Assembly (NCBI GenBank): GCA_937934745.1
Contig: CALGZC010000041.1
Span: 1 to 44,612 of the forward strand
Direction of reading: 5' to 3'
Source: an uncultured Blastocatellia bacterium
GTDB taxonomy: Bacteria; Acidobacteriota; Blastocatellia; Chloracidobacteriales; Chloracidobacteriaceae
Length of the DNA stretch: 44,612 bases
Position 1 is the first letter of the stretch; each line of letters opens with the position of its first letter. Below, piece after piece: positions 1 through 44,612 of the stretch. The notes beneath the pieces are model-generated. The model saw nothing but the letters and a program-made list of their open reading frames with translations, was not told the origin of the DNA and did no database searches. The position numbers and the translations under genes were made by a program.

Positions 1-1
1 C

Positions 2-1429
2 CGAAAGCAGCAACTCAAAGCCCAGATTGACCGCCTGATTGACCAACTGACGAACGGACGGGCGCAGTTCGATTTTGAGATTTATTTTTCGGAAGTCTTT
101 CACCACAAGGGCGGCTTCGATGTGGTGATTGGCAATCCGCCATACCTTGAATCCAGACATCCAGATTTTAGCGATGACTTCAAGGAGTTGTACCAAGCAG
201 CCACAAAGAAAAGATGGGGCGAAGACGCTAAATTTGTTACACGTGGCTCTGATTTGTTGATTTATTTTTTTGAGAACGCAATTTTTAACTTGAATCAACA
301 GGGCTGTGTTGTGCTTATTACGCAAAATTCTTGGTTAGACACGGAATATGGTAAAAAGTTTCAGAACTTTTTGTTGAAAAAGACTCAGGTTCGACTTATT
401 GTTGACAGCGACTTTAGATATTTTTCCAGTGGTGACGGACCGAATATCAATGCGGTCATTACATTGTTCTTTGGAAAAACATCTCACCCTTCAAATAAAA
501 TCACCTTTGCGCGTTACCACGAGAATTTTGAACGAACTTCAAATCTCTCAAACCCAGAAGGCAGTCCTTCTGTTGACGTGAGCAAATATGCTTACACTGA
601 CTCATTGCTTCAAGACATGAAATGGGGTTTTCTGCTGGCGGCTTCTAAAGAAATCCTAGAAATTTTTGATTTACTTAGGCAGCGAGCAAGAAAACTCGAA
701 GACATCAAAGAGTATAGGCTTGTATTTGGTCAAGGACTAAATTTGAGTAAAGGTTATTTGGTCAACTCCCGAACCCTAGAGACCTTTCCGTTTGCAAAAA
801 AAGCGGCAATATCTTTACTTACATCTGAAGATGGCGCAACTTTTGTTGTTCAAAAGACTTCGCACTTTATTCTTGATAAAACGAAACTATCTAAAGATGA
901 AATTGAACAAATTAAGGCGCAAGGCATTATCCCTTTTGATTCAAATGCAACAAGCAAAAAAACGCCCAAGTTAATAATGCCCAGAGGAATATCAAAACAC
1001 TTTTGCGCTTATAACTCATTAGGTTGTTATTCGTCCAGCGGCGTTGATTTATACGATGTTACCAACACTGCTAGCGAGAAAATCCTGTTAAACTTATGGC
1101 TGTTTTTGAATTCATCTTTGTTTTGGCTGTTGCGTGAAATTAGCGGTAGAAAAAATTTGGGGGGTGGTATGTTGAAATCTGAAGCGGTTGATTTGGAAAA
1201 TATGCCTGTTTATATGGATTTTCAAAATACTGAAGAAATCAAGAAACTTTTAGAGAAATTAAGCAAGAGACAAGCCTTAAATACAATAAACGAGATTGAG
1301 ACTAATGAACATAAACGAATTGATGAAATAGTCTTTGATTATCTGCGTTTGAAAGAATCACAAAGACAAAATGTAATCTCAACTTTGAAGCAGAAAATTG
1401 CTGATAGAGAAAGAAAAGCGACTACATAA
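2..1429 (+). CDS. Eco57I-like adenine-specific DNA methyltransferase / type IIG R-M enzyme, 5'-truncated
   Basis: The frame is open from base 2, so the N-terminus lies outside the window. The catalytic NPPY motif of N6-adenine methyltransferases lies about 43 residues in, preceded by a GFDVVIG strand as in Eco57I-family enzymes. The remaining roughly 420 residues should hold the rest of the methylase fold and the target-recognition domain. Such enzymes methylate and often also cut DNA; the nuclease part, if present, would be upstream. The ending, rich in Lys/Arg/Gln (ESQRQNVISTLKQK), looks like a natural C-terminus. The first ~140 bases are GC-rich like the rest of the window, but from about 150 to 1420 the DNA is clearly AT-rich with Lys/Asn/Ile-biased codons, suggesting horizontal acquisition. 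The next open frame resembles the C-terminal tail of the same family. Family assignment is fairly sure; specificity and activity are unknown. Confidence 0.85.
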   Translation, partial: RKQQLKAQIDRLIDQLTNGRAQFDFEIYFSEVFHHKGGFDVVIGNPPYLESRHPDFSDDFKELYQAATKKRWGEDAKFVTRGSDLLIYFFENAIFNLNQQGCVVLITQNSWLDTEYGKKFQNFLLKKTQVRLIVDSDFRYFSSGDGPNINAVITLFFGKTSHPSNKITFARYHENFERTSNLSNPEGSPSVDVSKYAYTDSLLQDMKWGFLLAASKEILEIFDLLRQRARKLEDIKEYRLVFGQGLNLSKGYLVNSRTLETFPFAKKAAISLLTSEDGATFVVQKTSHFILDKTKLSKDEIEQIKAQGIIPFDSNATSKKTPKLIMPRGISKHFCAYNSLGCYSSSGVDLYDVTNTASEKILLNLWLFLNSSLFWLLREISGRKNLGGGMLKSEAVDLENMPVYMDFQNTEEIKKLLEKLSKRQALNTINEIETNEHKRIDEIVFDYLRLKESQRQNVISTLKQKIADRERKATT

Positions 1430-1431
1430 AC

Positions 1432-1575
1432 CTTTTAGAGCGCATTCTCGCCGCCAAGCGCGCCGACCCGCAGGCGGACACTTCGGAATTAGAACGGGAG
1501 ATAGACCGGCTAGTCTATCAGTTGTACGGACTGAGGGCGGAAGAGATCGCCATCGTCGAGGGACGGCGCGCCTGA
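1432..1575 (+). pseudogene. Orphan C-terminal tail of an Eco57I-like methylase
   Basis: Right after the stop of the AT-rich methylase, in a different frame, a GC-rich stretch of about 47 codons reads LLERILAAKRADPQADTSE and goes on to EIDRLVYQLYGLRAEEIAIVE before a stop. This is the usual end of many Eco57I-type R-M proteins (a short helical region followed by IDRLVYxLYGL). It has no start codon or ribosome binding site of its own. I read it as what remains of the original gene after its central and C-terminal part was replaced. It is probably not translated. Confidence 0.6.
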
Positions 1576-1626
1576 CGCAGGCGACGCGGCGACCGGTCTT
1601 CCAGGTCGCGCCTGCCGCGCGCGCCG

Positions 1627-3516
1627 TCACGTCAAAACCCGTCTGTCGCCGTAGCGCCGCGTCACGCCGCTCTGATCCAGCCACTCCAGGAGCGGAATGG
1701 CGTACTTGCGTGGCACATCGAACAGCGCCTTGAAATCGCCAACGCCTAGCTCCGCGCCGGACGGCTTTACCGCGCGCAAGCGGGCAATCAGCTCGGCGGC
1801 CGCTTCGGCATGGAAATAAAAATCGGCGACCCGCAGCAGACGCCGTTCGGCGAGCAATGCGGCGACGCCGGCCTGCGCCTGAGCCGGCGCAAGGTCGGCC
1901 GCGCGGGACAGCTCGGAAAGCGTCGGCGGCTTCCATCCGGCTGCGCGGCAGATGCGCTCGATGCGCTCCTTTTGCGCGGCTGCGGCTGCGGAAAGCTGCG
2001 TCCGATGCGTCGCCAGCCGCAATGCTCGCTCGTCGGCCACTACCGTCCCCTGCCGGACAAGCTCGGTCACAACGCGCTGAAAGACTTCCGGCGCTACGTC
2101 GCGGGCGGCCCGCTGCCGGATGTCCTCGCGCGGCAGCGCCGGCTGAAGCGGACGCTCGCGGTGAGCCGCCGCCAGCGCGGCGCAAATCTGCCGACCGAGC
2201 GCGTCGAGCGCCGCGCGCGCCGCCAGGCGCCGGGTCGCCGCCAGATAGACGCAATCGGCCGCTTGCCGGGCAAAGGCTTCCAGCTCGGCGTCGCCATCGC
2301 CGGTCAGTCCGGCCAGCTCGTCCAGCGTGAGTCCGCCCGCGCCGGCCCGTTGGACAAATGCCAGGCGTCGCCGGCCGGGATCGGCTGCCAGCTCGGCGAG
2401 GAAGTCCCCGGCAGCGCGCAACCGTCCCCGGCGGCGCGGCGGGTGGGCGTCGAGCACGCGGCCGCCGCCGATGGTCGTAGGCGGCGAATAGGACCGGATA
2501 ACGAAGCGGTCATCGGGCAATGCCAGCGCGGGCGCTTCAAGGCGCAACTGGGCGAAACAGGCGCCGCCCGGCGCAAGTTCGCGAACGCCGTCGAGCAAGG
2601 TCACGCCCGCCATGGTCTCGCTCGCGCCGTGATGCAGGCGCACGCGGGCGTTGGACGGCAGCGGACGAGGCGCGTCTGCCAGGAGTTCCAACCGGACATC
2701 GAGCAGGGTCGTCGGCTGAAAGCGATGCGCCGGCGCGACAACCTGGCCGCGCCAGAGGTCGGACGCCTTGAGCGTCGCCAAGTTGAGGGCTGCCCGTTCG
2801 CCGGCGCGCGCCGCGTGGCGCGCTTCGCCGTGAACTTCAATGCCGCGAATGCGCGCCGTCAGACCGCCCGGCTCAACGCTGACTTCATCGCCCGTCTGGA
2901 ACGTTCCGGCAATCAGCGTCCCCGTGACCACTGCGCCGAAGCCGCGCTTGGTAAAGACGCGGTCAATCGGCAGCCGCGGCGGGCGCGTCGCGTCGCGGCC
3001 GCCGACAAGGGCGGCTTCGGCTTCCAGCGCCTCCAGCAGGTCTTCGAGGCCGGCGCCGGTTTTGGCGCTGACCGCGACGACCGGCTTCGTGGCCAGAAAC
3101 GTGCCGGCGACCAGCCGCGCGACATCCTCCCGAACCAGCGTCAGCCACTCGTCCGTGACCAGATCGCGCTTGGTAATCGCAATGACGCCGCGCGCCAGGC
3201 CGAGCAGCCGACAGATGGCCACGTGCTCGACCGTTTGCGGCATCACGCCTTCGTCCGCTGCCACGACCAGCAAGACCAGGTCTAGCCCATGCGCCCCGGC
3301 GAGCATGTTTTTGATAAACCGCTCGTGGCCGGGAACATCCACGAAGGCGAAGCGGCGTCCGGGGCGCGTCAGGGCGGCAAAGCCGAGGTCAATCGTCATG
3401 CCGCGGCGCCGCTCTTCGGGCAGCCGGTCGGGATCGGTCCCGGTCAGCGCGCGGACCAGCGCCGTCTTCCCGTGGTCAATGTGGCCGGCCGTGCCGACGA
3501 TGATGCTTGGCGTCAT
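1627..3516 (-). CDS. selB: Selenocysteine-specific translation elongation factor SelB
   Basis: SelB delivers Sec-tRNA to the ribosome at UGA codons marked by a SECIS hairpin. At 629 residues it has the usual length. The N-terminal GTPase domain has GHIDHGKT (P-loop, residues ~10-17), a DVPGH switch II motif near residue 60 followed by [11 protein letters not shown], and TKRD as the G4 motif; SelB often has Thr where EF-Tu has Asn. EF-Tu-like beta-barrel domains follow ([10 protein letters not shown] near residue 192), then C-terminal winged-helix repeats ending in a segment with [20 protein letters not shown], the mRNA-binding type. The start ATG overlaps the stop of the upstream lipoprotein-like gene (ATGA), so the two are probably translationally coupled. 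selA, selD and the Sec tRNA were not seen here. Confidence 0.95.
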
Positions 3517-4025
3517 CGGCGCGACCGGGTCGCCAGCCGGAGCGAGTTGGCTATCGCGTCCACATCGCGGTCGTAGCGCGCGCGGGACGCCGCCGGGTAC
3601 ACAAACTCAAAGCCGACCTGCCGGCGCGGGCTGACCAGCTTGCGGAGGTAGAAAATCCGCGCCCCGTCGGCTTCGTACCCCGACACGACCAGAAACCCGC
3701 GCCCGGCTCGGTGGTAGGTCACGCGCCGCTCGTCTGCCGCGCAGCGGTCCAGCTCGGCGCGCAGCGCTTCGGTCAGGGTTTCGCCCAGCGGGTTGAGGTT
3801 GCCCCAGACGCGCAGCTCGGCTCCGTCGGACGGGTTCCGAAAAACTTGCCCGTCGCCGTTGTCCGACTCGCCCTGCGGCAGGAAATCCGCCGGGTAGGCC
3901 ACGCGGTAGCCAAAGCGCGGATTGACATAGGTCTGAAAGCCCGGCTGGGCGGTCGCGTCGCGGAGCGTCAGCCCCAACAGCGCCAACCACAGCAGGACGT
4001 AAGCGAAGGAACGAGCGCGCCGCAT
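3513..4025 (-). CDS. Exported protein of unknown function upstream of selB
   Basis: The 170-residue protein begins with a clear signal peptide ([19 protein letters not shown], then an A-x-A type cleavage site near residue 26, ATAQ). The mature part starts with [16 protein letters not shown] and a motif [14 protein letters not shown], and is predicted to be a small mixed alpha/beta domain. Similar small periplasmic proteins occur across Gram-negatives, but I know of no function. It has no lipobox, so it is probably periplasmic. It overlaps selB by 4 bp (ATGA). That link may be only positional, because nothing in the sequence points to selenium. A tandem repeat lies directly upstream of its start, where a ribosome binding site would be expected; no good Shine-Dalgarno is visible. 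Confidence 0.75.
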
Positions 4026-4030
4026 AGTTG

Positions 4031-4064
4031 CTAATGGTTACTCGCTAATGGTTACTCAATGGTT
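4031..4064. repeat. Short tandem repeat, 14-bp unit, about 2.4 copies
   Basis: Two adjacent copies of CTAATGGTTACTC plus one variable base (4031-4044, 4045-4058) are followed by a partial third copy (AATGGTT, 4058-4064). The repeat fills the gap between two minus-strand genes and forms most of the leader before the ATG at 4023-4025. Confidence 0.85.
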
Positions 4065-4065
4065 G

Positions 4066-5094
4066 TCAAAGCTTGCGTCGGTCGCGATGCCACGGCCACT
4101 TGAAGCGCATGGCGTTGGCGACGCTGCGCCCCGGATTGAGAAAGCTGCGCATTATCCCGCGCCAGAACTGATTGCGAACCCGCCCCTCGAATCGCTCGAT
4201 GAGATGCTTGTCCAGCGCGTCCTCGCCGACCAGCCAGAGCGTTCCGACCGTGGGCGTGATGACCAAATCCACGTAGGACATCGGGCTTTTGCCGTCCGGT
4301 CGCGGCGCGCGCCCCACGTTGCCCAGCGACGCCTCGCTAATCGGCCCTAGCTCGAACTGCGCGCTATACACTGCCGACCAGGCCATCGCCTTCATTCGGC
4401 TCTTCCAGTAGGTTTTTTTTCGCGGCTCGAATTCGAGGCGCTGCCCCTTGGGATCGTTGTGAATCTGAATATAGCCCGACGCCGCGCCCATAATCGGGTG
4501 CCCGATATAGTTGACCAAAAACGGGTCGCCGTCGCGCCAGCCGCGCAGGTTGCGGACGGACTGAAACCAGTCGCGGAAGAAGGGCCCTTTGATTTCCTTG
4601 CGCGTGCCGTCTTCCGTGGCAAAGCGGAGCGCATGCTGGATGGCATTGAAGAGCATCGCCTGCCGGGTGGCCTCGCCCCACTGAAAGCCTGTTGGCGGCA
4701 GCGCGTCTCCAGGAGGGGCATCCGGGTCGTCTTCCGGGTCGGAGTTGTCGGCTGACGGCCCGGAATTCGATGCGCCCGGCTGCTTGGGAAACGGGCGTTC
4801 CGCGCGCGGGGAAGCGTCTGGCTCGGTCGCCGGCGTGAGCGACAGCTTGCCTCCGGTCGGCGCCTCCCGCTGCGCCGGCCAGGCTGACGGCCCAGGGTTG
4901 TCAAGCGGCCAGTCAATCTGGATCGGCTTAATGTCAGGCGCGTCGTCCGTCTTCGGCGGGGCATCCTGCGCCCAGACCGGCGCGAGGAGCAGCGCCGCCA
5001 GCCAGATGACAGTCACACAATACCGCCCGTTTGCAAAGCAACTCGGCTCGCCTTGTAAGACGGGTGTTACATTGAGGCCAGTTTTTCTTTTCAC
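4066..5094 (-). CDS. Conserved exported protein of unknown function (DUF3943-like?)
   Basis: I chose the GTG at 5092-5094 because AAGGA precedes it at about 10 nt and the protein then starts with a basic KRK stretch; an ATG exists at 5136 but would overlap the leader of the divergent receptor gene. A hydrophobic segment (VTVIWLAALLLAPVWA) about 28 residues in should be a signal peptide. A Pro/Asp/Ser-rich linker of ~100 residues follows, then a conserved C-terminal half with VNYIGHPIMGAASGY, WSAVYSAQFELGPISEASLG and a basic end rich in Trp/Arg. Conserved acidobacterial proteins with this GHPxxGA pattern exist, and the pattern recalls DUF3943, which is probably envelope-associated. Function is unknown. 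Confidence 0.65.
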   Translation of the reverse strand: MKRKTGLNVTPVLQGEPSCFANGRYCVTVIWLAALLLAPVWAQDAPPKTDDAPDIKPIQIDWPLDNPGPSAWPAQREAPTGGKLSLTPATEPDASPRAERPFPKQPGASNSGPSADNSDPEDDPDAPPGDALPPTGFQWGEATRQAMLFNAIQHALRFATEDGTRKEIKGPFFRDWFQSVRNLRGWRDGDPFLVNYIGHPIMGAASGYIQIHNDPKGQRLEFEPRKKTYWKSRMKAMAWSAVYSAQFELGPISEASLGNVGRAPRPDGKSPMSYVDLVITPTVGTLWLVGEDALDKHLIERFEGRVRNQFWRGIMRSFLNPGRSVANAMRFKWPWHRDRRKL

Positions 5095-5149
5095 GTCAGC
5101 GCTTTCCTTAGGCTTTTGTTTTTGAGCCAGACTCATGAAAGGAACGCTT

Positions 5150-8116
5150 ATGCAGTTCTTCAGGCATTGGCGCGCGCGGCGCTATGCGCTGCGCGCCTGC
5201 TGTTTCTTCGGGATACTGCTCGGTTGCTTGACGATTGGCAGCGCCCAGTCTGAATCCGGCAGCGCCGGCATCGAGGGCACCGTCTCCGATCAGAGCGGCG
5301 CCGTTGTAGCCGGCGCAACCGTGACGATTAAGCATAGAGAGACCAACTATGTCCGAACTGTAACCACAGACGCCAAAGGACGCTACACGGCCGGCGTGTT
5401 GCCGGTGGGCGTGTACGAAATCGAGGCGACGATGGCGGGCGGTCAGCCCGGAAGGCGCTTGGTGAAACTCACTGTAGGCAACACCGAGTCGGTTGACCTG
5501 ACGCTCGATGCTGAGGGCGTGAATGAAATCATCGAGGTAACGGCCGATCAGGGCGTGGTGGATGTGCAGGAGTCGGCGACGGGCCTCAACATCAGCGAGC
5601 GGGCCATTCGCGACCTGCCGGTGCGTGGGCGCAACTTTGCCGAGTTTTTCCAGCTTCAGCCAGGCATCATGCAGGAGCAAGATCGCAGCGGGCTGGTCGT
5701 CGCCGGGCAGCGCTCCATCAACTCGAACGTCGCCGTGGACGGCGCGGACTTCAATGATCCGCTCCAGGGCAACCAGCGCGGCGGCAACGAAGCCGTCTTT
5801 TTCTTCCCGCAGTCGGCGGTGCGCGAGTTTCAGGTTGTGCGGGCGGGCGCAAGCGCCGAAATCGGGCGCACCAACGCCGGCTTCCTGAACGTCGTCACCA
5901 AAAGCGGCACGAACGAGTTTCACGGCGAGGCGTTTTACTTCAACCGCAACCGCTTCCTAACGTCGCCCGACGCCTTCGGGCGCGACCTCGACAACTTGCA
6001 GAATCAGTTCGGCGGTAGCATCGGCGGCCCGATCAAGCGCGACCGGGCGTTTTTCTTCGCGGCAATCGAGCAGAACTTTCTGCGCGTTCCGTTCGTGGTG
6101 AGCTTCACCGTCCCGACCGGCCAGACGCTGCCGCAAGCGCTGCGCGATCTCGAAGGCGAGAAGCGCGGGACGAACAACCCAACGGCCCTGTTCGCGCGGG
6201 GCGACTACATTCTCAACAGCCGCAACACGCTCAACACGCAGTACAACTACACGCGCCTGCGCGGCGATAACTTCGACTTCGAGAATGCGCGGCAGACCAG
6301 GGCCGAGTCGGTCAACTACTCGCGCCAAAACCGCAGCCACGGCTTCAAGACCAGCCTGGTGACCATCGTCACGGATCGCTTCATCAACGAGCTGCGCGGG
6401 CAAATCGCGGGCGACGACCGCGACGAAGTCCCGAATTCGACGAATTCGCAGATTGACATTGCCGGCGTCGGGACGGTCGGTGGCGACAACGGGCGGCCGC
6501 GCGCGTTCCGCACACGCCGGTTTCAGCTCTCCGACAACGTGAGCTTCACCGGCGGACGGCACCAACTGCGCTTCGGGTTTGACCTGAACATCAACCGCGT
6601 CCAGCAGCAGCGGGCGGCAGCCATTCAGGGGCGTTATGGGTTTACGAGCTTGGTCAACTACACCCGCGCGTTGGGCGGCGTCAATGCCATCGGCCGTTAC
6701 CGTGGCTTTCTGCCGGGTTCGCCGCAGGAGCCGGCGACCTTCCGGGGCGTGCAGCAGGAAATCGCGGCCTTCATTACCGATAAGATTCGCGTGCTGCCGA
6801 CGGTGACCGTCACCGTCGGGCTGCGGTGGGAAGGGCAGTTCAACCCGCAGCCGGTCGCGCCCAACCCGGATATTCCCGAAACGCAGCGCATCCCGAACGA
6901 TCTCGAACAGTGGCAGCCGCGCCTGGGCTTGGCGTGGAACATCAATGGGGACAAGAAAACGGTGGTCCGGGCCTCGGCCGGACTCTTCACCGCGCGGACG
7001 CCCGCGACGCTCTTCCAGCGCGTCACGACGGAAAACGGCCTGCTGAACCTCGCCATTGACACGAACAACATTCCGTCCGGCGCGCGGCGCAACGCCCTGC
7101 TGGCGGCAATTTTCCCTTTCTTCCCAAACGCCGTGCCGACGCTTCCAGCCGGCTTTGCCCCGATTGACTTTCCGCAGCGGGTCTATGGCTTTGCCCCTGA
7201 CTTCCAGAACCCGCGCTCGTTCCAGTCATCGCTGACCATCGAGCGCCAGTTTTTGAAGCACTGGTCGGTGACGGCGGGCTTCATTCGCAACTCGACCTGG
7301 GACTTGCAGCGCCGGGTCAACCGCAACCTCCCGCCGCCCGGCAGCCCCGGCCACATCGTGGTCGGCAACTCCGGCTATGTGTTTTTCAACACGGCGTTTC
7401 GTCCGATTCAGATTCTGAACGGCCGCAACTACGGGCCGATTCTGATCAACGAGTCGTCGGCACATTCGAGCTACAACGGCGGAACGCTCACCGTCACGCG
7501 CCGCTACGCCAATCGCTTCCAGCTCACGGCCAACTACACCTTCTCGCAGACGATGGACGACGACTCCAACGAGCGGAACTTCAACCAGGAGTTTTCGATC
7601 AACCCCTTCAACCTGAAGCTGGAGCGCGGGCCGTCCAAGCAGGACATCCGGCACAACTTCAACCTGAGCGGCCTGGCGGATCTGCCCTACGGCTTCATTG
7701 TGAGCGCGCTGATTGTGGCGCGGTCGGGCCTGCCCTACACGGCCATTATCGGCGATGATGTCAACAATGACGGCAATGACAACGACCGCGCCATCATCAA
7801 CGGCGTCGTCGTCGGGCGCAATTCGTTCCGTCAGCCGAAGTTCTTCAACCTCGACCTGCGGGTTGCCAAGGGCTTCCGCCTGGGCGAGCGGACGCGGCTT
7901 GACTTCCTGGCCGAGTTTTTCAACGTGACGCGCAACACGAACAAGAACTACGACGTGGACGCGATTGCCGTGGTGGGCGGGCCGCGCCCGTTGTCGAACG
8001 GGACGCTCTCGACGGCGGCGCTCAATCCGGCCGGCTTCCTGCCGTATGGTGCGCCTTCGACGGCGCGCTTTGGCGGGCCGCGGCAGGTGCAGCTCGGTGC
8101 ACGGGTGACGTTTTAG
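5150..8116 (+). CDS. TonB-dependent (Oar-like) outer-membrane receptor with N-terminal carboxypeptidase-regulatory-like domain
   Basis: The start at 5150 is preferred over 5135 because AAAGGA sits 7 nt upstream. A signal peptide (basic RHWRARR, hydrophobic core, GSAQ cleavage) is followed by a CarboxypepD_reg-like beta-sandwich (about residues 25-110, IEGTVSDQSGAVVAGATVTI). Next comes a plug domain (DLPVRGRNFAEFFQLQPGI) and a long beta-barrel ending in a terminal Phe (QLGARVTF), the outer-membrane insertion signal. Length, about 988 residues, fits the large Oar/SusC-like receptors that are numerous in Acidobacteriota. Substrate unknown; carbohydrate or peptide uptake is typical. No SusD partner lies nearby. 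It converges on clpC, with a terminator-like hairpin between the two genes. Confidence 0.9.
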   Translation: MQFFRHWRARRYALRACCFFGILLGCLTIGSAQSESGSAGIEGTVSDQSGAVVAGATVTIKHRETNYVRTVTTDAKGRYTAGVLPVGVYEIEATMAGGQPGRRLVKLTVGNTESVDLTLDAEGVNEIIEVTADQGVVDVQESATGLNISERAIRDLPVRGRNFAEFFQLQPGIMQEQDRSGLVVAGQRSINSNVAVDGADFNDPLQGNQRGGNEAVFFFPQSAVREFQVVRAGASAEIGRTNAGFLNVVTKSGTNEFHGEAFYFNRNRFLTSPDAFGRDLDNLQNQFGGSIGGPIKRDRAFFFAAIEQNFLRVPFVVSFTVPTGQTLPQALRDLEGEKRGTNNPTALFARGDYILNSRNTLNTQYNYTRLRGDNFDFENARQTRAESVNYSRQNRSHGFKTSLVTIVTDRFINELRGQIAGDDRDEVPNSTNSQIDIAGVGTVGGDNGRPRAFRTRRFQLSDNVSFTGGRHQLRFGFDLNINRVQQQRAAAIQGRYGFTSLVNYTRALGGVNAIGRYRGFLPGSPQEPATFRGVQQEIAAFITDKIRVLPTVTVTVGLRWEGQFNPQPVAPNPDIPETQRIPNDLEQWQPRLGLAWNINGDKKTVVRASAGLFTARTPATLFQRVTTENGLLNLAIDTNNIPSGARRNALLAAIFPFFPNAVPTLPAGFAPIDFPQRVYGFAPDFQNPRSFQSSLTIERQFLKHWSVTAGFIRNSTWDLQRRVNRNLPPPGSPGHIVVGNSGYVFFNTAFRPIQILNGRNYGPILINESSAHSSYNGGTLTVTRRYANRFQLTANYTFSQTMDDDSNERNFNQEFSINPFNLKLERGPSKQDIRHNFNLSGLADLPYGFIVSALIVARSGLPYTAIIGDDVNNDGNDNDRAIINGVVVGRNSFRQPKFFNLDLRVAKGFRLGERTRLDFLAEFFNVTRNTNKNYDVDAIAVVGGPRPLSNGTLSTAALNPAGFLPYGAPSTARFGGPRQVQLGARVTF

Positions 8117-8136
8117 AGGCACCGGGGAACTGGGGC

Positions 8137-8180
8137 AAGGCGGCGGCCGCTGCTGCTCCCCCGCCGGAGGCCGCCGCTTT
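8137..8180. terminator. Terminator-like hairpin between the receptor gene and clpC
   Basis: GCGGCGGCC (8140-8148) pairs perfectly with GGCCGCCGC (8169-8177), and flanking AAG/TTT extends the stem to 12 pairs. The loop is 20 nt. The T-run is short (TTT), so termination strength is uncertain. Its location between two convergent genes supports use from both strands. Confidence 0.55.
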
Positions 8181-8226
8181 CACAACGCCACGGCGGCCAT
8201 TGTGCCCCCGACGCTGAACACGTGCC

Positions 8227-10584
8227 TTACGACGTTGTCAGTGCCTCGGTTGGCTCCGGCGTCAACGCCCGAAACGCAATCTGGTTGTTTTCGACAAACA
8301 CTTCAATCTGCGTCGCTTCTTTGAAGTCACCCCGAATGACGGCGTCGGAGAGTGGGTCTTCAACGAAGCGCTGAAGGGCGCGGCGGAGGGGACGGGCCCC
8401 GTACTGGCGCTCGTCGGCAGTTCGCTCCACAATCCAGCGCATCACTTCCGGCGACGCCGAAAGCGACAACCCACGGTGGGCGAGGGTGTCGTTCAAGTGG
8501 GCAAACAACAGCGCGACAATCGCCTCCAGGTCGGACTCCGAAAGCGGCTCAAACAGGATAATGTCATCCAGACGGTTGATGAATTCCGGGCTAAAGGTTT
8601 GCCGGACGGCGTTCATCACGGCGGCTTCATCGTCAGCTTGCCCGCCGGGCTGGAAGCCGAGGCGTCCCCGTTTTTGAATCAGCCGGGCGCCGATGTTCGA
8701 GGTCAGGATAATGATGCAGTTTTTGAAGTTGACCGTTGTTCCCAGGCTGTCGGTGAGCTGACCATCTTCGAGAACCTGAAGCAACAGGTTGAACAGGTCA
8801 GGGTGCGCCTTTTCGATTTCGTCAAAGAGGAGCACCGAGTACGGATGCCGCCGCACGCGCTCTGTGAGTTGGCCACCTTCATCGTGTCCGATGTAGCCCG
8901 GCGGGGCGCCGATCAGCTTTGCGACGGCATGCTTTTCCATGTACTCCGACATATCAAACCGAATGAGCGCCCGTTCCGTCCCAAAGAGCAGCTCCGCCAA
9001 CGTCCGCGCCGACTCCGTTTTGCCGACACCTGTTGGGCCGAGAAACAGGAAGCTGCCGACAGGACGCTTCGGGCTGCGGACGCCGGCTCGTGAGCGCCGA
9101 ATGGCGCGGGCCAGGGCGGAGATGGCCCGCTCCTGGCTAATGACCCGCCGATGGAGTTCATCCTCCAGCCGGAGCAGCTTTTGCACGTCGTCTTCCTTGA
9201 GTGACGCAACGGGAATTCCCGTCCAGCGGGCAATGACCTCCTCAATATCGGCGCGGGTCACAACCGGCGATGTCGTGGCCGGCAAGCCCACCTCCGGGAT
9301 GGAAGCCAGCTCACTGCCGAGGTTTGTGAAATAGCCAGTGCGCCGCGGCACGGCCGGAGCAAGCTGTGCTGCCCGCAGCTTGACCTGCGTCCCGGCTTCA
9401 TCAATCAGATCAATGGCCTTGTCCGGGAGGAAGCGATCCACAATGTAGCGATTCGACTGGTGAACGGCGGCTGCCAGTGCCTCCGGCAGATAGGTTACGC
9501 CGTGGAAGTCTTCGTACTTTTCTTTGAGGCCGTTGAGGATGGCCAGGGCTTCCTCCTCGGTCGGCGGCGCGACGGGAACGGACTGGAAGCGCCGCTCCAG
9601 AGAGCGGTCTTTTTCGATGCTCCGGCGGAAATCGGCCGGCGTCGTCGCACCGATGCACTGAATCTCCCCACGCGACAGAGCCGGCTTCATGATATTGGCG
9701 GCATCCAGCGAGCCTTCTGCCGAGCCGGCACCGACAAGGGTGTGAATCTCGTCAATGAACACAATGGTGTTCCGCGCCTCGGCCAGCTCACGCATGATGT
9801 TCTTGAGGCGCTCTTCAAATTGTCCGCGATACTTGGTTCCGGCGACGACCAGACTGAGATCAAGCGCCACGATGCGCTTATCTGCCAGAAAGCGCGGCAC
9901 ATCGCCGGTGACAATCCGGTGCGCCAGGCCCTCGACGATGGCAGTTTTGCCGACGCCCGGCTCGCCGATGAGCAGCGGGTTATTTTTGTTGCGGCGGCAG
10001 AGAATCTGGATCACCCGCTCGATTTCGGTCTGTCGCCCGATGAGTGGATCGAGCAGGCGGCGGGCGGCCATATCGGTCAGATCGCGACTGTATTCGGCAA
10101 TACCGGTGGATTCTTTCTTGGCGGTGCCCGTGGCTGGGGCGGGCGCAGGTGGCGCCAGCGTGCGGAGGATTTCTTCCCGAATGGCGTGCGGGCGCAGGCC
10201 GTGTTCGTAGAGGATGCGCGCCGCCAAGCTGTTTTCCTCACGCAGTAATGCCAACAGAAGGTGTTCCGTGCCGATGGCGCGCAAATTCATGCGCTCGGCT
10301 TCCTCGGCAGCATGAACTAGAATCCGTTTGGCTTCCGGCGACAGCGGTAAATCCATCGCTACGGTTGTGCGTTCACGGCGTACCGTGCGGGCTTCAATGT
10401 CGCGCCGGACACTGTCCAGCGTCAAATGGGCCTTGAGGAAAAACCGATTGGCCAGCACCTTGTCTTCGCGCATCAAGCCTAACAGCAGATGCTCGGCCTC
10501 GATGGATGACGCGCCAAACTGGCCAGCTTCATACCGGGCGAAAAAAACAACCCGGCGGGCTTTTTCCGTATATCGTTCAAACAT
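8227..10584 (-). CDS. clpC: ClpC-type AAA+ unfoldase (ClpP partner) with a reduced middle domain
   Basis: The start at 10584 ([11 protein letters not shown]) has GAGGA 9 nt upstream; an ATG three codons earlier is too close to it. Order: double Clp_N repeat (residues ~1-140), first AAA+ module with GEPGVGKT and the Walker B segment IVFIDEIHT, second AAA+ with GPTGVGKT and [16 protein letters not shown], then the ClpB-D2-small domain. An LGF tripeptide ([11 protein letters not shown]) in D2 is the ClpP-docking loop, so this should feed substrates to ClpP for degradation. The coiled-coil M-domain that normally interrupts D1 is missing: after [12 protein letters not shown] there is only a Pro/Ala-rich linker of about 40 residues. 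Length 785 against ~810-850 usual. No mcsA/mcsB or ctsR beside it. Confidence 0.93.
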
Positions 10585-10961
10585 ACCGTGCATTCCTCGC
10601 CGAGGAGGTCAGTGTACGTCGGGCTATCTGATGAGGACGCAACCGGATAGCCAAAAAGTCGCGACAGGTGAAAACCGGCTGTGATTATGCGCCGACCTGC
10701 ATCAGCCGTTCGTACCGAAAGCGACACTACACGACTTTTCAGCGTTCATCTGTCCGGTCACGCTGTCAGTGAAACCCCAGTACGTCGCGATTGTACGGCA
10801 GATGTTGCCCGATATGAAAAGGGATTTGTCCGGTGCGTGGCCCTTTCCGGCGGGTTTTATCTGCCTTGTCCCTGGGCGCTGAGTCAGGCAGACTGAACCC
10901 CGGCCGCAGGGGGACTGACAACGGAGGGAGACCACAGGGTGAGGAAGAGAGGTTAGCGGTC
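10585..10961. promoter_or_regulatory. Intergenic region between divergent clpC and the heptose kinase gene
   Basis: About 377 bases without a convincing gene. It must carry the divergent promoters of clpC (minus) and the sugar kinase (plus). No clear -35/-10 pair or CIRCE/CtsR-like operator was found. For the plus gene, GAGAGG at 10947-10952 lies 9 nt before GTG 10962. A stretch at 10815-10900 has a loose resemblance to parts of cobalamin riboswitches, but core elements are missing (see rejected items). Confidence 0.4.
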
Positions 10962-11975
10962 GTGCCGGCGTCTCGGTTGTCAGGCTTACGTTCTGCGTTG
11001 GCGCGTTTTCCGGCGCAGCACCTACTCGTTGTCGGCGATGCCATTGCAGATGAGTTCGTGTACGGCACCATTGCCCGCGTTTCGCGTGAAGCGCCGGTGC
11101 TCATCCTGCGACACGAATATACGGAAACCCTACCGGGCGGTGCGGCCAATGCAGCCGCCAACGCTGCGGCGTTGGGTATGGCGACGACCTGGATTGGTGT
11201 CATCGGACGCGACCGCCCCGGACGGCGCGTGCTCACCGACCTGCGCCGGCGCGGCGTCCAGACCGGGGCAGCAATCGTCATACCGGGGCGGCCAACGCCG
11301 ACGAAAACGCGCGTGCTGGCCGGACTGCCCAACGCTGTCCGCCAGCAAGTCATCCGGCTTGACCACGATGACACGACCCCGCTCTCTGCGAAGACCGTGG
11401 ACGCCCTTGTCGCGCGCGTTCAGGCCGTCCTGCCGCAGGTGACCGGGGTCGTCCTATCCGATTACGGCTACGGCAGTACGCCACCTGAAGTCATTGCGCT
11501 GTTTCAGACGTGGCGGCGTGAAACGGGCCTGCCGGTGGTGGCCGACTCACGCCGGCGGCTGGCCGACTTCTACGGACTGACGGCAGCGACACCGAACCAA
11601 GAGGAGGCCGAACAGCTTGCCGGAACAACCTTCCGCCACCTTGACGATGCGGGCTACCATGCGGAACGCTTGCGGGTACGGCTGGCGCTGGAGGCGCTTC
11701 TGCTGACGCGCGGCTCCGAAGGCATGACCCTGGCCCAGCACGGCGCAGCACCGATTTCGATCCCCGTCCACGGCGGGCGGATGCCGGTAGATGTTACCGG
11801 CGCCGGTGACACTGTCCTTGTTGTCTTTACCGCTGCGCTGGCGGCCGGTGCCGATTTGGAAACTGCCATGCGATTGGCGAACGTTGCCGCCGGGCTGGTT
11901 GTCATGAAGCGCGGGACGGCAACGGTCTCCGCCGCCGAAATTGAGGCGGCGCTGGAGCTGGACATTGGTTGCTAA
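10962..11975 (+). CDS. D-glycero-beta-D-manno-heptose-7-phosphate kinase (PfkB family, HldE N-terminal type)
   Basis: PfkB-family kinase of about 338 residues that should phosphorylate heptose-7-phosphate at C1 in ADP-heptose synthesis for LPS core. Seen: VVGDAIADEFVYGTIARVSREAP (substrate region), GGAANAAANAAALG (nucleoside-kinase signature 1) and DVTGAGDTVL near the C-terminus, whose Asp is the catalytic base. It lacks the cytidylyltransferase half of bifunctional HldE, so it is the stand-alone HldA/RfaE1 form; the partner would be elsewhere. I chose GTG 10962, with GAGAGG 9 nt upstream, over a longer in-frame extension (to 10833) of low-complexity Arg/Gly-rich residues. dusB follows after 15 bp, probably in one transcript. 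Another PfkB sugar kinase is possible, but SREAPV-like and GGAAN motifs favour heptose kinase. Confidence 0.8.
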   Translation: MPASRLSGLRSALARFPAQHLLVVGDAIADEFVYGTIARVSREAPVLILRHEYTETLPGGAANAAANAAALGMATTWIGVIGRDRPGRRVLTDLRRRGVQTGAAIVIPGRPTPTKTRVLAGLPNAVRQQVIRLDHDDTTPLSAKTVDALVARVQAVLPQVTGVVLSDYGYGSTPPEVIALFQTWRRETGLPVVADSRRRLADFYGLTAATPNQEEAEQLAGTTFRHLDDAGYHAERLRVRLALEALLLTRGSEGMTLAQHGAAPISIPVHGGRMPVDVTGAGDTVLVVFTAALAAGADLETAMRLANVAAGLVVMKRGTATVSAAEIEAALELDIGC

Positions 11976-11990
11976 GACACAACGACGGCT

Positions 11991-13088
11991 ATGATGTTTC
12001 CACTGCCTACGGCCTTTGCCATTCGGAATGTCGTTGTTCAACCGCCCCTCGTGCTTGCGCCGATGGCCGGGGTCACGGATTCGGCCTTTCGTGGCCTCAT
12101 CAAGCGGCTGGGTGGTGTTGGTCTGATTGTGACGGAATTTATCAGCGTCGAAGGGCTGACGCGCGGCAATCTCAAAACTCACAAAATGATGAAGTTTACC
12201 GCCGACGAACGCCCGATTTCGATTCAGTTCTTCGGCGTGGACCCACGGCGGATGGCCGATGCAGCCGAAGTTGCCCAGGAAGCCGGAGCCGATCTCGTGG
12301 ATGTCAACTGTGGCTGTCCGGCGAAAAAAGTGGTCGGACGCGGCGCCGGCTCGTCACTTCTGCGCGATCTGCCGCACCTGGCCGTCATCCTGCGCGAGAT
12401 GCGCCGGCGCATCACCATCCCGCTAACGATCAAGATTCGGACCGGCTGGGACGACAACTCGATTGTTGCCGTTGAAGTCGCCCGACTGGCGGAAGATTGC
12501 GGTGTGGAAGCCATTGCGATCCACGGGCGCACCCGCATGCAGGGCTACAGCGGACAGGCCAACTGGGACATCATTGCGCAAGTCAAGCGCGCCGTATCCA
12601 TTCCTGTTATCGGCTGCGGCGATGTCCGCCAACCGGCCGATGCCATCCGTCGCTTTCGCGAAACCGGCGTGGACGGCGTGATGATCGGGCGCGGCGCGAT
12701 GGCCAACCCCTGGATTTTCCGTCAAACGGCAGAAGTGCTGCGGGGCGAAACGCCCTATCGCCCAACGCTCTACGACAAGCGGGATGTGCTGCTGGAATAC
12801 TTCGACCTGATGCTGGGCGAATGTCCGACAGAAACGGCAGCTATGGGGAAAGTCAAACAACTCTGCGCGCAGTTCACAAAGGGACTGCCCGGTGGGGCCG
12901 TTTTCCGAACACAGGTCTTTCATGCCCAAACCCGCGCTGAGCTGACCGACCACATTCAGGCGTACTTTACGCGCATGGGCGCGCGTGAAGCAGCCGGAGA
13001 GCAGCTCCCTGAACCGGAGGAAATCCCGGAAGAAACGCTCTGTGACGGTGCACCGGACACCGCCTGTCAGACGGCCGTGGTTGTGTAG
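11991..13088 (+). CDS. dusB: tRNA-dihydrouridine synthase (DusB type)
   Basis: FMN-dependent reduction of uridines in the tRNA D-loop, using NADPH. The TIM barrel is complete: LAPMAGVTDSAFR at the N-terminus, the catalytic Cys in NCGCPAKKV (about residue 107), AIHGRTRMQGYSG, and IGRGAMANPWIF, the phosphate-binding end. The 365-residue length, slightly over the usual ~330, comes from a Glu/Pro-rich C-terminal tail. It lies 15 bp behind the heptose kinase. A gene on the opposite strand ends 35 bp downstream. Confidence 0.93.
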   Translation: MMFPLPTAFAIRNVVVQPPLVLAPMAGVTDSAFRGLIKRLGGVGLIVTEFISVEGLTRGNLKTHKMMKFTADERPISIQFFGVDPRRMADAAEVAQEAGADLVDVNCGCPAKKVVGRGAGSSLLRDLPHLAVILREMRRRITIPLTIKIRTGWDDNSIVAVEVARLAEDCGVEAIAIHGRTRMQGYSGQANWDIIAQVKRAVSIPVIGCGDVRQPADAIRRFRETGVDGVMIGRGAMANPWIFRQTAEVLRGETPYRPTLYDKRDVLLEYFDLMLGECPTETAAMGKVKQLCAQFTKGLPGGAVFRTQVFHAQTRAELTDHIQAYFTRMGAREAAGEQLPEPEEIPEETLCDGAPDTACQTAVVV

Positions 13089-13123
13089 CCGCGGCGTCCT
13101 GCCGATGCCCGACCGGACGGCGT

Positions 13124-13564
13124 TTACTCCCACCGCTGTCGCTCGATCATCAGGCAGCGATCCACAACGACGCGCAGTCCGGCATCGCGCGCCTGGCGCA
13201 CGCTGGGATGGACGATGCCGAGTTGCAGCCACAGTGCCCGTGCGCCTTTGGCAATCGCGTCGGCCACAATCGGTGGAACCTCCTCCGACCGCCGAAAGAC
13301 ATTCACAAGGTCGATCCCGCCCGGAACAGAAGCGAGGTCTGGGTAACTCGGCCGCCCGAAGACCTCAGTTTCCATCGGGTTGACCGGCACAATGTCGTAG
13401 CCACATTCCAGCATAAACTGACTCACGCTATAGCTGGCGCGACTCGGCTTCGACGACAGGCCGACCACGGCAATGCGCCGGCAGTGGGCTAAAATCCACG
13501 CGATGTCGTCCGCGCGCTGAAAATCGGTCACGGAAAAGTCCTCTGCCACGCCGTTCACCTCCAC
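13124..13564 (-). CDS. CoA-binding domain protein (YccU-like)
   Basis: A single Rossmann-like CoA_binding domain of 146 residues: IAVVGLSSKPSRASYSV is the phosphate loop, followed by GYDIVPVNPMETEVFGRPSY, the stretch typical of the succinyl-CoA-ligase-like CoA-binding family, and a C-terminal AGLRVVVDRCLMIE. The family is widespread and binds CoA, but no reaction has been settled. Monocistronic: it converges with dusB and diverges from the secreted protein gene at 13727. Confidence 0.88.
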   Translation of the reverse strand: MEVNGVAEDFSVTDFQRADDIAWILAHCRRIAVVGLSSKPSRASYSVSQFMLECGYDIVPVNPMETEVFGRPSYPDLASVPGGIDLVNVFRRSEEVPPIVADAIAKGARALWLQLGIVHPSVRQARDAGLRVVVDRCLMIERQRWE

Positions 13565-13653
13565 AACCTCACGCCAGAGGGCCGGCTTTTGTCGAAAACG
13601 TCCAACCCTTCTGACGCCTTTACATCGAACGTACGCCGCCGTTAGGCGTGAAA

Positions 13654-13676
13654 TGCTACAATGCTATGTTGTAGCA
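13654..13676. promoter_or_regulatory. Perfect inverted repeat overlapping a -10-like box
   Basis: TGCTACAA (13654-13661) and TTGTAGCA (13669-13676) are perfect 8-bp arms around a 7-bp spacer. TACAAT at 13657-13662 is a fair -10 match, about 65 bp before the ATG at 13727, but no convincing -35 was found. Could be an operator or a leader hairpin. Confidence 0.45.
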
Positions 13677-13726
13677 GCCGATGCGGTCCAACCGACATCA
13701 GGCATCCCAATACACAGGGCTTCGGC

Positions 13727-14269
13727 ATGAAGGGACATTTCCTCAGGCGCATATTGCTGCTCGTTGGCTTGCTGGCGTCAGTCGTCAGCAGCGCGGTGTG
13801 GACGCCGGCCGCCGGACAAATTAGTTGGGGACGCGGCAGGGAAAAAAAACCCATGCTGCCCAACCCCTACACGTTCAATGTCCCGCGCGACACCTTACTG
13901 GAAGCTGTGAAGCACGTTCTCAGCGACCGTGAACTGGTCGTGGATGAACAACTCAGCGCTGAAAAACCCGGCCGCCTCGTCACCAAGCCGGTTGTGTTCA
14001 CACGCGGCGCGTTGACTTCTGGCGCCAACCTGGAATTCATCGCCCGGCGGCCCGGCGGGGGAAACTTCACCTGGGTGCGCGGGCGGTACGCACTTGAAAT
14101 CGAAGTGACATCACTCGATCCACAGCGGACACGTTTGACGGTCTATGCGCGCATTGAAGGTGAATACCAAACCGAGACTGGCGGCATCTGGGTTGAGTGT
14201 CCTTCACGTGGCGTCAAGGAAAATGAAATCCTTGAGGCCGTCGTCAAATATCTCAATGGCGAACGCTGA
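13727..14269 (+). CDS. Exported protein of unknown function (180 aa)
   Basis: Start at 13727 has AGGG 7 nt upstream, and the protein then opens with a textbook signal peptide (MKGHFLRRILLLVGLLASV, cleavage near PAAGQ). The mature ~145 residues begin with a basic patch (GRGREKKP) and continue with NPYTFNVPRDTLLEAVKHVL and alternating beta strands (LEFIARRPGGGNFTWVRGRY, YALEIEVTSLDPQRTRLTVY). It looks like a small periplasmic alpha/beta domain, resembling other short envelope proteins, but I do not recognise the family. Its TGA overlaps the next ATG (TGATG), so it is translationally coupled to the Pro-rich membrane protein. That pairing suggests a shared envelope function. Confidence 0.75.
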   Translation: MKGHFLRRILLLVGLLASVVSSAVWTPAAGQISWGRGREKKPMLPNPYTFNVPRDTLLEAVKHVLSDRELVVDEQLSAEKPGRLVTKPVVFTRGALTSGANLEFIARRPGGGNFTWVRGRYALEIEVTSLDPQRTRLTVYARIEGEYQTETGGIWVECPSRGVKENEILEAVVKYLNGER

Positions 14270-15918
14270 TGTTGTGCCTGCCGTTCCACCTTGCACACCT
14301 TGTACTGCTGCCGGCTCTGAGTTGGCGGATTGCCATCGGGGCCACACTGGCGACTACCCTCATACTGCTTGCCCTGGTGGTCCTGTGGCTCGCTTTTCGC
14401 CGGCTTGAGTCTGCATCGGACGACCGTGACGTTGGCGACGACGGGTTCCTCGGTTTAGTGACATCCGAACCAGTTGGACCGGCGCAACCGGCAGCCGATC
14501 CTCAGCCTAGCCGCACGGCGCGACCGGCGGTCAACGTTCCCCCTCTGCCACAGGCTGCTCCCGAGCCTGGGTTGCCGGCTGAGATTCGCCCCCGTGTCAC
14601 AGCACAGGACGGACCGGACCTGACGGCGGCAGCGACTGCGCCAGTCGCAGCGCCATCCACAGCACAGCCCCCCCCACATGGCACACCGGCGACTGTTGCC
14701 ACACGGCTGCCCGCAGACCCAGATGCGGAAGCCCCGTCGCTTTCTGCACTGCCCTCCCCATCACCCTCTGCGCAGCCCCTGGACACGACGCAGCCCCTGG
14801 ACACGAGAACCACCACCTCCCCGAAAGACGTCCCGCCTGTACGCGCTCCGGCGACAAGCATACTGTCGGTAAGGCCGACGACGGCACGGCTGACTCCGGC
14901 CACGACGACCACGCCCCTGGCACAGGACATTCGCGAACAGTTTGCCCAGGCGTCGCTCGAAGAACAAACCACAGCGCTACCCCCGTCGTCGGTCGCTACG
15001 TCGCCACAACCTGTGCCCACAACCCATCCACCGGTGACAGAACAACATCCTTCACCGGCTGCGGCCAAAACGGCCGTCCTACGTGAAAACCGTCTCACAG
15101 AACAACTCCCGGCACAGCGCAAGGTGCTGCGTCCGCCCCAAGCCCCGGCTGCTGCTTCTCATCTGCCCCCACCGGCAGTTGCTCCGGCGGCGATGCCGTC
15201 GGTTCCGACGCCACCGCCAGTCCGGCAGGCGGCTACGCCTCCTGAACCAGCACTTGTCCCTCTACCACCGCCTGCAGCCGCCGAAATCACTCCTCCCCAT
15301 TTGCCAGACGATGGCCGTCCAACGGGGATCGGATCGAAAGCTGTTTGGCTGGCGGTGATGTTCGCTCTTTTCGTCGTCCTACTTGGCAGCGTCGTCGTGA
15401 TCGTTTCCCCAACCGTGCGTAACCGCATCCTGCCGCCGAGTTGGGCTGAACGTGTTGCCGCACTCCCCCGTGGACTTGGACTTGAAGCTGCGCCCCCATC
15501 CGTCCCCGTCAAGCAAGTTGAGGTGTACCAGTACGCCAACACCTATTCGTCCATACCCAAAGGCGCGACCGGAAAAATTGTCCGCATGGTGACTATGGCT
15601 GGCCTGGTCAAAAACATTACCGATCACAAGCTGTACGACCTACAGGTGGAAATCGAGCTGTACCCGCGTGAGCCGGATGGTGCGCCGCCGGAGCGCCGCA
15701 TCATTTACTTGATGCCGAACTTACTTGAACCCGGACAGGAAGGGCGCTATACCCTGACCGTCGCCGATGCCGACTACCGGCAGTTTTCACTCAAGCGGGT
15801 TGTCTCCGGCACCGGGAAGGACCTCAGAGAAATCCCGGCCGTTTTTATCCGGGGCTTGCTTGAGCCGCCGGCCGTGAAACCGGCGTCTGACCGACCGACG
15901 CCGGCACGCCGGCGCTAG
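14269..15918 (+). CDS. Proline/threonine/alanine-rich membrane protein with C-terminal beta domain
   Basis: 549 residues of unknown function. An N-terminal hydrophobic stretch (IAIGATLATTLILLALVVLW, about residues 22-42) is followed by ~310 residues of low-complexity Pro/Ala/Thr, probably disordered, including a duplicated QPLDT unit. A second membrane segment (VWLAVMFALFVVLLGSVVVI, about 359-379) precedes a folded C-terminal domain of about 130 residues (VEVYQYANTYSSIPKGATGK, then GLVKNITDHKLYDLQVEIEL), which resembles FxLYD/DUF3426-like beta-sandwiches. Topology would put the linker on one side and the C-terminal domain on the same side as the N-terminus. Coupled by TGATG to the secreted protein before it; dedA follows closely. 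It may be a spacer-type envelope protein. Confidence 0.7.
   Translation: MLCLPFHLAHLVLLPALSWRIAIGATLATTLILLALVVLWLAFRRLESASDDRDVGDDGFLGLVTSEPVGPAQPAADPQPSRTARPAVNVPPLPQAAPEPGLPAEIRPRVTAQDGPDLTAAATAPVAAPSTAQPPPHGTPATVATRLPADPDAEAPSLSALPSPSPSAQPLDTTQPLDTRTTTSPKDVPPVRAPATSILSVRPTTARLTPATTTTPLAQDIREQFAQASLEEQTTALPPSSVATSPQPVPTTHPPVTEQHPSPAAAKTAVLRENRLTEQLPAQRKVLRPPQAPAAASHLPPPAVAPAAMPSVPTPPPVRQAATPPEPALVPLPPPAAAEITPPHLPDDGRPTGIGSKAVWLAVMFALFVVLLGSVVVIVSPTVRNRILPPSWAERVAALPRGLGLEAAPPSVPVKQVEVYQYANTYSSIPKGATGKIVRMVTMAGLVKNITDHKLYDLQVEIELYPREPDGAPPERRIIYLMPNLLEPGQEGRYTLTVADADYRQFSLKRVVSGTGKDLREIPAVFIRGLLEPPAVKPASDRPTPARRR
14771..14806 (+). repeat. 18-bp tandem duplication inside the Pro-rich gene
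   Basis: Two exact copies of an 18-bp unit (CGCAGCCCCTGGACACGA) at 14771-14788 and 14789-14806, in frame, encode the repeated QPLDT motif. Likely replication slippage in low-complexity coding DNA. Confidence 0.9.
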
Positions 15919-15943
15919 CGAAATGCCTGATGGAGTCTCCTCC

Positions 15944-16651
15944 ATGCTGGATGTTCTGAAATACCTCCTTGACCTTGTGCTACACCTTGACAAGCACCTC
16001 AACACGCTGGGGGGACAGCTTGGTGGGTGGCTTTATGTCCTGCTGTTCTTTGTGATTTTTTGTGAGACGGGTTTGGTTGTGACGCCGTTTCTGCCTGGTG
16101 ACTCGCTCCTGTTCGCCATCGGTGCGCTGGCGGCGACGCCGACCAGCGTTCTCAATGTTCACCTGGTGGTCGTTTCATTGAGCATCGCGGCGGTACTTGG
16201 GGACACGGTCAACTACTGGATTGGCAAAAAGGCCGGTCCGGCGGTCTTTTGCAGCAACACCTCACGCCTGTTTGATCGCCGCCACCTGGATCGGACAGCG
16301 CGGTTTTATGCCAAATACGGTGCAAAAACGATCATCTTGGCGCGCTTCGTGCCGATTGTGCGCACCTTTGCACCGTTTGTTGCCGGCATCGGCGCTATGC
16401 ACTACCCGCAGTTTCTCATATACAATGTCCTAGGTGGGGTGCTGTGGATTGCCTCGATGACCTACGCCGGCTATGCTTTCGGCAACATTCCGTTTGTCAG
16501 GCAGAACTTTTCCCTGGTCGTGGTGGGCATTATCTTCGTGTCGTTGTTGCCGGCCATTGTTGAAATCCTGCGCGAACGGTTCCGCGCACAAACGGCAGCA
16601 AAAGCCTCCCTAGCCACCAATCCTCTGGCAGCACCAGAAAAACTACCGTGA
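15944..16651 (+). CDS. DedA-family membrane protein (SNARE-associated / VTT domain)
   Basis: Polytopic inner-membrane protein of the DedA family, which supports undecaprenyl-phosphate or phospholipid flipping and membrane potential. Seen: the ETGLVVTPFLPGDSLLFAIG motif (E-x-G-x3-P-x3-PGD), GDTVNYWIGKKAG, and FYAKYGAKTIILARFVPIVR with the conserved Arg residues, then three C-terminal membrane segments. Length 236 fits. The start at 15944 has GGAG 8 nt before it; the ATG at 15923 has none. It ends in a 4-bp GTGA overlap with the BMP lipoprotein gene, tying it to the ABC operon. Confidence 0.92.
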   Translation: MLDVLKYLLDLVLHLDKHLNTLGGQLGGWLYVLLFFVIFCETGLVVTPFLPGDSLLFAIGALAATPTSVLNVHLVVVSLSIAAVLGDTVNYWIGKKAGPAVFCSNTSRLFDRRHLDRTARFYAKYGAKTIILARFVPIVRTFAPFVAGIGAMHYPQFLIYNVLGGVLWIASMTYAGYAFGNIPFVRQNFSLVVVGIIFVSLLPAIVEILRERFRAQTAAKASLATNPLAAPEKLP

Positions 16652-17724
16652 GTGCCGGAAACACGACTGTGAGTGGAACAACGGCGTTTGTGGTGGGTCG
16701 CCCTGCGCGGCAGCTCTGGTTACGGGCTGCGCTGAGCATCCTCTGGTTGATCGGTGTGGCGGCCTGTGGCGGCAAGGCACCGGACACACCGACGATGCCC
16801 CAGCCGGCTTCGGCGAGCACGCCTCAGGCCGACAAGAAACCCCGTGTCGCCCTGCTGAGTCCGGGACCGATCAGTGATGACGGGTGGAACGCCTTTGGGT
16901 ATGACGCACTCAAGATCATCGAAAAAGAACTCGGTTGCGAGGTGCGGCAACAGCAGGTCAACGACAGCCCGGCCGACCGGGAGCAGGCTTTCCGGGCCTT
17001 TGCGCAGGAGGGCTTTGACATCATCATCGGGCACGGCGGCGAATTCACCGATCAGGCGCTCACCGTGGCGCGCGACTTTCCGCATACGACATTCGTCGTC
17101 ACGGCGGGGGATAAAGCAGCGCCAAACGTCGTGAGCGTCGTCTTCGACACGGGAGAAGCCTCCTACCTGGCCGGGGCCATTGCCGCCACGTTGTCCAAAA
17201 CCGGACGCGCGGGCGCTATTGGGGGACAAAACATTCCGGCGTCGGCGCGGAACCTTTATGCGTTCCGCAACGGCGCGCGGGCTATCAATCCGAAGATGGA
17301 AGTCGCCATTGCCTTCATCGGCAGTTGGACTGACACAGCGGCTGCACGGCAACAGGCACTCGCCCTGATTGAGCAGGGTGCCGATATTCTCATTCATGAC
17401 TGTGACGCAGCGGCGGCCGGTGTCTTCCAAGCCGTCAAGGAGCGCAACGTGCAGGCCTTCGGCATGCAAAAGGACCAGTCACATCTGGCACCTGACCACA
17501 TCATCGGCAGCCCAACCAGCAATCCGCGTGGCTTGGCGGAAGTCGTCCGTCGGATTTTGCAAAGGGAGCAGAAGGGCGAAGTCGTCCACCTCGGCCTCAA
17601 AGATAACGCCGTCGGATTTACCCTCAAAAAGGGGATCATTTCTAAAGAATTGGAAGGTAAGCTCAATGCCCTGACGCTCGCCATCCAGAAAGGCGAAATT
17701 GACGTGTTCAAGGAACAACCCTGA
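16648..17724 (+). CDS. BMP-family ABC transporter substrate-binding lipoprotein (PnrA/Med type)
   Basis: Begins at GTG 16648 inside the end of dedA. A ~30-residue leader with a hydrophobic core (ALSILWLIGVAAC) ends in the lipobox VAAC, so the mature protein should be a lipoprotein anchored after Cys. The binding domain is a type-I periplasmic fold: VALLSPGPISDDGWNAFGYD at its start and FDIIIGHGGEFTDQAL, then TFVVTAGD, matching the BMP (basic membrane protein) family. Members bind purine nucleosides. The 358 residues match the family. With the next two genes it forms an uptake system. Substrate, probably nucleoside, is inferred from the family only. Confidence 0.88.
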   Translation: MSAGNTTVSGTTAFVVGRPARQLWLRAALSILWLIGVAACGGKAPDTPTMPQPASASTPQADKKPRVALLSPGPISDDGWNAFGYDALKIIEKELGCEVRQQQVNDSPADREQAFRAFAQEGFDIIIGHGGEFTDQALTVARDFPHTTFVVTAGDKAAPNVVSVVFDTGEASYLAGAIAATLSKTGRAGAIGGQNIPASARNLYAFRNGARAINPKMEVAIAFIGSWTDTAAARQQALALIEQGADILIHDCDAAAAGVFQAVKERNVQAFGMQKDQSHLAPDHIIGSPTSNPRGLAEVVRRILQREQKGEVVHLGLKDNAVGFTLKKGIISKELEGKLNALTLAIQKGEIDVFKEQP

Positions 17725-17727
17725 GTT

Positions 17728-19221
17728 GTGTCAACTTGGAAACTCGATGACATTGCCAAGCGATACGGTTCTGTCAGGGCGCTAGACGGTGTATCCCTCA
17801 CTATCGAGCCGGGCCGCATCCACGGTCTGCTCGGCGAAAACGGAGCAGGTAAGTCTACGTTAGTGAACATTTTGTTCGGCGCAATTCGCCCCGACCGGGG
17901 CCACATTATCTGCGCCGGACGCCAGATGCGCTTTACTTCGTCCCGCGATGCCATCGCCGCTGGCGTCGGTTTGGTACACCAGCACTTTCATCTGGTGGAA
18001 AGCTTCACCGTCCGCGAAAACGTCTGGCTCGGAGAGACACGCCCCGATGAAGCCCGTCTGTGGGCTGCCGCCAACCGGTTGGCACTGGCAGATCAGTTGA
18101 ACACGGTGGTCGGGCAGTTGCCGGTGGGCATCCGGCAGCGCGTAGAAATTCTCAAAGCCCTCTACCGGCGGGCAACGTTGTTGTTGCTGGATGAGCCGAC
18201 GGCAGCGCTAACGCCGCCCGAAGTCGAGATGCTCTTTGCGTTGGTGCGCGAACTGCGCTTGTCCGGTGTCAGTATTGTCTTCATTACCCATAAGCTGCGC
18301 GAGGCTCTGGAGCTGTGTGACACCATCACGGTACTTCGGCAAGGGCGTGTGGTCGCGACATACGCCCAGGCAGCAGCCACGCCTGACGAATTGGCAGCGG
18401 CGATGGTCGGCAGCAGCCTGGCACCGCCATCGGTAACACCGCCGCCCGGCAACCAGATCCGGCTGCGGGTGAACGGTCTGACAACCGATGCCGATGTCGG
18501 TGCCAGCATTCGGGGGGTCTCGTTTGAGGTTCGCGCTGGAGAGATTTTCGGCGTGGCGGGGGTGGACGGCAACGGTCAAACCGAGCTGGCCGAAGCTTTG
18601 GTCGGACTCCGTCCGGCCGGTGGGCAGGTTTGGCTGGATGGCGCTCCAGCACCGCCGGGTCGGCGGGCACGGATGGCAGCCGGCCTGCACTACATTCCGG
18701 CCGACCGCTGCCGCGCCGGACTGGTGCTCAATCTCTCGGTGGCGGAAAACGCGGTCCTGGGGGACGAGGTGGCCTCGGCGTGGCGCAAATGGGGCTGGTG
18801 CCTGGACGGCCGTGCCATCCGACGCCATGCGACGGCGCTGGCCGCACAGTTTGCGATTCGGATGCCGGCAGTGTCGGCTGCGGTGATGGCCCTGTCCGGC
18901 GGTAATCAACAAAAACTCCTGACGGCGCGCGAACTGGCGCGGAAACCACGGGTGCTGGTGGCAGTCAACCCAACCTGGGGCGTGGACATTGCTGCTGTTG
19001 CAGCCATTCACCAAGCTTTCCGAACAGCGTGCAGCAGTGGTTTAAGTCTGGTTTTGATTTCTAACGAACTGGATGAGATTCTCAGCTTGTGTCATCGCCT
19101 GGTGGTGATTCATGCTGGTCGCCTATCGCAGCCGCTCCCGCCGAACGTGCCGCTGACGGTCATTGGGCGCTTGATGGCCGGCGACGCCCACACCTGGGAA
19201 CACTATGGCGTGGGTAGCTGA
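17728..19221 (+). CDS. ABC transporter ATP-binding protein, double domain (BMP/nucleoside or sugar type)
   Basis: Starts at GTG three bases after the preceding stop. First ATPase half: GENGAGKST Walker A (about residue 37), LLLLDEPTAALTPPE Walker B, and FITHKLREA H-loop. Second half is degenerate: VAGVDGNGQTELAEAL replaces Walker A, LSGGNQQKLLTARELARKP is intact, and the last Walker B is VAVNPTWGVD where this family usually has QPTRGLD. This is the usual design of RbsA/NupO-like proteins, with one hydrolysing site. The 497-residue length is normal. The permease gene starts 17 bp before its end. Confidence 0.93.
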   Translation: MSTWKLDDIAKRYGSVRALDGVSLTIEPGRIHGLLGENGAGKSTLVNILFGAIRPDRGHIICAGRQMRFTSSRDAIAAGVGLVHQHFHLVESFTVRENVWLGETRPDEARLWAAANRLALADQLNTVVGQLPVGIRQRVEILKALYRRATLLLLDEPTAALTPPEVEMLFALVRELRLSGVSIVFITHKLREALELCDTITVLRQGRVVATYAQAAATPDELAAAMVGSSLAPPSVTPPPGNQIRLRVNGLTTDADVGASIRGVSFEVRAGEIFGVAGVDGNGQTELAEALVGLRPAGGQVWLDGAPAPPGRRARMAAGLHYIPADRCRAGLVLNLSVAENAVLGDEVASAWRKWGWCLDGRAIRRHATALAAQFAIRMPAVSAAVMALSGGNQQKLLTARELARKPRVLVAVNPTWGVDIAAVAAIHQAFRTACSSGLSLVLISNELDEILSLCHRLVVIHAGRLSQPLPPNVPLTVIGRLMAGDAHTWEHYGVGS

Positions 19222-20221
19222 GTCTGGGCGCGCAATTGTGTCGTCAGTCGCGGCCGTCATCCTGGCGCTGTCAGCCGGAGCGATTGTTTTGTGGGTGGCC
19301 GGCTATGCACCGCTGCCGGCGCTGTGGGTGATGGCGCAGGCGGCGTTTGGCAGCCAGTTTGCCCTTGCGGACACGCTGATCAAAGCCACACCACTGGCGT
19401 TGTGCGGCGTCGGCGTGACCCTGGCCTTTCGGAGTGGCCAGTTCAACATTGGCGCCGAGGGCCAAATGCTGATGGGGGCGCTGGCGGCAGTTATCCTGGG
19501 TCGGCTGTTGGTGACAGGCTGGGCAGTTGTTTTCGTTCTCCTTGGTGCGGCAATCATAGGCAGTCTGTGGGCCTGGTTGGCAGCCTGGCTCAAGACCGCG
19601 CGTGGTGTGAGTGAAGTCATTTCGACGCTCATGCTCAACTTCATTGCGTTCTGGTTGGTGAGTTGGCTGGTCCACGGGCCGCTCCAAGAAGGGGCAAAAA
19701 GCTACCCGCAGACGGACCTGGTCGCCGAAGCCCTGTGGCTGGGGCGCTGGCTTCCGCCGACGCGCCTGCACACCGGTGTCTTTGTCGCCGTCGGCGCGGC
19801 CGTAGTCGGTTATGTGTGGCTGTTTATGACCCCGATCGGGCTGCGGGTGCGGGTGCTGGGCGAGAGTCCCCAGGCGGCCTGGACGGCCGGCATTGACCCA
19901 GTGCGCACGACGTGGCTGGCGCTGGCTGTCAGCGGCGCCTGTGCCGGACTGGCGGGCGGCGTCGAGGTGCTGGGTGTGAGCCGGCGGCTGTACGAGCAGT
20001 TTTCACCGGGCTACGGCTACATGGCCGTGGCCGTCGCGTTACTGGCCCGGCGGCATCCGCTGGGTGTGTTGCCGGCTGCCGTCTGTTTCGGAGCCCTAGA
20101 AGTCGGGGCTGCCGGTTTACAGCGCGCAGTCGGCGTCTCAGCAGGACTGGCCAGCATCGTGGAAGCCTTTGTCGTTCTCGCTGTGGTCGTGGTCGGCGGT
20201 CGGGAGGCAGACGCGGTCTAG
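19205..20221 (+). CDS. ABC transporter permease (BMP/nucleoside uptake type)
   Basis: 338 residues with about eight to ten membrane segments and the family motif LCGVGVTLAFRSGQFNIGAE followed by GQMLMGALAAV; later RVRVLGESPQAAWTAGID is the cytoplasmic coupling region. The start overlaps the ATPase end by 17 bp. BMP-type importers normally have two permease genes (NupP and NupQ like). Only this one is present: a gene on the opposite strand ends 19 bp downstream. Whether a second permease lies elsewhere cannot be seen. An alternative is that it works as a homodimer. Confidence 0.9.
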   Translation: MAWVAESGRAIVSSVAAVILALSAGAIVLWVAGYAPLPALWVMAQAAFGSQFALADTLIKATPLALCGVGVTLAFRSGQFNIGAEGQMLMGALAAVILGRLLVTGWAVVFVLLGAAIIGSLWAWLAAWLKTARGVSEVISTLMLNFIAFWLVSWLVHGPLQEGAKSYPQTDLVAEALWLGRWLPPTRLHTGVFVAVGAAVVGYVWLFMTPIGLRVRVLGESPQAAWTAGIDPVRTTWLALAVSGACAGLAGGVEVLGVSRRLYEQFSPGYGYMAVAVALLARRHPLGVLPAAVCFGALEVGAAGLQRAVGVSAGLASIVEAFVVLAVVVVGGREADAV

Positions 20222-20240
20222 CACAGAGGTGACGCTCCGG

Positions 20241-21710
20241 CTAGCCTGACCGCTGCCCAACCAACGCATCCATCCAGTTGAAAATATCGGGCAGTGCGTC
20301 GGGCACGACCAGTAGGTGCTCGGCTTCGTAGAGTTTGAACATCGTCGGCGTTTCCTGAGCACGCAGACGTTCGGCGAGTTGCTCCGAACCAGGGCGGGAA
20401 AAGTCCTTTGTTCCGGCAGCGACAAACGTCGGCAATGCTTTGAGCGCCCCTGTCGTCCACGGCGCACGCCCGGAAATCGGTGCAATTCCGGCCAAACGGC
20501 CGGCATACTTGGTCGCAACGACCAGGGTCGTCACCGCACCGAGCGAATGGCCGACAAGAAAGATGTGTCGTGCTTGTGGTGCCAGCCGCGCCGGCAGGCG
20601 CTCGACCACGGCGCTGTAGTCGTCCAGTGGACTCGTCACCCGTGGACAGGCCAGCGCCCACCCACGCGCACGACACAGACGGACGATCTCGCCATCGCCG
20701 TAGCCGTCAAAGAACATGTTTTCACTTCCCCCCGCGCCGTGAAAAGCCATGATCAAGACCGGCGCCGTTGGATTGGCCAGCGCCCGGACCGGTAGGATTC
20801 CCGTTGCCGTCGGACAGCCCAGCAACACGTCGCCCGTCAGGGCGGTCAACGTTGACCGGGGAGGTGCAGCACGCAGCGCCGCGACCAGTTGCTCGGCGTC
20901 ACGTAGGAGACGGACGGCGGCTAGGTCGGTTTCAAGCGGTGGGTTGTCCCGCAAGGCCTTCAACAGTTTCAAGCGCGTCGTCAGTGTGGCGCGCTCGATG
21001 TCAAAGCCGTCCGGGAGGGCAGCCGGTCCGACGGTCGTCAGTGCGGTTTCCAGTGCTGCTAAGCGCCGGGCCAGGTCACGCACCCGACTGACCCCGACGC
21101 GCCACATATGTCGTGCCGGCCGGTCAGGTGTTCCGACGGCAATTTCCAGTCCTGTATCCATATCTTGCGCGGCCCGCTCACAGGCAACACGCACCCGGTG
21201 CGGCAACGGTGTTGCGGCCGGCAGCGGCACCGTCATGACGGTTTTCCCCAGCGTCAGCCGTAAGACGAGATCAGGACGCGGCACAGATGGTTCATACAGT
21301 GCGGTTACGGTCACCTCAAGCGCCGGTTCGCGCAGATCGATCAGCGCCCGCGCCGGCGTTATGGCCAAGGCGGCTGCCCAGCGGTCGGCCGAGTCGGGTG
21401 TTTGCCCCTGAAGCGCCGTGGTGGTTTCATCCAGTGTCTCGGCGACAAGGCGGGTATTGCCCGAAAAAAAACCTAGGACGGCGGTCTGGACGCGCGGAAT
21501 GGCTGCGGCCCGGCGGTCAGCGTCACGGCAGTTCATCCAAGCGCGTTCAAGGGCGCGCGTCCGCCGGCCAAGTTCATAGCGGTTTTCGGCAAAGCGCAGT
21601 GGGGCAGAAGAACTCGGTGTGGACGGTTCGGCCGAGGATGGCGCTTGTCCAGAAGCAAAGGAACCAATCAGAGACAGCAGGATGGCACAGCCAACAGCAC
21701 ATGACTTCAT
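20241..21710 (-). CDS. Exported alpha/beta-hydrolase with a long unrecognised N-terminal region
   Basis: A signal peptide (MKSCAVGCAILLSLIGSF, cleavage near FASGQ) marks it as exported. Residues ~30-290 are an Arg/Ala/Thr-rich helical region I cannot assign. The C-terminal ~200 residues are an alpha/beta-hydrolase: LIMAFHGAGGSENMFFDGYG (oxyanion region), nucleophile Ser in LVGHSLGAVTT, and EAEHLLVVPDALPDIF, whose His would be catalytic; the acid is probably Asp in GTKDF. It resembles PHB depolymerase/feruloyl-esterase-like enzymes, so an extracellular ester hydrolase is likely. DUF1990 follows upstream, 9 bp away, on the same strand. Confidence 0.8.
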   Translation of the reverse strand: MKSCAVGCAILLSLIGSFASGQAPSSAEPSTPSSSAPLRFAENRYELGRRTRALERAWMNCRDADRRAAAIPRVQTAVLGFFSGNTRLVAETLDETTTALQGQTPDSADRWAAALAITPARALIDLREPALEVTVTALYEPSVPRPDLVLRLTLGKTVMTVPLPAATPLPHRVRVACERAAQDMDTGLEIAVGTPDRPARHMWRVGVSRVRDLARRLAALETALTTVGPAALPDGFDIERATLTTRLKLLKALRDNPPLETDLAAVRLLRDAEQLVAALRAAPPRSTLTALTGDVLLGCPTATGILPVRALANPTAPVLIMAFHGAGGSENMFFDGYGDGEIVRLCRARGWALACPRVTSPLDDYSAVVERLPARLAPQARHIFLVGHSLGAVTTLVVATKYAGRLAGIAPISGRAPWTTGALKALPTFVAAGTKDFSRPGSEQLAERLRAQETPTMFKLYEAEHLLVVPDALPDIFNWMDALVGQRSG

Positions 21711-21719
21711 AGGGAAAAG

Positions 21720-22331
21720 CTACGCGGAAACCGAGGCCCCCAACCCGGCCGTGCGCACGGTCGCAACCATGGCGCGGCGCGAGTCGGCAGCAAAACGCTT
21801 TTGAAACAGACGGGTCACCGGATAGGCGAGTTGGGCGAGCGGATGCGCTGGACGTGAAAACGCCACAATGGTGTAGTTAACCTCATCAGTTGCCGCATCC
21901 CAGGCGATCAAAAAGCGCTCCTCGCCGGACTCCACATGGGCCGGCAGCGTGCCGTAGCCAAAGCCGAAGCGCCGTTCTTCGGTGACAGTATAGACAATGC
22001 GGCAGGCATTGAGCGACCAAAACCCAAAATGCCACGGGATGACGGCCACAACGCGCCCGACCTCAAGCGGTGTATCGGCGGGATACAAACGCAGCCAGGG
22101 CATGGCAAACATCATCCACCGGCGCATGGCTCCAACGGCGCGCTCGAAAACATCGCGCCCCTGCCCAAGACTGACGCACGTTTGGTCCACCGTGTAGCCC
22201 GGCGGCCAGGCACTCCAATCGTTGCGTGTCGCCCCCTGCTCGGGGTAAGTCAAAGGCAGCGCTGCCTGTTCTGCTAGAAACTCGTCAAGCTGCGCCGAGG
22301 TTGGTTCGGTGAAGACAAATCGTGCAGGCAT
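21720..22331 (-). CDS. DUF1990-family protein
   Basis: 203 residues, cytoplasmic. Matches the DUF1990 layout: N-terminal PLTYPEQGATR, central FERAVGAMRRWMMFAMPWLRL, GRVVAVIPWHFGFWSLNACRIV, then FGYGTLPAHVESGEERFLIAWD and LAYPVTRLFQKRFAADSR. The family is found in bacteria and plants and resembles START-like lipid-binding folds, but its role is unknown. It is upstream of the hydrolase in a probable two-gene transcript. Confidence 0.85.
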   Translation of the reverse strand: MPARFVFTEPTSAQLDEFLAEQAALPLTYPEQGATRNDWSAWPPGYTVDQTCVSLGQGRDVFERAVGAMRRWMMFAMPWLRLYPADTPLEVGRVVAVIPWHFGFWSLNACRIVYTVTEERRFGFGYGTLPAHVESGEERFLIAWDAATDEVNYTIVAFSRPAHPLAQLAYPVTRLFQKRFAADSRRAMVATVRTAGLGASVSA

Positions 22332-22715
22332 GTCCTTGCCACCAGTGGGCTTCGGTCAGCAGGCTCCTCCGGTCGGTTAGGCCGGCGCCTGCGCAACGTG
22401 ACACAGGGTAGCGGCTCAGACCAAGATTGTACACTTGCCGAGCGAGGTCGCGAGTGAGATCGGCAGTCGTCCGAAGGATACAGCCCGTTGCCAGCTTGGC
22501 GACGACCGGCGACGGACATCGTCATCTGCATCGTTGACCGAAGCTTGTGCACGGCCCGGCGTGAAAACTGAATGCCCCCGTACCAACGGCACAGCAGTCA
22601 GCCCGTCCGCTGCCAAGCAGGGCTTGTATCCGGCGAACGGGCTTCCCATAATCCACGGGAAGGCTTAGCTTGCTTTGCTTTACCTTGCGTTGCTTTACAA
22701 GGAGAATATCCAATC
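22332..22715. other. Non-coding stretch between divergent genes
   Basis: About 384 bases with only low-quality short frames. It should hold promoters for the DUF1990 gene (minus) and the gene at 22716 (plus). A 9-bp direct repeat TTGCTTTAC (22675-22683 and 22690-22698) sits just before the AAGGAG at 22699-22704. I see no RNA gene. Confidence 0.45.
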
Positions 22716-23093
22716 GTGCCGATCATTGAATCCGCTGCCGCCTGCCGCTTTGCGGGTGAACATGCCCACGTCGTTGAACAGCTCTACCAACTGATTGAGC
22801 GACTCTGGAAAGAGCATCGTACATCACCGACCCGCGCCGGGGATGAACTGGTCTATGCCTTTGGCAATCTCGATTGCGTGGTAGTGATCAACCAGGATGT
22901 CTTAGGCGCGCTGGTTGAAGTCAAAACAAAGCTTGGCAACGTTGACTGCCAGGCCAACGAACAGGGCGAAATTACGGCCACACTCAATACTGACCCGAAG
23001 GAAGGTGGGCGTGAGGATGGCGACGTAGGCAAAATCCTCAGCTTTGCAGTACGGGCGCTGGACGAATACTACTACAAGCGCCGCGTGGCGTGA
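22716..23093 (+). CDS. Small protein of unknown function coupled to lspA
   Basis: GTG 22716 is preferred because AAGGAG lies 11 nt upstream; the longer frame to 22572 adds a sequence with no protein-like character. The product is about 125 residues, cytoplasmic, acidic, starting with VPIIESAAACRFAGEHAHV and continuing with a strand-rich middle (GDELVYAFGNLDCVVVINQD, GALVEVKTKLGNVDCQANE). I do not recognise a family. The gene overlaps lspA by 4 bp (GTGA), so the two are probably translated together. Confidence 0.65.
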   Translation: MPIIESAAACRFAGEHAHVVEQLYQLIERLWKEHRTSPTRAGDELVYAFGNLDCVVVINQDVLGALVEVKTKLGNVDCQANEQGEITATLNTDPKEGGREDGDVGKILSFAVRALDEYYYKRRVA

Positions 23094-23614
23094 CCTTGGC
23101 TGTGACCGGCGCGAGTGCGCCCCCCTACAGGGCGTTTGTAGCCGTCGGAGGGTTGGCGGCGCTTGATCAACTGAGCAAAGCCTGGGCCTACTGGGCGCTG
23201 CGCCCAACCGACGCCGTGGTGCGGGTTATTCCTGGCTTCTTTCACCTGCGGTATGCCGAAAACCCCGGCATTGCATTCAGCCTCTTTGACAGCGGAACGC
23301 CGGCCATGCGGCTCACCCTGCTGGGCATCGCGGTCTGCGCTGCCGTTGGGGTGAGCATGTACCTGTGGCGGACACCCGACAACCGGCCCGTTCTCCGGAC
23401 AACGCTCACGTTTCTGCTGGGTGGTATTCTAGGCAACGCTATAGACCGGACTGTGCACGGTGCCGTCATTGATTTTCTGGACGTTCACTGGGGAACATGG
23501 CACTTCCCGACCTTCAACATTGCGGATAGTTGCATTACGGTTGGGGCCGTTCTGTTAGCGCTCGATACGCTGCATGACCTGCGGCGTTCTTCAGACCAAG
23601 TGCATAACCCGTAG
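23090..23614 (+). CDS. lspA: Lipoprotein signal peptidase (signal peptidase II)
   Basis: Inner-membrane aspartic protease that cleaves the signal peptide of prolipoproteins after diacylglyceryl modification. Seen: ALDQLSKAWA, the conserved IPGFFHLRYAENPGIAFSL, and the two catalytic Asp regions GNAIDR and FNIADS, with four membrane segments. Length 174 is normal. Its GTG start overlaps the end of the preceding unknown gene. The BMP lipoprotein elsewhere in the window is one possible substrate. Confidence 0.95.
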   Translation: MTLAVTGASAPPYRAFVAVGGLAALDQLSKAWAYWALRPTDAVVRVIPGFFHLRYAENPGIAFSLFDSGTPAMRLTLLGIAVCAAVGVSMYLWRTPDNRPVLRTTLTFLLGGILGNAIDRTVHGAVIDFLDVHWGTWHFPTFNIADSCITVGAVLLALDTLHDLRRSSDQVHNP

Positions 23615-23719
23615 TGGGTGGCTGCCGGTGTCCGTTGTTCGTAAGTGATTGCCACATCTGCGCCGTCAAGTCATTGCATCTGCTTGCCGGTGGCAAACGG
23701 CTTCCCTGATCCTCGGCCG

Positions 23720-23744
23720 GAAGCCGGCCGGTTTCACCGGCTTC
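23720..23744. terminator. Candidate hairpin between lspA and obgE
   Basis: GAAGCCGG (23720-23727) can pair with CCGGCTTC (23737-23744), with a 9-nt loop, and overlaps a competing hairpin CGGCCGG/CCGGCCG (23714-23730). The genes are convergent. There is no T-tract, so its use as a terminator is uncertain. Confidence 0.4.
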
Positions 23745-23761
23745 TACGTCCCAAATCTGGT

Positions 23762-24766
23762 TCACACGGCTGATGTCCCAAACAACAGGTTTGCAATGTG
23801 TGAAATCAACGGCTTCAGCCCCTCGCCCGTTACCGCTGACACCGGAAAGTAAGGGACACCTAACCGGGCACAGTGGGTCTGCAAGGCTGCCGTTCGCGCC
23901 GGATCGGCAACATCCCGCTTGGTAGCGACGGCCAAACGCGGCCGGGCGGCCAGTTCCGGATCGTAGAGTTTCAGCTCGCGTTCAATGGTGTCGTAGGCAA
24001 CGACCGGGTCGTGTTCCGCCAGCACCGAAACATCTACCAAATGCAGCAGCAAGCGGGTTCGTTCAACGTGCCGCAAAAACTGGAGGCCCAGCCCACGTCC
24101 CGCGTGTGCGCCCTCGATGATGCCCGGAATGTCGGCGATGACAAAACTCCGGTAGTCTTCTAAGCCGACAACGCCCAGGTTCGGCACCAGCGTTGTAAAG
24201 GGATAATCGGCAATCTTGGGACGCGCCGCAGACACTGCCGCAATGAACGTTGATTTACCGGCATTCGGGTAGCCGAGCAGGCCAACATCGGCGAGCAACT
24301 TAAGTTCAAGGCGCAGTGTGCGCCGTTCGCCGGGACGACCCGGCTCATGGCGGCGCGGCGCACGATTGACCGAGGTGGCAAAATGCGCGTTACCGCGGCC
24401 GCCGCGACCGCCGCGTGCGACGGCAACAGTCTGTCCCGCCACGATGAGGTCGGCCAAGCATTCGCCTGTGTCCGCGTCATAGACCAGCGTGCCTACCGGG
24501 ACATCCACGATGCAGTTGGCACCGTCGCGGCCGTGGCGATTGTTGCCTTCGCCATGGCCGCCGCGTTCGGCGGCATACCGCGGGTTGTAGCGAAACGCCA
24601 ACAGGGTGTTGAGGTGGCGGCTGGCACGGAGATACACCGTTCCTCCTTGACCGCCATCACCGCCTGCCGGACCGCCGCGTGGCACGAACTTTTCACGGCG
24701 AAAGGCCAGACAACCGTTGCCGCCGTCGCCGCCCGCGACGTGAATGATAGCTTCATCAACAAACAT
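23762..24766 (-). CDS. obgE: Obg/CgtA GTPase
   Basis: Ribosome-assembly and stress GTPase that binds the 50S subunit. The glycine-rich Obg domain comes first ([20 protein letters not shown], then [18 protein letters not shown]), then the G domain: [26 protein letters not shown], and TKRD where NKxD is more usual. At 335 residues it lacks the OCT extension. I took ATG 24764-24766; a longer frame would start with TTG inside a hairpin. It follows rplU and rpmA, the classic order. The hairpin directly upstream may reduce its transcription relative to the ribosomal genes. Confidence 0.95.
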
Positions 24767-24781
24767 CGGGTGCGAAAGCAA

Positions 24782-24809
24782 AGCCCAAGGTCAGGGGCGA
24801 CCTTGGGCT
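24782..24809 (-). terminator. Perfect 11-bp hairpin between rpmA and obgE (terminator/attenuator)
   Basis: AGCCCAAGGTC (24782-24792) and GACCTTGGGCT (24799-24809) are perfectly complementary, with a 6-nt loop. Read on the minus strand, the hairpin is followed by TTTGCTTTCG, a weak U-rich tail, and ends 16 nt before the obgE ATG. Confidence 0.7.
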
Positions 24810-24865
24810 GGTGCCGATCGGTTTTTGGTGGTGTCCGGCCGGGGAGGAACGGATGGACGCCCTCT

Positions 24866-25165
24866 TCAGACGGCCGCAGTCGCCGGCGCCGCTTGGGTCG
24901 CAGCCGACGTTTCCAACGGGACAATTTCGATATAGCGTCCAAGCCGGCCACGATTGCGGAACAAGAGATGCCCTGCCGTAAGGGCAAAGAGCGTGTGGTC
25001 GCGTCCCATGCCGACGTTTTTACCCGGCTTGAAGCGCGTCCCACGCTGCCGGACGAGAATCTCGCCGGCCTTGACAAACTGGTTGCCAAAACGCTTGACA
25101 CCCAATCGCTTGGAGTGTGAATCGCGTCCGTTACGCGAACTCCCGACACCTTTCTTATGCGCCAT
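24866..25165 (-). CDS. rpmA: 50S ribosomal protein L27
   Basis: Begins [20 protein letters not shown], the unmistakable L27 N-terminus near the peptidyl-transferase centre, followed by [20 protein letters not shown] and [18 protein letters not shown]. It lacks the N-terminal extension cleaved by Prp in Firmicutes. The 99 residues include a short Ala/Thr-rich C-terminal tail (about 12 residues) beyond the usual end. It lies 27 bp after rplU. Confidence 0.97.
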
Positions 25166-25192
25166 AGGGGTCTGACCTCCCAGCTCGGCTCG

Positions 25193-25510
25193 TTAGGCTG
25201 CGGCTTCGATCTTCTGTACCAGCAACGCCGTGAAGTTCTGACGATGCCCACGCTTGCGCCGGTACTGCTTTCGCCGCTTGAACTTGAAGACAATGATTTT
25301 TCTGGCGCGTCCGTGACCGATCACCGACGCAGTCACACGCACGTCCGCCAAACGCGGTGTTCCAACCTTGAATTCCGTACCGTTGTGCAGCGCCAAAACA
25401 TCGAGGTTCACCGTCTGGCCGGGTTCAACGTCTAGACTCGGCACTTGGACAACATCGCCCTCGGCGACTCGAAACTGTTTTCCGCCCGTGACAACAATCG
25501 CGTATGCCAT
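25193..25510 (-). CDS. rplU: 50S ribosomal protein L21
   Basis: Starts at MAYAIVVTGGKQF (25510); an upstream in-frame extension is unlike L21 and was discarded. Contains GDVVQVPSLDVEPGQTVNLD and the C-terminal KRRKQYRRKRGHRQNFT, the RNA-binding signature, ending in VQKIEAAA. The 105-residue length is standard. First gene of the rplU-rpmA-obgE unit. Confidence 0.97.
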   Translation of the reverse strand: MAYAIVVTGGKQFRVAEGDVVQVPSLDVEPGQTVNLDVLALHNGTEFKVGTPRLADVRVTASVIGHGRARKIIVFKFKRRKQYRRKRGHRQNFTALLVQKIEAAA

Positions 25511-25791
25511 GACTTTAAGCCACCCTTCTTTTCCACGCCTGTCCATGCCGGCGCTCGCAAAGAGCATGTCCAGAGCAAATCCGGGACTTTATTGACCCAG
25601 GATGGTGACTGTCAAGTCTCTGATCAAATCTCTGACGTTGCCTGCGCGGCCACAGCGCTAGACGGTTGTGCCGCTTCCGCATTATTCAGGGGGCTCCACC
25701 GTGTGCCTCGCTTGTGCTATCACTGCTCCGGTGTGCCTAAAACCTGCATTCACCTATCATCACCAGTGCCTGGATTTGTAGAGTTTGCTCT
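25511..25791. promoter_or_regulatory. Divergent intergenic region between rplU and the metallopeptidase
   Basis: 281 bases that must carry the ribosomal-operon promoter (minus) and the peptidase promoter (plus). No clear consensus promoter was found. A bulged hairpin, GCGG-C-CACA (25646-25654) with TGTGCCGC (25667-25674) around a 12-nt loop, would lie in the rplU leader. Confidence 0.4.
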
Positions 25792-28700
25792 ATGCTTCCG
25801 GTTGGCGTTCGTCGTTCACCTGCTCCACTGCGCGTTGGAGTATGTTTTGCACTTCTCCTGGTCGGCATCTGCGGATCGCCGGGGGTGTTTGCGCCAGCAT
25901 CGCGTCTGACCGGACGCACGGCTGACGATGATCCGTGGCGGGAAACACTGCAGTTTGTCGCCCAGGTCACACGCCGCGATGGAGGTCTGCAACCGGAGCG
26001 CCGATTGGCATCCGGAGCTGCCATGCTCGACCTCGGCGACGGCTTTCAGCACGTCGTGCTGGCGCGGCGCGAGGCCGACGGACGGATCAGCGTCGCCTGT
26101 GTCGGCAGCGTACCCGAAGCAGAGGCGTTTTTGCGCGGCAAAACGAACGGACGACCGGGAGAACCCACCGATCACGAGCAGCCTGACCCGTTCCCCGGCG
26201 GCGACATCGTCTTGCCCCCCACACAGATGCAAGTCGGGATGGCAACCGGCCCGGCAGTTCGGCGCGAGAGTACTCAGGGTACTACGATTCTCATTCGTAA
26301 TCAGGATGAACCCGGCATCGGGTTCAATGATCCAACGCCGGTGACGCCGGTCGGCGGCAATCCCGGTACAACTCTTGGTCAGCAGCGCCTCAACGTCTTT
26401 CAACGCGCAGCTGAAATTTGGGGTGCGACACTCCGCAGCAACGTGCCAATTGTCGTCAACGGACGATTTACGTCGCTGGCCAGTGGGGTGCTCGGCTCAG
26501 CCGGGACAACCTCAATCTTTCGCGACTTTCCCAACGCACCGTTTAGCAACACCTGGTATCACTATGCGCTGGCCAATGCGCTTGCCGGCCAAGATTTGGC
26601 ACCGCAGGAGCCGCCACGTGCCCAAATCACCACCAACTTCAGTACAAACTTCAATTTCTACCTTGGGCTGGACAACAATGCGCCTCCCAACCAAGTAGAT
26701 TTACTCACCGTGGTTCTACACGAGTTCGCCCACGGTTTGGGGTTCAGTACCTTTGTTGATTCAGCAAACGGACGCAATGCAGGTGCTACCAATGACAATC
26801 CCGACGGCGGCTTTACGGATTGTTATGCGCGGTTACTGCGCGACGAGAACCTCAACCTCAATTGGCACCAGATGACCGCAGCGCAGCGGCAGGCGTCAGC
26901 CATCAACACCGGGAACTTGACTTGGGTAGGAACGACGACGCAGAGCGCCCTGCCGCTGCTGCTCGAGCCGGCACCGGTGTTGCGTATCGAGCGCGAGCCA
27001 CCGGTCTTCATCAATGTCAACCAAGCGACCTTCGGTGGCGCTATCACGCTTGGCGGCCTGACACGTTCGGTGATCGCCGCACAACCCACCCTAGCTTGCG
27101 GTGCTTTGTCAAACCCCGGCGCGGTCAGCGGGAACTTCGCCCTTGTGGATCGCGGCGAATGTCCGTTTGTGGAGAAAGCACTGAACGTCCAACAAGCCGG
27201 CGCACAGGGGGTCATTATTGCCAACAATAGCGCAGGTAGCTTCATTCCAGGTGGAACTGCACCGGATGTCACAATTCCGGTGGTTGGGATTACGCAGGCC
27301 GACGGCGAAACCATACGCAGCTTCCTGGCCGGCGGGAATGTGACAGCAACGCTGCGGCTCGATCCCACTCGCCTATCCGGAACAACCAACGGGCGGATTC
27401 GGATATTTGCCCCGAATCCGCGCCAAGCCGGCTCATCAGTTTCACACTGGGATAATACCGTCCGGCCACGCCTGCTGATGGAACCGGCGATTAATCCACT
27501 GTTGCCGCGCACGCAGGACTTAACACTCAACCTCCTTCGGGACATTGGCTGGACGGTGAACCCAATTTTCTCATCCGGCGGTGCCACCTTTCCGCCGAGC
27601 GGTTCTAGTACACCCCAGTCCGTCACCATCAATGCCACCGGCGAGTGGACTGTTTCGGGGATCCCGGATTGGGTGACGGGCTTCCCGGTGGCCGGCAACC
27701 TCCTGACCAGGGTGAGCTTTCAGGTGGCACCGAATCCGGGAGCGCAGCGTGTGGCAACCCTGACCCTCAACCCCGGCGGCAACACCTTTACAATTGTGCA
27801 GGGTGGTGCAACAGATGCCGCGCCTAGCTTCACCAGTCCCGGTGCAATTGTCTTGACGGTCGGACAGCCATCGAGCTTCATCGTCACGGCAACCGGCAGC
27901 CCGGCGCCTACAGTAGCCCTGGCGGGCGGCAACCTACCACCTGGCGTGACATTCACCGGTAGCATCGGCAGTGCCATTCTCGCCGGCACGCCGACGCCTA
28001 GCACAGCCGGGACGTACGCCCTTGTTCTTCAGGCGACAAATAGCCTTGGAACGGCAACTCAAAACCTTACGCTGACGGTGAGTCAGGGCGCGTGCGCCTT
28101 CACGGTTGCACCGACCATGCTAAGCGTTGGCGGTGAAGCAGCCTCAACGGCGACGGTCACGGTGACAACCGGACCGAATTGCGTCTGGGAGGCAACGGTG
28201 CGCAACATTGATGCCCCGTGGATTAAGCTTGTCTCTGCGCAGTTGTCCGGCGGGCAAACGGTCCTGCCGCGCATGGTGGCAAACCTCGGCGATCCGGCAC
28301 GCCGCCTGGCCATTTCTGGCTTCGGTCACGGTGTTGTGTCCTTTGTCGTCGGGCGCAACCCAAGCCCACTACCACGCTCCGGGACGCTCTTTGTTGCCGG
28401 ACAGGCCATCACCGTCACGCAGCTTGGATCGGCAGGGCCAAGTGCGCCGGTCGGGGCGACAATGGCGATGTTTCGCCCATCAAACGGCTACATGTACCTC
28501 AAGAACCGGCTCATCTCTGATTTTGCCGATCAGGATTTCTTTTACGGCCTGACAGGTGACGTGCCGATTGCAGGCGATTGGGATGGCGACGGCATTGATA
28601 CGCCGGGCATTTACCGGAATGTCAACGGTGTGATGACGTTCTTCCTGATCAACAACAATACGGGTGGGTTTGCGGATATATCGTTTGCTTTTGGCGGTGT

Positions 28701-29211
28701 CGGTGACATCCCCATTGCTGGCGACTGGGATGGAAACGGCACCGTGACGTGCGGGGTATATCGCCCTGGGGTTCAGACGTTCTTTCTGCGGAATGCGCTC
28801 GCAGGCGGGAATCCCGATTTGGTCGTCACTATTACCGGCGCACAGGCAACGGACTACCCGATAGCCGGGCGATGGACGGCCACAAGCAACATAACAGGAC
28901 TGGGATTGTACCGGCCCAGCACCGGGCGGTTCTTGCTGAAGAATGCTAATGTCAGTGGTGCTCCGGACGCCGACTTCGTCATGACGACGACCGGTGAGTT
29001 CGTTGCGGCAGTCGCAGGAGATTGGACACGCCAGGGCTTTTCAGCAATCGGCGTCGTCGTCAACCTTGGCGGCACAATTCAGTTTCAGTTGCGGAACTCA
29101 AATACAAGTGGCGTAGCGGATATTCGGGTCAACTACGGCACAGCGGGTGACATCCCACTGATCGGAAACTGGGATGGACAGCCAAAGCCGCCACCGGTGT
29201 CCATCCCATAA
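25792..29211 (+). CDS. Large secreted multidomain zinc metallopeptidase-like protein (catalytic + PA insert + BACON/Ig-like + FG-GAP-like repeats)
   Basis: 1139 residues with a signal peptide (basic start, core VGVCFALLLVGICG). The zinc motif HEFAHGLGF is at residues ~310-318; the residue where metzincins have their third ligand is Thr, so the third ligand is uncertain. A PA domain (about 435-515; LVDRGECPFVEKALNVQQAG, GVIIANN) interrupts the catalytic region, which resumes around 549-563 with SHWDNTVRPRLLMEP. Then follow a BACON-like domain (~590-676), a putative Ig domain (~676-763, AGTYALVLQATNS), another BACON-like domain (~768-880), and about five C-terminal repeats of ~48 residues with PIAGDWDGDG and GIYR motifs (~890-1135). 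Probably an extracellular protease or adhesin; substrate unknown. A strong terminator follows at 29218. Confidence 0.8.
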   Translation: MLPVGVRRSPAPLRVGVCFALLLVGICGSPGVFAPASRLTGRTADDDPWRETLQFVAQVTRRDGGLQPERRLASGAAMLDLGDGFQHVVLARREADGRISVACVGSVPEAEAFLRGKTNGRPGEPTDHEQPDPFPGGDIVLPPTQMQVGMATGPAVRRESTQGTTILIRNQDEPGIGFNDPTPVTPVGGNPGTTLGQQRLNVFQRAAEIWGATLRSNVPIVVNGRFTSLASGVLGSAGTTSIFRDFPNAPFSNTWYHYALANALAGQDLAPQEPPRAQITTNFSTNFNFYLGLDNNAPPNQVDLLTVVLHEFAHGLGFSTFVDSANGRNAGATNDNPDGGFTDCYARLLRDENLNLNWHQMTAAQRQASAINTGNLTWVGTTTQSALPLLLEPAPVLRIEREPPVFINVNQATFGGAITLGGLTRSVIAAQPTLACGALSNPGAVSGNFALVDRGECPFVEKALNVQQAGAQGVIIANNSAGSFIPGGTAPDVTIPVVGITQADGETIRSFLAGGNVTATLRLDPTRLSGTTNGRIRIFAPNPRQAGSSVSHWDNTVRPRLLMEPAINPLLPRTQDLTLNLLRDIGWTVNPIFSSGGATFPPSGSSTPQSVTINATGEWTVSGIPDWVTGFPVAGNLLTRVSFQVAPNPGAQRVATLTLNPGGNTFTIVQGGATDAAPSFTSPGAIVLTVGQPSSFIVTATGSPAPTVALAGGNLPPGVTFTGSIGSAILAGTPTPSTAGTYALVLQATNSLGTATQNLTLTVSQGACAFTVAPTMLSVGGEAASTATVTVTTGPNCVWEATVRNIDAPWIKLVSAQLSGGQTVLPRMVANLGDPARRLAISGFGHGVVSFVVGRNPSPLPRSGTLFVAGQAITVTQLGSAGPSAPVGATMAMFRPSNGYMYLKNRLISDFADQDFFYGLTGDVPIAGDWDGDGIDTPGIYRNVNGVMTFFLINNNTGGFADISFAFGGVGDIPIAGDWDGNGTVTCGVYRPGVQTFFLRNALAGGNPDLVVTITGAQATDYPIAGRWTATSNITGLGLYRPSTGRFLLKNANVSGAPDADFVMTTTGEFVAAVAGDWTRQGFSAIGVVVNLGGTIQFQLRNSNTSGVADIRVNYGTAGDIPLIGNWDGQPKPPPVSIP

Positions 29212-29217
29212 CCAAAA

Positions 29218-29243
29218 GAGGGGCAGCAATTTTGCTGCCCCTC
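29218..29243. terminator. Strong bidirectional intrinsic terminator
   Basis: GAGGGGCAGCA (29218-29228) and TGCTGCCCCTC (29233-29243) form a perfect 11-bp stem with a 4-nt loop. On the minus strand it is followed by TTTT, fitting termination of the Pro-rich gene at 29293; on the plus strand it lies 7 nt after the peptidase stop. Confidence 0.85.
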
Positions 29244-29292
29244 ATCTGTTGCCTCCTTCACCGATCTGGGCAACAGTGACTGCCCGGAAAAG

Positions 29293-30033
29293 CTAGGGGC
29301 GCCTACCGAGTCGGATGCCGCTGCCTGACGAGGGTATCGGCATGTGGATGGCTCCGCCAGACGGTTGGCTTTGCGGTGCACCTGGCATCACTTGTGGGAT
29401 GGAATCGAGGTGGTGATGACCTTGGTTCATGTGCTCTATGTATTGCTGCAGCTCCAGGAGGTGCCGCATTACCGGAGACATCTCTGGAGCCGATGGTCTC
29501 GGCGGCGGTGTTTGGCGCAGCATCCATCGCTGTTGTGTTGGCAGCGCCATCGGTGACTGTAGCGACTGGCCCGGCAGCGGTGTTTCTGCCGGCGCGTAGC
29601 TACCTGCCGACGGCCAAGCTGACCAGAACGGCGGATAGGTATCTCCTGCCGGTGTGTTGGCCGATATTCTGGCGCTGGGCACTCGGGTCGTCATGAAAGG
29701 CGCGGCGACTCCCCGTGGATCAGCAATGATGGCGGGTGGAACGTGTGGACTGTAAGGCAAAGGTGGTGGCGCCTGGCCCTGCCTCTCAGCTTGTCGCTGC
29801 ATTTCCTGATAACGTTTGGCATCAACCAACCCCTGCTGAATACCGATTGGAAGGTCTGATACGTCGGTCGGCGGCGGCGGCGTGACGCCAGATGGCGCAA
29901 CGCTGCGGACGACAGGTTTCTGATGGGACTGTGACTTAACGGCGGTGACCTGCTGCCCCAAAGCAGTTGCAGATGGAATGGCAATCAATGTCCCCAGCGC
30001 CAAGCTGACGAGGTTGAACTTCTGGTTCATCAT
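29293..30033 (-). CDS. Exported proline-rich protein of unknown function (paralog A)
   Basis: The ATG at 30031-30033 has GGAGG 5 nt upstream, so I dropped the longer frame. Signal peptide: MMNQKFNLVSLALGTLIAI, cleavage after TALGQ. A short conserved block (SDLPIGIQQGLVDAKRYQEM followed by QRQAERQG) is the only ordered-looking part; the rest is Pro/Ser/Gln-rich with a His-rich stretch near the C-terminus (HMNQGHHHLDS) and is probably disordered. The block recurs in the neighbour at 30183-30737. Probably periplasmic or surface-exposed. Function unknown. The gene ends at the strong terminator at 29218. Confidence 0.65.
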   Translation of the reverse strand: MMNQKFNLVSLALGTLIAIPSATALGQQVTAVKSQSHQKPVVRSVAPSGVTPPPPTDVSDLPIGIQQGLVDAKRYQEMQRQAERQGQAPPPLPYSPHVPPAIIADPRGVAAPFMTTRVPSARISANTPAGDTYPPFWSAWPSAGSYAPAETPLPGQSLQSPMALPTQQRWMLRQTPPPRPSAPEMSPVMRHLLELQQYIEHMNQGHHHLDSIPQVMPGAPQSQPSGGAIHMPIPSSGSGIRLGRRP

Positions 30034-30182
30034 TCGGTCCTCCCCATTCGTTGGTTTCCTGAGAGATGGGCAATTTGGGACAAATATCTCAACGCACTTT
30101 ACGGGCACATACGTGCCGCATGTTTCCATTGTGTCTCAGGTGTATGTTTTTGGAGGTCAACCCGACCTAGGCGGTACTCTGT

Positions 30183-30737
30183 TTACTGTAGGGCGTTAGG
30201 ACTGGCCGGTTTTTTTGGGCGTGGCCACGTCCGAATGACAGTCTTACCGTCAGCAGGCTGTGGTGGAGGAGAAGCCTGTGATCCAGTGGCATTGCCATTC
30301 GAATTGCCGTTTTGCGGTGGTGGTTGAGATTCAGCAGGCGGTGGCATCGGCTGGGAAACCATTTGCTCAGGTGCAGTTGGCAGCTCTGGCAGAGACTCCT
30401 CCAGAGTGGATTCCTCCGGCGGCAGCCACGGCAAGCCTTTCCGGCGCGCCTCCGCTTCTGCCCGGCGGCGGGCCGCTGCCTCACGGCGGTATTGCTCTTG
30501 TAAGCGTTTGACTTCACCGAGACTTTCCTGTACTCCGAGCGGTAAATCCGCGTCCGACGGTGCAGAAGACGGTTGATCGGGGTTTGGCCGGGGCGGCAGG
30601 CGTTTTCTCACCACCCTGCCCTTGCCCGGCTTAGCTACCGCCGCTCCTTCCTGGGCCCAACCGACGAGGGGAAGCAGACTAAGGCCAACACCGAGTACCC
30701 CACCAATCCAGAAAAGCCGATGTTCACTGTCCGGCAT
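30183..30737 (-). CDS. Exported proline-rich protein of unknown function (paralog B)
   Basis: 184 residues. Starts MPDSEHRLFWIGGVLGVGLS, with a hydrophobic segment to VGWAQ that looks like a signal peptide. Basic and Pro-rich sequence follows, then the block SDADLPLGVQESLGEVKRLQ extended by EQYRREAAARRRAEAEARRK, a likely short coiled coil. The C-terminal ~85 residues are Pro/Glu/Gln-rich. It shares the DLPxGxQ...K-R-x-QE block and overall layout with the protein at 29293-30033, so the two are probably ancient tandem duplicates. Function unknown. It may be transcribed with hemC upstream (130 bp apart). Confidence 0.6.
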   Translation of the reverse strand: MPDSEHRLFWIGGVLGVGLSLLPLVGWAQEGAAVAKPGKGRVVRKRLPPRPNPDQPSSAPSDADLPLGVQESLGEVKRLQEQYRREAAARRRAEAEARRKGLPWLPPEESTLEESLPELPTAPEQMVSQPMPPPAESQPPPQNGNSNGNATGSQASPPPQPADGKTVIRTWPRPKKPASPNALQ

Positions 30738-30867
30738 GCCGGCCTGCCTCCTTCCTGTGCGCTAGGTGAGCCGTTGTCAACTGCACGAATCCTGGGCGAA
30801 TCCTGGGAAAGAAGCACCGGTTCGTCAAGCGCTGCCGGACGCCACAGTGAGGTGACTACGGTTGAAT

Positions 30868-31833
30868 TCAATGCGGACGCACATCAAGTTCGGCCAACAG
30901 CTCAGCGCCCCCCTGACGTAACACACGCTCGGCCAGTTCTTTGCCGATGTCCTCGGCAAAGCGGGCGTCTCCGGTCAGTTCGTCCTGCACAACACACGTC
31001 CCATCAACCCGTGCCACAAGGCCACGCAGCCGCAGACGGCCTTCGTTGTCAACCACAGCATGGGCAGCAATGGGCACTTGGCAGCCGCCACCTAGGCCGT
31101 GCAGAAAAGCGCGCTCGGCTTCGCACGCCTGCCAAGTTGCCTGGTGAGCGAGAACCTGCACGGCGGCGCGGGTCGCCGCATCCTGTTCACGAACCTCAAT
31201 CCCTAAGGCCCCCTGTCCGACGGCCGGCAGCATGACATCGGTCGGAATACGCTGGACGATATGCGCTTCAAAGCCCAGGCGTGCCAAACCGGCCGCAGCC
31301 AGAATAATCGCGTCATAGTGCCCTTCGGTCAGGCGTTGCAAGCGCGTGCCGACATTACCCCGGAGATCGACCAGCCGGAGGTCAGGCCGGCGGGCAAGCA
31401 GTTGCGCCTGCCGGCGCAGACTGCTCGTGCCGATCACCGCTTTGGGAGGCAGATCGTCCAGAGACTGAATCCCCTCGCGGGCCACCAGCGCATCGCGGAC
31501 ATCCTCCCGCCGCGTCACACAACCCAGCACCAAACCCTCCGGCAAACGGGTCGGGAGGTCTTTCAAACTGTGGACGGCTATGTCAACGACGCCTGCCAGC
31601 AGAGCCTCTTCAATCTCCTTAGTGAAGACACCCTTGCCACCGATCTGCGCGAGCGGCGCGTCAAGTATGGCATCGCCGGTGGTCTTGATGACCTGGATGG
31701 CAATCCGGCGTGTCGGGACGGCTTCCTCCAGTTGCGCCTTAACCCATTCAGCCTGCCAGAGCGCCAGGGCGCTGCCGCGTGAGCCGATCACTAGGTCGGC
31801 GTCAGGTCTGGGGATGGAAACTGTTGGCTTCAT
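30868..31833 (-). CDS. hemC: Hydroxymethylbilane synthase (porphobilinogen deaminase)
   Basis: Condenses four porphobilinogens into hydroxymethylbilane for heme and (bacterio)chlorophyll precursors. Seen: VIGSRGSALALWQAEWVKAQ, IKTTGDAILDAPLAQIGGKG, VFTKEIEEALL, and the dipyrromethane-cofactor Cys in GLGGGCQVPIAAHA (near residue 252). The 321-residue length is typical. hemD does not follow. The gene stands between the Pro-rich pair and the methyltransferase. Confidence 0.95.
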   Translation of the reverse strand: MKPTVSIPRPDADLVIGSRGSALALWQAEWVKAQLEEAVPTRRIAIQVIKTTGDAILDAPLAQIGGKGVFTKEIEEALLAGVVDIAVHSLKDLPTRLPEGLVLGCVTRREDVRDALVAREGIQSLDDLPPKAVIGTSSLRRQAQLLARRPDLRLVDLRGNVGTRLQRLTEGHYDAIILAAAGLARLGFEAHIVQRIPTDVMLPAVGQGALGIEVREQDAATRAAVQVLAHQATWQACEAERAFLHGLGGGCQVPIAAHAVVDNEGRLRLRGLVARVDGTCVVQDELTGDARFAEDIGKELAERVLRQGGAELLAELDVRPH

Positions 31834-31920
31834 GCACGCACCAAAGAGTACGCAAAGTCACAAACACTCTGAACCTAGCCTATATCGCACCGCTCCAATT
31901 CACGACGAAAAAATCCGACC

Positions 31921-31950
31921 GGTTGGCTGAGTCATGGTTGGCTGAGTCAT
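31921..31950. repeat. 15-bp tandem duplication covering a stop codon
   Basis: Two exact copies of GGTTGGCTGAGTCAT (31921-31935, 31936-31950), followed by a partial GGTTTGC. The second copy contains the stop codon of the minus-strand methyltransferase (31947-31949), so the duplication lies right at that gene's 3' end. Confidence 0.9.
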
Positions 31951-32495
31951 GGTTTGCGGAAAGCAAAAAAGTTGTTCAAACCCAACTGGAAGCGACGGTG
32001 CACCAGGAGTTCAAACCCGGCCCGTTCAAAGATCTCGCGGGTACGTGTCACATCAAAACCATAATGCGCTTCGGTTTCCATCCCGTCGAGCAAACGCAAG
32101 GCTATGAGGACATCGAGAATCCGGTCAACAAACGGGTGGGGGACGGTGATCAGGAGCTTTCCCCCGGAGCGCAGAACGGCGGCGCAGGCCCGCGCAAAGG
32201 CATCAAGTTCAGCAGCCGGGATGTGCTCAAGCAGCGCCAGCAACGTTACAGCGTCAAACGGTTCTGCGGGGTAGGGCAGGTCTTCGGGAAAACGCCCGCA
32301 AATCAGTTGCATGCGTTCGGTGGACTGTGCCGGATTGGCTTCGGGATCAATCCCTACGTAGCTTTTGAAGTCGCGCAGCGTGCGCGCCAGCGCACCGTCA
32401 AACGCCCCAATGTCGAGAATCCGGTCGGTCGGGGCCAGATGCGGACGTACAACAGCTATCCGCCAACGCTGCAAGTAGTAGTCCAGTGCTTTCAC
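31947..32495 (-). CDS. Class I SAM-dependent methyltransferase
   Basis: 182 residues, small Rossmann methyltransferase: ILDIGAFDGALARTL is motif I, VGIDPEANP follows as motif II, then FDAVTLLALLEHIP (motif IV/post-I) and LRSGGKLLITVPHP. Similar to Methyltransf_11/ubiE-like enzymes acting on small molecules or sugars. It sits 45 bp after the glycosyltransferase on the same strand, so it may modify the same glycolipid or polyprenyl-sugar product, but this is inferred from position only. Confidence 0.85.
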   Translation of the reverse strand: MKALDYYLQRWRIAVVRPHLAPTDRILDIGAFDGALARTLRDFKSYVGIDPEANPAQSTERMQLICGRFPEDLPYPAEPFDAVTLLALLEHIPAAELDAFARACAAVLRSGGKLLITVPHPFVDRILDVLIALRLLDGMETEAHYGFDVTRTREIFERAGFELLVHRRFQLGLNNFFAFRKP

Positions 32496-32540
32496 CGGTT
32501 GTCACCACGTTTCTTATGTCCGGCACACGTGCCTTGTCCG

Positions 32541-33719
32541 TCACATGCGCCGGATGCGCAGTCCGAGCACGCTCAGGAACAGGCTGGCAAGTATGGTTTC
32601 GCAGCCCAGCATCAGGCAGAGTGCAGATGGAATGACAAGACGTAATGTACGGGCGGTATCGAGCGGCCCGTAGGCGACCTCGTTCCACGAAGCAACGGCC
32701 GTCACCGAGCCGATCAAACCACCGAGCGTCAGCAGGCCACCAACGAGCAGGCCGGTTTCCAAGGTGATATATTTGAACAGCCGCGTCAGCCGTGGGTCTT
32801 CCGGGAGCAAGCCTTCATTGATGGCAAAGACTTTAGCAAGAAGCGCAAACGTCACACATTGAAAACCGATCAGGACGGCCAACGCCGCATAAAGCAACGT
32901 ATGAACATCTAAGACGACTCCCGCGATGCGCTGCGGGCCCGGTAACAGCCATGCGCCGACGGTCAGCCCCAACACCATGAGCACCAGCCCCGGATAGAGG
33001 AACAACCAGCGCGGGCTGTACAGCAGCATGAAGCGCAAATGCCGCCAGCCGTCGCGCCACGGACGCAGGTGCGGTGGGCGTGAGCGTCCATCAGGGGCAA
33101 GCGTCGTCGGCACTTCGGCAATGCGCATCCCCATCAGCGTTGCCTTGATGACCATCTCCGAGGCAAACTCCATGCCGGTTGTCCGCAAGTCCATTTTCTT
33201 GAACGCCTCCAGCGAGTAGCCACGCAAGCCGCAGTGGAAATCGCCGGCCGGACAGCGGAAGAAAAGCTGCCCGATACCGGTCAGCACCGGATTGCCGATG
33301 TAGCGGTTTTTCCAAGGCATGGCACCGGGTTGAATGCCGCCCTTGAAACGATTGCCCATCACCAGGTCATAGCCGGCGCGCAGCTTCTCAAGAAACGGCA
33401 TCAGGTTTGAAAAATCATAGCTGTCATCGGAATCGCCCATAATGACGTAGCGCCCACGCGCGGCGAGCGTCGCCCCATAGAGTGCCGCGCCGTAACCACG
33501 GATTGGGACTTGCACGACACGCGCGCCGAGCTTTTCCGCAATCGCCTGTGAACCATCTGTTGAGCCGTTGTCGCCGATGACGACTTCGCCGGCTACCCCG
33601 TGCTGTGCGAGAAATCCCTGGGCCTTGCGAATACAGGTGGCCAGCGTTTCAGCCTCGTTCAGGCAAGGCATGACAATTGTCAACTCGATTGGAGAGGCTT
33701 CTGATGAAGCAGCGGACAT
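32541..33719 (-). CDS. Membrane-bound glycosyltransferase, GT2 family (polyprenyl-phosphate type)
   Basis: Starts ELTIVMPCLNEAETLATCI with the GT2 fold; the metal-binding DxD-like motif is GDSDDSYDF and the acceptor-side motif is FHCGLRGYSLEAFKKMDL. About four membrane segments occupy the last ~150 residues (WLFLYPGLVLMVLGLTVGAW and following), as in dolichol-phosphate-mannose or UDP-sugar:undecaprenyl-phosphate transferases with a C-terminal anchor. 392 residues. Followed by the methyltransferase; preceded by the phosphatase gene 23 bp away. Confidence 0.88.
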   Translation of the reverse strand: MSAASSEASPIELTIVMPCLNEAETLATCIRKAQGFLAQHGVAGEVVIGDNGSTDGSQAIAEKLGARVVQVPIRGYGAALYGATLAARGRYVIMGDSDDSYDFSNLMPFLEKLRAGYDLVMGNRFKGGIQPGAMPWKNRYIGNPVLTGIGQLFFRCPAGDFHCGLRGYSLEAFKKMDLRTTGMEFASEMVIKATLMGMRIAEVPTTLAPDGRSRPPHLRPWRDGWRHLRFMLLYSPRWLFLYPGLVLMVLGLTVGAWLLPGPQRIAGVVLDVHTLLYAALAVLIGFQCVTFALLAKVFAINEGLLPEDPRLTRLFKYITLETGLLVGGLLTLGGLIGSVTAVASWNEVAYGPLDTARTLRLVIPSALCLMLGCETILASLFLSVLGLRIRRM

Positions 33720-33742
33720 TGACCGTCAGAGTAGCGGGGCAA

Positions 33743-35128
33743 CTAACGCGGAGGAGACGTGGTGAAATGGCTTTGGTTGTGGCTTGGCGGATCGGTGCCG
33801 TCCGGCCGCACACCGGCCCATCCGCGGATGTACGTCCACAGGAGCGCACAGACGGTGAGAATCAGGAGCATCGCCGCAACAACCCGCCGATACATCCGCA
33901 GGTCATCGTCATCCGCTGTGGCGGAGGATGTACTGCCGCCGCCGGCCGCAGGCTCACCGGCCGGAGGCGCTGCGGTACTGTTTTTCAGCGGCAACTCGGC
34001 GTCGGCCGCGCCCGGTGTAGGGCTAGCGGTAGAGCGCCCCCGGTTCAGTGCCAGCTCACCGGTTGTCGCCATCTCGGCCGCTGTCAGCGACGGCGCGTGA
34101 CCTTCAGAAAATAGCTCCATGGTCGGTGGGACGTCCAGATTTTCCTCCGTCGGCTCATCCCCCAGGCTACCGTCAATGGTCGGGTCGGGTAGTGCCTGAT
34201 CCCGCTCAATCGGCGTAATCTGGTCGTCGCCTGCCACTTCACCGCGCATAGGAAAACCGTCGCCGGTAAAACGCAGCAGCATGACGGTGATGTTATCCTC
34301 GCCACCGCGTTCGTTAGCGAGATCAACCATGCGCTGACAGGCCAAACGCAGATCGCCGTTTGTTTCATTGAGGATCGCCAGCATGTCTTCGCCGTTGATC
34401 TTACCGGAAAGACCGTCACTGCACAGCAGTAGGATGTCATCCCGACAGACGGGCAGGCTCTCGACCGTCACCGTCACGCTGGGGAGCGCACCTAGCGCTT
34501 GCAAAATCACATTTTTGTACGGGTGCGTCTCGGCTTCTTCACGGGTGATATGCCCGGATTGAATCAGTTGCTCAACAAGGGACTGGTCGGTCGTGACCTG
34601 CAGCGGTGGACTGCCCTGCCGGAAAAGGTAAGCCCGGGAATCCCCAACCTGGGCCAAGTAGAGCGTTGTGCCGTCCAGTCCGGCTCCGGTGAAGGTCGCC
34701 CCCATGCCGGCGTACTCCGGACTGCGCTGACTCTGGTTGTTGATAAACAGATTGGCTCGCTCGACAGCAAACCGCAGATGTTCGTGAAATTGAAACTGCT
34801 TGAATTTCACGTCCTTCTGGAGACGCATCATGCTGTCGCAAACCTGCGTCACGGCCAGGTGGCTGGCCACTTCACCAGCCAGTGCACCTCCCATACCATC
34901 TGAGACCGCCAACAGGACGCCCTGATCTGCCGGACGCAACTCGACGACAAGGGGTTGTTCGGGAAGCTGGTTTTCAGCCGTCCAGCTCCGACCATCGCTC
35001 AGGTTGACAATCAGGAAGTTGTCCTCGTTGTGTGGACGCACCACACCAACGTCGGTTATTGCATAGACCTCAACTCTTCTCACGCCGCCAGCGGCCGTCG
35101 CGGTGATCATAGCATCGTGATGTGACAC
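33743..35128 (-). CDS. PP2C-family Ser/Thr protein phosphatase with C-terminal membrane anchor
   Basis: The frame starts at a GTG (35126-35128), with a weak GGGAA upstream; ATG 35108-35110 is an alternative. The phosphatase domain (~1-270) has the metal-binding motifs: DVGVVRPHNEDNF, AVSDGMGGALAGEVASHLAV, GDSRAYLFR, LLLCSDGLSGKI and GGEDNITVMLLRF. An acidic, Pro/Thr-rich stretch and a single membrane segment (VVAAMLLILTVCALLWTYI) near residues 410-430 follow, so the catalytic domain should face the cytoplasm. It removes phosphates from proteins phosphorylated by Ser/Thr kinases; no kinase gene was seen here. It may be co-transcribed with the GT2 gene. Confidence 0.92.
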   Translation of the reverse strand: MSHHDAMITATAAGGVRRVEVYAITDVGVVRPHNEDNFLIVNLSDGRSWTAENQLPEQPLVVELRPADQGVLLAVSDGMGGALAGEVASHLAVTQVCDSMMRLQKDVKFKQFQFHEHLRFAVERANLFINNQSQRSPEYAGMGATFTGAGLDGTTLYLAQVGDSRAYLFRQGSPPLQVTTDQSLVEQLIQSGHITREEAETHPYKNVILQALGALPSVTVTVESLPVCRDDILLLCSDGLSGKINGEDMLAILNETNGDLRLACQRMVDLANERGGEDNITVMLLRFTGDGFPMRGEVAGDDQITPIERDQALPDPTIDGSLGDEPTEENLDVPPTMELFSEGHAPSLTAAEMATTGELALNRGRSTASPTPGAADAELPLKNSTAAPPAGEPAAGGGSTSSATADDDDLRMYRRVVAAMLLILTVCALLWTYIRGWAGVRPDGTDPPSHNQSHFTTSPPR

Positions 35129-35481
35129 GGGCGTTTCGTTCCCATGACAGAAACATTCAGCGTTGAGCGCTTAACTGTAGCACAGCGATGACTCCTACCT
35201 GCGCCCATAAACCTTAGGTTCAGTGCCCGTCAACATATGACGCCGCTGATGCCATGGCAACTACACAGGCAATGCGCCAGGCAGGACGTCCAGCGGCGCA
35301 AGCGTTAGTTAGTTCGTTTCCTGCGACCGATGGTTCCAGGTGCACCAAGACAATTCTTCGTCATTCGTATCCTGATCTGAGCCATTACAAGAACGGAACA
35401 AGTAGTATATGCCAAAGCCTTCCACAGCGACTAGTGGGAAATGCCACTGCCGAAGGGTCGAGGCGCTGCAACATGAGCGGC
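35129..35481. other. Non-coding stretch upstream of the PP2C gene
   Basis: About 353 bases with no credible gene. It should contain the PP2C promoter (minus strand). A short hairpin, AGTGG/CCACT (35433-35448), is the only structure I saw; it has no T-tract. A tRNA-like GGTTCCA...ACCA string at 35330-35346 lacks the rest of a tRNA. Confidence 0.4.
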
Positions 35482-36624
35482 CTAAACCTGGGCTAGTGCT
35501 TGGTCGAGGTCAGCCAGCAGGTCGTGGATGTCCTCAATGCCAACGGACAGACGGACCAACCCATCTGTGATACCCAACCGCCGGCGTTCTTCCAGCGGAA
35601 TGCCGGCGTGAGTCATGGTCGCCGGATGACAGGCCAGACTCTCAACGCCACCGAGAGATTCTGCCAAGGCAAACACCCGCAGCGATTCTAAAACCCGCCG
35701 GGCCGACTCAAAGGTACCAACATCAAAGGCCAACATCCCACCGAAGCCAGACATTTGACGCTTCGCCAAAGCCTGCTGTGGATGCCCTGCCAAGCCCGGA
35801 TAATACACCTGTGCAACCCGTGGGTGTGCTTGCAAAAACTCGGCGACGGCACGGCCGTTGGCGTCATGTGCCTGCATCCGAACCACGAGGGTCTTAATGC
35901 CGCGCAGCGTGAGCCAGGCATCCATAGGCGACAAAATCGCACCGGCGGCGTTTTGAACAAACGCCAACCGCGCAGCCATCTCCGGCTCTGTGACCACGAC
36001 GACCCCCCCGACGCTATCGCTGTGTCCGTTGAGGTATTTCGTGGTCGAATGAATGACAATGTTCGCCCCTAAGGCTAACGGCCGCTGCAAGTAGGGCGAC
36101 ATAAAGGTATTGTCCACCACAACGTGTATGCCGTGCGGGCGGACAGCTTGTGCAATGGCAGCAATGTCACACAACCGCATGACGGGATTTGTCGGCGTTT
36201 CGAGAAACACCATCCGCGTCGTCGGACGCAGCGCCGCCACCACCTGTGCCGGATCACGGGCATCCACATAGTCAAAGGCCAACCCAAAATCGGTCAGCAC
36301 ACGCTCAAACAGGCGGTACGTTCCACCGTAGGTGTTGTCTGACACGACCACATGATCACCGGCTCTGAGACAAGCCGTCATCACGGCGTGAATGGCAGCC
36401 ATCCCCGATGCAAAAGCAAACCCCGCCACACCACCCTCCAGCACGGCAATGTTGGCTTCCAGTGCAGAGCGGGTGGGATTGTGTGTCCGTGCATATTCGT
36501 AGCCCTTGTGCCGCCCAAGACCTTCCTGGACATAGGTTGAGGTTTGATAAATCGGAACGGCAACGGCACCGGTGGCGGGTTCTGGCGGTTGTCCCGCATG
36601 AATCACGTCTGTGGCAAAGCCCAT
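35482..36624 (-). CDS. Cys/Met-metabolism PLP enzyme (cystathionine gamma-synthase/lyase-like)
   Basis: Start at 36624 has GAGGAGG 8 nt upstream, and the protein begins MGFATDVIHAGQPPEPATGA, the usual opening of this family. Seen: PIYQTSTYVQEG, YEYARTHNPTRSALE, FLETPTNPVMRLCDI, and the PLP Lys in IHSTTKYLNGHSDSVGG, then LRGIKTLVVRMQAHDANG. Fold type I, 380 residues, tetrameric. Could be cystathionine gamma-synthase, gamma-lyase or O-acetylhomoserine sulfhydrylase; the sequence here does not separate them. It follows the Trm112-like gene by 13 bp. Confidence 0.88.
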   Translation of the reverse strand: MGFATDVIHAGQPPEPATGAVAVPIYQTSTYVQEGLGRHKGYEYARTHNPTRSALEANIAVLEGGVAGFAFASGMAAIHAVMTACLRAGDHVVVSDNTYGGTYRLFERVLTDFGLAFDYVDARDPAQVVAALRPTTRMVFLETPTNPVMRLCDIAAIAQAVRPHGIHVVVDNTFMSPYLQRPLALGANIVIHSTTKYLNGHSDSVGGVVVVTEPEMAARLAFVQNAAGAILSPMDAWLTLRGIKTLVVRMQAHDANGRAVAEFLQAHPRVAQVYYPGLAGHPQQALAKRQMSGFGGMLAFDVGTFESARRVLESLRVFALAESLGGVESLACHPATMTHAGIPLEERRRLGITDGLVRLSVGIEDIHDLLADLDQALAQV

Positions 36625-36637
36625 ACCCCACACCTCC

Positions 36638-36910
36638 TCATTCGTTCTCGCCGGACAACGGCGTGTCACTGAGGATCGCCTCGGCTGGTTGCCGGGCGCT
36701 TTCCAAAAGCATCTGGGGAATGCCGTCTTCGATAGGATAAATCCGGCGGCAGCGTGGACACTGGACGCCGTGTCGGTCGGCAGTCACTACGACCTTCACC
36801 CGACACACGACGCAACACAGCACATCAAACATCCACTCGGCTGCTCGTGCAGACGACTCATCCGTCGCAGGTTTTGTCAAGGGGTCTTCGTCAGGGAGCT
36901 TTTTTGTCAT
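36638..36910 (-). CDS. Trm112-like small zinc protein
   Basis: 90 residues with four Cys in VLCCVVCRVKVV and VQCPRCRRIYPIEDGIPQM, the Trm112/UPF0434 signature (CPxC...RxYPIxDGIPxM). In other organisms such proteins partner methyltransferases; in bacteria their role is mostly unknown. An N-terminal Lys/Asp/Glu-rich extension of about 25 residues precedes the domain. It overlaps the upstream gene by 4 bp (ATGA) and the downstream gene by none. Confidence 0.85.
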   Translation of the reverse strand: MTKKLPDEDPLTKPATDESSARAAEWMFDVLCCVVCRVKVVVTADRHGVQCPRCRRIYPIEDGIPQMLLESARQPAEAILSDTPLSGENE

Positions 36911-37734
36911 GGGTGACTTTTATATTCCCGCTTCGATGCCTTCTCACGGACCGTAGAAGAAGCCGGTAACTTCGCCTGAGAGCAGGAACGGCGGGGCACA
37001 CAAAGGGATTCCGACAGGGCACATAACCAGCGCGATGCCGCCTCGTAGTGTTCAAATTGCCGTTCTTCTTCCTGAAACGCCGCCGTGTGGACGCAGCGCC
37101 GGCCGTTGACATGGGTTACGCCATGCTTGATGTGCAGCATTTCGTGATAGAGCACATACTCAACAACCATCGGCGGCACCTGCGGATCGTCCAGCGTCTG
37201 ACTAATTACGATGGTGTGATGGGCGGCGTCATAGTGCCCAAAGGTGCGGCGCGTCCGACGTCGGCTCCAGGTCAGCGCCGGACGCAGCAGCTGGCCGGCA
37301 AAGTACTGCTGGTTGAGTCGGTGAAAAATCGGTTCAAGGTCATAACATCGCCCGCGCGCGCCTGAGATCAGCTTGAAACCACGCTCCCGCCGGCGCTGTT
37401 CTGCCAGTCGAACCACCGGCCGCGAGCGCACATACGCACGAAACACCGCCGTACACTGCTCCGGTACGGGCTTACGAAACAGACGCGCTAACAGAATGCC
37501 GACTACGGCATCAATCACCGACAGTGGGGCATCGGCCAGCATGTCGGAAAGCCGTACCTGCATGACCCCGTCGCGCAGGCGGATCGTGTTGTTAATCCCA
37601 ACGTAGGGGTAGAACGTGATCTCGACGGCGTGCGGCGGCTTAGCGCGCGGCGCAAGGTCTTCTCGCCAACGGGTAACAATTTGCTGGAGGTCGGCATCGG
37701 TTAGACGGTGAAGCGGTCGTGCGGGATAAGCCAT
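36907..37734 (-). CDS. SprT-like zinc metallopeptidase-type protein
   Basis: 275 residues. The zinc motif HEMLHIKHG (HExxH) is at about residues 189-197, followed by VHTAAFQEEERQFEHYEAAS, with a His that may be the third ligand, and an N-terminal helical region. The central part (EPIFHRLNQQYFAG) is the usual lead-in of SprT/Spartan folds. Eukaryotic Spartan digests DNA-protein crosslinks, but for bacterial SprT the target is not known. The C-terminal ~40 residues are basic and Ser/Lys-rich. It overlaps the Trm112-like gene by 4 bp. Confidence 0.8.
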   Translation of the reverse strand: MAYPARPLHRLTDADLQQIVTRWREDLAPRAKPPHAVEITFYPYVGINNTIRLRDGVMQVRLSDMLADAPLSVIDAVVGILLARLFRKPVPEQCTAVFRAYVRSRPVVRLAEQRRRERGFKLISGARGRCYDLEPIFHRLNQQYFAGQLLRPALTWSRRRTRRTFGHYDAAHHTIVISQTLDDPQVPPMVVEYVLYHEMLHIKHGVTHVNGRRCVHTAAFQEEERQFEHYEAASRWLCALSESLCVPRRSCSQAKLPASSTVREKASKREYKSHP

Positions 37735-37905
37735 AGAGCGAAATAAACGCGGCAGCCAAGCAAACTCTAGCTCACCGCTGTCACAAACATCAGCACGCCG
37801 GCCCTGTTTGTGGGAACAGGTTTTGACCGGGCGTGGGATTTCTTACACAATGCCGGCGGCGGCGGTCTAGGCAAAATCAGACGGCGACCGCAGCTTCTGC
37901 CCCCT

Positions 37906-38421
37906 ATGCCCGAGTCGGACACTGAACTTGCGCCACTGCATCACGACGGCCCGCCGGCTACAACGGCGGTTGACACCGGCTTCCCACTCAAATCGCTCCT
38001 GCTGGCGGTCGGCGGCGTCCTGCTACTCATCGTGATTGTTTTTTCAGGTCTGTTGTACTATGCCACACGCCCCCAAACGATGCGCATGACCGTCGTTGGA
38101 CTTGAGTGGGAGCGGACGATTCAACTCGAACAGCGACAGCCTCCGCAACCCGGCGACGGCGGCGAACGGTGGGTGGCCGTCCGGGAACTCATTGAAGCCG
38201 ATGCAACCTCCAATCCGCGCTGGCCACAGCTCCCCCCGGGATCCGATTACCGTGCCGGCAAACGCACCGAACGCTACATCGTGCGCGTCCGGTCTTCCAA
38301 AAGCGCTAAGATCTATGAGCATCCGGTTCCGGCCGAGGTTTTTACACAACTTCGGGTCGGTGATCCCTGTCAGGTGGTGATTCGCAGCGGGATGGTTGAA
38401 GATGTCACCCCTGTGCCGTGA
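37906..38421 (+). CDS. Single-span membrane protein of unknown function
   Basis: ATG 37906 was preferred (MPESDTELAPLHHDG) over a longer frame beginning at 37810, though no strong ribosome binding site marks it. The short acidic/Pro-rich N-terminus is followed by one membrane span (SLLLAVGGVLLLIVIVFSGL, about residues 28-49) and a ~120-residue soluble domain with VVGLEWERTIQLEQRQPPQP, then SDYRAGKRTERYIVRVRSSK, probably on the outer face. I do not recognise the family. The next gene starts ~97 bp on. Confidence 0.65.
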   Translation: MPESDTELAPLHHDGPPATTAVDTGFPLKSLLLAVGGVLLLIVIVFSGLLYYATRPQTMRMTVVGLEWERTIQLEQRQPPQPGDGGERWVAVRELIEADATSNPRWPQLPPGSDYRAGKRTERYIVRVRSSKSAKIYEHPVPAEVFTQLRVGDPCQVVIRSGMVEDVTPVP

Positions 38422-38517
38422 GCTCCCTACGGTCAGAGCCGAGGCTTGGCGCTGAGGGTAGTTCGCATCCGCCCCGTCTTCAACGCCACCCAGCAGCCGC
38501 TGACTTTTGAAGCCTGT

Positions 38518-39531
38518 ATGACCTACGACCTCATGATCATTGGAGCGGGTCCGGCAGGACTCACGGCCGCCTATGCGGCCCAGCAGGCCGGACTCAACTA
38601 CTTGGTGTTAGAGCGGGCCGCCATTGCCCAAACCATTGCCGAATACCCAATTGGCCGCACGTTGTTTTCCACCCCGAATGAAATCGAGCTCCTCCCCGGC
38701 ACACTCCAACCGCAATCCGGCCCCAAACCCACCCGTGAAGAAGTGCTGGGCTACTATACCCGGCTAGCCGTGCGTGACTTGCAGCTACGGATTCATACCT
38801 ATGAGCCGGCCCAGGCTATTCTCCCCACCGGCTCTGGGTTTCAGGTTATCTCTGACCGAGCGGTGTACGAAACGCAGCGGGTCATCGTTGCGACGGGCGG
38901 GTTTGGGTGTCCGCGCCGGCTCAACGTCACCGGTGAGACACCGGCACGTGTGTCATACCGGTTTGTGGAAGCGTTCCCGTACGCGGGGCGGCAGGTCTTG
39001 GTCGTCGGCGGCGGCAACTCGGCCGCAGAGGCTGTACTCGATTTGTGTCGTGCCGGAGCGCAGGTCAGTTGGTCGCTGCGTCGTCCGTCCCTTGACCCCC
39101 GCCCGGAGGATGCCGACCGGGTGGGCATTAAGCCCTGGGTGCGAGAGCCGCTGCTGGCCTGTGCAGCGCACGGAGAAGTCACCGTGCACTATGCCACTAC
39201 CTGTGTGGGCATTACTCCTCACACCGCCCAGCTTCGGCAGGCCGACGGGCCGGTGTATGACGTGCCGTGCGAGCACATTTTCGCGTTGCTAGGCGCCCTG
39301 CCTGACGTTACCCTGTTGGCAGCGGCCGGCGTAACCATTGCCCCCGATGGACGACCTTGCTACCGGACCGACACCAATGAGACGAACGTCCCTGGCCTTT
39401 ATGTTGTCGGCCACCTCACCCGCGAACTCCATATGAAGAACGCCACCACCGTTCCGCGTCGCGTCGTGGACCTCATTGCCCGTGAGCTGGGATCTGCCCA
39501 GCGCGCATCTGCGACGGAGCAGACACACTAA
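38518..39531 (+). CDS. YpdA-like FAD/NAD(P)-dependent oxidoreductase
   Basis: The ATG at 38518 begins MTYDLMIIGAGPAGLTAAYA, an FAD dinucleotide-binding motif; VVGGGNSAAEAVLDL is the NAD(P) motif (about residues 162-176). QTIAEYPIGRTLFSTPNEIE is the YpdA/thioredoxin-reductase-like substrate loop, and no CxxC redox pair is visible, as in YpdA. YpdA enzymes are proposed to reduce bacillithiol disulfide. Length 337 fits. Bacillithiol synthesis genes were not seen. The upstream in-frame residues were discarded as unlike the family. Confidence 0.82.
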   Translation: MTYDLMIIGAGPAGLTAAYAAQQAGLNYLVLERAAIAQTIAEYPIGRTLFSTPNEIELLPGTLQPQSGPKPTREEVLGYYTRLAVRDLQLRIHTYEPAQAILPTGSGFQVISDRAVYETQRVIVATGGFGCPRRLNVTGETPARVSYRFVEAFPYAGRQVLVVGGGNSAAEAVLDLCRAGAQVSWSLRRPSLDPRPEDADRVGIKPWVREPLLACAAHGEVTVHYATTCVGITPHTAQLRQADGPVYDVPCEHIFALLGALPDVTLLAAAGVTIAPDGRPCYRTDTNETNVPGLYVVGHLTRELHMKNATTVPRRVVDLIARELGSAQRASATEQTH

Positions 39532-39558
39532 ACGGCGCAATCCCAGGGAAGTGCCCCG

Positions 39559-40695
39559 TCAAGCTGCGACATCGCCCGCAGCAGTCCGCAAGTTTGGCAC
39601 CGGTTCCTGTTCAATGTACGCCCGAAGCGCCCTGTGAACAGACGGCTGCGCCGCAAACGGACGCAATGCCGACACCGACAGCCGACGGACATAGCCACGT
39701 CGGGAGGTCAACCCACGTAGCACCAATGGTTCGATGGCCGCTTCATCGCCAAGGCTCGCTAACGCCCGGGCGGCATGGAAAGCGATGTCCTCGTCGGCGG
39801 CAGACACCAGCGCGCGGAGCGCCTCACGGACATCGCGCCCTAACCGTCCCAGTGCAATCGTTGTGTAGGCACGCAACCCATCGCCGATCTCGGCGTCGTA
39901 CAGCGCTTCAAGCGCCGGGAGACTCGCAGCATCTCCCAGTTCGCCCAGCGCGAAGACAATTTCAGCGCGCGACAAAGCCACCCGTCGTTCTGCCGTGAGC
40001 AAAGTCTCCAATGGAAGACGGGCCTCGGCCTCCCCTAGCAACGCCAGTGCGTGGAGGCACATTTCGTGGACTTGTTCGTTGAGTTGCCCGAAGTCATCCC
40101 CGATGCGCACATCGCGAAGCGCCTTGAGAGCTGAAATGGCTTCTGATGCGCCGAGCTTGCCAAGCGCAACAACACAGGCGAATCGGACGCCAGGGCGCCA
40201 ATCTGTCAACCAGTGGGTGAGCGGCACCCAGGCCTGGGTATCATTGAGTTCGCCGAGTGCCAACGCTGCATCTTCACGGAGGACAGCATAGTTCTCACTC
40301 AGCCGAAGGTCGCCTAACGTTGCAACAAGGGGTTCAAAGGCTCGAACATCGCCGTAGTCGCCGAGCGCGACGGCCAGGCTGCCTCGCACCTGAGGCGATA
40401 GCGCCGGATCGGAGGCTAACCACTCGGCGGCTTCATCGGCAGCTTGTTGACGCTGTGTATCTGAAGCCTGCTCATTGCCAAGCACGGCGATAATTTGGTG
40501 GGCACGGGCGCGTTCTTGTTGCTCGTGGGCGGCAGCTTCCAGCCCGAAATCGCCAAGGCGCGTTTTGTACGGACACGCGGCGACAAAGGGGCAGTTCCGG
40601 CAGGACAAGTACATCGCCAAGGCGGGGCACAGTCCACGTGTTTGTCCTTCGGGACGGGATGTCAGGGAGAGCAGCGGATGGATGGGCGTCGCCAT
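39559..40695 (-). CDS. HEAT-repeat (PBS-lyase-like) protein with an N-terminal four-cysteine motif
   Basis: 378 residues. From about residue 75 the protein is a run of HEAT/PBS-lyase repeats (ALGDYGDVRAFEPLVATLGD, ALGKLGASEAISALKALRD, ALGELGDAASLPALEALYD), about eight, forming an alpha-solenoid for binding protein or nucleic acid. The N-terminal stretch GLCPALAMYLSCRNCPFVAA ending in CPY has Cys23, Cys32, Cys35, Cys41, spaced C-x8-C-x2-C-x5-C. That is the spacing of the iron-sulfur ligands in AddB/Dna2/Cas4 (C...C-x2-C-x5-C), so a metal or Fe-S site is plausible. It is divergent from recA. I do not know a described protein with this layout. Confidence 0.8.
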   Translation of the reverse strand: MATPIHPLLSLTSRPEGQTRGLCPALAMYLSCRNCPFVAACPYKTRLGDFGLEAAAHEQQERARAHQIIAVLGNEQASDTQRQQAADEAAEWLASDPALSPQVRGSLAVALGDYGDVRAFEPLVATLGDLRLSENYAVLREDAALALGELNDTQAWVPLTHWLTDWRPGVRFACVVALGKLGASEAISALKALRDVRIGDDFGQLNEQVHEMCLHALALLGEAEARLPLETLLTAERRVALSRAEIVFALGELGDAASLPALEALYDAEIGDGLRAYTTIALGRLGRDVREALRALVSAADEDIAFHAARALASLGDEAAIEPLVLRGLTSRRGYVRRLSVSALRPFAAQPSVHRALRAYIEQEPVPNLRTAAGDVAA

Positions 40696-40916
40696 AGTCT
40701 ATCTCCTCGAAGCATGCACACTCCTCGAAACCTGCGCACCGTCGCTCACATCCACCGGTGTTGACCGGCGTGACCGAAGCCGGCGATGGCGGCCGATGCG
40801 TCTCGCGCTCCTCTTTTCAATCTAGCCCCAAGTCGGTAATGTTCAAAATCTATCTCGGTACCCCTGGGTTGGCTCGCCCACGCCTTTCACTGTTTTTCAC
40901 ACCCAGTGAGCAACGT

Positions 40917-41972
40917 ATGACCGACGAACGACAGGAACGCAACAAAGCAATTGACGCCGCCATTGCCGGCCTTGAAAAGCAATTCGGCAAGGGCGTTGTG
41001 ATGCGGTTAGGTGAACGCCAAGCCCTTGAAGTACCGGCTATTTCCACGACCTGCCTGAGCCTGGACGCAGCCATCGGGATCGGCGGCATGCCGCGTGGAC
41101 GTATTGTTGAAATCTACGGGCCCGAATCCGGTGGCAAGACGACACTGGCCTTACACGTCGTCGCCGAAGCCCAACGGACCGGCGGACAAGTTGCGTTTAT
41201 TGACGCCGAACATGCGCTCGATCCCCGCTACGCCGCCAAACTGGGCGTGGACATTGATAACCTCTTCGTCTCACAACCCGACCACGGCGAGCAGGCGCTT
41301 GAAATTGCCGAAGCGCTAGTCCGCTCGACCGCCTTTGATCTTGTTGTTGTGGATTCGGTGGCAGCACTCGTACCGAAAGCCGAACTGGAAGGTGATATGG
41401 GCGATGCACTGCCCGGCCTCCAGGCGCGGCTGATGTCACAGGCGCTCCGCAAGCTCACCGCCGTTGCCAGTCGAACCAACACGTGCCTCATCTTTATCAA
41501 CCAGATTCGCGAAAAGATCGGTGTCACCTGGGGCTCGCCGGAAACGACAACCGGCGGCCGCGCACTGAAGTTCTATGCTTCTGTGCGGATTGACATTCGC
41601 CGCATGGCATCCATCAAGGATGGCGAGGAAGTCATCGGCAGCCGGACCAGGGCAAAGATTGCCAAAAACAAGCTGGCTCCACCGTTCAAGGAAGTCGAAT
41701 TTGACATCATTTACGGCAAAGGGATTTCACGCGAGGGCGATTTGCTCGACCTCGGCGTCGAGCACAAGTTGATTGAAAAAAGTGGCGCCTGGTTTTCCAT
41801 CAAAGGCGGTGAACGGCTTGGCCAGGGGCGTGAAAATGCAAAGCAGGCGTTGGCGGCAAATCCGGCCTTACGTGAGCGATTGGAGCAGGAATTACGCGCT
41901 ATTTTGATGCCACATCGCGTGCCGGCAACCGGAACTGACAGCATCGCCAAAGCGAAGAGTGCGGCCGAGTAG
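40917..41972 (+). CDS. recA: RecA recombinase
   Basis: Start at 40917 ([20 protein letters not shown]) after a GTGAG-like site; the longer frame has no RecA-like sequence. Seen: [26 protein letters not shown] (Walker A), [32 protein letters not shown] (Walker B), and [20 protein letters not shown] followed by [17 protein letters not shown]. The L2 loop reads [10 protein letters not shown] where E. coli has GVMFGNPETT. Length 351 is typical. ATP-dependent strand exchange and SOS co-protease. A promoter or LexA box was not identified in the 221-bp divergent region. Confidence 0.97.
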
Positions 41973-42224
41973 TGGGGTGCACGGCTTTGTCCATCAACCC
42001 ACCTTCTAAGCTGTGGACCGGTTGCCAACGCGCTCAAGCCGGCTTCCCTGAAGATCAGGGCGTCCCCCTTGGAAGCCCGACCGAGTGTAGTGCACACAGC
42101 GAAACCCGCTGTGCCGCCCAGACAGCGGCCGCCCTACGCTCAACAGCACGTTGCTGCACCTCCTGGCGCGCCGGTAGGTGGGAGACACCGACCGATAGCC
42201 TACCGGCAGCCAGCTGCTACGCGG
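41973..42224. other. Intergenic region between convergent recA and gyrA
   Basis: 252 bases without a credible gene. A 7-bp hairpin, CACAGCG/CGCTGTG (42095-42113) with a 5-nt loop, could act as a weak terminator, but no T-tract follows on either strand. Confidence 0.4.
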
Positions 42225-44612
42225 TCAAGTGGCTACGTCGTCCCCCGACGTTTCGACGAGTGACGCATCAACCACTTTGTCATCCTCGGAGAGGTTGATA
42301 ATCTTGACACCCTGCGCAGCGCGCCCGGTCTGCCGAATTGGTTTGACATCCACTCGAACAAGTTGTCCTTTCTCGGTGATGACAACCACCTGGTCGTCAT
42401 CCTTCACCGGCAGTGTCTTAATGACGCCACCGGTGCGTTCGGTGATGCGCATCGTGATCACGCCCTGTCCGCCACGGTGATGAACCGGGTATTCTGACAT
42501 CGGCGTCCGCTTCCCAAGCCCGAGTTCTGAGATGGCCAGAATGTCTTCGCTGCCGGAGACAACCGACATGCCGGTGACGTAATCATCGTCGCGCAGCCGG
42601 ATGCCGATGACGCCGTGGGCAGGGCGACCCATGGGACGCACGTCCTTTTCATCGAAACAAATGGCCTGTCCGTTGAAGGTCGAAATGAGGATTTTTTTAG
42701 TCCCGTCGCTCATTTGCACGGCCATGAGTTCGTCGTTTTCATCAATGCCCATGGCGATGATGCCGTTGGAGCGGATGTTGGCGTATTCGGCCAGTTCCGT
42801 TTTCTTGATCATGCCGCGACGTGTCACCAGCACGACGAATTGTCCCGGCAAAAAGGCGCGGACCGGAATGGTGCCAGCCACTTTTTCGCCTTCCGGCAAC
42901 TCGATCAGGTTGACAATCGCCTTGCCGCGCCCGGACGTGGCAGCGTCGGGGATTTCATGGACTTTGATCTTGTAAACCTGCCCCTTGGTCGTAAAAACCA
43001 TCAAGAAACTGTGTGTTGAGGCAATGTAGAGGGATTCCACAACATCTTCAGCCTTCGTCGCCATCCCCCGCCGCCCGCTGCCGCCGCGTTTCTGCGTCCG
43101 GTACGCCGAAAGTGGCGTCCGCTTGATATACCCGCCGCGCGTGATCGTAATGACGACTTCTTCGTTGGGGATCAGGTCCTCAATGGTGAGTTCAGTATCT
43201 TCGTCCACAATTTGCGTCCGGCGTGGATCGGGGTATTCCTTCCGAATCTCCTGAAGCTCACCGACGATCACGGCGCGCAGGACGGTTTCCTTTTCCAGAG
43301 TCTCCCGGAGTTCGGCGATGCGTTTGATCAGGCTCTCATACTCACCCACGAGCTTCTGGCGCTCCAGGCTGGTGAGTTTCTGGAGCTGCATTTCCAAAAT
43401 CGCCTGTGCTTGAAGTTGGCTCAGAGCAAAGCGCGTCATCAAACCCTCGCGCGCTTCGGCGCTCGACTGTGCGGCGCGGATGAGGGCGATCACGGCGTCG
43501 AGCACATCGAGCGCCTTCTTAAGCCCCTCGAGGATATGGGCACGGGCTTCCGCCTTGCGCAGCTCAAAGGCTGTCCGCCGCCGGACGACCTCACGCCGGT
43601 GCTCGATGAAATGGCGCAGCGTTTCCACCAGGTCGAGAAGCTGCGGCTGGCCGTTGACAATGGCCAGATTGATGATGCCGAAGTTGGTTTGCATCGGCGT
43701 GAGCTTGTACAAGTTGTTGAGTACGACCTGGGCGACTGCGCCGCGTTTGAGTTCAATGACGATACGCATGCCTTCGCGGTCGCTTTCATCCCGGAGGTCG
43801 GCAATGTCCTCGATGCGCTTCTCGTTGACGAGTTCGGCAATCTTTTCAAGCAGTTTGGCCTTGTTGACTTGGTACGGCAGCTCCGTAATGACAATCGCTT
43901 GCCGCTCGCGTTCCCCCTTGCCACCGATGTAGTCAATCGCAGCGCGGGCGCGCATGGTGATCGAGCCGCGTCCTGTCAGGTAAGCGTCGCGGATGCCCTT
44001 GCGTCCACAGATAACCCCCGCTGTGGGGAAGTCCGGCCCCTGGATAAACTGCATGAGGTCATCCACGGTCGCCGTCGGGTGATTAATCAGATAAATCGTC
44101 GCATCGAGCACTTCCGTGAGATTGTGCGGCGGAATGTTGGTGGCCATCCCAACGGCGATGCCCGACGAACCATTTACGAGCAGGTTCGGAAAGCGCGTTG
44201 GGAGGACAACGGGCTCGACCAGTGAGCCGTCGTAGTTTTCCTGAAAATCAACCGTTTCCTTTTCAATGTCGGCCAGCAGGGCTTCTGCAATCCGGGCCAG
44301 ACGAACCTCGGTGTAGCGCATCGCCGCCGGCGCGTCGCCGTCCACGCTGCCGAAGTTGCCCTGCCCGTCAATGAGCGGGACGCGCATGGAAAAGTCCTGG
44401 GCCAAGCGTACAATCGTGTCATAAACCGCTTGGTCGCCATGCGGGTGATACTTGCCAATCGTGTCGCCGACGATACGGGCGCTCTTCTTGTAGGGCTTGT
44501 TGTAGGTATTGCCCAGCTCATGCATCGTCCAGAGCACGCGCCGGTGAACCGGCTTGAAGCCGTCGCGGACATCCGGCAGCGCCCGGCCGATGATGACCGA
44601 CATGGCATAGTC
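42225..44612 (-). CDS. gyrA: DNA gyrase subunit A, N-terminus outside the window
   Basis: The frame runs through the right edge; before [20 protein letters not shown] the sequence gives D-Y-A, so only the first ~30 residues are missing. Present: [18 protein letters not shown], the catalytic Tyr in [11 protein letters not shown], a coiled-coil region, and the C-terminal beta-propeller with the GyrA-box-like QKRGGSG, which separates it from ParC. At the quinolone-resistance position 83 (E. coli numbering) the residue is Gln; Asp87 is kept. Converges with recA. Confidence 0.95.

Follow-up and report, generated by a model that had tools for sequence, protein, structure and literature searches.

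What does a HEAT-repeat protein with four closely spaced cysteines ahead of its solenoid do beside recA in a Chloracidobacterium? The question is raised by a gene in a 44,612-nucleotide stretch of DNA from an uncultured member of the Blastocatellia (contig CALGZC010000041.1; "the window" below). An initial annotation, made from the letters alone, compared the cysteines to the iron-sulfur core of AddB, Dna2 and Cas4 and suggested a redox or DNA damage-related scaffold. The features that bear on the question are as follows.

39559..40695, minus strand: HEAT-repeat protein with an N-terminal four-cysteine module (open reading frame, Pfam, eight aligned orthologues, AlphaFold2)
40549..40635, minus strand: four-cysteine module, residues 21–49, G-L-C23-x8-C32-x2-C35-x5-C41-P-x-K-x3-G-D (cysteine invariance; free copies)
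39565..40461, minus strand: HEAT/PBS-lyase-like solenoid, residues ~79–377 (Pfam, AlphaFold2, fold matches, charge)
40814..40847, no strand assigned: conserved intergenic block, promoter-like by eye (kept in 7/7 genus genomes)
40917..41972, plus strand: recA, the divergent neighbour (named by sequence)

Architecture of the window protein

The coordinates and length first given for the open reading frame are right, as is its description as a HEAT-repeat protein. Its product of 378 amino acids belongs with the HEAT/PBS-lyase HEAT proteins by both relevant Pfam families, HEAT_2 (E = 2e-23; 82.9 bits against a gathering cut-off of 27.7) and HEAT_PBS (E = 3.3e-15; 55.3 bits against 20.9). An AlphaFold2 model built on the eight orthologues described below has a mean pLDDT of 86.9 and contains helices only, being helical from residue 44 onward, and the predicted HEAT solenoid is confident. 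At the N-terminus, residues 1–22 have pLDDT values below 50 and residues 23–50 average ~53–66, with short helices (24–31 and 36–39) placed between the cysteines. The solenoid is acidic: the protein carries a net charge of −15 after the four-cysteine module, and in 8/8 orthologues the HEAT part has a net charge of −13 to −19 and a pI of 4.7–5.1, which speaks against the solenoid binding DNA.

Matches to this part of the protein are generic. Its PDB fold matches begin with designed alphaReps and continue with deoxyhypusine hydroxylase, CpcE and many large HEAT/ARM proteins. Deoxyhypusine hydroxylase needs several His-Glu pairs; it was rejected because the sole such pair conserved in the eight orthologues is H210-E211. 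AlkD-like DNA binding was rejected on the acidity of the HEAT part together with the lack of a Pfam match, and three PADLOC matches whose best stretches all lie in the HEAT part (HEAT-ARM_XIII, 63–239; WGR_XIII, 147–233; HEAT_CxxC_PDDEXK, 107–200) were taken as generic. The best NCBIfam matches are NblB (48.9 bits, cut-off 300) and CpcE (39.8 bits, cut-off 330). These PBS-lyase HEAT proteins resemble the window protein in having a HEAT_2/HEAT_PBS solenoid, but the similarity is confined to that part and falls far below both equivalog cut-offs.

The initial annotation also held that no nuclease follows the cysteines, and none is present among the four Pfam families that match the protein (E up to 1); HhH-GPD glycosylase and AlkD/AlkC domains are likewise missing from these matches. 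Residues 1–81 match no Pfam family, WhiB included, at E up to 10, in a search whose program filters could conceal weak matches.

The protein has six cysteines, at positions 23, 32, 35, 41, 174 and 213, the first four within 19 residues. Their pattern, Cys23-x8-Cys32-x2-Cys35-x5-Cys41, is as first reported, and it is rare by chance: when the protein's own residues were shuffled 20,000 times, C-x2-C-x5-C occurred 17 times and C-x(2–20)-C-x2-C-x5-C twice. Among the open reading frames of at least 90 amino acids kept by our script in the window, C-x2-C-x5-C is unique to this protein. The initial annotation had named loss of the cysteines in orthologues as grounds for giving up its proposal. All four are kept in 8/8 orthologues, and the alignment shows all six to be invariant down to 46% overall identity. 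The orthologues share the block R-G-L-C-P-A-L-A-M ... C-x2-C-P-F-V-x2-C-P-x-K-x2-L-G-D, in which RGLCPALAM, CPFV, P42, K44 and LGD are invariant as well in 8/8.

A free four-cysteine microprotein and a probable metal site

The same block exists on its own. In 11 other Acidobacteriota genomes (G007, G011, G212, G251, G231, G457, G531, G532, G533, G535 and G518) we found a free protein of 50–56 amino acids with the block L-C-x7-C-x2-C-x5-C-P-x-K-x3-G-D; the loci are L053–L056, L059, L068 and L150–L154, whereas L057 and L058 are not members. The first gap is x7 in the free modules, whose C-x7-C-x2-C-x5-C spacing holds in 11/11, versus x8 in the window protein. Since the block stands as a free protein elsewhere, the window protein is a fusion of a four-cysteine module with an acidic HEAT solenoid.

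The distribution of the free module is patchy, also within genera. An N-terminal profile of 62 columns matched 56/396 genomes of the phylum at E up to 0.1, mostly weakly, with six free modules among the 21 non-genus loci listed (L053–L073). A 36-column profile matched 15/396 (E up to 0.01): four fused forms, six free modules (E < 1e-19) and five weak partial matches (E 0.003–0.008) that are not counted as members. Within the class, the same profile matched 12/162 genomes, comprising eight fused, two free and two weak matches, the last again uncounted. In the class of G231, 7/93 genomes matched a module profile at E up to 1e-4, all from one genus. The profiles include the sequences first found, which score high by construction; the modules of G531, G532, G533, G535 and G518 are new finds. 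G533 also gave a further match, a broken one (E 5.7e-6); the four-cysteine pattern missed it, and it was excluded from the counts.

The free modules look like real genes, because changes between close pairs are mostly synonymous and GGAG sites precede them. The modules of G457 and G231 differ by nine synonymous versus one non-synonymous codon change in 36 codons, and those of G212 and G251 by five versus two; distant pairs differ by 12–18 synonymous versus 10–13 non-synonymous of 36 codons. A GGAG site lies just upstream in five of the six modules examined, the exception being G011. By these codon comparisons the free module looks to be under selection. After the core comes a basic tail, with a net charge of +3 to +9 in the seven modules measured. 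AlphaFold2 leaves a free module unfolded, at pLDDT 49.

The module is uncatalogued, being absent from the Pfam and NCBIfam copies searched. Four free modules gave no NCBIfam match and no Pfam match over cut-off, the sole hit being to Fer4_16, which one of them matched below threshold (E 0.023). Nor did the four-cysteine region of the window protein match any known family over the Pfam cut-off, which bears on the second ground for refutation set by the initial annotation, a zinc site of a known family. The module profile matched no PDB chain. Sequence strings of the block were absent from the literature searched, which carries little weight, as sequence is rarely printed. Plasmid searches with three module queries returned three, two and two records at E 1–10 (among them an integrase in two records, an amidohydrolase and unnamed stretches), which we read as chance, and a viral-contig match (L106) covers the tail only, without the cysteine block. 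Neighbours of the free module vary between the genomes of different families examined and indicate no function. In G007, a molybdopterin oxidoreductase gene (L075:9545-11812, minus strand) is followed ~150 bp downstream, on the same strand, by the free module.

What might such a module bind? We measured by script, in fetched sequences, the gap between the C-x2-C-x5-C core and the nearest earlier cysteine. The core is common to E. coli nth, mutY and fnr, one phage WhiB and one phage Cas4, with gaps of x6, x6, x3, x30 and x29, respectively. FNR and WhiB are [4Fe-4S] proteins, and the fourth ligand of FNR is the far Cys122; to our knowledge, neither these two nor RseC carries HEAT repeats. The products of nth and mutY are [4Fe-4S] proteins according to the available part of PMC5295032, as is Cas4 in the part of PMC3466216 at hand, and C-x2-C-x5-C gave an oxygen-sensitive [4Fe-4S] cluster in RseC, as the accessible portion of PMC11729352 describes. 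WhiB, FNR and RseC thus resemble the window protein in having C-x2-C-x5-C with an earlier cysteine, but in RseC that cysteine is, in the same portion, unconserved, whereas in the window protein and its orthologues it is conserved.

By spacing, the nearest of these yardsticks is the EndoIII/MutY loop, C-x6-C-x2-C-x5-C. Both have four contiguous cysteines, and nth, like the window protein, has a lysine three residues after the last. The first gap nevertheless sets them apart (x6 versus x8, and x7 in 11/11 free modules), and EndoIII and MutY carry an HhH-GPD domain, whereas the window protein has none and its N-terminus is without a Pfam match. The likeness to the iron staple of AddB, Dna2 and Cas4 proposed at the outset stands for the core itself, a spacing that several [4Fe-4S] proteins use, but kinship is unsupported. 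In Cas4, the excerpted text of PMC3466216 places three of the four cysteines toward the C-terminal end and the remaining one toward the N-terminal end, together with a RecB nuclease; the window protein instead has a gap of x8 and no nuclease. Because the core recurs in several unrelated [4Fe-4S] proteins, the module likely binds such a cluster, judging by its spacing, yet the core assigns it to no family.

The alternative that survives best is a structural zinc site capping the HEAT scaffold, with no redox role, which we hold as a tentative possibility. Zinc is possible at a site where four cysteines lie in a compact frame, and no Fe-S family scored over cut-off, Fer4_16 staying below threshold in the one free module, of four, that it matched. 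However, the protein lacks the pair of C-x2-C knuckles often seen at zinc sites, and the x2-then-x5 spacing is that of all five Fe-S-type proteins compared. A relative of AddB and Cas4 does hold zinc in place of the Fe-S cluster with its structure unchanged, as reported in the available part of PMC3466216.

Phototrophy, recA and the distribution of the fusion

Full-length orthologues occur in 8/162 genomes of the class (profile search, E up to 1e-20): the window genome, six further Chloracidobacterium genomes and G008, from another genus of the same family. The same 8/162 genomes have a match to a type-I reaction centre (PsaA/PsaB-type), a partial one of 30 bits versus a cut-off of 23.3 over ~115 of 711 positions, and the FMO antenna protein is found in the same 8/14 genomes of the order. 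Beyond the eight orthologues, a whole-protein search that returned some match in 41/58 genomes (E up to 0.001) found HEAT-type proteins of ~26–47% identity. A search among close relatives returned three loci, two from Chloracidobacterium and a HEAT match in Haloarcula (26%, residues 87–318), which was dropped.

One explanation of this co-occurrence is that the protein is a phototrophy-specific assembly factor, for example one that handles the cofactors, Fe-S or pigment, of the reaction centre or the chlorosome, as a HEAT-type analogue of CpcE or NblB. Its best NCBIfam matches are to just these two families, but far below cut-off and in the HEAT part only. The carriers, moreover, form one clade. 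This was seen in a tree built on a second protein of the Clp type, which we take to be ClpB-like, from 13/14 genomes of the order (G013 omitted). That protein was used because neither gyrA, which had no match in G008 at E 1e-100, nor the window's ClpC-like protein, which as a query found only shorter matches of 47–54% to another Clp, could place G008. In the tree, G008 branches as the sister group of the genus, moderately supported (85/92, short of what the tool marks with a star), and G007 and G009 fall outside Chloracidobacterium plus G008. The co-occurrence with phototrophy is therefore confounded with descent, and amounts to one event rather than eight. Nor are the genes close together: on the 2.683-Mb contig of G001 that carries them all, the orthologue maps to 50.6 kb, whereas FMO and the reaction centre map to ~2.585 Mb; a circular contig would still leave ~150 kb between them. 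The word "heat" is absent from the main text, as available, of a paper on the reaction-centre structure (PMC9751088). We thus consider a dedicated phototrophy factor unlikely. Among the genomes searched so far, the full-length fusion is limited to one phototrophic clade.

G008 itself, outside Chloracidobacterium, contains FMO and the type-I reaction-centre match (loci L034 and L083). The class thus includes a second genus of phototrophic acidobacteria, represented by this fragmented genome of ~1090 contigs.

The neighbourhood of the gene bears on a different possible role. The initial annotation noted that the gene is divergent from recA, which is true in the window, where recA starts at 40917, 221 bp away, and in 7/7 genus genomes, at distances of 182–250 bp. 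The pair persists although the genes outside it differ among six of the seven genus genomes, those with flanks listed (the window included), and a conserved intergenic block lies between the two. Together with a spacing closest to nth and mutY, this could point to a DNA repair factor co-expressed with recA, a HEAT scaffold bearing an EndoIII/MutY-like cluster loop. The idea of a DNA-damage role had recA adjacency as its sole basis, however, and the adjacency is absent on the 5,484-base contig of G008, where a FecR-domain gene precedes the HEAT gene and a DUF3108 gene overlaps its end. Missing adjacency there and an acidic HEAT part make the case for repair weak, and AlkD/AlkC and HhH-GPD are missing from the Pfam matches. 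No other site in the window's genome matches the block at 40814–40847 with three or fewer mismatches, a pattern more consistent with a promoter private to this locus than with an operator shared by a regulon; a simple promoter scan found nothing. Overall, we regard a repair factor as quite improbable.

Other genes near this locus may be recorded here. An amine-oxidase-fold gene, presumably resembling phytoene desaturase, adjoins recA on the side away from the HEAT gene in four genus loci (L081:6941-8317, L082:6928-8313, L031:3142-4509 and L032:3278-4642; the L081 copy is PF01593). In the window, a YpdA-like flavoprotein (38446–39531, plus strand; TIGR04018, 249.6 bits, cut-off 339.9) is convergent with the HEAT gene, and a SprT-like metallopeptidase lies at 36907–37734 (minus strand; PF10263, E 4.5e-8).

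Finally, a true AddB/Dna2/Cas4 relative that has lost its nuclease is rejected as very improbable indeed, since, for all that there are a weak Cas4-type match (phrog_1706, E 0.28) and, among 11 chance-level phage records at E 0.9–10, 10 from Gordonia phages of which six are annotated exonuclease or Cas4, the protein has no nuclease match, its first cysteine is adjacent to the others rather than apart with the nuclease (as the family is described in the available text), and the module stands alone elsewhere as a 50–56-residue protein.

A candidate adaptor

The explanation that we favor, at about an even chance of being right, is that the window protein is a cytoplasmic adaptor created by fusion. 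Its four-cysteine module, most likely carrying a [4Fe-4S] cluster, sits at the N-terminus of an acidic solenoid of HEAT repeats, which would dock a partner protein. Other Acidobacteriota have the module as a microprotein that stands alone and ends in a basic tail; the phototrophic clade of Chloracidobacterium has it joined to a HEAT scaffold of its own. The cluster could sense redox state or oxygen, or could stiffen the first long helix (residues 44–72), and its state may control which partner the HEAT surface holds. The favored client would belong to the phototrophic way of life, for example to the assembly of cofactors or to protection in a cell using light and oxygen, a suggestion that we consider weak. 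What is observed is the fusion, the conservation of its cysteines and, in the genomes searched, its confinement to one clade; metal type, redox role and partner are what we infer.

Several observations count against this adaptor. The zinc-for-cluster swap in the AddB/Cas4 relative (PMC3466216, as available) weighs on the [4Fe-4S] assignment, as do the lack of an Fe-S family over the Pfam cut-off or a matching PDB chain, and the low AlphaFold2 confidence at the N-terminus and in the free module. Against the phototroph part stand the one-clade co-occurrence, the gap in G001 and the free modules of G007 and G011, two genomes in which a reaction centre was not found. A bolder version of the adaptor seems rather doubtful to us: that the microproteins, with their four invariant cysteines and basic tails, are a [4Fe-4S] family of small redox or oxygen sensors in Acidobacteriota, and that fusion to HEAT in the Chloracidobacterium clade made a redox-gated adaptor reporting oxygen to photosynthetic or repair machinery.

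If the module does bind a cluster, it would represent a minimal Fe-S microprotein family new to the Pfam and NCBIfam copies searched, and the fused form would offer a handle on the role of this module in the phototrophic acidobacteria of the class.
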